Of a stretch of 36,323 nucleotides of DNA, positions 1-36,323 are shown piece by piece. The notes under the pieces were generated by a model, which was not told where the DNA came from, did no database searches, and saw only the letters and a list, made by a program, of their open reading frames with translations. Location of the stretch: assembly GCA_016937155.1 (NCBI GenBank), contig JAFGWM010000072.1, forward strand, positions 1 to 36,323, read 5' to 3'. This DNA is from Deltaproteobacteria bacterium. Its GTDB lineage: Bacteria; Myxococcota_A; Polyangia; HGW-17. Position numbers and translations under genes: made by a program. Numbering within the stretch: position 1 is the stretch's first letter; each line of letters opens with the position of its first letter.

Positions 1-2
1 AG

Positions 3-182
3 AAAAAAATAACCTGGGTGGATGAGAAATGAGGTGGGGAAGGAGGGAAAAAACTAACCTGGGTGAGTAATAATCAACTTTAACTTTTTCTGTCTGAGAA
101 TGATGAGAAAATAAAAGAAAAAAAAATAACCTGGGTGGATGAGAAATGAGGTGGGGAAGGAGGGAAAAAACTAACCTGGGTG
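3..182. repeat. 63-bp direct repeat, two copies 117 bp apart
   Basis: Positions 3-65 and 120-182 are identical over 63 bp. Each copy begins in an A-run and contains the motif TAACCTGGGTG twice, so that motif occurs four times (10-20, 55-65, 127-137, 172-182). The stretch between the copies (about 88-124) carries a Pyr-rich/AGAA-rich segment that also forms the tail of the tRNA-derived repeats at 206-439, so the two repeat families are mosaic. Open frames across this stretch are low-complexity translations of the repeat and have no ribosome-binding site. I see no gene in 1-439. Confidence 0.85.
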
Positions 183-205
183 GGTTGAAAGAGGGGAGGA
201 AAAAA

Positions 206-439
206 GTGGAGCTGAGGGGGAAGGAAGCCCCTGACTGCTTTGTCTGTCTGAGAATGGTGAGAATGATGAGAAAATAAAAGAAAAAAGTGGAGTTGAGGGG
301 GAAGGAAGCCCCTGACTGCTTTGTCTGTCTGAGAATGGTGAGAATGATGAGAAAATAAAAGAAAAAAGTGGAGCTGAGGGGGATCGAACCCCTGACCGCT
401 TTGTCTGTCTGAGAATGGTGAGAAAATAAAAGAAAAAAG
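206..439 (-). repeat. Tandem repeats carrying copies of the tRNA-Ala 3' end
   Basis: Three tandem units lie directly downstream of the tRNA on its strand, starting (plus-strand coordinates) at 206, 287 and 368, with periods of 81, 81 and 71 bp. The 71-bp unit lacks a 10-bp segment. The unit next to the tRNA repeats the last 29 nt of the tRNA exactly (369-397 equals 440-468: part of the variable loop, the T arm, the 3' acceptor strand and the discriminator base). The two outer units keep the T-stem and acceptor bases but have a changed T-loop. Each copy ends in a hairpin-forming T arm followed on the minus strand by a run of six T. The arrangement resembles the repeats after E. coli tyrT; that comparison is from general knowledge. 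Confidence 0.9.
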
Positions 440-512
440 TGGAGCTGAGGGGGATCGAACCCCTGACCTCATGACTGCCAGTCATGCGCTCTCCCAGCTG
501 AGCTACAACCCC
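440..512 (-). tRNA. tRNA-Ala (anticodon GGC)
   Basis: The minus strand folds into a complete 73-nt cloverleaf. It has a 7-bp acceptor stem with the alanine identity pair G3:U70 and a D arm containing AGCTCAGCTGGGAGAGC. The anticodon loop is CTGGCAG with anticodon GGC (plus-strand 477-479). The T arm has a perfect 5-bp stem around TTCGATC, and the discriminator base is A. The 3' CCA is not encoded, so it must be added after transcription. A run of six T follows one base after the discriminator. Confidence 0.97.
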
Positions 513-562
513 GCAGTAACAGTACAAAAACCAATAGGGTTTAAGTATCTGAAGCTGAAATA

Positions 563-591
563 TATATACTGTCAGAAAAAAATCATGTCAA
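563..591 (-). promoter_or_regulatory. Sigma-70 type promoter of the tRNA-Ala gene
   Basis: Read on the minus strand, a perfect -35 box TTGACA (586-591) is separated by 17 nt from TATATA (563-568). This predicts a start near position 555 and a leader of about 43 nt before the tRNA 5' end at 512. Confidence 0.7.
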
Positions 592-604
592 GAAAAAATC
601 ATCG

Positions 605-633
605 TTGACGATAACGAGTACGTTCTATATTAT
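605..633 (+). promoter_or_regulatory. Sigma-70 type promoter for the gene at 670
   Basis: TTGACG (605-610), a 17-nt spacer, then TATTAT (628-633). It lies back to back with the tRNA promoter and about 30 nt upstream of the ribosome-binding site AGAGG (658-662) of the downstream gene. Confidence 0.6.
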
Positions 634-669
634 TTTGTAAATTTTAACTCCAACTTTAGAGGTAAGAGT

Positions 670-2763
670 ATGTTTAAAAGTAAATATGGCCTGATATCGG
701 CGATTCTGATTATTCTTGTAACAGCAGGTGCCTATTTCTGGGTAAATTCAAGTGTCTGCCAAAAGGTCAAAGAAAGCGCTGTGGAGCGTCTCAATCGTGG
801 TGATGCCATGATGAGATACATTGAGAGTGGTAACAAGCATCTTACGCTGTCTCTGTCAAATCAGGCGTCTCAGGGCATCAGTGCGCTGGTGAACTCTTAT
901 TTCGGTCAACTCTCGTCTTTGAAGGAAGTTATGAGCAAGCAGATGAAGGAGTTTGATGAATGGGGTGAAAGACCTGTTTTTATTGCAGTTGTTGGTAAAC
1001 CTCATGGAAGTCAGAATCATGAGACTGTATACTGGATGGGTGTCAATGGCACCGATGTCACTGATGCAACCTCAAATCAGTGGTTTGATATTTCAGATGT
1101 GAAAAAGCTGGTTGCTTCTACAAAGTTGACCACCGGTAAAAAGCCAGTAGCTGTTACTACTGATATAATTAAAAAGACAGATAAAAAAACCAAGAAAGTT
1201 GATGAAAAGAAAAAGGCAGCCGCTACTGATGAACGGAAAATTGAGATTCCGATAGTTTTCCCGGGTGAATCAGAGGGCAAATATGTGGCCAAACCGTTTG
1301 AAGAGCAGGGCATATCCGGTTTCGGTGGTATAAAATTCACGTTAAGGATGCACATTGTGAATATGGTATCCAAGAAGAAAGATGGGACTCTTATTCCTGT
1401 TCCGGGTGGAATGATAATAGCTGGGTTTAGAGGAAGCTCGCTTTCAAAGGAAAACGCTGGAAGAATGCTTCTTAAGATTGCCAGAGATAAAAATCTCAGA
1501 CTGGCTCCTTACACAATAGACAAACTTAGGGGTGATATCTTTAAGGTAATTAATACCACAAGATCCAAGAATTCATTTGCCGTTGATGGAAGAAGTGCTC
1601 ATATTATGGCTCTGATTGATTCCAAGGGTAATATCATTACAAGAGATCGTGATGACAGCAAGATCAGAGGCTTCAACTATCTGAAAAACTATAAAAAGGG
1701 TATGGACGTTGTCAGACTTGCTGTCTCCAGAGGTGTGAGTCAGTATGATGTTCTGGAACATGAAGTTATTAACAGGTTCCAGAGAAAATCCAAGCCATCC
1801 AATCTTTACAATGGATCTGCTGTTCCCATAATTACTTCTTCCGGTAAGGTTGAAGCTGTTTTTCTTGCTGCCTGGCCATTTGACGTGCGCCAGTCTGATG
1901 CCAGCAGCATAAGTGCTCTTAAGACAGCATTCTTTTATGAGAGAAATATTTATTTCCCAACATTTAAAGGTACTGAAGAGTTGAAGGATCTTAATGAGAC
2001 TTTGAACGGAAGATTTTCTGATGTAACTGTGAGCCCTCTTTCAAAGGATTCCAAGGTTGTTATCAAGGGTGAAAAATTCAAGTTTGCTGGAGAAAGTTTT
2101 ATTGGAGCGCTTTATCAGTTCCCGGAAACTTCAATGTCCGGTAAAAAATATGGCTATCTGGTTCTTGTCAGTATTTCTGAATTAAAGAAACCATTTTCAG
2201 GAATAGGAACAATAATAATTATTCTTGGTGTTTTTGCCCTTGTTTTACTGTTTATACTTGAGTTCTTTGTGTTTGGATATTTCTATAATTCAATTGACAG
2301 GGTTGACGAAGGTGTTCAGGAAGTTACTGCCGGAGATACGGATTACTTCTTTGGTATGGTGAGTCCTGAAACTGAAGGGTTGAGTAACTCTCTTAATGAA
2401 ATGCTGAATGTTCTGTTTGGCAGGGAAACTCCCGATGAAACTGGCGAGACACCTGAAAAACAGGGAATGCAGCTGGTTAAAATGGGTCAGATTCCTGAAA
2501 TGCCATATCTTGGTGATGATTCGAAAGTAGCTGAATATACAAACATGAACGATGCTGCGTACAGGCAGCACCTTTATGCCAAATTCAATGCTGCATGGGA
2601 GAAGCTTGGAGAAGAGGATCCTGTCCCTTCAAAGGATCTGTTTGAACAGAGGGTTGGGCTTTATGAGAGAATGGTTCTTAGAAGTATAGAATGTGACAGA
2701 GTTTATTTTGAAGTTACCATAACTGAGGATAGTGTTATTCTCGAGCCCCTTCCAGTATCCTGA
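670..2763 (+). CDS. MXAN_5187-like two-pass membrane protein with HAMP-like linker
   Basis: A 697-residue inner-membrane protein. One hydrophobic segment (about residues 8-27) precedes a large extracytoplasmic domain with a Lys-rich stretch near 165-185. A second strong membrane segment lies near 511-537. It is followed by a HAMP-like helical linker containing GDTDYFFG and EGLSNSLNEMLNVLFGR. The C-terminal 70 residues have the layout I know from the MXAN_5187 C-terminal domain: a helical start, then a stretch ending in a VYFEVTITEDSVILEPLPV-type strand pair. Such proteins are annotated in myxobacteria without a defined biochemical role. The architecture suggests an envelope sensor, which is inference. 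The ATG is preceded by AGAGG. The next gene starts 5 nt after the stop, so the two are probably co-transcribed. Confidence 0.78.
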   Translation: MFKSKYGLISAILIILVTAGAYFWVNSSVCQKVKESAVERLNRGDAMMRYIESGNKHLTLSLSNQASQGISALVNSYFGQLSSLKEVMSKQMKEFDEWGERPVFIAVVGKPHGSQNHETVYWMGVNGTDVTDATSNQWFDISDVKKLVASTKLTTGKKPVAVTTDIIKKTDKKTKKVDEKKKAAATDERKIEIPIVFPGESEGKYVAKPFEEQGISGFGGIKFTLRMHIVNMVSKKKDGTLIPVPGGMIIAGFRGSSLSKENAGRMLLKIARDKNLRLAPYTIDKLRGDIFKVINTTRSKNSFAVDGRSAHIMALIDSKGNIITRDRDDSKIRGFNYLKNYKKGMDVVRLAVSRGVSQYDVLEHEVINRFQRKSKPSNLYNGSAVPIITSSGKVEAVFLAAWPFDVRQSDASSISALKTAFFYERNIYFPTFKGTEELKDLNETLNGRFSDVTVSPLSKDSKVVIKGEKFKFAGESFIGALYQFPETSMSGKKYGYLVLVSISELKKPFSGIGTIIIILGVFALVLLFILEFFVFGYFYNSIDRVDEGVQEVTAGDTDYFFGMVSPETEGLSNSLNEMLNVLFGRETPDETGETPEKQGMQLVKMGQIPEMPYLGDDSKVAEYTNMNDAAYRQHLYAKFNAAWEKLGEEDPVPSKDLFEQRVGLYERMVLRSIECDRVYFEVTITEDSVILEPLPVS

Positions 2764-2768
2764 TTCAT

Positions 2769-3953
2769 ATGATTATTCAGACAGGACTTGATCTTCTACA
2801 GGGAAATGTTAGCAGCTATTTTAAAAAGGGTGAGAGGTTGGGGCTTTTATCTCATCAGGTAGCGGTTACGCAAGATTTTAAAAGCATCCTGGAAGTATTC
2901 AGGGAATCAGAGGTCACTGCACTGTTCGGTCCTGAACATGGGTTCAGTGAAGCTGTTCAGGATATGATAAGTGTTGATGATTCCCTTACGAGATCTCCAC
3001 TATGTCCGGAAATATCATCGACGTCTATTCCGGTTTTCAGTTTATATGGAAAATCCGCGGACTCTTTTACTCCTTCTGAAGACAGTCTGAAGTTGATTGA
3101 TACCATGGTCTGTGATTTTCGTGATGTAGGAGCCAGATATTACACTTATGTCTGGACTGCATTAATAGCTGCAGAAAAGGTACTTTCCTCTGGAAGAAGA
3201 TTTATTGTACTTGATTCTCCAAATCCTCTTGGCGGGCGCAAAATAGAAGGAACTCCCCAGGAAAAAGGGTATGAAAGCTTTGTGGGCTGGAAAAGCCTTC
3301 CTGTAATGCACTCCCTTACAATAGGTGAGATTCTCACAATGTTCATTCCTGAGAGGCTTAAAAAAAATTTTGAGGTGGTTAAAATTAAAAACTGGGAAAG
3401 ACATATGAGTTTTCCTGATTATTCAGATTCATGGATTCCACCCAGTCCTAATATGCCGTCATTCACCACAGCCGTTGTATATCCTGGAATGTGTCTTTTA
3501 GAAGCTACCGGGATTAGTGAAGGAAGGGGTACAACACGTCCTTTTGAAGTCTTTGGTGCTCCAGGACTTGACACATACTCACTTAAAAAGCAGCTTGACT
3601 GGCTTCCCGGTGTGTATTTAAGGGAAATTTCATTTACTCCGGCTTTTCAGAAACATTCAGGTGAACTATGCAAGGGGCTTTGGGTTCATGTTACAGATGT
3701 TGAAAAGTTTCAACCATATCATAGTGGCCTTAGTATTTTGGCTGCTCTTAAAAAGGTCTATCCCGGTTTTAGATGGAGAGACAAGCCCTACGAATTTGTC
3801 GAGGATATTCCCGCGATTGATCTTTTAACCGGAACCTCCGGAATCAGAAAAGCCATTGACAGTGAAATAAGTCCAGAGTCAGTTTTTTATATGTGCAGGG
3901 AAATTAATCAGGATATGCTGCGAAAACTGGAAGATGCCAGACTGTACCAGTGA
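2769..3953 (+). CDS. namZ: NamZ-family (DUF1343) exo-beta-N-acetylmuramidase-like protein
   Basis: A 394-residue protein with DUF1343 hallmarks: GPEHGF near residue 57, a DVGARYYTYVWT block near 115-127, LDSPNPLGG near 146-154, a MHSLTIGE block, and the C-terminal PSPNMPSFTTAVVYPG and EGRGTTRPFE blocks. Family members remove terminal N-acetylmuramic acid from peptidoglycan fragments. Many homologues are exported, but this one has no signal peptide (it starts MIIQTGLDLLQ), so it may act on recycled muropeptides in the cytoplasm; that is inference. No strong ribosome-binding site is visible, and translation is probably coupled to the upstream membrane-protein gene 5 nt away. Its stop is 1 nt from the stop of the convergent gene. 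Confidence 0.88.
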   Translation: MIIQTGLDLLQGNVSSYFKKGERLGLLSHQVAVTQDFKSILEVFRESEVTALFGPEHGFSEAVQDMISVDDSLTRSPLCPEISSTSIPVFSLYGKSADSFTPSEDSLKLIDTMVCDFRDVGARYYTYVWTALIAAEKVLSSGRRFIVLDSPNPLGGRKIEGTPQEKGYESFVGWKSLPVMHSLTIGEILTMFIPERLKKNFEVVKIKNWERHMSFPDYSDSWIPPSPNMPSFTTAVVYPGMCLLEATGISEGRGTTRPFEVFGAPGLDTYSLKKQLDWLPGVYLREISFTPAFQKHSGELCKGLWVHVTDVEKFQPYHSGLSILAALKKVYPGFRWRDKPYEFVEDIPAIDLLTGTSGIRKAIDSEISPESVFYMCREINQDMLRKLEDARLYQ

Positions 3954-3954
3954 T

Positions 3955-4533
3955 TCAGGCATCTACACGTGTCATTTTCAAATTCACTGTTCCATTTTCA
4001 AAATATATCCGTCCACCCATGTTTGTTATAGTTTCTGCGGCCCACTTATGCCTAGGTTGAAGTTCTGTGTTTTCATCGATTGTAAAGGTAACTGATATTT
4101 CTTTTTCTTCGGTGGAAATTTGAACAAAAATATTATCAGAACTGGTGCTGTGACTTGAAAGCACAGCCACAAGGGCGAGTTTCAGTAAAAAAGGTTGTGA
4201 TTTTAGTAAAAATGGTGACTGAGCGCTTATATAATTGAAGTCAAGTTCAATTCCGATCATTTCTTGAATGTCAGACAAAATACCCAGTAGATCTGTTTTT
4301 ATGAGTTCCCCGGAGTTTTCAGAAGGGGAGTAGTTTTCTCCAAATAATACACTTACACTGAGTATTTTTTGAGTCTGCCGCTGGATCATCTCGAGAAATT
4401 TCTGATCAATCTGCATGTCTTCTTCCATTTGAAGAAGTTCAATACTGCTCGAAATTACACTCACAGCACCCCTGATGTCATGAATCAGTGCTCTTATATC
4501 CCGTTGCAATTTGATTTTAACATCATTTTCCAT
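3955..4533 (-). CDS. Small histidine-kinase-like protein (HisKA-type H-box, degenerate ATPase part)
   Basis: A 192-residue soluble protein. The N-terminus holds a HisKA/H-box-like motif (LIHDIRGAVSVISSSIELL, candidate phospho-accepting His18), followed by a helical hairpin. The C-terminal half has the outline of an HATPase fold and ends with a G-box-like AAETITNMGGRIYFENG, but no clear N-box asparagine is present (the region reads LKLALVAVLSS). There is no sensor or membrane segment. This could be an inactive kinase, a ChpT-like histidine phosphotransferase, or a scaffold. The start overlaps the end of pdxA by 11 nt, implying translational coupling in an rpsU-pdxA operon. Family placement is moderate; function is unknown. 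Confidence 0.7.
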   Translation of the reverse strand: MENDVKIKLQRDIRALIHDIRGAVSVISSSIELLQMEEDMQIDQKFLEMIQRQTQKILSVSVLFGENYSPSENSGELIKTDLLGILSDIQEMIGIELDFNYISAQSPFLLKSQPFLLKLALVAVLSSHSTSSDNIFVQISTEEKEISVTFTIDENTELQPRHKWAAETITNMGGRIYFENGTVNLKMTRVDA

Positions 4534-5458
4534 GTTTTCGGTTTCCTGCCATTAATATCCCTGTTGAAATGGAATTGACAAACGATCCGGTGTTTATGAT
4601 ACCTTTTCCTGCGATATCAATTGCGGTACCGTGATCCGGACTTGTGCGGATCCAGCCAAGACCTAAAGTAACATTCACAGTGGTAAAAAAATCTGTCGAT
4701 TTGATACCTGCAAGTCCCTGATCGTGGTACATTGCGATGATCATGTCCCAATCACCATTCTTCGCCCGATAAAAGACAGTATCGGCACTAACAGGATCCG
4801 ATATTTTTATCCGTGGATACTTTTTTCGTACCTGCTGAATCCCAGGAATGATTTCATCGATTTCCTCATGTCCAAACATACCGCCTTCTCCACAGTGTGG
4901 ATTGAGTCCACAAACGGCGATTGCTGGGTTTAATATTCCGAAGTCATCAATACATGCCCGGATCCCGGCTTCGATTGCTCTACTGACCCGGTCCGCAGTT
5001 ATTAGGGATGGTACACTGGCGATAGCTTCATGAATTGTTGTGAGAATTACTTTTATGCCAGGTGAAGACATCATCATATGGAAGTTCGTAACACCGGATC
5101 GGCTTGCCAGATACTCGGTATGTCCTGGAAATTTAAATCCTGCCTCGGCCATTGCTTCTTTATTTATAGGACATGTAACCAGAAATGAACTGCCCCCTTC
5201 CAGAACAGAAGTTACTGAATCTTCAAGACAGCAAAACGCTGTTTGGCCGGGATTGCGAAGTGGGTCCTCAGGAAGAGCCTCAGGCTCGACAACAATACCA
5301 CGAAATTCAGGAAGTCCAAGCTCCTGAGCCCGCCGGTTTAAAACCAGCCTAGAGCCAAAAACTACAGCATCCTTGAAATCAGGGTTATCGAGGGATGATT
5401 TTAGAATCAGATCGGGGCCTACGCCACGAGGATCGCCCATTGATACACTGTAAAACAT
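4523..5458 (-). CDS. pdxA: 4-hydroxythreonine-4-phosphate dehydrogenase PdxA
   Basis: A 311-residue PdxA-family oxidoreductase. In pyridoxal phosphate synthesis, PdxA oxidises 4-phosphohydroxy-L-threonine with NAD, and the product enters PdxJ-dependent ring formation. Visible motifs are the N-terminal SMGDPRGVGPDL, GHTEYLA (metal-binding His113), CGLNPHCGEGGMFGHEEID, AMYHDQGL and the C-terminal RTSPDHGTAIDIAGKG. The length is typical. The start has an upstream AGGGG and follows the rpsU stop by 29 nt. Some PdxA-like proteins act on other hydroxy-acid phosphates; no other vitamin B6 gene is visible here to settle that. Confidence 0.93.
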   Translation of the reverse strand: MFYSVSMGDPRGVGPDLILKSSLDNPDFKDAVVFGSRLVLNRRAQELGLPEFRGIVVEPEALPEDPLRNPGQTAFCCLEDSVTSVLEGGSSFLVTCPINKEAMAEAGFKFPGHTEYLASRSGVTNFHMMMSSPGIKVILTTIHEAIASVPSLITADRVSRAIEAGIRACIDDFGILNPAIAVCGLNPHCGEGGMFGHEEIDEIIPGIQQVRKKYPRIKISDPVSADTVFYRAKNGDWDMIIAMYHDQGLAGIKSTDFFTTVNVTLGLGWIRTSPDHGTAIDIAGKGIINTGSFVNSISTGILMAGNRKHGK

Positions 5459-5487
5459 GGGATCCCCTTATGTCTGAAGAAAGTTTA

Positions 5488-5718
5488 TTACTCTTCAGAA
5501 CGTTTCATTCTGCGTTTCCGCCTTCTGGAAGCTTCTCTCATTTTTCTTTTTTTACGCTGAGATGGCTTCTCGTGATGTCTTCTTCTCTTCATTTCGCGAA
5601 GGATACCCTCGCTGGCTGTAAGTCTGCGAAGTCTTCTGATTGCGCGATCCAGCCCTCTATCGTCAACTTTAACCTCAAGGGGTTTTCCTAATACTGGTTC
5701 AGGTCCTTTTTCTATCAA
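5488..5718 (-). CDS. rpsU: 30S ribosomal protein S21
   Basis: A 76-residue basic protein matching S21: an LEVKVDDRGLDRAIRRLRRL core, then REMKRRRHHEKPSQRKK and an Arg/Lys-rich tail. S21 is a small-subunit protein involved in initiation. The longer open frame starts at an ATG at 5763, but its extra residues have no S21 counterpart. A strong GGAGG (5728-5732) lies 9 nt before an in-frame TTG at 5716-5718, so I choose this TTG start; a second TTG 6 nt earlier is too close to the GGAGG. The gene heads an operon with pdxA and the histidine-kinase-like gene. Confidence 0.9.
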   Translation of the reverse strand: MIEKGPEPVLGKPLEVKVDDRGLDRAIRRLRRLTASEGILREMKRRRHHEKPSQRKKRKMREASRRRKRRMKRSEE

Positions 5719-5794
5719 AGCCAAATTCCTCCAGAAAGTAAATTCAAAGTAGTTTGTTAGCACGGATCAATTTCAAAAAAATCCATGAGCAGCT

Positions 5795-5823
5795 GATATA
5801 GACCGGCATGAGCATTTTGTCAA
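5795..5823 (-). promoter_or_regulatory. Sigma-70 type promoter of the rpsU-pdxA operon
   Basis: On the minus strand a perfect TTGACA (5818-5823) is followed after 17 nt by TATATC (5795-5800). This predicts a start near 5788 and a leader of about 70 nt before the rpsU TTG. The promoter overlaps the upstream extension of the divergent open frame, which supports starting that gene at 5886. Confidence 0.6.
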
Positions 5824-5885
5824 CGACTTTTATAGAAATTTCTTGTCTTTCGGTTTATTGTGTCTGTCTGTGGAGTTCAAGTTTT

Positions 5886-6338
5886 ATGAACAGTACTTAT
5901 GAATACCATCTTCTGATAAAAAAATCCGGTAATGCTGACTTGGAAATGCCTCAGCCTCCGGAGAATACTTCAGTGCGTATTTATACTGAAGGAAAGGGAT
6001 ATACCATTTCTATTCCGGTAGGGTATACCGAAGATGTATTGATAGAAATTGTTGAATGGATAATTGAGATAGTCCCGAAAATAAGCGAAGACGGGAAGTT
6101 TTTTGATCCACAGACAGGGTACAACTGGGAGGCCGATGTGGAGCCTTCTGTTTTGGCATCTGAAATACAGAGGCATGATAAATGGCTGCTGGATAATATG
6201 GGTATCGGTAGTGCATCATCCATGGACTATGATGAACCGGGAATGCCTGCAAGAACAAAGATGCTCATTTGGTTTGCAATTTTTTTATTTGGACTTTTTC
6301 TTCTAGTGAAAGTTTCTCTTACAATGTATCTGGGATAA
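5886..6338 (+). CDS. Hypothetical protein with C-terminal membrane anchor
   Basis: A 150-residue protein that I do not recognise. The soluble N-terminal part (MNSTYEYHLLIKKSG...) is rich in acidic and beta-type sequence. It contains DPQTGYNWEADVEPS, followed by a helical segment. A single hydrophobic segment lies at about residues 126-147, so it looks like a C-tail-anchored inner-membrane protein with the bulk in the cytoplasm. The frame is open from an ATG at 5808, but that start has no ribosome-binding site and overlaps the rpsU promoter. The ATG at 5886 has GGAG 10 nt upstream. It is the first gene of a co-directional run ending at 8735. Confidence 0.65.
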   Translation: MNSTYEYHLLIKKSGNADLEMPQPPENTSVRIYTEGKGYTISIPVGYTEDVLIEIVEWIIEIVPKISEDGKFFDPQTGYNWEADVEPSVLASEIQRHDKWLLDNMGIGSASSMDYDEPGMPARTKMLIWFAIFLFGLFLLVKVSLTMYLG

Positions 6339-6423
6339 ATATCACGGAAGGGAAATAAAATCTGGATTTTAGTCCGTATATTGGCAATAATACTTTCTGT
6401 ATATTTACTTTGGAGGAGTTATA

Positions 6424-7170
6424 ATGGGCGAAAATAAGAAGACTACACCTCACGAGTACCTGAAAGCCGGAAATATCGGTGAAGCTCTTTACTCTTATCA
6501 GGAATATCTGAAGCAGCATCCTGATGATCAGAAAACAAGAATGGAATACGCTCTTTGTCGGTTGATGAATGGTGAAAACAACGAATTTATAGAAGAAGTT
6601 TATATGGTTAAGCCCGAGTTGATTTCATCAGAAAGGGAAAAATCACTTTTTGAAAAGTGTCAGAAATATCTTGCCGGTGCATTTATTGGAGTTGCTGCTG
6701 TTGGTACCATGGCTTTAAGTGGATGCGATAAAGGGGAAAAGGAATCTACTGATTCAACATCCAAATCCAGTGAAATGACTGCTCCTTTAAATGAAAATAA
6801 AATTCCTGAAATGCGCCCCATAGCAACTAAATATGGGGTGTTTGTGCCTGAAATGCGGCCTGTTGGCGATAAATACGGTGCTGTAATTCCACCTAAAAAA
6901 CTGCCTGAAATGAATAGTGAAAACCCGGTAATGAAGAATCCTGAAAAGGTTCCCGACAAACCGGCAATGAAAGTTGAAACTCCTATGAAGGTGAGTGATA
7001 CAAAAATACCGGTTGTTAAAAGGCCTGCTGCCATGAAGTATGGTATTTCCATACCTGATGAAGAGCTCAGACCAAAAGCAAGATATATGGTTAGACCTGT
7101 ATCAAAATATATGGTCAATCCCAACTCCAGAAACGGGAGAAAAATTAAAAATCCAACTGAGGACTTATAA
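6424..7170 (+). CDS. TPR-like protein with internal lipobox and KYG repeats (paralogue 1)
   Basis: A 248-residue protein of unknown function. Residues 1-80 are helical and TPR-like (YLKAGNIGEALYSYQEYLKQ). Residues about 82-100 form one hydrophobic segment ending in LSGC (Cys101), which fits a lipobox but sits far from the N-terminus. The rest is low-complexity and Pro/Met/Lys-rich, with repeats PEMRPIATKYGVFVP (128-142), PEMRPVGDKYGAVIP (142-156) and AAMKYGISIP (202-211). A strong GGAGGAG precedes the ATG. The next gene is a paralogue 10 nt downstream. Topology is inferred: N-terminus in the cytoplasm, repeats outside the inner membrane. Whether Cys101 is lipidated cannot be told from sequence. 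Confidence 0.75.
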   Translation: MGENKKTTPHEYLKAGNIGEALYSYQEYLKQHPDDQKTRMEYALCRLMNGENNEFIEEVYMVKPELISSEREKSLFEKCQKYLAGAFIGVAAVGTMALSGCDKGEKESTDSTSKSSEMTAPLNENKIPEMRPIATKYGVFVPEMRPVGDKYGAVIPPKKLPEMNSENPVMKNPEKVPDKPAMKVETPMKVSDTKIPVVKRPAAMKYGISIPDEELRPKARYMVRPVSKYMVNPNSRNGRKIKNPTEDL

Positions 7171-7180
7171 GGAGTGTTTT

Positions 7181-7705
7181 ATGAATTTTGAAACTCTGCT
7201 GAAGGATGGTAAATTCGATGAGGCTGAGTTGCTTTGTCTGAAGCAGCTTCAGGAAACACCCGGAGATTATGAACTCCTTATCCGTTTGGGGGTCTGCAGA
7301 CAACTGAAGGGTGATGTTAAAGGTAGCGCTGGTGTTTTAGGGCAGCTGTCAGAAAATAATATCAGGGATGATAAAAACAGGAAAATTTACAGATCCCTTT
7401 CAGCGTGGGTTAAAAATGCTGCAGCTTGTGGAGTTGTAATCGGTATTGCAGTAACAGGATGTACTGGAAATACCGAAAAAAATAGTCAGGAAACATCTCC
7501 AGCAGCAATGAAGTCTGATGATGCTCCTTCCCTTCCTGTTATGGGGCCAGTTAAGGAACCTGTTAAAAAAGATAATTCAGATCCTATGGAGCCTGAGGAA
7601 AATGCTGATACTTCAGATATGGCAACAGTTCCTGTGAAAGATGATACTCCCAGAATGAAATATGGTGTTCGACCCAAGATGAGATATGGTGGTAGAATTC
7701 CGTAG
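7181..7705 (+). CDS. TPR-like protein with internal lipobox and KYG tail (paralogue 2)
   Basis: A 174-residue protein with the same architecture as its upstream neighbour. Residues 1-75 are TPR-like (LLKDGKFDEAELLCLKQLQE). A hydrophobic segment at about 78-93 ends in VTGC (Cys94). An acidic, Pro-rich spacer follows, then a tail with MKYGVRP and MRYGGRIP at the very C-terminus. The ATG at 7181 is chosen because AAGGAG overlaps the stop codon of the previous gene at the right spacing; an in-frame upstream ATG at 7040 lies inside that gene. The function is unknown. The shared layout implies a tandem duplication. Confidence 0.75.
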   Translation: MNFETLLKDGKFDEAELLCLKQLQETPGDYELLIRLGVCRQLKGDVKGSAGVLGQLSENNIRDDKNRKIYRSLSAWVKNAAACGVVIGIAVTGCTGNTEKNSQETSPAAMKSDDAPSLPVMGPVKEPVKKDNSDPMEPEENADTSDMATVPVKDDTPRMKYGVRPKMRYGGRIP

Positions 7706-7736
7706 TTTCCCTGATTTCATCAAAATGAGGTAATGG

Positions 7737-8735
7737 ATGAAAGTACTTTTTACCGGTAAGGTGTCTTTATTTCACCGGGATTTGATTAAAACAAATCTAG
7801 GTGATGATTTCGATTGTCTGTTTACTGAAAATTCTTCAACTTCTGATTTTAGAGAACTGGTGAAATCTGTTGAAGTGCTGGTTCATGGCTTTCCTACATT
7901 AAGTGTTCTTGCCGCATCTGAACAACTTAAGATGATCATTGTTCCATTCACCGGATTTCAGCAGATATCAACTGATACCCTTGAAGAGATCGAAAAAAGG
8001 AAAATTATCCTTCTGAATACACCTTGGAACAGTGCACATACTGCTCAGCACACAGTTGCGCTTCTTCTTGCCGCAAGTAATCGTATTCTTCCATATCATT
8101 TCAGGATGAAAGCAGGACAGTGGCCAAAATTTGAAAGCACTAATGAGAGTATTCCACTTTATGAAAGACATGTGGGGCTTTTAGGGTATGGCAGAATAAA
8201 TCAGATTGTGCATGGAATGCTTGTTCCTTTTCAGGCGAAAATAAGTATCGCCAACCGGACAGGTATAAAACCGGATGATTGTCAGTATGCGGTTGAAAAT
8301 ATATACAGTATATCTGATTTAAAGCTGTTTCTTGAAGCAGTTGATATTTTAGTTGTCAGTATTCCTCAGAATCCATCGACAATTGGACTTATAGGATATG
8401 ATGAACTCTGTATTCTGGGAAAAAACGGAATTCTGGTTTCAACAGCCAGAGGTCCGGTGATAGATGAAGGCGGACTTTATAAGGCACTCAGAGAAAAAGT
8501 CATTGATACCGCTGCAATTGATGTGTGGTATAACTATCACCCTGTGCCTGACAGCCTTGGAAGAAAGTATCCATGGAGAGAGGAGCATCCGTTTCAGGAA
8601 CTGGACAACCTCATTATGAGCCCTCACAGAGGAGCATCCCCCCTTTATCATGCACCCAGATGGATTCCTGTGTATGAAAACCTTAGAAATTATTTAAATG
8701 GCAATATTCTGGAGCTTACCGGTAGAATCATATGA
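7737..8735 (+). CDS. D-isomer-specific 2-hydroxyacid dehydrogenase-like protein
   Basis: A 332-residue protein of the D-2-hydroxyacid dehydrogenase family, NAD(P)-dependent reductases of 2-keto acids. The nucleotide-binding loop reads GYGRIN (150-155), an altered GxGxxG. The catalytic Arg (TARGP, Arg238) and His (SPHRG, His297) are present. The usual DVFxxEP motif reads DVWYNYHP (262-269), so the normal catalytic Glu position is Tyr267. It may belong to a divergent subfamily with another substrate, or be weakly active. GAGG lies 6 nt before the ATG. It follows the KYG protein by 31 nt and probably shares its transcript. Substrate unknown. Confidence 0.82.
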   Translation: MKVLFTGKVSLFHRDLIKTNLGDDFDCLFTENSSTSDFRELVKSVEVLVHGFPTLSVLAASEQLKMIIVPFTGFQQISTDTLEEIEKRKIILLNTPWNSAHTAQHTVALLLAASNRILPYHFRMKAGQWPKFESTNESIPLYERHVGLLGYGRINQIVHGMLVPFQAKISIANRTGIKPDDCQYAVENIYSISDLKLFLEAVDILVVSIPQNPSTIGLIGYDELCILGKNGILVSTARGPVIDEGGLYKALREKVIDTAAIDVWYNYHPVPDSLGRKYPWREEHPFQELDNLIMSPHRGASPLYHAPRWIPVYENLRNYLNGNILELTGRII

Positions 8736-8738
8736 AAA

Positions 8739-10949
8739 TCAGTTGATGGGGTTGATGATCTGCATATTCAGACCACCAGGGTAGGCATAGGAGTCGTAAC
8801 TGTCATATCCCAGAACAACAATACCGAAGGGAGCATCACCATCAAAAGTGTGAATGCCATCGCCAACAGATATTCTGGCTACCTCCCACTCAACTGGATT
8901 TACACCATCATTTATTGGAGTGAAGTTAGACTGAGCAACCACTGTTCCATCCATGAGAACATTGGAACCAACTGGTTTTATCAAAATGGCATGATCATAA
9001 ATCCAGTTGCTTGGTACGAGAACAATATAACTGTCCAGGAATTGAGCTACTGGAACCATCTGGGTCATAGCAGGATCTCCCGCACGATCCGTTGACGCAT
9101 TAGTGTAATAGGATGAAGAAAGATACTCCATTACCAGTATTGGTTTGTCAGCTGTTACAATAAAATCACCGGGATTTGCAATTGAACCTGAAATGGTAAG
9201 TTCCTGCATCTGTCCTGCATTAAGTGTTATTGGTGAAGCTGGAAGACCGGTTACTTCCGGACTGGCAGTGAACCATATATTTGTATTATCCTCACTGGCA
9301 AAAACCTGCCAGATAGTTGCTTCTGGTGTTCCTGTATTACGAACCGGCATACGTGCTGCTACATATACATTTCCCCATGACTGCAGTCCGATGAGTTGTT
9401 CCTCAAGATGATCACAGCAGCATCCCATTGCAGGGATATTGGCGCACCAGTGTGTGGAGAATACGGAAATGGGGTGGTTTGACTCAATATATGTCCCACT
9501 GAAACTGTTGTCTCCGGGGGTTTCAATCTGAACATAGTCACCTTCATTCATGACCTGAGTGAAAGTGTATGGCACATTAGCTGTAAGTGCAGGCATTGTT
9601 CCTCCCGCACTGGTATTCTGAGAAGAAGTGATGTTAATGACAGTTCCATCTTCGATGGCTGCAATATTGATCTGAGGATTTCCATATCCAATACCCCAGC
9701 CTACTACATAATAAAATCTGTCGAGGGAACTTGCCGGTAGAAGCAGACTGGCATCGGAAGTATAACTGCTCTGGCCATTAACAGGCTGGAATTGGTAAGC
9801 AATAACCGGTAAATCCGATACAATCTTATATGCACCACCAACATTGAAATTTGTGTAGTTTACATGTCTGTCCGGAAGATTGAACTGATACAAAGTACCC
9901 GGGGCAACACTTGATGTTTCAACAACAGTCCAGGTGTTTCCACTTTTTGACAGAACATCAACATTTGCAGTCTGTGTGGGATCTGTATTTGAAATAACAA
10001 CAGCGAACTGCAGTGCATCATAATTTTCCACAGGATCGTTGTTGGTATCAATGGCATAATAGACGCATCCCACGCTGGAACGGGTCATATCAGCTATTTC
10101 ACAGGGAGTTAAACAGTCTGAATCAACTATCCCGTCACAGTCATTGTCGATTCCATCCCCACAGGTTTCAAGAGCTGCAGGATTTCTTGTGGGGTCATTG
10201 TCATCACAGTCACCATTTTCAACTGTCCATCCATCCCCATCAATATCCTCATCGATAAGAAAGTCACAGTTGTTATCTATTCCATCACCTGGTATTTCAG
10301 CATTGAAGGGACCCCTTGTGGGATCATTTTCTGCACAGTCACCGTTGCAGGGTCCTGCTCCGTCTCCGTCAAGGTCAGGTTCTGCTGTATCAATAAATCC
10401 ATTACAGTCATTATCCACGCCATCAAAACAGTCTTCAATGGCACCAGGATGGACTTCACTGTTTGAATCGTCACAGTCACCGTCTTCAACTGTGTAACCA
10501 TCCCCATCAAAATCAGCATCTGTAATTCCGTCACAGTTGTTATCAATTCCGTCATCAGGAATTTCAGGGGAAGAGGGATTAATATCTGGATTTGAATCAT
10601 TGCAGTCACCGGCGCATGGTCCATATCCATCCCCATCCCCATCCGGCTCGTTATTATCAATGGCATTGTTACAGTTGTTATCAATTCCATCATCGCAGAT
10701 TTCAACTTCACCGGGGTTGATATCCGGATTTGAATCGTCACAGTCACCTTCAATTTCGTTATATCCATCCTGATCATCATCCACTAAAGGGTCTGAGGTG
10801 TTGGTGGAATTGTTAGTTGTATTATTTGTGGTGTTGTTCAGGGTTGTATTATTCAAACTGTTTGAATTGCCTTTATTTGAATACCCGATGCCGTCGCAAC
10901 TGATCAGAGTTGATAAAAAGAATGCCATAAGTAATAAATATTTAATCAT
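8739..10949 (-). CDS. Surface lipoprotein with five MopE-type repeats and an IgGFc-binding-like domain
   Basis: A 736-residue exported lipoprotein. The signal peptide ends in LISC (Cys18), followed by an Asn/Thr-rich linker (about 24-52). Residues 57-279 contain five Asp-rich units of the MopE putative metal-binding type, with alternating DGDGDGY, GDCDDSNP and DGIDNNCDG motifs. From about 283 to the end there is a beta-rich domain resembling the IgGFc-binding N-terminal family (blocks such as YKIVSDLPVIAYQFQP, FSGTYIESNHPISVFSTHW and AILIKPVGSNVLMDG). Homologues occur as large surface proteins in myxobacteria; the ligand is unknown. AAGG lies upstream of the ATG. It is 33 nt downstream of the VWA lipoprotein gene, likely the same operon. 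The repeats could bind Ca2+ or Cu; not determinable here. Confidence 0.88.
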   Translation of the reverse strand: MIKYLLLMAFFLSTLISCDGIGYSNKGNSNSLNNTTLNNTTNNTTNNSTNTSDPLVDDDQDGYNEIEGDCDDSNPDINPGEVEICDDGIDNNCNNAIDNNEPDGDGDGYGPCAGDCNDSNPDINPSSPEIPDDGIDNNCDGITDADFDGDGYTVEDGDCDDSNSEVHPGAIEDCFDGVDNDCNGFIDTAEPDLDGDGAGPCNGDCAENDPTRGPFNAEIPGDGIDNNCDFLIDEDIDGDGWTVENGDCDDNDPTRNPAALETCGDGIDNDCDGIVDSDCLTPCEIADMTRSSVGCVYYAIDTNNDPVENYDALQFAVVISNTDPTQTANVDVLSKSGNTWTVVETSSVAPGTLYQFNLPDRHVNYTNFNVGGAYKIVSDLPVIAYQFQPVNGQSSYTSDASLLLPASSLDRFYYVVGWGIGYGNPQINIAAIEDGTVINITSSQNTSAGGTMPALTANVPYTFTQVMNEGDYVQIETPGDNSFSGTYIESNHPISVFSTHWCANIPAMGCCCDHLEEQLIGLQSWGNVYVAARMPVRNTGTPEATIWQVFASEDNTNIWFTASPEVTGLPASPITLNAGQMQELTISGSIANPGDFIVTADKPILVMEYLSSSYYTNASTDRAGDPAMTQMVPVAQFLDSYIVLVPSNWIYDHAILIKPVGSNVLMDGTVVAQSNFTPINDGVNPVEWEVARISVGDGIHTFDGDAPFGIVVLGYDSYDSYAYPGGLNMQIINPIN

Positions 10950-10982
10950 TTTAATACCTTCCCTCTCAGGGAAATCATGTTG

Positions 10983-12128
10983 TCAGTCTACAATACAAGC
11001 GAACGTTGCAGTAAGATTATGCTGAACTCCATCTCTCAAAGAATCACAGGCTTGCCCGTAGAGCTCAATTGACGTCATTTCAGCAGAGTTAAAGTCCCAT
11101 CCATCAGTTTTTGTACCATCTCTGGGAACTTCTCCTCCATCCATATAAACATGAACATAGTTGGGGAACTGTGGCGGTTCATCAAGTTCGATCACACACG
11201 AAATCACGCTTACAGCTATTGTCTGCAGGGCAGTGCTCAGTTCAGACTCATTTTCTGCACTGTAATACTGTGTAGGAGCTCCCTGTTGTGCCTGTCCTCC
11301 TGCAACAGCCATTTCGTTGAGCAGATTTACATACTCACTGGTGCCGCTAAGGCCTATTACAAAGGTATCTATTCCTTTATCATTGCTCATGGAGGTTATT
11401 ACACTCAGGGAATTTGTATCATCAAGGCAACTGTATCCAAAAATGCATGAAGCAGGATAGTTGGTGCAGCAATACTCCGGTGAAGCATATGTGCAACTGC
11501 ATCCTGAGGAAGCATCCACAAAATAGTTGCAGTTGGGTCCACCATCCGTTGCAAGAATTATAAACTTGGGTGATGCCGGATCGCCAAAATCATCGAGTGA
11601 TGATGCTGCATTTTTAATGGCAGCAGCAGTGGGTGTACCACCTTGAGGAACGGTATTTATCAAATGGTACAGTATCTCATCCCTGTTGTTTAATCCGAAG
11701 GAAACAACAGGACCAGCAGTCTCACACTGATCATTCACAGGATATATAAGCAGTCCAAATTTTACGCTGCCCTCAAATTGTGTGAGTGCGGTATCCACAG
11801 CGGAAATAACTTCTTCCCATCTGGAAAGTCCAGGTGTAGCACCATCTTCAAGCATTGAGCCGCTGGAATCAATAACAAGATACACTTCTGCCGGTGGGCT
11901 TGCCTTTAGACTGAAATTTTTTGGATCACACCCAACCATGCCGTCATTATTGGAATTGTTCAATATATCATTGGCATTGTTGTTATTCAGGGTGTTGTTA
12001 TTGGAATTGGTGTTGTTTGTAATTCCCCCGTCCGAAGAGGATGAAAAAATAAGCCCACCAACTCCGTCGGAACATGAAGCCAGTATCATAAATAAAAAAA
12101 GTGGAAATAATTTTTTAACCATAGCCAT
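10983..12128 (-). CDS. von Willebrand factor A domain lipoprotein
   Basis: A 381-residue lipoprotein. The signal peptide MAMVKKLFPLFLFMILASC ends in a lipobox at Cys19. An Asn-rich linker follows (about 38-62). A VWA domain has a complete metal-ion-dependent adhesion site: DSSGS (87-91), a GGTPTAAA threonine loop and the ATDGG aspartate. A Cys-rich insertion (CSCTYASPEYCC and nearby) and a C-terminal Cys-containing region suggest several disulfides. The frame is open from an ATG at 12161, but the signal peptide begins at 12128 or 12122, where AAGG/AAAGGG motifs sit at good spacing. It is transcribed before the MopE/IgGFc lipoprotein, and both share an Asn-rich post-lipobox linker, so they may act together at the surface. 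Confidence 0.87.
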   Translation of the reverse strand: MAMVKKLFPLFLFMILASCSDGVGGLIFSSSSDGGITNNTNSNNNTLNNNNANDILNNSNNDGMVGCDPKNFSLKASPPAEVYLVIDSSGSMLEDGATPGLSRWEEVISAVDTALTQFEGSVKFGLLIYPVNDQCETAGPVVSFGLNNRDEILYHLINTVPQGGTPTAAAIKNAASSLDDFGDPASPKFIILATDGGPNCNYFVDASSGCSCTYASPEYCCTNYPASCIFGYSCLDDTNSLSVITSMSNDKGIDTFVIGLSGTSEYVNLLNEMAVAGGQAQQGAPTQYYSAENESELSTALQTIAVSVISCVIELDEPPQFPNYVHVYMDGGEVPRDGTKTDGWDFNSAEMTSIELYGQACDSLRDGVQHNLTATFACIVD

Positions 12129-12296
12129 ACCCTTTACCTTGAAGCTCCTAGAGTTTATCACAATTTTTTAGTTTCGTTATTGAATTTTGTAGAAAACTTT
12201 CAATTGAATAGAATTTTTATAAAAATTATGCTACATGGGACACCTGCGGTTTTTCACACCAATAAGCAGTTATTCAAACCAAAGAAAAGGATTGCA

Positions 12297-13346
12297 ATGA
12301 TAAACGAATCTTTTTATGCACTTACACCTGATATGGTTATCCAGACTCTTGAAAAAAGTGGTCTACAGCCAACAGGTCATATAATGACTCTCAACAGTTA
12401 TGAAAACAGGGTTTATGATCTTAAACTTTCTGATGATACACATGTGGTGACAAAATTTTATCGTCCCGGCAGGTGGTCTCAGGAACAGATTATGGAGGAG
12501 CATAATTTTCTTTTTGAGCTGCAAAGTGAGGAAATACCTGTCTGTGCTCCTTTAAAATTTTCTGATGGTTCCACTGTTCATGAAACCTCCGGGATTTTTT
12601 ATGCAGTATGGCCCAGAACAGGCGGACGAAGTAAATTTGAGCTGAATGATGAGGAAATGGAGGTTCTTGGAAGGTATCTGGCGAGAATACACAACGTGGG
12701 GGCAGCACAAAAGGCCAACCACCGAATTGAGTTGAACACTGAAACGTATGCCCGGAACCCTCTGAGATATTTGCTTGATAATAACTTTATTCCCCTGCAT
12801 CTGGCAAAAAGATATGAAGAAACAGTATATGGTATATCTGAGATTTATGATGTTCTCAGCAAGGATATTCCTGTACACAGAATTCACGGTGACTGCCATC
12901 TGGGAAATCTGCTGTGTGGTAGTCATGGGTGGTTTTTTCTGGATTTTGATGATTTTCTCACCGGTGTTCCTGTTCAGGATATTTGGATGATTTCAGGGGA
13001 CAGAGATGAATACGGGAAGAGACAGCAAAGAATATTAATAGAAGCGTATCGGCAGTTCAGGGATTTTAAGGAAAGCTGGCTGAATCTGATTGAACCACTG
13101 AGGGGGCTCAGATTTATACACTATTCAGCCTGGATTGCCAGACGATGGGAAGATCCCGCCTTTCAAAAAGCCTTTATTAATTTTGGCACAACTGATTACT
13201 GGGAAAAGGAGACTGTTGATCTTGAAAAGCAGCTATTGCATATACGTGAAAATGTTCAATCGTTGCCCTTTTCGCTAAAACATGAAGCAGTGGAGGAAGA
13301 AAAGGAACTGACCAACAAGGATTTTTTCTGGGACATGGATGACTGA
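12297..13346 (+). CDS. srkA: SrkA/YihE-type stress response Ser/Thr kinase
   Basis: A 349-residue kinase of the SrkA (YihE) family, close in length and motif order to the E. coli protein: LNSYENRVYDL (32-42), VTKFYRPGRW with the ATP-site Lys53, HGDCHLGN (197-204), and the metal-binding LDFDD (215-219) followed by VQDIWM. In E. coli it protects against envelope and DNA-damage stress death. AAGG ends 6 nt before the ATG at 12297, which matches the family N-terminus; the frame is open from 12180 but the extra residues look non-native. It stands alone, divergent from the VWA lipoprotein and convergent with the nucleotidyltransferase, with 3 nt between stops. Confidence 0.93.
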   Translation: MINESFYALTPDMVIQTLEKSGLQPTGHIMTLNSYENRVYDLKLSDDTHVVTKFYRPGRWSQEQIMEEHNFLFELQSEEIPVCAPLKFSDGSTVHETSGIFYAVWPRTGGRSKFELNDEEMEVLGRYLARIHNVGAAQKANHRIELNTETYARNPLRYLLDNNFIPLHLAKRYEETVYGISEIYDVLSKDIPVHRIHGDCHLGNLLCGSHGWFFLDFDDFLTGVPVQDIWMISGDRDEYGKRQQRILIEAYRQFRDFKESWLNLIEPLRGLRFIHYSAWIARRWEDPAFQKAFINFGTTDYWEKETVDLEKQLLHIRENVQSLPFSLKHEAVEEEKELTNKDFFWDMDD

Positions 13347-13349
13347 TCC

Positions 13350-14411
13350 CTATTTGAAGAGCATCGGCGCTTCCAGTTTTGCCCGTTCATAGTCGGGATG
13401 TCTACCAATATCAAGCCAGTATTCCATCAGAGGAAATCCATCAACTTTCATGTCTTTTTCAATCAGGTGTCTTATAAGATCTGTCATTGAAAATCTTCCT
13501 GCTTCAGGTATTTCTTTAATGACTTCAGGGGAAATAACATAAATTCCGGCATTGACATGAAACCAGAACGATGGTTTTTCGTCAAGACCGGTCATTGAAT
13601 CACCTTCAAGATTCACAACACCATAAGGAACCTGAAGTTCATACCTGTGAAGTGTAACAGTCATGGATGCCTCGGATTCAAGGTGATGAGAAAAAAGATT
13701 TTCATAATTAAGCGTTGTGAGAATGTCACCGTTCATCACCAGAAAAGGTTCTGCCGGCAGAGGGGTCATCATCGATAAAGCACCAGCAGTGTCCCTTGGC
13801 TCATCTTCAATCAGATAATCAATTGTAATTCCCAGTCTGCTTCCATCACCAAAATGTTTCTGAACCATCTGGGCATGATGCCTGAGTGAAATCCAGATTT
13901 TATTGACTCCATGTTCGATCAGCCCTCTTATTATCCACTCAAGCACCGGTTTCCCAGCTACATTCAGCATAGGCTTGGGAACATTTTCGGTCAATGGTCT
14001 CAACCTCATTCCCATTCCACCGGCCATGATTACAGCCATCTCCGGTCCTTTTTTGTCTCTAATGAGATCACCAAGTACTGCCATATCCACCGGGCGATTT
14101 CGTTCATCCAGGAGTGGAAGATGATTTAGACTCATGGCTTTCAGACGATTAATGGCCTCTTCATGACTCAAACCTTCCATTGCAACCTGTGGGCTTTTAA
14201 CCATTATCTCTTTTACAGGTGTGGATAGTTTTACATGTCTCAGCAGGGCTCTTCTGAAATCACCATCAGTAGCAATTCCCCTGAGGATATTATCCTCCAC
14301 TACGAGTACAACGCCTTTTGCGCCTTTATCAAGAGTTGACATTGCCTCGTAAATGGTTGTGTCAGGAGAAACAAAAAGTTTTTCAACTGTTTTTCCTAAA
14401 AATGGTGCCAT
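13350..14411 (-). CDS. CBS-domain sugar nucleotidyltransferase (PtmE-like)
   Basis: A 353-residue protein with two N-terminal CBS motifs (about 1-120) and a sugar-phosphate nucleotidyltransferase domain. The latter has the signature AGGMGMRLRPLT (130-141), then VPKPML, a MNGDIL metal site, and DEKPSFWFHVNAGIYVI. The CBS-nucleotidyltransferase fusion is the layout of Campylobacter PtmE, which makes GDP-glucosamine for legionaminic acid synthesis. Its position 25 nt downstream of a NeuB-family gene supports a similar role. A mannose-1-phosphate guanylyltransferase-type activity is an alternative. The CBS pair may sense nucleotides. Confidence 0.85.
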   Translation of the reverse strand: MAPFLGKTVEKLFVSPDTTIYEAMSTLDKGAKGVVLVVEDNILRGIATDGDFRRALLRHVKLSTPVKEIMVKSPQVAMEGLSHEEAINRLKAMSLNHLPLLDERNRPVDMAVLGDLIRDKKGPEMAVIMAGGMGMRLRPLTENVPKPMLNVAGKPVLEWIIRGLIEHGVNKIWISLRHHAQMVQKHFGDGSRLGITIDYLIEDEPRDTAGALSMMTPLPAEPFLVMNGDILTTLNYENLFSHHLESEASMTVTLHRYELQVPYGVVNLEGDSMTGLDEKPSFWFHVNAGIYVISPEVIKEIPEAGRFSMTDLIRHLIEKDMKVDGFPLMEYWLDIGRHPDYERAKLEAPMLFK

Positions 14412-14436
14412 GGCTTTTTCCTTTCAACAGGGAGAA

Positions 14437-15474
14437 TTATCTGAAATCGTCCCATGTTAGAATATCGAGAGCTTCCTTATCCTTTTGAATTTTCATGCCA
14501 TTGATGATATCTGCGTACTCTGGAGAAATTCCTGTTCCCGGGCGCATGGCAAGAAGTGTCCCGGAATCAATAACTGAACCTTTTTTCAGTTTAACGGGTG
14601 TCACCAGACTCCGTTTTGCAGCGAAAGCAGTATTTTGTTCATCCCTGACAGGTATTTTGATTCCGGTGCCCATTGCCTTTGATATTTTTTTCAGACCCTT
14701 GGATAATGCTGCCAGTTCATCAGGCTCTATTGAAGCCCTGTGATCAGGACCAGGAAGGCTTTTATCAAGGGTAAAATGTTTTTCAATAACATGAGCTCCA
14801 GAACTGCCGGCAGCCAGAGCTATTTCAATTCCTTGCGTGTGATCACTGAATCCGCACTTTATTCCTGTGGCAGTTTCCATTGTTTTTATGGCTCTGAGAT
14901 TTACGCTTTCAGGCGGGGCTGGGTAACTGGATGTACAGTGAAGGAGACACAAATTGTTCTCAGTGTTTTCACCCATGACTTTTCTGATTTCAGAGACTGC
15001 TCTTTCCACGGTTCCCAGATCCGCCATTCCGGTACTGACAAGCATTGGCTTTTTTAGTGAAGCAATTAGTTTCAGGTGTTTGTGAAAAGTGAGGTCACCA
15101 CTTCCGGTTTTGTAAAAGTCAACGAGATTGGCAAGAAATACTGCACTTTCACTGTCAAACGGGGTTACTATGAAATCAATAGACACACTTTTGGCAAGTT
15201 CTCTCAGTTCAATGAATGCTTCATCAGGCAGAACAAGTTTTCTGAGCATTTCAAGCTGAGTGCCCTCTGATGTTGCTGCTACCTGATACTTCGCTTTTTG
15301 TGCTGATGGGATAACAAGTTTTTCCGGGTGGAACATCTGAAATTTAATAGCGTCAGCTCCACTCTCTGCAGCCGCCAGAGTAAGGTTTCGGGCTATTTCA
15401 ACGTTACCATTGTGGTTTACACCTGCCTCAGCTATGAGATAGGGTTTTGATCTGTTTTCCAGAAAAAAATTCAT
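14437..15474 (-). CDS. neuB: NeuB-family nonulosonic acid synthase (sialate/legionaminate type)
   Basis: A 345-residue synthase that condenses phosphoenolpyruvate with a hexosamine to make a nine-carbon sugar acid. It shows AEAGVNHNG near residues 15-23, DAIKFQ, a STGMADLG block, GFSDHTQG, and EKHFTLDKSLPGPDHRASI (metal and substrate residues). The C-terminal 60 residues form the SAF (antifreeze-like) domain (RSLVTPVKLKKGSVI...LAMRPGTGI). AGGGG precedes the ATG. With the PtmE-like gene it suggests N,N'-diacetyllegionaminate rather than sialic acid, but the specificity is inference. No dehydratase, aminotransferase, epimerase or CMP-transferase of the pathway is in the window. Confidence 0.9.
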   Translation of the reverse strand: MNFFLENRSKPYLIAEAGVNHNGNVEIARNLTLAAAESGADAIKFQMFHPEKLVIPSAQKAKYQVAATSEGTQLEMLRKLVLPDEAFIELRELAKSVSIDFIVTPFDSESAVFLANLVDFYKTGSGDLTFHKHLKLIASLKKPMLVSTGMADLGTVERAVSEIRKVMGENTENNLCLLHCTSSYPAPPESVNLRAIKTMETATGIKCGFSDHTQGIEIALAAGSSGAHVIEKHFTLDKSLPGPDHRASIEPDELAALSKGLKKISKAMGTGIKIPVRDEQNTAFAAKRSLVTPVKLKKGSVIDSGTLLAMRPGTGISPEYADIINGMKIQKDKEALDILTWDDFR

Positions 15475-15606
15475 AAAATCCCCTTTATGATCCGTTTTTT
15501 TTGGCCGTTTTAATAAAATTACGACTTATTTAAATACAGATCATGTGGATCAACTCGGAAGGAAAATGAAAAATTTTAGATATTTTGTATGGGCAGGTGG
15601 CTGCTC

Positions 15607-15780
15607 TCAGTTTTCTTTTTTAGGAGTAAACCCCAGGCATGGTGTTCCGGTGGAGTTTTTAATTATCACTGAAGGCAACTGTTTTCCTTTTATCTGATAA
15701 AGCCTGCAGCCGCGAGGGAATTTCGGATCATAGGTAACATAAAAATTTACACATTTAAAACAGTTGATTGGTGAAGCCAT
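15607..15780 (-). CDS. Small conserved Cys-motif protein, 57 aa
   Basis: A 57-residue protein beginning MASPINCFKCVNFYVTYDPK. It has a CxxC pair (Cys7, Cys10), then FPRGC (Cys25), KGKQLPS and GTPCLGF (Cys48). The spacing suggests a four-cysteine metal site. I recognise this pattern (CxxCxxFYVTxDxxFPxGC, then QLPS, then C) as a recurrent small bacterial family, sometimes mislabelled as a uracil-DNA glycosylase; its function is unknown. The start lacks a strong ribosome-binding site. It lies 132 nt upstream of neuB on the same strand and may be co-transcribed with it. This is the only gene I can support between neuB and recQ. Confidence 0.72.
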   Translation of the reverse strand: MASPINCFKCVNFYVTYDPKFPRGCRLYQIKGKQLPSVIIKNSTGTPCLGFTPKKEN

Positions 15781-15815
15781 ACGTGTGATGTTATCTTCAG
15801 TATCAGATTTTATGC

Positions 15816-15844
15816 AATAAATTTTAAAAATTTTCTGTAGTCAA
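15816..15844 (-). promoter_or_regulatory. Possible promoter for the 57-aa gene
   Basis: On the minus strand TTGACT (15839-15844) is followed after 17 nt by TTTATT (15816-15821), about 36-41 nt upstream of the small gene's ATG. The -10 match is weak in an AT-rich region. Confidence 0.3.
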
Positions 15845-15964
15845 AATCAGATGCTGCAAAGTTGATGGTGCCTCTCCGACAAATTCTGAACAAAAAATGT
15901 AACAAAAAAATTATTTTGCAGATAATTGTTATAAGAATGGTTTTCTGTGGAAGAAGGAATTTGG

Positions 15965-17797
15965 ATGAATACTGAAACTTCAGGTTTGGCACGTGATATT
16001 TTAAAACAAATTTTCGGTTATTCTGATTTCAGGTTTAATCAGGAGGAGATAATAAACGGTATACTAAGGGGAGAAGATGCATTTGTACTTATGCCGACAG
16101 GTGGAGGTAAATCCTTGATATACCAGATTCCTGGACTGATTTTTCCCGGTCTGACACTGGTGGTATCACCACTGATTTCACTTATGAAAGATCAGGTGGA
16201 TGCACTGAGAGAAAATGGAATAGGGGCAGAGTTTTTAAACTCATCCCTAAAGGCCTCAGAAAGGAAAAGAGTAATCGGGGATTTGAAAAGCGGGGTTCTT
16301 AAAATATTATATATTGCTCCGGAAAGACTTATGTCTGAAGACTTTCTTGATTTTCTCAGAAGTGTGGAAATTTCTCTTTTCGCTATAGATGAAGCACACT
16401 GCGTCAGTACCTGGGGACATGATTTCAGACCTGAATATGTAAAGCTTGGATTACTGAGAAAACTCTTTCCGGCCGTTCCATTGGTGGCTTTAACCGCAAC
16501 TGCCGATACTCATACCAGAAATGATATTGTGAACAGGTTAAAACTTGATGATGCAAAAGTTTATATCAGTTCTTTTGACCGGCCAAATATTACATATGTT
16601 GTTGAGGAAAAGAGGAAACCATTTGAAAGACTGGAGAAATTTCTGAATGAGCATGAAAGAGAGAGTGGAATTATTTATGTTCTTAGCAGGAAGAGAGCAG
16701 AAGAGTTAGCTGAAAAACTGGAAAAAAGAAATTTCTATGTATCAGCTTATCACGCTGGAATGAATTCATCCATGAGGGAAAGGGTTCAGGATGATTTTCT
16801 TCATGAAAGAATTGATATAGTTGTTGCTACTGTTGCTTTCGGTATGGGTATTGATAAATCGAACGTGAGATTCATTGTTCACTATGATCTCCCTCCAAAT
16901 ATTGAAAGTTATTATCAGGAAACAGGGAGAGCAGGAAGAGATGGACTTTCATCCACTGCATTACTGCTTTTTGGAATGAGAGATATCATGATCGCTAGAA
17001 GCCTCATTGAGAAAAGCTATAATCAGGAGCAGATTCGTATAAAAACTCATAAGCTTAATGCAATGGTTTCGTACGCCAAGGGAGTTTCATGCAGGCGAAG
17101 AGCTTTACTTGCGTATTTTGGAGAGATAAAATCAGAAAACTGTGGAAACTGCGATATTTGTCTGAATCCTGTGGTGACTCATGACTGTACAGATGATGCG
17201 CGCAAGGCACTTAGTGCTGTATACAGGCTTGGGCAATCCTTCGGTATAATTTATGTGAAAAGTGTTATAAAAGGCGAAATGTCTGAAAATGTAAGAAAAC
17301 GAGGTCATGATAAACTCAGTGTTTTTGGTATTGGTCGTGAAAAATCAGGATCTTACTGGGAATATCTGATAAACCAGTTGATTCATCACGGGTATTTATT
17401 TCAGGATATAACAAGATACAGTGTATTATGTCTGCATCCTTCTTCGAGACCTCTTCTCAGAGGTGAGATACAGTTTATAATTCCAGAAATGAGAGATAAT
17501 ATAAAAGCCACAGGAAAAGCGGCTAAAATAAAAAAAGGTCTTATGACCGGGGAAGATGTTGATGCAGATCTTCTGCTGAAACTTAAGGAAAAACGCACAG
17601 AGATCGCACGTAAATTTAAAAAACCTCCATTTGTAATTTTCAGTGATGCCTCTCTTTTGAGTATGGCACAGCTCAAACCATCTTCTCCGGATGAATTTAT
17701 TGAAGTTCATGGTGTTGGTAAGACAAAACTGAAAAAATACGGAGAGATCTTCCTTTCAATAATAAGGGCCCATCTGGAACAACCCTTTCCTGAGTGA
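15965..17797 (+). CDS. recQ: ATP-dependent DNA helicase RecQ
   Basis: A 610-residue RecQ helicase that unwinds DNA 3' to 5' in recombinational repair. It shows Walker A MPTGGGKS (43-50), the DEAH box (142-145), motif [12 protein letters not shown], the zinc-binding region with CRRR...CGNCDIC, an RQC region, and a C-terminal HRDC domain (about 530-605) with [14 protein letters not shown]. Length and domain order are those of full-length bacterial RecQ. The ATG at 15965 has AAGGA at good spacing; an in-frame GTG at 15947 has none. It is followed 62 nt later by rsmH. Confidence 0.96.
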
Positions 17798-17859
17798 AAA
17801 AACATTCAAATTTTTGTGAAATCATCACTTGTGAGTAAAGTAACACAGGAGGATTTTCA

Positions 17860-18804
17860 TTGGAATATAACCATATCAGTGTACTGCATACTGAAGTTGC
17901 GCAAATTATCAAGGAAAACAGTCCAATTGAAACCGCTGTGGACGTAACTCTGGGGGGCGGTGGTCATACAACTCTACTGATAGAGGCTTTAACAGATAAC
18001 GGAAAGTTAATTGCCTTCGATAGAGATGCTGCAGCTTTAGATAATTTCAGAGAAAAGTATCAGAATGAAAAGTCGGTAATTCTGATAAACAGGAGTTTTT
18101 CTCAGTTTGAAGATGTGATGAAAGAGTCTGGAGTTGAGGGAGTTGATTTTATTCTGGCGGATCTGGGTATTTCTTCACATCAGGTGGATACCGCGGAAAG
18201 AGGATTCAGTTTTTCGAAATCAGGTCCTCTGGATATGAGAATGGATCGAAGCAGTGATTATACTCTCAAGGATTTTCTTGAAGAAACAGATGAATATGAA
18301 TTCATAAGGATACTAAGGGAATACGGTGAGGAACGTCAGGCCGCTAGAATTGCCAAAGGTGTTTTAGCCGCTTATGAAGCTGGAAGGATAAAAGATACGG
18401 CACAGTTGGCACAGATCATAAGTGACATTAAAAATATTCCTGCATGGAAAATTAAAACACATCCGGCCACAAAAAGTTTTCAGGCTTTAAGAATTCATAT
18501 CAATGATGAACTGGGAGAGTTGAAATCACTGCTTGAGAGTGTTCCTTCATTTTTGAATCGGGGAGGAGTTTTTTGTGTAATTACTTTTCATTCTCTTGAG
18601 GACAGACTTGTTAAACGTCTGTTTCATGATCTGGCACATCCCGAGAAACAGATTCCTGATCACATCATTCTGACAAGAGACGAGATGCCTGTTGCCAGAT
18701 TCGAGACATTTAAGAGCATAACTCCATCAAAAATGGAAATAGAACGTAATCCAAGAAGCCGTAGTTCAAGGCTGAGAATTCTCAGGAGAAATTATGAAGA
18801 TTGA
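17860..18804 (+). CDS. rsmH: 16S rRNA (cytosine(1402)-N(4))-methyltransferase RsmH
   Basis: A 314-residue SAM-dependent methyltransferase acting on C1402 of 16S rRNA. Motifs are the SAM-binding DVTLGGGGHT (28-37), LADLGISSHQVD, GPLDMRMD and the C-terminal NPRSRSSRLRILRR. The start is TTG, 7 nt after a perfect GGAGG; no ATG fits the family N-terminus (EYNHISVLHTEV). It is the first gene of the division and wall cluster. No mraZ lies upstream, where recQ is found instead. It overlaps ftsL by 11 nt. Confidence 0.96.
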   Translation: MEYNHISVLHTEVAQIIKENSPIETAVDVTLGGGGHTTLLIEALTDNGKLIAFDRDAAALDNFREKYQNEKSVILINRSFSQFEDVMKESGVEGVDFILADLGISSHQVDTAERGFSFSKSGPLDMRMDRSSDYTLKDFLEETDEYEFIRILREYGEERQAARIAKGVLAAYEAGRIKDTAQLAQIISDIKNIPAWKIKTHPATKSFQALRIHINDELGELKSLLESVPSFLNRGGVFCVITFHSLEDRLVKRLFHDLAHPEKQIPDHIILTRDEMPVARFETFKSITPSKMEIERNPRSRSSRLRILRRNYED

Positions 18805-19342
18805 AGATCTTTTTGGTACTGATGAGTTCCTTGCGCCTGAATCAGGTAGTGACAGCGGGGAGGATCTATCTGCATACTGTATCAGGACAGAAGAAGTATC
18901 TGAGAATAATAATGAATCATCCAGCGATGATGAAAAGATTCATGGTGTATGTGAAGAGATTATGGATCAGACTGAAGGAAATACCGTGGAAATTTCTTCA
19001 GGATTTTCCAGAACAGCAGTTGTTTTTACCATTGGTTTGATTATGGCAGGTCTGGTCGTATTAAGCATAGTAACCATATGGGTTAAAATCAGGAAGAACA
19101 CACTGAGTTATGAACTTGCTGCTCAGATTCGTCTAATGAAAAAGTTGTCAAAGAAAAAAGCTCTGTATAAGCTCGAGTACAGTTATCTCAGAAGCACTGA
19201 TCGCATCAGGGAAAATATCAACATCAAAAACTGGGTGGAGGTAGTTCCCAAAAATATAGTTCACGTGAAGATGAAAAACGGCAGTTCCGTATCCCGTAAT
19301 AAAATCAGGCTTTCCCGCAAGAATAATCCCGGACCCCCATAA
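18794..19342 (+). CDS. ftsL: FtsL-like cell division protein
   Basis: A 182-residue bitopic membrane protein assigned to FtsL by position (between rsmH and ftsI) and topology. It has a cytoplasmic N-terminus of about 73 residues, one membrane segment (about 74-97), and a short periplasmic coiled-coil-like part of about 85 residues (LAAQIRLMKKLSKKKALYKL...). FtsL joins FtsB and FtsQ to activate septal wall synthesis. The acidic, Ser/Asp/Glu-rich N-terminal extension is long compared with classical FtsL. AGGAG lies 5 nt before the ATG. Sequence identity within the FtsL family is always low, so the call rests on context. Confidence 0.75.
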   Translation: MKIEDLFGTDEFLAPESGSDSGEDLSAYCIRTEEVSENNNESSSDDEKIHGVCEEIMDQTEGNTVEISSGFSRTAVVFTIGLIMAGLVVLSIVTIWVKIRKNTLSYELAAQIRLMKKLSKKKALYKLEYSYLRSTDRIRENINIKNWVEVVPKNIVHVKMKNGSSVSRNKIRLSRKNNPGPP

Positions 19343-19355
19343 GGAGCTCAGGCAT

Positions 19356-21620
19356 ATGAACGTCCGAAAAATAAAAAAAACTGATAAGGAATCTGCAACT
19401 CGAGATTACAGCTCTCAGGAATTAAAACTTCAATTGAGACGGCTGCTTCATGTGGGAGGTGTTGTATCGGCAGTTCTGGCATTTTTATTCTACAGTGCTT
19501 TCCGTATTCAGGTTGTTCAGGGCTCAAAGCATTCAAATATAGTGAAGCAGCTCAGTTTCACAAAAAGAAGTCTACCGATGGAAAGGGGTTTCATTCTTGA
19601 CCGTAAGAACCATCCACTTGCTGTCCCTACGGAGTTGCCCAGCGCTGCTGTGGATCCATTGAAGCTGGCATATGTTTTGACGGAAAACTCCACGGAATTT
19701 AACGGAAAACTCAGTGGTAGTGAAAATTATGAAAAAAGGAAAAAGCTGGCATTGTCAGCTAGACTTCATTCTCAGATTATTGATTTAAGCAACAAAATAG
19801 CTCTAGCCATACATGAGGATCCATATATTATCAGTGAAAAACTGTTCGCTTCGATAATCAGGGGCCAGAGATTTATATATCTCAAAAGACAGATAACAGG
19901 TGAGGAAGTTCAGAATCTGAAGGAAATTGGGATGCCCCGGGGTGTTCTATATTTCCCAAGAGAATCATCAAGACATTATCCTGAAAGGCAGCTTGCAGCT
20001 CATGTTCTTGGTTTTACAAGTGTTGACGGAGATGGTGTCGAAGGAGTTGAAAGATATTTCAATATTGAGTTAAAAGGGACCACTTCAAGAATTAGAGCTC
20101 AAAAAGATGCAAAACGTGGAATTATGTTCATTAACGGACTTCCTGATATTCAGGTAAGTGGAGCAAACCATGTGGTTCTCACAATTGATTCAAGAATACA
20201 GGCGGATACTGAAAAACACCTTCAATATGGTCTTGAATATTTCAAGGCAAAATATGGCAGTGCAATTGTTATGGATGCAAAGACCGGCGAAATACTTTCA
20301 ATGGCCAATGCACCACTGTTTGATCCCGGAAGACGTCATGAAATTGATCAGCGATTTTACAGAAACAGAGCTTTTGTTGATGCATACGAGCTTGGTAGTG
20401 TAGTGAAACCATTGACAATGCTCGGAGCGCTGGCAAGTGGGAGAATTAAGGCGGACAGTGATATACCACTGGATTTTAAGGTTACATTCAGAGATAAAGC
20501 CCCATGGACGCCAAAGGATCATATTTCAATAAGCAGGGGCTCCATTAAACCAATTGAAATAATTTCAAAAAGTTCAAATAAGGGAATTGCAAAAGTCGCA
20601 GAGCTTATGGGTGAAAAGAGCCTTTATTCCCTCTTTGTAAAACTGGGGTTTGGAATGCCCACAGGAATTGAGCTTCCATCAGAACCGGATGGTAAACTTC
20701 CTCCTCTGAGATTGTGGACGAGTAAGGTTTATCTGGCAACACACTCTTATGGTCATGGAATTACTCTGACACTGGCTCAGTTAGTGCAGGCATACAGTGT
20801 ATTTGCCAATGAAGGAAGGATAGTCCGGCCTCATATTGTCAGGTATGTTGTGGATGATAACAGTGAAATTGTGAGCTGTAATTCCCCTGTGAGTTGTGGT
20901 AATCCACCCAAACTGAGACGGGTCGTTTCATCGAAATCAAGCGTGAAGGAAGTGGTTGAAATGATGAAAGCTGTTGTAACCGGAGGAACCGGGCAGAAAG
21001 CTGATCTTAGAAAATGGGGCTACAGCGCCGCCGGGAAAACGGGTACTGCAGAAAAGGTTGAAAAGGGTCTTGCCTATAGTCAGAATCACAACAGGGTAAC
21101 ATTTGTAGGTCTTGTTCCAGCGGATAATCCGAGGGTGGTGATAGCTGTTATGTATGATGATCCTGAAGGTGATCCTGAGACCGCCAGACCTGATGATGCT
21201 AAATCAGAACTGCGAAAGGATGCCGGTTACGTGGCAGCTCCGATCTTCGCAAAAATAGCAAGGAGCGTAATGTACCGACTTGGGGTAGCTCCGGATCTTC
21301 AAATCAGTATTAAAAAGGATGGAAAATCCGTAAAGAGCGAACTTCCTGTTACAAAACCTTACTTCCCCCCACTTCCTGCCCCTGAAAAGATTGTTATGCC
21401 TGATTTTGCAGGTAAAACCCTCGGTGAAAGTATGGATCTTCTCTCTGAGCTGGGGGTCAAATGTCGTATCAGAGGAAATGGGGTTGTTATCAGTCAGAAT
21501 CCCCCACCGGGTGGCCCATTCAATAACTGCCAGCTTAAACTTTCGGTGCATCCTGATGACAGAGATTCAAAGGATGATGAACCCGGTGAAACAGAAAATA
21601 ATTCTAAACGGAAACAATAA
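19356..21620 (+). CDS. ftsI: Septal peptidoglycan transpeptidase FtsI (PBP3-type) with a PASTA domain
   Basis: A 754-residue class B penicillin-binding protein with one N-terminal membrane segment (about 32-50). A dimerisation region precedes the transpeptidase domain, which holds the three active-site motifs: SVVK (Ser348 to Lys351), SSN (406-408) and KTG within SAAGKTGTAEK. A single PASTA domain (about 684-735, MPDFAGKTLGESMDLLSELG...) and a charged tail follow. PASTA-bearing FtsI/SpoVD proteins are common outside the gammaproteobacteria. The residue before the Gly of the SxxK block is Leu (YELGS) rather than the usual Pro. AAGGAG lies 9 nt before the ATG. murE starts immediately after the stop. 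Confidence 0.95.
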   Translation: MNVRKIKKTDKESATRDYSSQELKLQLRRLLHVGGVVSAVLAFLFYSAFRIQVVQGSKHSNIVKQLSFTKRSLPMERGFILDRKNHPLAVPTELPSAAVDPLKLAYVLTENSTEFNGKLSGSENYEKRKKLALSARLHSQIIDLSNKIALAIHEDPYIISEKLFASIIRGQRFIYLKRQITGEEVQNLKEIGMPRGVLYFPRESSRHYPERQLAAHVLGFTSVDGDGVEGVERYFNIELKGTTSRIRAQKDAKRGIMFINGLPDIQVSGANHVVLTIDSRIQADTEKHLQYGLEYFKAKYGSAIVMDAKTGEILSMANAPLFDPGRRHEIDQRFYRNRAFVDAYELGSVVKPLTMLGALASGRIKADSDIPLDFKVTFRDKAPWTPKDHISISRGSIKPIEIISKSSNKGIAKVAELMGEKSLYSLFVKLGFGMPTGIELPSEPDGKLPPLRLWTSKVYLATHSYGHGITLTLAQLVQAYSVFANEGRIVRPHIVRYVVDDNSEIVSCNSPVSCGNPPKLRRVVSSKSSVKEVVEMMKAVVTGGTGQKADLRKWGYSAAGKTGTAEKVEKGLAYSQNHNRVTFVGLVPADNPRVVIAVMYDDPEGDPETARPDDAKSELRKDAGYVAAPIFAKIARSVMYRLGVAPDLQISIKKDGKSVKSELPVTKPYFPPLPAPEKIVMPDFAGKTLGESMDLLSELGVKCRIRGNGVVISQNPPPGGPFNNCQLKLSVHPDDRDSKDDEPGETENNSKRKQ

Positions 21621-23135
21621 ATGAAATCAGAAATGAATATTTCAATTGGAAAAATTCTGGAAACTGCCGGCGTGGTGAATATCCCGGATGCACTATGCAG
21701 TGTTGAAGCATCTGTAGTAACCGCAGATACCAGGAAATTAAAAAAGAATGGTGTTTTTCTGGCATTGAAGGGAATTTCCAGCGATGGACATGAGTACCTG
21801 GAAAAGGCTCAATCTATGGGAGCTGCAGTAGCTGTAGTGGAGAAAATTAGCCCGGCAGTCAGTCTGCCACAGTTTGTGATTCCTTCCACACGTGAAATTT
21901 GGGGAGTTGTGCTAGCGGCTTTTTTCGGAAATCCTGAAAAAAAAATGAAATTCATTGGAATCACAGGGACAAACGGAAAAACCACCACCACATATATACT
22001 TGAAAAAATTCTTGCGACCGAGGGAATAAAAACCGGAATTATCGGAACTGTGGAATACCGTTATGGTGACACCAGAATACCGTCGAGTTTCACATCACCT
22101 GATCCCGAAATTCTTTATCCGGTATTAAAGGAGATGGCGGATAACAGTGTTGAAACTGTTATTATGGAAGTATCAAGCCATAGCCTTGCACAGCGCAGGG
22201 TTGGCGGGTTATTTTTTAATGCAGCTCTTCTTACCAATTTTACTCAGGATCATCTCGATTTTCATAAAACAATGGATGAATATGCCGCCGCCAAAAGAAT
22301 GCTATTTTCTGAACATCTGGTATCTAATGCTGCAGTTTTTGCCTGGAATGAAACAGGTAATCTATCTGAAATAATTCCTGAAGATATTAACTGTGTGTAT
22401 TATGGTTCGCGGTCTGCCGATGTGAGGTGTGACGTACTTATCGAAAACATGAACTGCTCAATTCAGGGAATTGAGGCATCTCTATCATGGAACGGGGAAA
22501 AAGAAGCATTTTCTTCAGGATTAATTGGAGAACATAATATCCTGAATGTCACAGGGGCAATATTGCTTGCTTCTGCCATGGGTATAAAAATTGATAAAGC
22601 TGCAAAGTCAGTCTCAAATGTTGTTGTGCCTGGTCGACTGGCAAGGGTAAATGGAATTATCCCTGTTTTTGTTGATTATGCACATACCCCGGATGCTCTC
22701 GACAGGGCTCAAAGCGCTCTCAGAGGATTGATTGACGGAAAACTAATCACTGTTTTCGGGTGTGGTGGTGACCGGGATGCCGATAAACGTCCTAAAATGG
22801 GAAAGAGTGTTGATCTGGGAAGTGATGTTGGTGTTGTTACAAGTGATAATCCAAGAACTGAGGATCCTGTCACCATTATTGAGGCTATACTGGGGGGAAT
22901 GAATGGCCCCATTCTAGACTCCGGTTCAGCACCGGGTGAACACTGCCATGTGGTTATACCCGATAGAGCTGAAGCAATAAACTGGGCGATTAAACGTGCA
23001 GGGATGTCTGACTGTGTTCTTATAGCCGGGAAAGGGCATGAGGATTATCAGATTATTGGCCACCACAAAATTCATTTCGATGATTCTGAAGTTTCTGCAA
23101 AAGCATTGAGAGAAAAAAATGAAAATCAGTCTTGA
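21621..23135 (+). CDS. murE: UDP-MurNAc-L-Ala-D-Glu:meso-diaminopimelate ligase MurE
   Basis: A 504-residue Mur ligase that adds the third amino acid to the peptidoglycan stem. It has the ATP-binding GTNGKTTTT (116-124), the probable carbamylated lysine in AAAKRMLF (Lys225), and GCGGDRDADKRPKM. The specificity motif DNPR (409-412) indicates meso-diaminopimelate rather than lysine. GKGHEDYQ lies near the C-terminus. The ATG directly abuts the ftsI stop; an alternative in-frame ATG is 12 nt later and neither has a strong ribosome-binding site, so coupling to ftsI is likely. It overlaps murF by 17 nt. Confidence 0.96.
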   Translation: MKSEMNISIGKILETAGVVNIPDALCSVEASVVTADTRKLKKNGVFLALKGISSDGHEYLEKAQSMGAAVAVVEKISPAVSLPQFVIPSTREIWGVVLAAFFGNPEKKMKFIGITGTNGKTTTTYILEKILATEGIKTGIIGTVEYRYGDTRIPSSFTSPDPEILYPVLKEMADNSVETVIMEVSSHSLAQRRVGGLFFNAALLTNFTQDHLDFHKTMDEYAAAKRMLFSEHLVSNAAVFAWNETGNLSEIIPEDINCVYYGSRSADVRCDVLIENMNCSIQGIEASLSWNGEKEAFSSGLIGEHNILNVTGAILLASAMGIKIDKAAKSVSNVVVPGRLARVNGIIPVFVDYAHTPDALDRAQSALRGLIDGKLITVFGCGGDRDADKRPKMGKSVDLGSDVGVVTSDNPRTEDPVTIIEAILGGMNGPILDSGSAPGEHCHVVIPDRAEAINWAIKRAGMSDCVLIAGKGHEDYQIIGHHKIHFDDSEVSAKALREKNENQS

Positions 23136-24486
23136 TAAGGTTTTAATCGGTGTTGTGCCTGCTGAAGAAATTGTATCGGACCTGAAGGATTTAGTATGCA
23201 GTGGTCTCAGTGTAGATTCCAGAACCTGTGAACCCGGAAACCTTTATTTTGCTGTTGCTGGCGAAAGGGCTGATGGTCATGATTATATCCAAAATGCATT
23301 TGAAAACGGTGCAGTTGCCGTAGTTGTTGAAAAAGATACAACTCACCCAGATCATCCAATCTTTAAGGTTGAAAATTCCTTAAAAGCGCTGGGAAAATGT
23401 GGGGCGAATATAAGAAACAGTATGGAAAACTGTAAGTTTATAGCAGTTACAGGTAGCTGTGGAAAGACCTCAACCAAGGAAATTTTGGGGACAGTCTTTT
23501 CATCAGTTGGAACTGCATTTTCCACAAAAGGAAATCTGAATAATCATATAGGAGTTCCACTTACCCTTGGACAGCACAGTGGAGATGAAAAATTCAGTGT
23601 TATCGAAATGGGTATGAACCATTTTGAAGAAATAGATTATCTTGCCACTATCGTAAGACCTTATGGAGCAATAATAACCTCGATTTGTCCGGTGCATCTT
23701 GAGGGTGTAGGTACTCTGGATGGTGTGAGAGAAGCAAAATCAGAAGTTATTGATCACATTTTACCTGGAGGATTTGTATGTATTCCTGCCGGTGAAAGTT
23801 ATCTTCGGAAAAAAGCTCTGGAAAATAAGTTAAGGATACTGACATTTGGTGAAAAGGATGCTGATTTTACTGTTTCAGATTGCTTTGTATCCCTAAATAA
23901 AACAGATTTTATTTTAAATTATCCTTCTGGAAGGTTGAATGTTTCAATTCCTCTACCTGGTAAACATCAGGCATTAAACACCGCAGCAGCTTTGGCAGCT
24001 GCATACGCAACTGAAATTGAAATTGATTCTCTTATTCAAAGTCTCGAAAAAACAGTGCTCCCCGGTTCGAGAAGCAGTGTGGAAAACCACTGCGGGATAA
24101 CAGTTTTTAATGACTGTTACAACTCTAGTCCCGACTCAATGAGAAACGTGTGTGAGATGGTTGAGGGTCTGAGAGGGTATTTAAATACTCATTTTCTTCT
24201 TGGAGACATGCTTGAACTGGGCAGTGAATCAGAAAAACTTCATATTCTTGTGGGCGAGTATGTAAGAAAATGTAATCCTGAAACTGTTACCTGGGTGGGT
24301 AAAATGGGATATGCATTTCAAAATGGACTGGGAATGGATGCATTTCTGACTGAGGACTTGTATGAAGCGGCTGAAAATGTGGTTAAAAATTTGAGTTCTG
24401 GTGATCTGCTTGTTATTAAGGGTTCAAGAGGAATAAACCTTGATGCAGCTTATAATACAGTTGTGAAGAAACTCGGAGAAAAATAA
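23119..24486 (+). CDS. murF: UDP-MurNAc-tripeptide:D-Ala-D-Ala ligase MurF
   Basis: A 455-residue Mur ligase that adds D-Ala-D-Ala to complete the UDP-MurNAc-pentapeptide. It has the N-terminal SVDSRTCEPGNLYFAVAGER block (31-50), the ATP-binding TGSCGKTS (111-118), GNLNNHIGVPLTL, EMGMNHFEEI, and the C-terminal NDCYNSSPDSMR and LLGDMLELG. The start lies inside the end of murE, and no separate strong ribosome-binding site is needed if translation is coupled. The stop is 2 nt from mraY. Confidence 0.96.
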   Translation: MKISLDKVLIGVVPAEEIVSDLKDLVCSGLSVDSRTCEPGNLYFAVAGERADGHDYIQNAFENGAVAVVVEKDTTHPDHPIFKVENSLKALGKCGANIRNSMENCKFIAVTGSCGKTSTKEILGTVFSSVGTAFSTKGNLNNHIGVPLTLGQHSGDEKFSVIEMGMNHFEEIDYLATIVRPYGAIITSICPVHLEGVGTLDGVREAKSEVIDHILPGGFVCIPAGESYLRKKALENKLRILTFGEKDADFTVSDCFVSLNKTDFILNYPSGRLNVSIPLPGKHQALNTAAALAAAYATEIEIDSLIQSLEKTVLPGSRSSVENHCGITVFNDCYNSSPDSMRNVCEMVEGLRGYLNTHFLLGDMLELGSESEKLHILVGEYVRKCNPETVTWVGKMGYAFQNGLGMDAFLTEDLYEAAENVVKNLSSGDLLVIKGSRGINLDAAYNTVVKKLGEK

Positions 24487-24488
24487 TA

Positions 24489-25613
24489 ATGTTTTTTCAT
24501 CTTTCCATATGGATTCGTGAAGTTACAGACAGCTTTAACTGGCTGAATGTATTCAGATACACATCCACCAGAGTTGTTCTATCAACACTCACAGCTCTTA
24601 TTATTTCATTTCTGCTTTCACCATGGTTTATAAAACGTTTGCAGAATCAGCAACTTGCTCAGCCTATTCGTGATGATGGACCTGAAACTCATCTTGCAAA
24701 AGTTGGAACTCCCACCATGGGGGGAACCCTGATTTTATTTTCACTTGTTATTCCAACAATTTTATGGGCTGACTTGAGCAATATTTATATATGGGTAGTG
24801 CTTACAGTCACCACACTTTATGGAGTTCTGGGTTTTCTGGACGACTATCTGAAAATTTCAAAAAAATCAAGCGCAGGGCTTCCCGGGCGATTTAAGCTAG
24901 TTTTCCAGATTCTGGTTGCAGGGGCTGTATTTTATTATCTTTACGGAACAAATGTCACTGGACTCAGTGATACGATGAAATACAAGGTTGCATTACCCTT
25001 TATTGATGTGGACTCTTATCCAGTACTTCCTATGGCGCTTTTTATTCTTTTTGCAATGGTTGTTGTTGTGGGAAGTTCCAATGCTGTAAATCTGACGGAT
25101 GGTCTTGATGGTCTGGCAATAGGTCCTGTGATCCTGAATGCGTTTATTTTCATGATTTTTGCGTATGCTCATGGAGCAATATTCTACGGTAAACCTGTAG
25201 CAGAGTATCTAAAAATTATGCACATACCGGGGGTAGAGGAACTCATCATTTTCTGTGGTGCTGTAATTGGAGCGGGAATAGGATTCCTATGGTACAATAC
25301 ATATCCTGCAAGTGTTTTTATGGGTGATGTTGGTTCACTGGCTCTGGGTGGTGGAATTGGCTCTCTTGCGGTAATCACAAAAAATGAATTTGTTCTTCTT
25401 CTCAGTGGTGGAATTTTTGTTATGGAGGCACTGAGTGTAATAATACAGGTGTTTTATTTTAAAGTCAGCGGTGGTAAAAGAATTTTTCTAATGGCTCCAA
25501 TTCACCATCATTTCGAGAAGAAAGGGTGGGCAGAGCCTAAAGTAATTGTTAGATTCTGGGTCATTTCTTTTATTCTTAGTCTGCTTGCTCTTGTTACACT
25601 AAAGCTTCACTGA
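24489..25613 (+). CDS. mraY: Phospho-N-acetylmuramoyl-pentapeptide transferase MraY
   Basis: A 374-residue polytopic membrane enzyme that transfers phospho-MurNAc-pentapeptide to undecaprenyl phosphate, giving lipid I. It has about ten membrane segments. Family motifs are HLAKVGTPTMGG, GFLDDYLK, the catalytic NLTDGLDGLA, MGDVGSLALGG and PIHHHFEKKGW. The length is slightly above the usual 360 because of a short N-terminal extension. GGAG lies about 10 nt before the ATG. It is the last gene of the visible cluster: murD, ftsW, murG and the rest of a typical dcw cluster do not follow. Confidence 0.97.
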   Translation: MFFHLSIWIREVTDSFNWLNVFRYTSTRVVLSTLTALIISFLLSPWFIKRLQNQQLAQPIRDDGPETHLAKVGTPTMGGTLILFSLVIPTILWADLSNIYIWVVLTVTTLYGVLGFLDDYLKISKKSSAGLPGRFKLVFQILVAGAVFYYLYGTNVTGLSDTMKYKVALPFIDVDSYPVLPMALFILFAMVVVVGSSNAVNLTDGLDGLAIGPVILNAFIFMIFAYAHGAIFYGKPVAEYLKIMHIPGVEELIIFCGAVIGAGIGFLWYNTYPASVFMGDVGSLALGGGIGSLAVITKNEFVLLLSGGIFVMEALSVIIQVFYFKVSGGKRIFLMAPIHHHFEKKGWAEPKVIVRFWVISFILSLLALVTLKLH

Positions 25614-25777
25614 TAAAAGTTATTCTGTTGTGGCAGGGTCAGTCCGTAAACTCTTTTGTAGTATAAAAAACTAATTTTAATGGGAAAAAATAAATCATTT
25701 GGAATAAATTGAACGCCGGTATATTGTCCATTTGTAAACAGCGCCTGACGGGCATAACATTTATCGGAGGACCAAAA

Positions 25778-26995
25778 ATGATATCTGATTTGGAAAAAAT
25801 CTATTCGGTGTCAGCCAATAACATGAAGCGTTCAGTTATCAGGGAATTGTTAAAATTAACTGCTGAACCTGACATTATCTCTTTTGCGGGTGGTTTGCCG
25901 GCACCGGCATCGTTTCCCAAGGATGAAATTCGGGAGGTGATGCTTGAAGTTATGGATAAGGAACCTGATTTTGTGCTTCAGTATGGAACCACAGAAGGTG
26001 ATTCTCTTTTAAGAAAAAGGCTGGTTGAACATCAGTACCGTACTGTGGAAGGTATGGATATAACTGAAGAAAATCTTATAATTACCACTGCTTCACAGCA
26101 GGCACTGGATCTGATCGGTAAAATTTTTATCAACTGGGGTGATAAGATAATTGTTGGCCTTCCATCATATCTTGGGGGACTGAGTGCTTTTCGGAACTAT
26201 GGTGCTGACATGGTTGGTATCGAGCTTGACGAGCACGGAATGAGAAGTGATCTTCTGGAAAAAACTCTCAGTGAGATGAAAGCCAAGAATGAAAAACCAA
26301 AGTTTATCTATGTTATTCCTGATTTCCAGAATCCCACCGGAATTACAATGCCGGAATACCGAAGGAAGGAAATTCTTGATCTGGCCAGAAAATTTGATGT
26401 GCTTATCATAGAGGATTCCCCATACAGAGAACTCAGGTTTGAAGGGGAAAGTCAAAAAACGATTTATAGCATGGATAACACCGGACAGGTGGTAATGCTG
26501 GGGACTTTTTCAAAGATTTTATGTCCGGGATTCAGAATTGGATGGGTTATTGCTCACAAGGAAATAATCAATAAAATTGTAATGGCTAAACAGGCAACAG
26601 ATCTTTGTACATCACCATTCACCCAGAGAATTGCTGCCCGATATCTGCAAAAGGGATTTATGGAATCCAGAATTCAACTCAATGTTGATTTGTATAGATC
26701 AAAACTGGATCTGATGATTTCATCTTTTGAAAAATATATGCCGGATGGAGTCAGTTGGGTAAAACCTGAAGGTGGACTCTTCCTGTTCCTTACCCTTCCG
26801 GAGCATATTGATACTCAGGAAATGTTCATGAGAGCAGTAGAGAAAAAAGTTGCCTATGTTATTGGCACTGCATTTTATGCTAATGGTATGGGTAAAAATA
26901 CTATGCGTATTAACTTCAGTTACAGCGATATTGATAAAATTGAAGAGGGTGTAAAACGTCTCTCTGAAGTTATCAAAGAAGAACTTGCCAAATAA
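25778..26995 (+). CDS. PLP-dependent class I/II aminotransferase (2-aminoadipate transaminase-like)
   Basis: A 405-residue fold-type I aminotransferase. It shows SFAGGLPAPASFP (35-47), QYGTTEGDSLLR (68-79), DFQNPTG (182-188) with Asn185, the cofactor aspartate in IEDSPY (Asp213) and the PLP-binding Lys246 in GTFSKIL. The pattern is that of the LysN/KAT II-like group, which includes 2-aminoadipate, aromatic and branched-chain transaminases; the substrate cannot be fixed from sequence. The ATG at 25778 is chosen because a perfect GGAGG lies 7 nt upstream; the frame is open from 25709. It is separated from mraY by 164 nt with no visible terminator. Confidence 0.9.
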   Translation: MISDLEKIYSVSANNMKRSVIRELLKLTAEPDIISFAGGLPAPASFPKDEIREVMLEVMDKEPDFVLQYGTTEGDSLLRKRLVEHQYRTVEGMDITEENLIITTASQQALDLIGKIFINWGDKIIVGLPSYLGGLSAFRNYGADMVGIELDEHGMRSDLLEKTLSEMKAKNEKPKFIYVIPDFQNPTGITMPEYRRKEILDLARKFDVLIIEDSPYRELRFEGESQKTIYSMDNTGQVVMLGTFSKILCPGFRIGWVIAHKEIINKIVMAKQATDLCTSPFTQRIAARYLQKGFMESRIQLNVDLYRSKLDLMISSFEKYMPDGVSWVKPEGGLFLFLTLPEHIDTQEMFMRAVEKKVAYVIGTAFYANGMGKNTMRINFSYSDIDKIEEGVKRLSEVIKEELAK

Positions 26996-27143
26996 GTTCA
27001 TGTATTACCCCTGATTTTCATTCCTTTCAGTTCTTTTTCCAGAAAACAATTAACTTAAGGAGAATAAAGTTTGTGTTGTTTCGTTTATAGCTTTTCGATA
27101 CATTACTTTTTTCTTAATGCTTTTTTGGAAAAGGAGAATTTTC

Positions 27144-28049
27144 ATGAAAGGATGGATTCTTAACAGAAGATGGGACACCAGTGTCCCCGAGGATTACAGT
27201 GTAACCAGATTTAGAGCTCAGGCTGAGAAGGAGGGTCTTGAACTTAGAGTGCTGGCTCCTGAAGATTTTGAGCTTTTAGTGGACAGGGAGGATCGAAAGA
27301 GCATTCTCATTGATGGTGATGAATCTCAACTTCCTGATTTTGTACTTCCCAGAATGGGGGCCAAGACAACCTATTTTACATTTGCTGTAATAAGGCATTT
27401 GGAAAGACTTGGTGTTCCCTGCTTTAACAGCTCAAATGCCACAGATACCGTCAAGGATAAACTTTATACTCAGCAAATTCTTGCAGAAACAAATCTTCCT
27501 GTTCCCAAAACCATGCTTGTAAAATTTCCGGTGAATCTTGATCTCGTTGAGAAACATCTGGGTTTTCCGGTAGTGGTTAAAACTCTCTATGGTGTACAGG
27601 GGAGGGGAGTATTTCTTGCAGAGGATAGAGCAAGTCTCAATGATATGATGCAGCTCATAGAAGTTACTGATGAAAAAGCAAATATCATTATGCAGGAGTT
27701 TATTGAAGAAAGTTATGGCAAGGATCTAAGAGTGTTTATGGTTGGAGGAAGACCTGTCGCATGTATGAAAAGAATGAATTCAGGTGAGGGGTTCAAGGCT
27801 AATTTCAGTCAGGGAGGACATGTTGAAAAATATGAGATAACTCCTGAAATTGAGTGGCTTGCCACTGAGGCATGTCGTGCTACAGGGCTGGATATTGCCG
27901 GGGTTGATCTTCTTTTTGACGCTGAAGGGCGGTTTAAGATATGTGAAATTAACTCAGCTCCGGGATTTAAAGGCATCGAAAGTGTGTGTGATATTGATAT
28001 TCCAAAGGAAATTTTTCACTTTCTGCGCATCAGACTTGGAATAGTCTGA
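27144..28049 (+). CDS. RimK-like ATP-grasp ligase (copy 1)
   Basis: A 301-residue protein of the RimK/alpha-L-glutamate ligase group, enzymes that use ATP to join an amino acid to a carboxylate. It starts MKGWILNRR. The ATP-grasp fold shows DTVKDKLYTQQIL, FPVVVKTLYGVQGRGV (ATP-binding lysine and Gly-rich loop), DLRVFMVGG, GVDLLFD and the Mg-binding EINSAPGFKGIE. AAGGAG lies before the ATG. The next gene, 13 nt downstream, is a close paralogue. RimK modifies ribosomal protein S6 in E. coli; other members make peptides or modify small molecules, so the target here is unknown. Confidence 0.88.
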   Translation: MKGWILNRRWDTSVPEDYSVTRFRAQAEKEGLELRVLAPEDFELLVDREDRKSILIDGDESQLPDFVLPRMGAKTTYFTFAVIRHLERLGVPCFNSSNATDTVKDKLYTQQILAETNLPVPKTMLVKFPVNLDLVEKHLGFPVVVKTLYGVQGRGVFLAEDRASLNDMMQLIEVTDEKANIIMQEFIEESYGKDLRVFMVGGRPVACMKRMNSGEGFKANFSQGGHVEKYEITPEIEWLATEACRATGLDIAGVDLLFDAEGRFKICEINSAPGFKGIESVCDIDIPKEIFHFLRIRLGIV

Positions 28050-28062
28050 GAAAGGAATCAAT

Positions 28063-28971
28063 ATGAAGGGCTGGATTATATACAGAAAACCCGAAACTCA
28101 CGTAAGTGAGGATGTATACGAAATGAAACGGTTCAGGGAGGAAGCTGAAAAACAGAATATTGAGATGGAAGTATATCCTCCTGAAGTTTTTGACCTTTCT
28201 ATAAGCCACGGTGATAAAAAAAGCATAAGAGTAAATGGAAAGAAAGAGCCGCTACCTGACTTCATTATTCCAAGGATGGGAGCAGGTACCACATACTTTA
28301 CTCTTGCTGTTATAAGGCATTTTGAAAGTCTTGGAGTACACAGCGTAAATTCTTCAGTGGCAATTGAAGCGGTTAAGGATAAGTTATATACCCAGCAGAT
28401 TTTATCGACATCAAGTCTGCCTATCCCTGACATGATGCTTGTTAAGTTCCCCGTTGATATAGATATGATTGCTGAAACCCTTGGATTTCCTGTGGTGATT
28501 AAAACTATCCATGGTGCCCAGGGAAAGGGAGTATTTCTAGCTGAAAATCGTACAAAACTTGCGGATATGATGCAGTTGATTGAAGTGACGAATGATAAGG
28601 CTAATATTATTCTGCAGCAGTATATTCCGGAAAGCAGAGGGCGTGATCTGAGGGTTTTTATGATAGGAGGAAAACCTGTTGCCTGTATGGAACGTACAGC
28701 ACCTGAAGGAAGTTTCAAGGCGAACTTCAGCCAGGGGGGGAAAGTGAAGTCCTATCCGATGAACCATGAGATCGAATGGATAGCCACTGAGGCGTCCAGA
28801 CTTATGGGACTTGAAATTTCAGGTGTTGATTTGTTATTTGACGATAAGGGTTTTAAGGTTTGTGAAATAAATTCCGCACCCGGGTTCAGAGGTATTGAAA
28901 CAGCATGTGAAATCAATATTCCCGATCATATTTTCCATTATGTCAGGATTAGGCTTGGAATTTTTAATTGA
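28063..28971 (+). CDS. RimK-like ATP-grasp ligase (copy 2)
   Basis: A 302-residue paralogue of the preceding gene. The two align end to end without large gaps, with well over half of the residues identical by eye: MKGWIIYRK, AVKDKLYTQQIL, FPVVIKTIHGAQGKGVFLAE, DLRVFMIGGKPVACM, GVDLLFDDKG and EINSAPGFRGIE. All ATP-grasp residues visible in copy 1 are kept, so both are probably active. AAAGGA precedes the ATG, 13 nt after the stop of copy 1. The differences concentrate in the N-terminal third, where partner or substrate recognition might differ (inference). Its stop is 2 nt from that of the convergent gene. Confidence 0.88.
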   Translation: MKGWIIYRKPETHVSEDVYEMKRFREEAEKQNIEMEVYPPEVFDLSISHGDKKSIRVNGKKEPLPDFIIPRMGAGTTYFTLAVIRHFESLGVHSVNSSVAIEAVKDKLYTQQILSTSSLPIPDMMLVKFPVDIDMIAETLGFPVVIKTIHGAQGKGVFLAENRTKLADMMQLIEVTNDKANIILQQYIPESRGRDLRVFMIGGKPVACMERTAPEGSFKANFSQGGKVKSYPMNHEIEWIATEASRLMGLEISGVDLLFDDKGFKVCEINSAPGFRGIETACEINIPDHIFHYVRIRLGIFN

Positions 28972-28973
28972 TA

Positions 28974-29966
28974 TCAGAATGAGGCACTAATGCCTATTCC
29001 GGATATTTCAGGGGAAATTACTGGTGAAAATGAAATTGTTGTCTGCTTTTTCAGGCTGGATTTTAGATGAGTAATTTTTTTTCTGGAAGTGTCGTAAAAG
29101 TACCAGGATACAGCACCGGTGAATAGACCAATCACTGTTAAAACTGCGCTTGTCTGTCTCATTGTGGTGGCCAGATTGTAGTCATCCTCAACGGATTTCC
29201 ATGGTGTGTTTTTTGATGCTTCATCCAGTCTTGATGAAGGAATGAAACTTAATCCACCAATAATGATACCGCTTAAACTGCTTACTGTGCCTGCGATTAG
29301 AAGCCCCAAAAAAATGTATTCAACTTTCTTCCAGTTATCGATCTGACCGTTTAGTTTGGTTCTTTTTTCTTTCATAAGCTTAATCTGGGCAATGCGACGT
29401 TTTGTTTCAGTTTCCTTGAACAGTTTTGTACGTTTAAGTTCTTCCTCTCTGGTCACCAGTTTGATCTCCTTTAGAAGAGATAGTCCCCCACGTTTTTCAA
29501 TTATCTGAATTTCTTTACGAAGATAGCCCTTTTTGAGAAGAGTGATTCTAATAACGCCAGGTAGGTGTATTATGGGTTCCTTGAGAGGTGTAAGGCCAGC
29601 TTCTTTTCCGTTTATGTATATCTGAACATTTTCAACGGGAATAGTTTTTATCGTTAGTTTAATCAGGGAATTTTCGATAATTTTAAATAATTCCAAAACC
29701 TTTAAAACAGTGGATTTTTTTATTACAGTCAAATTCCAAACAGCAATTCTCTTTTTGAATTCGATTAAAACTTTCCTGGCACCTTTTATATCACCAATTC
29801 CCTGAAGACTTTTTGCCAGATGAAGTAGAATATTTGGGCTTTGAATTATTGTATATGCTTTTTCAAGGAGGAACTTTGCATCCTTAAAGTCCTGAGTTTT
29901 CAGTTTATTAATCCCAAGAACAGTCAGTTTTGATGCATAGATGTAATTCTCAGGAGACACTCCCAT
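28974..29966 (-). CDS. TPR/PEGA-type membrane protein, kinase-associated
   Basis: A 330-residue reading from the first ATG. The N-terminal part is TPR-like (KTQDFKDAKFLLEKAYTI, then SPNILLHLAKSLQGIGD). A PEGA-like segment follows (about 105-165: VPVENVQIYINGKEAGLTPL when read loosely, VENVQIYINGKEAG as written, then LLKKGYLRKEI). Then come a charged helical stretch and two membrane segments (about 215-240 and 275-292). The end, SPEISGIGISASF, has the form seen in myxobacterial TPR-PEGA proteins next to Ser/Thr kinases. The frame stays open upstream to the kinase stop and encodes an apparent signal peptide without a normal start (see 29967-30132), so this ATG is probably internal. Confidence 0.68.
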   Translation of the reverse strand: MGVSPENYIYASKLTVLGINKLKTQDFKDAKFLLEKAYTIIQSPNILLHLAKSLQGIGDIKGARKVLIEFKKRIAVWNLTVIKKSTVLKVLELFKIIENSLIKLTIKTIPVENVQIYINGKEAGLTPLKEPIIHLPGVIRITLLKKGYLRKEIQIIEKRGGLSLLKEIKLVTREEELKRTKLFKETETKRRIAQIKLMKEKRTKLNGQIDNWKKVEYIFLGLLIAGTVSSLSGIIIGGLSFIPSSRLDEASKNTPWKSVEDDYNLATTMRQTSAVLTVIGLFTGAVSWYFYDTSRKKITHLKSSLKKQTTISFSPVISPEISGIGISASF

Positions 29967-30132
29967 AGTCCTCAGTTTTAAAGAAAACCCTGAACCATAC
30001 TTTTGATCGAAAGCTTCTTCTACAGGTCTGAGTTTTGTTTTGGATATTTGTAAAACCTTGCCAGAGCCAGTTGTAGAGAAAAACAGTATAATAATCAGTA
30101 ATAGATGTTCCAGTTTAACAGTAACCTTTCAT
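29967..30132 (-). other. Out-of-frame signal peptide region (likely +1 frameshift or sequence error)
   Basis: The frame of the TPR/PEGA-type gene continues upstream for 54 codons to the TGA of the kinase gene. It encodes VKLEHLLLIIILFFSTTGSG followed by KVLQISKTKLRPVEEAFD, a textbook signal peptide and mature start, but contains no ATG, GTG or TTG. An ATG at 30130-30132 overlaps the kinase stop (ATGA) and reads ATG AAA GGT TAC TGT TAA, ending after five codons. Removing one G from the GG at 30125-30126 would join that ATG to the signal peptide as MKVTVKLEHLLL. This suggests a one-base insertion, a sequencing error or a recoding site. Confidence 0.7.
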
Positions 30133-31625
30133 AATACATCCGGGATATCCACTTCTTTTGGACTGTTCATTATGGCAACACCCGAGGACAGCGGTTTGAG
30201 TAAAACCGGAATATTTTGACTAAAGGCCGGAATAATTTCCCTTTTCCAGACTGCAAAACCCTTTGCAATAACCCTGAATTCCAACCCTTTGGTATCATGT
30301 CTTGGAATTTTTATCATGGATTTATCTTCCGGTTTCCCATCTACAAAAATTTTATATTTTGAGTCAGATGGTTCCACCTGAAGTTGAATAATTACACTGT
30401 TGTTTTTTGGATTAACTTTAATTTTTTCGACGTGACGTATTACAGTGTGTCCGAAAATGTCCCCCCTTGGAGAAATATCTCCAAGTTGATAAAGATTAGA
30501 ATTCATCAGTCTGGCACCAAGCAGAAAGTATACAAGTCCGGCACCTATAAATAAAATAAACGTAATTGAATAGAAAGCAAATTTATGAAACCGAGCAGTT
30601 TTTATCTGGCGGGCCATCGTATTTGTGAAATTAGAAAACGAAAATTCCTCAATCTCCGGAATAGTAACTCCTTTTTTTATTGGAGTATTCTTTTCAGATT
30701 TCATCGCTTTTGAGAGGATTTCCTCAAGAGTATTTTTCAGGGTGAGCATATCAGGTGGTCTGTCTTCTTTTTCCTTCGAAAGACACCACATAATCAAACG
30801 ATCCAGTTTGCCTGGAATGGATACGAACTTTCTGGGTGGTTTTGGCTGCTGAGTAAGTTGGGCGGCAATTATTGACATGAATGAACCGCCCCTGAAGGGC
30901 ACTGTTCCTGTAACCATCTGGTAAAGAATTATGCCGAGACTGTAAATATCACTTCTTTCATCCATATCAGTTCCGGAGCACTGTTCCGGGCTCATGTAAA
31001 TTGGGGTTCCTATTGGGACACCGCTTTTTGTCTGCTGAGATCTGTAGGAATCTTCGGTGATTTTAGCAATTCCAAAATCCAGAAGTTTCGGAAAAATTTG
31101 ATTATCATTTATTCTGTTTACGATTATATTGTCTGGTTTCAGATCCCTGTGAACAATATTTTTCTCATGTGCTGCGATAAGAGCATCCATTATCGGTATG
31201 ATAACCTGGTAGATGGTTTTATAATCACACTGACCCATTTCGTTAATTAATGTGGTGAGTGTTTTACCCTCCAGATGTTCCATAATAAAAAAAAGCGTAC
31301 CATCAGTAAAATTGTCAAAATCAAAAATATCAACAATATTGGGATGTCTGATATTGTTTACTGCTCTGGCTTCATCAAAAAACCTTTGTATACTGATTTT
31401 ATTTGCACTGAACTCTGGCTTCAATATTTTTATGGCAACTTTTTTCCCGATTTTCGGATGCACTGCTGAAAGAACTCTACCCATACCGCCTTCACCAATT
31501 ACACCTGTAATTTCATAATCTTTAACAAAATGACCAGCAATCTGATCACCGCTTAAAAAAGATATTTCCTTATAAAAGTCATCCAGATTTTTTCTATTGA
31601 TTGAGCCTGATTCGTTTGAATTCAT
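30129..31625 (-). CDS. Membrane-anchored Ser/Thr protein kinase with PEGA-like extracytoplasmic domain
   Basis: A 498-residue Hanks-type kinase. The catalytic domain (about 37-305) has the Gly loop IGEGGMG, Lys66 in VAIKIL, HRDLKPDN (Asp161), DFG (183-185) and MSPEQ. A juxtamembrane linker follows, one membrane segment lies at about 348-371, and the extracytoplasmic tail has a PEGA-like strand pattern (VEPSDSKYKIFVDGK, then GFAVWKREI). It phosphorylates Ser/Thr in the cytoplasm and may sense an envelope signal through the tail. Its stop overlaps the ATG of the following TPR/PEGA-type gene region, implying a functional pair. A good promoter lies upstream. Confidence 0.92.
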   Translation of the reverse strand: MNSNESGSINRKNLDDFYKEISFLSGDQIAGHFVKDYEITGVIGEGGMGRVLSAVHPKIGKKVAIKILKPEFSANKISIQRFFDEARAVNNIRHPNIVDIFDFDNFTDGTLFFIMEHLEGKTLTTLINEMGQCDYKTIYQVIIPIMDALIAAHEKNIVHRDLKPDNIIVNRINDNQIFPKLLDFGIAKITEDSYRSQQTKSGVPIGTPIYMSPEQCSGTDMDERSDIYSLGIILYQMVTGTVPFRGGSFMSIIAAQLTQQPKPPRKFVSIPGKLDRLIMWCLSKEKEDRPPDMLTLKNTLEEILSKAMKSEKNTPIKKGVTIPEIEEFSFSNFTNTMARQIKTARFHKFAFYSITFILFIGAGLVYFLLGARLMNSNLYQLGDISPRGDIFGHTVIRHVEKIKVNPKNNSVIIQLQVEPSDSKYKIFVDGKPEDKSMIKIPRHDTKGLEFRVIAKGFAVWKREIIPAFSQNIPVLLKPLSSGVAIMNSPKEVDIPDVL

Positions 31626-31672
31626 AATTTGTCCGGTTTATGGCTGATACAAACTACACCAGCACAGACGGT

Positions 31673-31701
31673 ATTATCTTTAATGTATGAGTTATAGTCA
31701 A
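31673..31701 (-). promoter_or_regulatory. Sigma-70 type promoter of the kinase/TPR operon
   Basis: On the minus strand TTGACT (31696-31701), a 17-nt spacer, then GATAAT (31673-31678). Transcription would start near 31666, about 40 nt before the kinase ATG. I see nothing else in the 199-bp gap to rnc. Confidence 0.5.
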
Positions 31702-31824
31702 TAGAGCAAGTAAATGGTGTTGAAATTACATGATATTACAGATAGATGGATACAATCTATAAGAAACTGATTTAAAATACTAATCTGAAAATATAGAATT
31801 TTTAAGTTTATTATATAAGTTATA

Positions 31825-32535
31825 TCAAGAGTTTATGTCGTTTGATGTGAGATGCACAAGTGCATTTTCAGCAGCTTTTTGCTGAGCCTTTTTCTTGGAA
31901 GGTCCCACTCCTTCAGCTATTATGCTGCCCTGTAGAATTATACGAAACATAAAAAGCTGGTCATGTTCTGGTCCTCTGGTTCCGGCAAATTCATATACAG
32001 GCAATGTATGAAGGGTGCTTTGGGTGTATTCCTGAAGGGCACTTTTGTAATCACCGGATAAAACAATGGAATCATCATTTGATTCCAGATCGTCTGAAAA
32101 CAGCATTGTGCAAACGTTGAGTGCTGTATCATATCCGGATTCAAGATAGATAGCCCCAAGAATTGCTTCAAAACAATCGGAAAGCAGGGATGGCTTCTCT
32201 CTGCCTCCGCTTATTTCTTCTCCCTTGCCAATAAGCAGCCAGTCACCAATACCTAGGGAAGTGGCCTTTTCAGCTAAAAACTCCTGATTTACAAGGTTTG
32301 CTCTGCGTTTTGTCAGAATGCCTTCATCTTCTTCGGTAAATTTTTCCATAAGCAAAGATGCAATTGCAAGATCAAGTACAGCATCTCCCAGAAATTCAAG
32401 TTTCTCGTTGTGTTCAAATCCCTGATTATCTCCACTGTAACTTCTATGTGTTATTGCTGTACGGAACAGTTCGGGATTTTTAAATTCATATCCCAGAGCT
32501 TTTCCGGCAGCCCGTAATATTTCTTCAAAATTCAT
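31825..32535 (-). CDS. rnc: Ribonuclease III
   Basis: A 236-residue double-strand-specific endoribonuclease for rRNA and mRNA processing. The signature NEKLEFLGDAVLDL (43-56) carries the catalytic Glu47 and Asp51; the second pair is Asp120 and Glu123 in SDCFEAILGAIYLE. A C-terminal double-stranded RNA-binding domain (about 160-233) ends in the typical KKKAQQKAAENAL helix. It starts 2 nt after the ansA stop with AGAGAG as a modest ribosome-binding site, so it probably depends on ansA translation. Confidence 0.96.
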   Translation of the reverse strand: MNFEEILRAAGKALGYEFKNPELFRTAITHRSYSGDNQGFEHNEKLEFLGDAVLDLAIASLLMEKFTEEDEGILTKRRANLVNQEFLAEKATSLGIGDWLLIGKGEEISGGREKPSLLSDCFEAILGAIYLESGYDTALNVCTMLFSDDLESNDDSIVLSGDYKSALQEYTQSTLHTLPVYEFAGTRGPEHDQLFMFRIILQGSIIAEGVGPSKKKAQQKAAENALVHLTSNDINS

Positions 32536-32537
32536 GG

Positions 32538-33566
32538 TTACTCTCTGGTAAGGGTATCAAAATTTGAGGAAATTTCCCCCGCATAGGATTTAAGCATCAT
32601 TGAGTAAATCCGTTTTAAATCTAAAGTTTGACCTAAAACCCACATCAGCTTGACAAAAGCAGCCTCGGGAGTCATGTCAACACTTGGAATACCTCCTGCC
32701 TCCAGTACATTTTTTCCGATTTTATACAGTCCAAGATTCGTACTTCCAAGGATGCATTGTGTACCAATTACCACAGGTTTTCCGTTTTCACTTGCCTTTT
32801 TTATAGTGTTAAGCAAATTGTCCTGAGCATTCGACGGAATATTCCCCGTGCCGTATCCAAGGATTATTATTCCCTTGTGGGTTTCAATAATATTTTCCAG
32901 CAGTTTTTGAGAGAAACCAGGATATATCGTGATGAGTGCAACATTATTTTCAAGAGAGGGAGTATAAAGGAGTCGTCTTCCTGCTTTCCTGTTTGCCCTA
33001 GAGCGGGATATTCTAACACTTAATCCAATTTCCCCCAGAGGATTTTCATTGATAGAGTCAAAGGCTTCTAAACTGAAAGCACTTATTTTCCTTGCCCTGA
33101 CACCTCTAATAATTTTGGAGCCAAAAACAACTACAACTTCTGCAATATCAGTTGTGGCTACTCTGAAAGCATTCACTAGGTTTCTTTTACCATCGCTGCC
33201 AACAACACCAATCGCAATTTGAGAGCCTGTTAAGACTACGGGTTTATCAAGCTCCTGAAGAAAGAAACTTAGAGCTGCGGCTGTATATGCCATGGTATCA
33301 GTGCCATGTGTAATTACGAAACCATCGTATTTATCATAATTGTCTACAATTGCCCTTGATATATCCAGCCAGTCCTGTGGATGAATGTCGGCACTATCAA
33401 TTGATTTCAGTCTCAGGAGAGAAACCTCTGCAAAAGATTCAACTTCAGGAACAACGGACAGAAGATCGCTCGCATGTTCAATAGGGGTCATTGCCCCATC
33501 CTCATCGCGGGACATTGCTATTGTTCCTCCGGTGGAGATATGAAGTATTGAAGGTTTATCTGTCAT
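32538..33566 (-). CDS. ansA: Type I (cytoplasmic) L-asparaginase
   Basis: A 342-residue asparaginase that hydrolyses L-asparagine to aspartate and ammonia. The first catalytic motif is STGGTIA (11-17, nucleophile Thr15) and the second is THGTDTMAYTA (86-96, with Thr89 and Asp90). The SDGKRN lysine follows. There is no signal peptide, and the length matches the AnsA type. Glutamyl-tRNA amidotransferase subunit GatD is related but longer and paired with GatE, which is absent here. AAGGA precedes the ATG, 17 nt after the kinase stop. Confidence 0.92.
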   Translation of the reverse strand: MTDKPSILHISTGGTIAMSRDEDGAMTPIEHASDLLSVVPEVESFAEVSLLRLKSIDSADIHPQDWLDISRAIVDNYDKYDGFVITHGTDTMAYTAAALSFFLQELDKPVVLTGSQIAIGVVGSDGKRNLVNAFRVATTDIAEVVVVFGSKIIRGVRARKISAFSLEAFDSINENPLGEIGLSVRISRSRANRKAGRRLLYTPSLENNVALITIYPGFSQKLLENIIETHKGIIILGYGTGNIPSNAQDNLLNTIKKASENGKPVVIGTQCILGSTNLGLYKIGKNVLEAGGIPSVDMTPEAAFVKLMWVLGQTLDLKRIYSMMLKSYAGEISSNFDTLTRE

Positions 33567-33583
33567 TTAACTTTTCCTTGTAC

Positions 33584-35374
33584 TTAAAAATCTGGCAAAT
33601 CCGGCTTTGTTGACTTCATTGTAGTTGGGGGAGGCGGAAGAACTGGTTCTATCATATCAGTGGGAAATGGTGGAATAAGTTCTTCCCTTTTCATTGTATT
33701 CAGGGTGGGAAGAGCCGGTAATACAAGAGACTCACGCTTTTTGTGATTGAGCTTTTTATGATTTAAGTTTGTTTTAGTAACTGGTTTTTTGAAGTTTACA
33801 GTTAGTTTAACAAATATCAAAAGCTCTCTGGACGGAAGCTGGAATTTCAAATTTTGAATACCGTCGGAAGGAACCCTTAAGGTAATCATATATTTATCTT
33901 TTTCTGGAAATTTCTTCCTCAGGATTTCAAGCCCATCACTTTTTTCCCCGGGAGAGGCACTTATTTTTCTGGCATCCGAACCTGGAATATAAAGCTGGAT
34001 GGTGACATGTCTACGGGAACGTCTTGTAATATCAAATGAGATATCAACTGTTGTACCAGCACAGGTATGGCGTTTTTTCCCTGGTTCAGAAAAACTAAAC
34101 TCGCATTTTTTATTAAGATCCTTCTTTTCCGGGGGTACAACAACTTTCTTCTCATCAACCTTTACGTCTCTGGTTTTTTCTTCAGGTGGCGTATTTCCGG
34201 GTTTAGTTTCTTTTTGCTGGACTATTTCAGGTGGGGTTTTATCAGATGATGAACCCCGATTTAAGAATTTTACAGCACCGTATACAGATGCAGTAGCCAG
34301 CATAAAGATTATTGAAATAATGGTATACAGTTTTGCTTTGGATGGTTTTATCTGAAACTCGTTGACTTCGTGGCCTCTGAAATTACTGGCACTTGCTGTA
34401 AGGTTTGAATCTGCCGATTCAGAGGATTTCTCCACCTCCTTTAAAGCAACCTGTAATGCTTCGATAAGATCCTGTGCAGTATTGTATCTGTCAACAGGTT
34501 TTTTTTCCAGAAGCCTCAATATAACGAGTTCAAGAGCTGTTGGAATCTGTGGATTAACAGATGATGGCACAGGTGGAATGTCTTTTATATGTCTGACAAG
34601 TATTTCGAGACCGCTTGCATTTTCAAAAGGCAGGTGGCCTGTGGCCATTCGGTACATAATTACACCCAGAGAATAGAGATCAGTTCGAAAATCAAGAGGT
34701 TCGCCTCCTGCCTGCTCTGGGCTGATATAGGCAGGTGTTCCAAAAATTGTTCCAGTTTTAGTAAGCTGGCTCAATTCCTCATCACTGTGTAAAATTTTTG
34801 CTATACCGAAATCAAGTACCTTAACAGTTTCTCCTGATGTGCCATGTTTCAGAAGTGCAATATTTTCAGGTTTTAAATCACGGTGAACTACATGATTTTT
34901 ATGTGCTTCCAGAAGAGCAGTAGCTATTTGAATTGAAATTTTTATTACTCTTGCAGGATCAAGTGCTCCCTGAGTGGCAATAATTGTTTCGAGAGATGCC
35001 CCTTCAACATATTCCATTACCATGTAGGGTGTTCTGGTTCCGTCCATTTCACCAACCAGATGAATTGTGATGATGTTTGGATGATTCAATCTGGCAGCGG
35101 CACGAGCCTCACGATGAAATCTCTGAACGACCTTATCATCAATAGCCAGTTTTTGTTTCAGTACTTTAACTGCCACATGTCTGTCCACTGAAAGTTGTTT
35201 AGCAAGATAAACCTTGCCCATGCTGCCCTGACCAATCAGTTCCTGTACCTGAAACTGCCCCAGAAGTGTAATTCCTAAAAGCGGGTCCTGAATGTCAGCT
35301 AACGGGCTTCCATCCTTGGGACAGAAATGAGCTTCAGGAGGAAAGTTTTTATGACATATTGGACATACTTTCAT
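33584..35374 (-). CDS. Ser/Thr protein kinase with N-terminal zinc ribbon
   Basis: A 596-residue Hanks-type kinase. Residues 1-25 form a small zinc-ribbon-like motif (CPICHKN, then FCPKDG). The kinase domain (about 41-310) has IGQGSMG, Lys70 in VAVKVL, HRDLKPEN (Asp166), DFG (188-190) and ISPEQ. A membrane segment lies at about 349-368. It is followed by a Lys/Pro-rich linker, a beta-type domain and a Pro-rich tail ending in PDLPDF. The frame is open from 35395, but the ATG at 35374 overlaps the upstream stop (ATGA) and starts exactly at the zinc ribbon, so I choose it. Coupling to the upstream membrane protein suggests a shared pathway. Confidence 0.92.
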   Translation of the reverse strand: MKVCPICHKNFPPEAHFCPKDGSPLADIQDPLLGITLLGQFQVQELIGQGSMGKVYLAKQLSVDRHVAVKVLKQKLAIDDKVVQRFHREARAAARLNHPNIITIHLVGEMDGTRTPYMVMEYVEGASLETIIATQGALDPARVIKISIQIATALLEAHKNHVVHRDLKPENIALLKHGTSGETVKVLDFGIAKILHSDEELSQLTKTGTIFGTPAYISPEQAGGEPLDFRTDLYSLGVIMYRMATGHLPFENASGLEILVRHIKDIPPVPSSVNPQIPTALELVILRLLEKKPVDRYNTAQDLIEALQVALKEVEKSSESADSNLTASASNFRGHEVNEFQIKPSKAKLYTIISIIFMLATASVYGAVKFLNRGSSSDKTPPEIVQQKETKPGNTPPEEKTRDVKVDEKKVVVPPEKKDLNKKCEFSFSEPGKKRHTCAGTTVDISFDITRRSRRHVTIQLYIPGSDARKISASPGEKSDGLEILRKKFPEKDKYMITLRVPSDGIQNLKFQLPSRELLIFVKLTVNFKKPVTKTNLNHKKLNHKKRESLVLPALPTLNTMKREELIPPFPTDMIEPVLPPPPTTMKSTKPDLPDF

Positions 35375-36162
35375 GGCGCCACTTCCAGTGCGCAATCATG
35401 TTTCGCATAAAATTCCATCAGGTTGCTCCACTTCAAGGGTGCTTTTTTTATTTCGCCCTCAAGTCGGGATATATCAGGTATAATGCAGCCAGGAAGAGGA
35501 CCTCTTATATTCTTGTGTCCTCTTTTTAACCTTGGAACTATTCCAACAGGAGCTGCAAGCCGAATCAGGTTTGTATACCCTGCTTTAGGAAGGATAACAA
35601 CCTGAATATCATTAATTTTAAGAGTGAATTTGGAAGTGCTGCTGCAGCCTTCACGCCTGACTACTTTTTTTCCGGGTTCGATCAAAAACGTGTGGAGAAA
35701 ATAAGACCCCCCGCTTATACAGGGAACAAATGAAAGTGATTTTTCGGTAAAAATTCTGAATGCCATGTAATCTTTTGTTTTATTTTCCAGTGTCAATAAA
35801 ACACTGTGGGTATCAGTATTTCCCATTCTGTGTGTTTTTGCCACAACTGAAAGGGAAATATTTAAGCCATGAAAATCAACTGACTTCCCTGATTCCAAAC
35901 TTATATTTGTTCTCATGGGGAGTATTTTAGTCCCTTTGAGATCATCTCTGGAAAGTTTCAGCCCTTTTTCTTCCCAAATCTTTTTCAAATTTTCAAAAGA
36001 TTCATCAAGTTTTTTTACTTTTTTATTTGCCTCATCTATTGTTGTGGATATTTTAACATCAGGTTTTACTGCCATTTGGGAAAGAAAATAGCTGCCAAAT
36101 CCAATAAGGATTAAACCGACTACTATAAAAACTATTGAAATAATTTTGTTTTCCATAAGCAT
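35371..36162 (-). CDS. Hypothetical membrane-anchored protein upstream of kinase
   Basis: A 263-residue protein that I do not recognise. It has an N-terminal membrane segment (about 6-29), a coiled-coil-like stretch (about 38-70: EANKKVKKLDESFENLKKIW) and a beta-rich domain in which DTHSVLLTLENKT resembles an immunoglobulin-like or DUF4352-like fold. Four cysteines (in VPCIS, REGCS, PGCII and HDCAL) could form two disulfides if the domain is extracytoplasmic, as the topology suggests. It may be the sensory or substrate partner of the zinc-ribbon kinase, whose start overlaps its stop. ATG 36156 is an alternative start. Confidence 0.72.
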   Translation of the reverse strand: MLMENKIISIVFIVVGLILIGFGSYFLSQMAVKPDVKISTTIDEANKKVKKLDESFENLKKIWEEKGLKLSRDDLKGTKILPMRTNISLESGKSVDFHGLNISLSVVAKTHRMGNTDTHSVLLTLENKTKDYMAFRIFTEKSLSFVPCISGGSYFLHTFLIEPGKKVVRREGCSSTSKFTLKINDIQVVILPKAGYTNLIRLAAPVGIVPRLKRGHKNIRGPLPGCIIPDISRLEGEIKKAPLKWSNLMEFYAKHDCALEVAP

Positions 36163-36188
36163 TATTCAGTTCCAAAAACTCAGCTAAC

Positions 36189-36217
36189 ATTATAATGCAC
36201 TTGAGTTATCATATAAA
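36189..36217 (-). promoter_or_regulatory. Probable promoter of the 36162-to-31825 operon
   Basis: On the minus strand a perfect TATAAT (36189-36194) lies 17 nt after TTTATA (36212-36217, four of six consensus bases). A start near 36182 gives a leader of about 20 nt. Confidence 0.45.
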
Positions 36218-36234
36218 TACAAAAAATAAAATAA

Positions 36235-36250
36235 TAACCCTCCTGGGTTA
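36235..36250. other. 6-bp inverted repeat with 4-nt loop
   Basis: TAACCC, loop TCCT, GGGTTA. Read on the minus strand it is followed by a T-rich stretch (36221-36234), like an intrinsic terminator, but no minus-strand gene is visible to its right. It could instead be a leader hairpin of the gene starting at 36261 or a protein-binding site between the two divergent genes. Confidence 0.4.
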
Positions 36251-36260
36251 AGTTTATAAA

Positions 36261-36323
36261 ATGGTGTATAAATTCCTTTGGGTTTTACTCCCTGGCCTGA
36301 TTTTTTGTATTTTGTTGTTTATG
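36261..36323 (+). CDS. Probable 5' end of a membrane or secreted protein (cut by window end)
   Basis: The last 63 nt read without a stop from an ATG: MVYKFLWVLLPGLIFCILLF and then Met. This is a hydrophobic N-terminus with one early lysine, like a signal peptide or membrane anchor. No good ribosome-binding site is visible, so the call is tentative. It is divergent from the operon at 36162. Confidence 0.35.
   Translation, partial: MVYKFLWVLLPGLIFCILLFM

Follow-up and report, generated by a model that had tools for sequence, protein, structure and literature searches.

Organisation of the tRNA-Ala locus

The stretch of DNA analysed here (the window) is the whole of contig G000:C36, 36,323 bp in length, with base 1 at a contig end. 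Near this end lies a minus-strand gene for tRNA-Ala (64.3 bits in Rfam), so that downstream of the gene means toward base 1 (Table 1). An earlier note, made from the sequence alone, had described this gene as being followed by three units of 71-81 bp that each carry the 3′ third of the tRNA, and ARAGORN, TRF and the repeat families confirm this arrangement. TRF reports an array at 199-467 with a period of 81 bp (3.5 copies, 92% matches, score 415), with which repeat families D2 and D3 are consistent, and the three units, of 71, 81 and 81 bp, repeat the tRNA 3′ third together with T6 and the trailer. The final 30 nt of the gene, GGTCAGGGGTTCGATCCCCCTCAGCTCCAC, recur exactly in the nearest copy, a match previously given as 29 nt. 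In the two outer copies the T-loop sequence TTCGATC is replaced, as the earlier note had also observed, while the AGGGG/CCCCT stem and the acceptor bases are kept. Near-identical copies spaced at 81 bp are not due to chance. The D and anticodon arms are absent from all three copies and the T-loop is lost in two of them, and the copies are therefore by-products rather than functional tRNAs. An Rfam search gave tRNA as its sole match.

T6 directly follows every tRNA-type head, in keeping with the earlier description of each copy as a hairpin followed by six T; that description overlooked the nine bases (CAGCTCCAC) lying between the T-arm stem and T6 in the copies. A scan of positions 1-800 found no canonical terminator. 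Elsewhere in the window, a 736-aa open reading frame (ORF) at 8739-10949 carries an IgGFc_binding match and five MopE metal-binding motifs.

Table 1 Features at the two ends of the window.
Feature	Position	Strand	Remarks
tRNA-Ala, anticodon GGC	439..512	-	ARAGORN, Rfam RF00005
T6 and trailer immediately 3′ of the tRNA	398..438	-	TTTTTTCTTTTATTTTCTCACCATTCTCAGACAGACAAAGC; from sequence
Copy 1 of the tRNA 3′ end	368..397	-	30 nt identical; T6 at 362-367, then trailer
Copy 2	287..317	-	T-loop is CTTCCTTC, stem kept; T6 at 281-286, then trailer
Copy 3	206..236	-	Same altered loop as copy 2; T6 at 200-205, then pyrimidine tail of the core repeat type
Element-end core ACCCAGGTTAGTTTTTT, pyrimidine tail	165..181	-	
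Core head ACCCAGGTTA with T9	118..136	-	Joined to tRNA trailer tail CTTTTATTTTCTCATCATTCTCAGACAG
tRNA trailer tail	90-117		Family D1, 95% identity to 399-438
Element-end core ACCCAGGTTAGTTTTTT, pyrimidine tail	48..64	-	
Last visible core head	3..19	-	Runs into the contig end
Edge of multicopy family B repeat (CCTGGGTTAAGTTTATAAAATGG)	36242..36323	+	Opposite contig end

A mosaic array reaching the contig end

The earlier note had confined the repeats to positions 206-512. Repeats are indeed present there, but the array does not end at 206; it continues to base 1 as further units of another kind, which belong to a repeat found throughout the genome. Bases 1-198 are covered by this repeat, whose core is GGTTAGTTTTTT, usually CCCAGGTTAGTTTTTT, and for which 84 genome matches were listed, some of them weak; contig ends hold many of the strong matches.

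Two kinds of head stand at the T-runs, the tRNA 3′ end and ACCCAGGTTA[G], and the core-type heads in the window read ACCCAGGTTAG or ACCCAGGTTA, then T6-T9. The tails are likewise of two kinds, the tRNA trailer (CTTTTATTTTCTC..TTCTCAGACAG) and pyrimidine tails (for example CCTCCCCTCTTTCAACC or CCCTCCTTCCCC). In the window every one of the four possible pairings of head and tail occurs: tRNA head with trailer (T-runs at 438, 367 and 286), tRNA head with pyrimidine tail (205), core head with trailer (126), and core head with pyrimidine tail (170 and 53). Since all four occur and their junctions always fall at a T-run, the tRNA copies form part of a single mosaic array in which segments have been swapped at T-runs. 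The GGTTAG core is absent from the tRNA-type units themselves. This membership in a longer mosaic of a mobile-element-associated repeat was missed by the earlier note. Because the array extends to the contig end, the length and copy number given here are those of its visible part, and short-read assembly may have mis-set the number of copies.

The family B sequence at the opposite end of the window also lies at contig ends C5E, C37S, C47E and C71S, making five ends in all; the one at C37 lies about 8 bp after a tRNA-His gene.

A genome-specific core repeat

The core, AAAACTAACC on the purine strand, was counted in 2.40 of the 4.11 Mb of the same genome, a sample that includes nearly all contig ends and is biased towards them. 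It occurs 133 times in these 2.40 Mb, as against seven occurrences of the reversed word; permuted words averaged 11.4 occurrences, with a maximum of 34. Almost all core loci (41 of 45) are outside called genes, and they are oriented 17:18 with respect to the neighbouring gene, which indicates no preference for gene 3′ ends. The core is present in most intergenic tandem arrays with a period of about 30-70 bp, the unit of which includes locus-specific sequence; on contig C53, for instance, the unit is the 3′ end of the neighbouring gene with its stop codon. It also stands at the edge of multicopy sequences (families A-E) where several contigs stop. Four core loci (C10, C33, C45 and the present one on C36) adjoin a tRNA 3′ end, an association noticed post hoc that may be an enrichment. 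The core had no match in 315 of the 317 other genomes examined from the class, and the remaining two have single, apparently coding matches which look like chance.

The core is a high-copy, intergenic and genome-specific short repeat, as REPs and BIMEs are. REPs have a conserved tetranucleotide such as GTAG next to their palindrome; the recurrent motif here is CTAACC/GGTTAG, and GTAG is not present. In most contexts it lacks the imperfect palindrome of 20-50 nt that characterises REPs: AACC/GGTT pairing is possible in just 31 of 71 distinct core contexts, and the DNA is mostly polypurine/polypyrimidine. The arrays examined show a single orientation rather than the alternating one of REPs. Since the long palindrome and the alternating orientation are both lacking, we do not claim formal membership of the REP/BIME class. 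Two other classes of repeat were considered and rejected: judged by eye, the core does not fit the GTTRRRY motif with a long symmetric partner of integron attC sites, and these arrays contain no spacers as CRISPR arrays would.

A multicopy element with a probable RAYT-like protein

The core caps a multicopy element, family E, at no fewer than 13 contig ends. This element encodes the protein C-terminus DHDVYFPPGTNQMYETHGVRISQLAIERLKME[TA]*, with synonymous changes between copies, and this C-terminus resembles that of a degenerate ORF on contig C7 (BLASTP E=1e-5, 11 of 21 residues identical). The body of the C7 ORF matches the NCBIfam model REP_Tyr_transpos (NF047646) with E=1.8e-5, below the curated cut-off; the degenerate ORFs score 26.8-29.9 bits, and all RAYT-like matches reported here fall below the cut-off of 80 bits. 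Complete family E copies are absent from the assembly, and the assignment draws on a 33-aa C-terminus and its degenerate relatives. The Y1/HUH transposase domain PF01797, the mark of IS200/IS605-like elements, has no match in the genome, the C7 ORF included, and we therefore regard the family E protein as a likely, rather than proven, remnant of a RAYT-like (HUH, IS200/REP-associated) transposase. The short-repeat patchwork that litters this genome probably derives from mobile elements. Family E DNA had no counterpart in any of the 317 other class genomes, and searches of plasmids and viral contigs did not find the RAYT-like protein.

Degenerate RAYT-like ORFs are located at C7:1628-2782 (L079), C21:32700-33440 and C66:2391-2777, and in those on C7 and C21 the noncoding 3′ part terminates at ATCC, after which comes [CA]GGG. 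At C33:175-407, after a tRNA-Arg(acg) gene, the first ~100 bp of family E occur twice in tandem; between the copies lie AAACCAAAATAAA-like flanks similar to target-site duplications. These flanks, together with A-rich 3′ ends, had led us to consider a target-primed retroelement origin, which was dropped once the family E C-terminus matched the RAYT-like ORF. Just two RVT_1 matches are present in the genome, one of them in an apparently CRISPR-associated ORF. A reverse transcriptase domain is encoded by an 897-aa ORF (perhaps Cas6-RT-Cas1) at C8:2482-5175 on the minus strand, near a CRISPR-like repeat, GTTTCAACTCCGTGCCGGTGGCACGGTCATTTAGGGC, at the C8 start and C83 end.

The locus in other genomes

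In a scan of 85,000 species genomes for a two-copy core pattern, one other case was found, a GC-rich Myxococcota MAG (G318; L242, JAGOFO010000071) with 26 copies of CCCAGGTTRRTTTTT and none of the control. One of its core copies, C96:1248-1262 on the minus strand, is about 70 bp from an NF047646 match of 64.8 bits (C96:779-1180, minus strand) that forms part of a 324-aa RAYT-like ORF. A genome of the same genus as the window (G001) has seven NF047646 matches, several in ORFs of 294-347 aa, yet no core.

Comparison of the same locus in relatives, which the earlier note had proposed with regard to copy number, revealed no tRNA 3′-end copies in any of 19 tRNA-Ala loci. In the same genus (L007) and in the family (L009 and L010), tRNA-Ala is syntenic, lying next to a gene whose product is homologous to the first protein of the window (58% identity in L007, ~35% in the other two). 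At all three loci an ordinary intrinsic terminator stands downstream of the tRNA, and copies of the tRNA end are absent. These comparisons support a recent origin of the array in this lineage. The L007 locus (G001:C43, 1577-1680) has a degenerate second copy of the tRNA-Ala terminator hairpin about 80 nt downstream of the first.

Origin of the array

Based on these observations, we propose as the probable explanation that the tRNA 3′ end was captured by slippage or template-switching within a composite BIME-like array for which mobile-element ends had provided the seed. The array would have grown in tandem between the tRNA-Ala gene and sequence beyond the contig end, from units composed of a head, T6-T9 and a pyrimidine-rich tail, some heads being the genome-wide core ACCCAGGTTAG that would mark the ends of RAYT-like elements and others the 3′ third of the neighbouring tRNA. 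Core-bearing repeats would first have inserted downstream of the tRNA, after the split from the sister species since core repeats are absent there. Tandem duplication and template-switching at T-runs would then have recombined heads with tails and amplified the tRNA 3′ end together with its trailer, driven either by polymerase slippage alone or by a transposase that cuts and joins. The slippage suggested in the earlier note is thus retained as part of the mechanism, set within a mosaic that involves a mobile-element repeat. We also considered a more specific version, in which a RAYT-like HUH transposase accepts the T-arm hairpin with T6 in place of its own repeat and so multiplies tRNA 3′ ends into repeat units; we think this quite unlikely.

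Plain slipped-strand duplication of the tRNA 3′ end and trailer, with the mobile repeat nearby by coincidence, whether earlier or later, appears rather unlikely. It would account for the simple head-to-tail arrangement of the units and their internal 9-bp slippage (TGAGAATGA), and E. coli tyrV has tRNA 3′-end repeats without a comparable core. A further instance may be the tRNA-Leu(gag) gene at the end of contig C48 (60276-60417), the 3′ third and terminator of which are apparently duplicated about 100 bp downstream with loss of the T-loop; this duplication, with no core nearby, lies at a C48/C25 junction deduced from a 26-nt contig overlap, and suggests that tRNA 3′ ends may be duplicated independently of the core. 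At the present locus, by contrast, the trailer follows a core head (118-126) and the core-family pyrimidine tail follows a tRNA head (200-205), which indicates that the two types of repeat have recombined.

The loss of an ancestral intrinsic terminator, its role being taken over by several hairpin and T6 units, is an improbable origin. The relatives have a strong terminator at the place where the window has none, the stems have been kept while the loops changed, and the AAAG at the junction in units 2-4 can pair with the start of the T-run. Predicted RNA fold energies are, however, no better than those of shuffled sequences (z -0.45 to -1.76), which together with the empty terminator scan and the bases between T-arm and T6 leaves this suggestion of the earlier note weak, and several other tRNA genes of the genome also have no obvious terminator. 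That the array serves as a source of small tRNA-3′-like RNAs, the role suggested for RttR at E. coli tyrTV, seems very unlikely: the layout is that of tyrV-rttR and the T-arm is intact in one copy, but the loop changes in the other two, the absence of conservation in relatives and the Rfam result all speak against it. Direct repeats of tRNA 3′ ends are the usual trace of site-specific integration by tyrosine recombinases, for which these ends are classic att sites, but the failed integration raised by the earlier note is very unlikely here, given that the assembled part of the array consists of tandem units too short to hold an element, with no recombinase gene inside, that grade into a genome-wide non-tRNA repeat.

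Relation to known systems

The parallel with E. coli tyrT drawn in the earlier note holds, as the last 19 nt of tyrV in E. coli K-12 recur exactly three times downstream at a spacing of 178 nt. In the tyrTV/rttR region as at the present locus, a tRNA gene is followed by tandem repeats, every one of which contains the 3′ end of that tRNA. In contrast to tyrTV, the repeats described here have units of 71-81 bp that take in the T-arm, with the T-loop degenerate in two copies; they pass into a non-tRNA repeat found genome-wide, and they have no RttR or Tpr counterpart.

The arrays also resemble BIMEs in being intergenic and in repeating, in tandem, a short sequence specific to the genome; BIMEs are linked to Y1 (HUH) transposase genes, as the core may be. 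The core units here have one orientation per array and mostly no long palindrome. BIMEs that have integrated the 3′ ends of rayt genes are on record (PMC2817692), whereas the gene captured here is a tRNA. RAYTs are described as single copy (PMC3116915), unlike the multicopy RAYT-like element of this genome. In Pseudomonas fluorescens SBW25, ordered REPIN clusters are tandem repeats that include flanking sequence (PMC3116915), as do the units of the present array, although the inverted REP-REP pair of REPINs was not found here.

The array is an unusual but largely explicable scar, and provides no evidence of a new kind of tRNA gene. With a tRNA 3′ end incorporated in a BIME-like mosaic, it extends the range of captured gene ends from rayt genes to a tRNA, and links captured gene ends to the unexplained repeats of the tyrTV type. 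Were the transposase to act on the T-arm hairpin as in the more specific version above, it could itself convert tRNA 3′ ends into repeat units. A genome with many arrays of locus-specific units would be a good system in which to ask whether RAYT-type transposases make tandem arrays.
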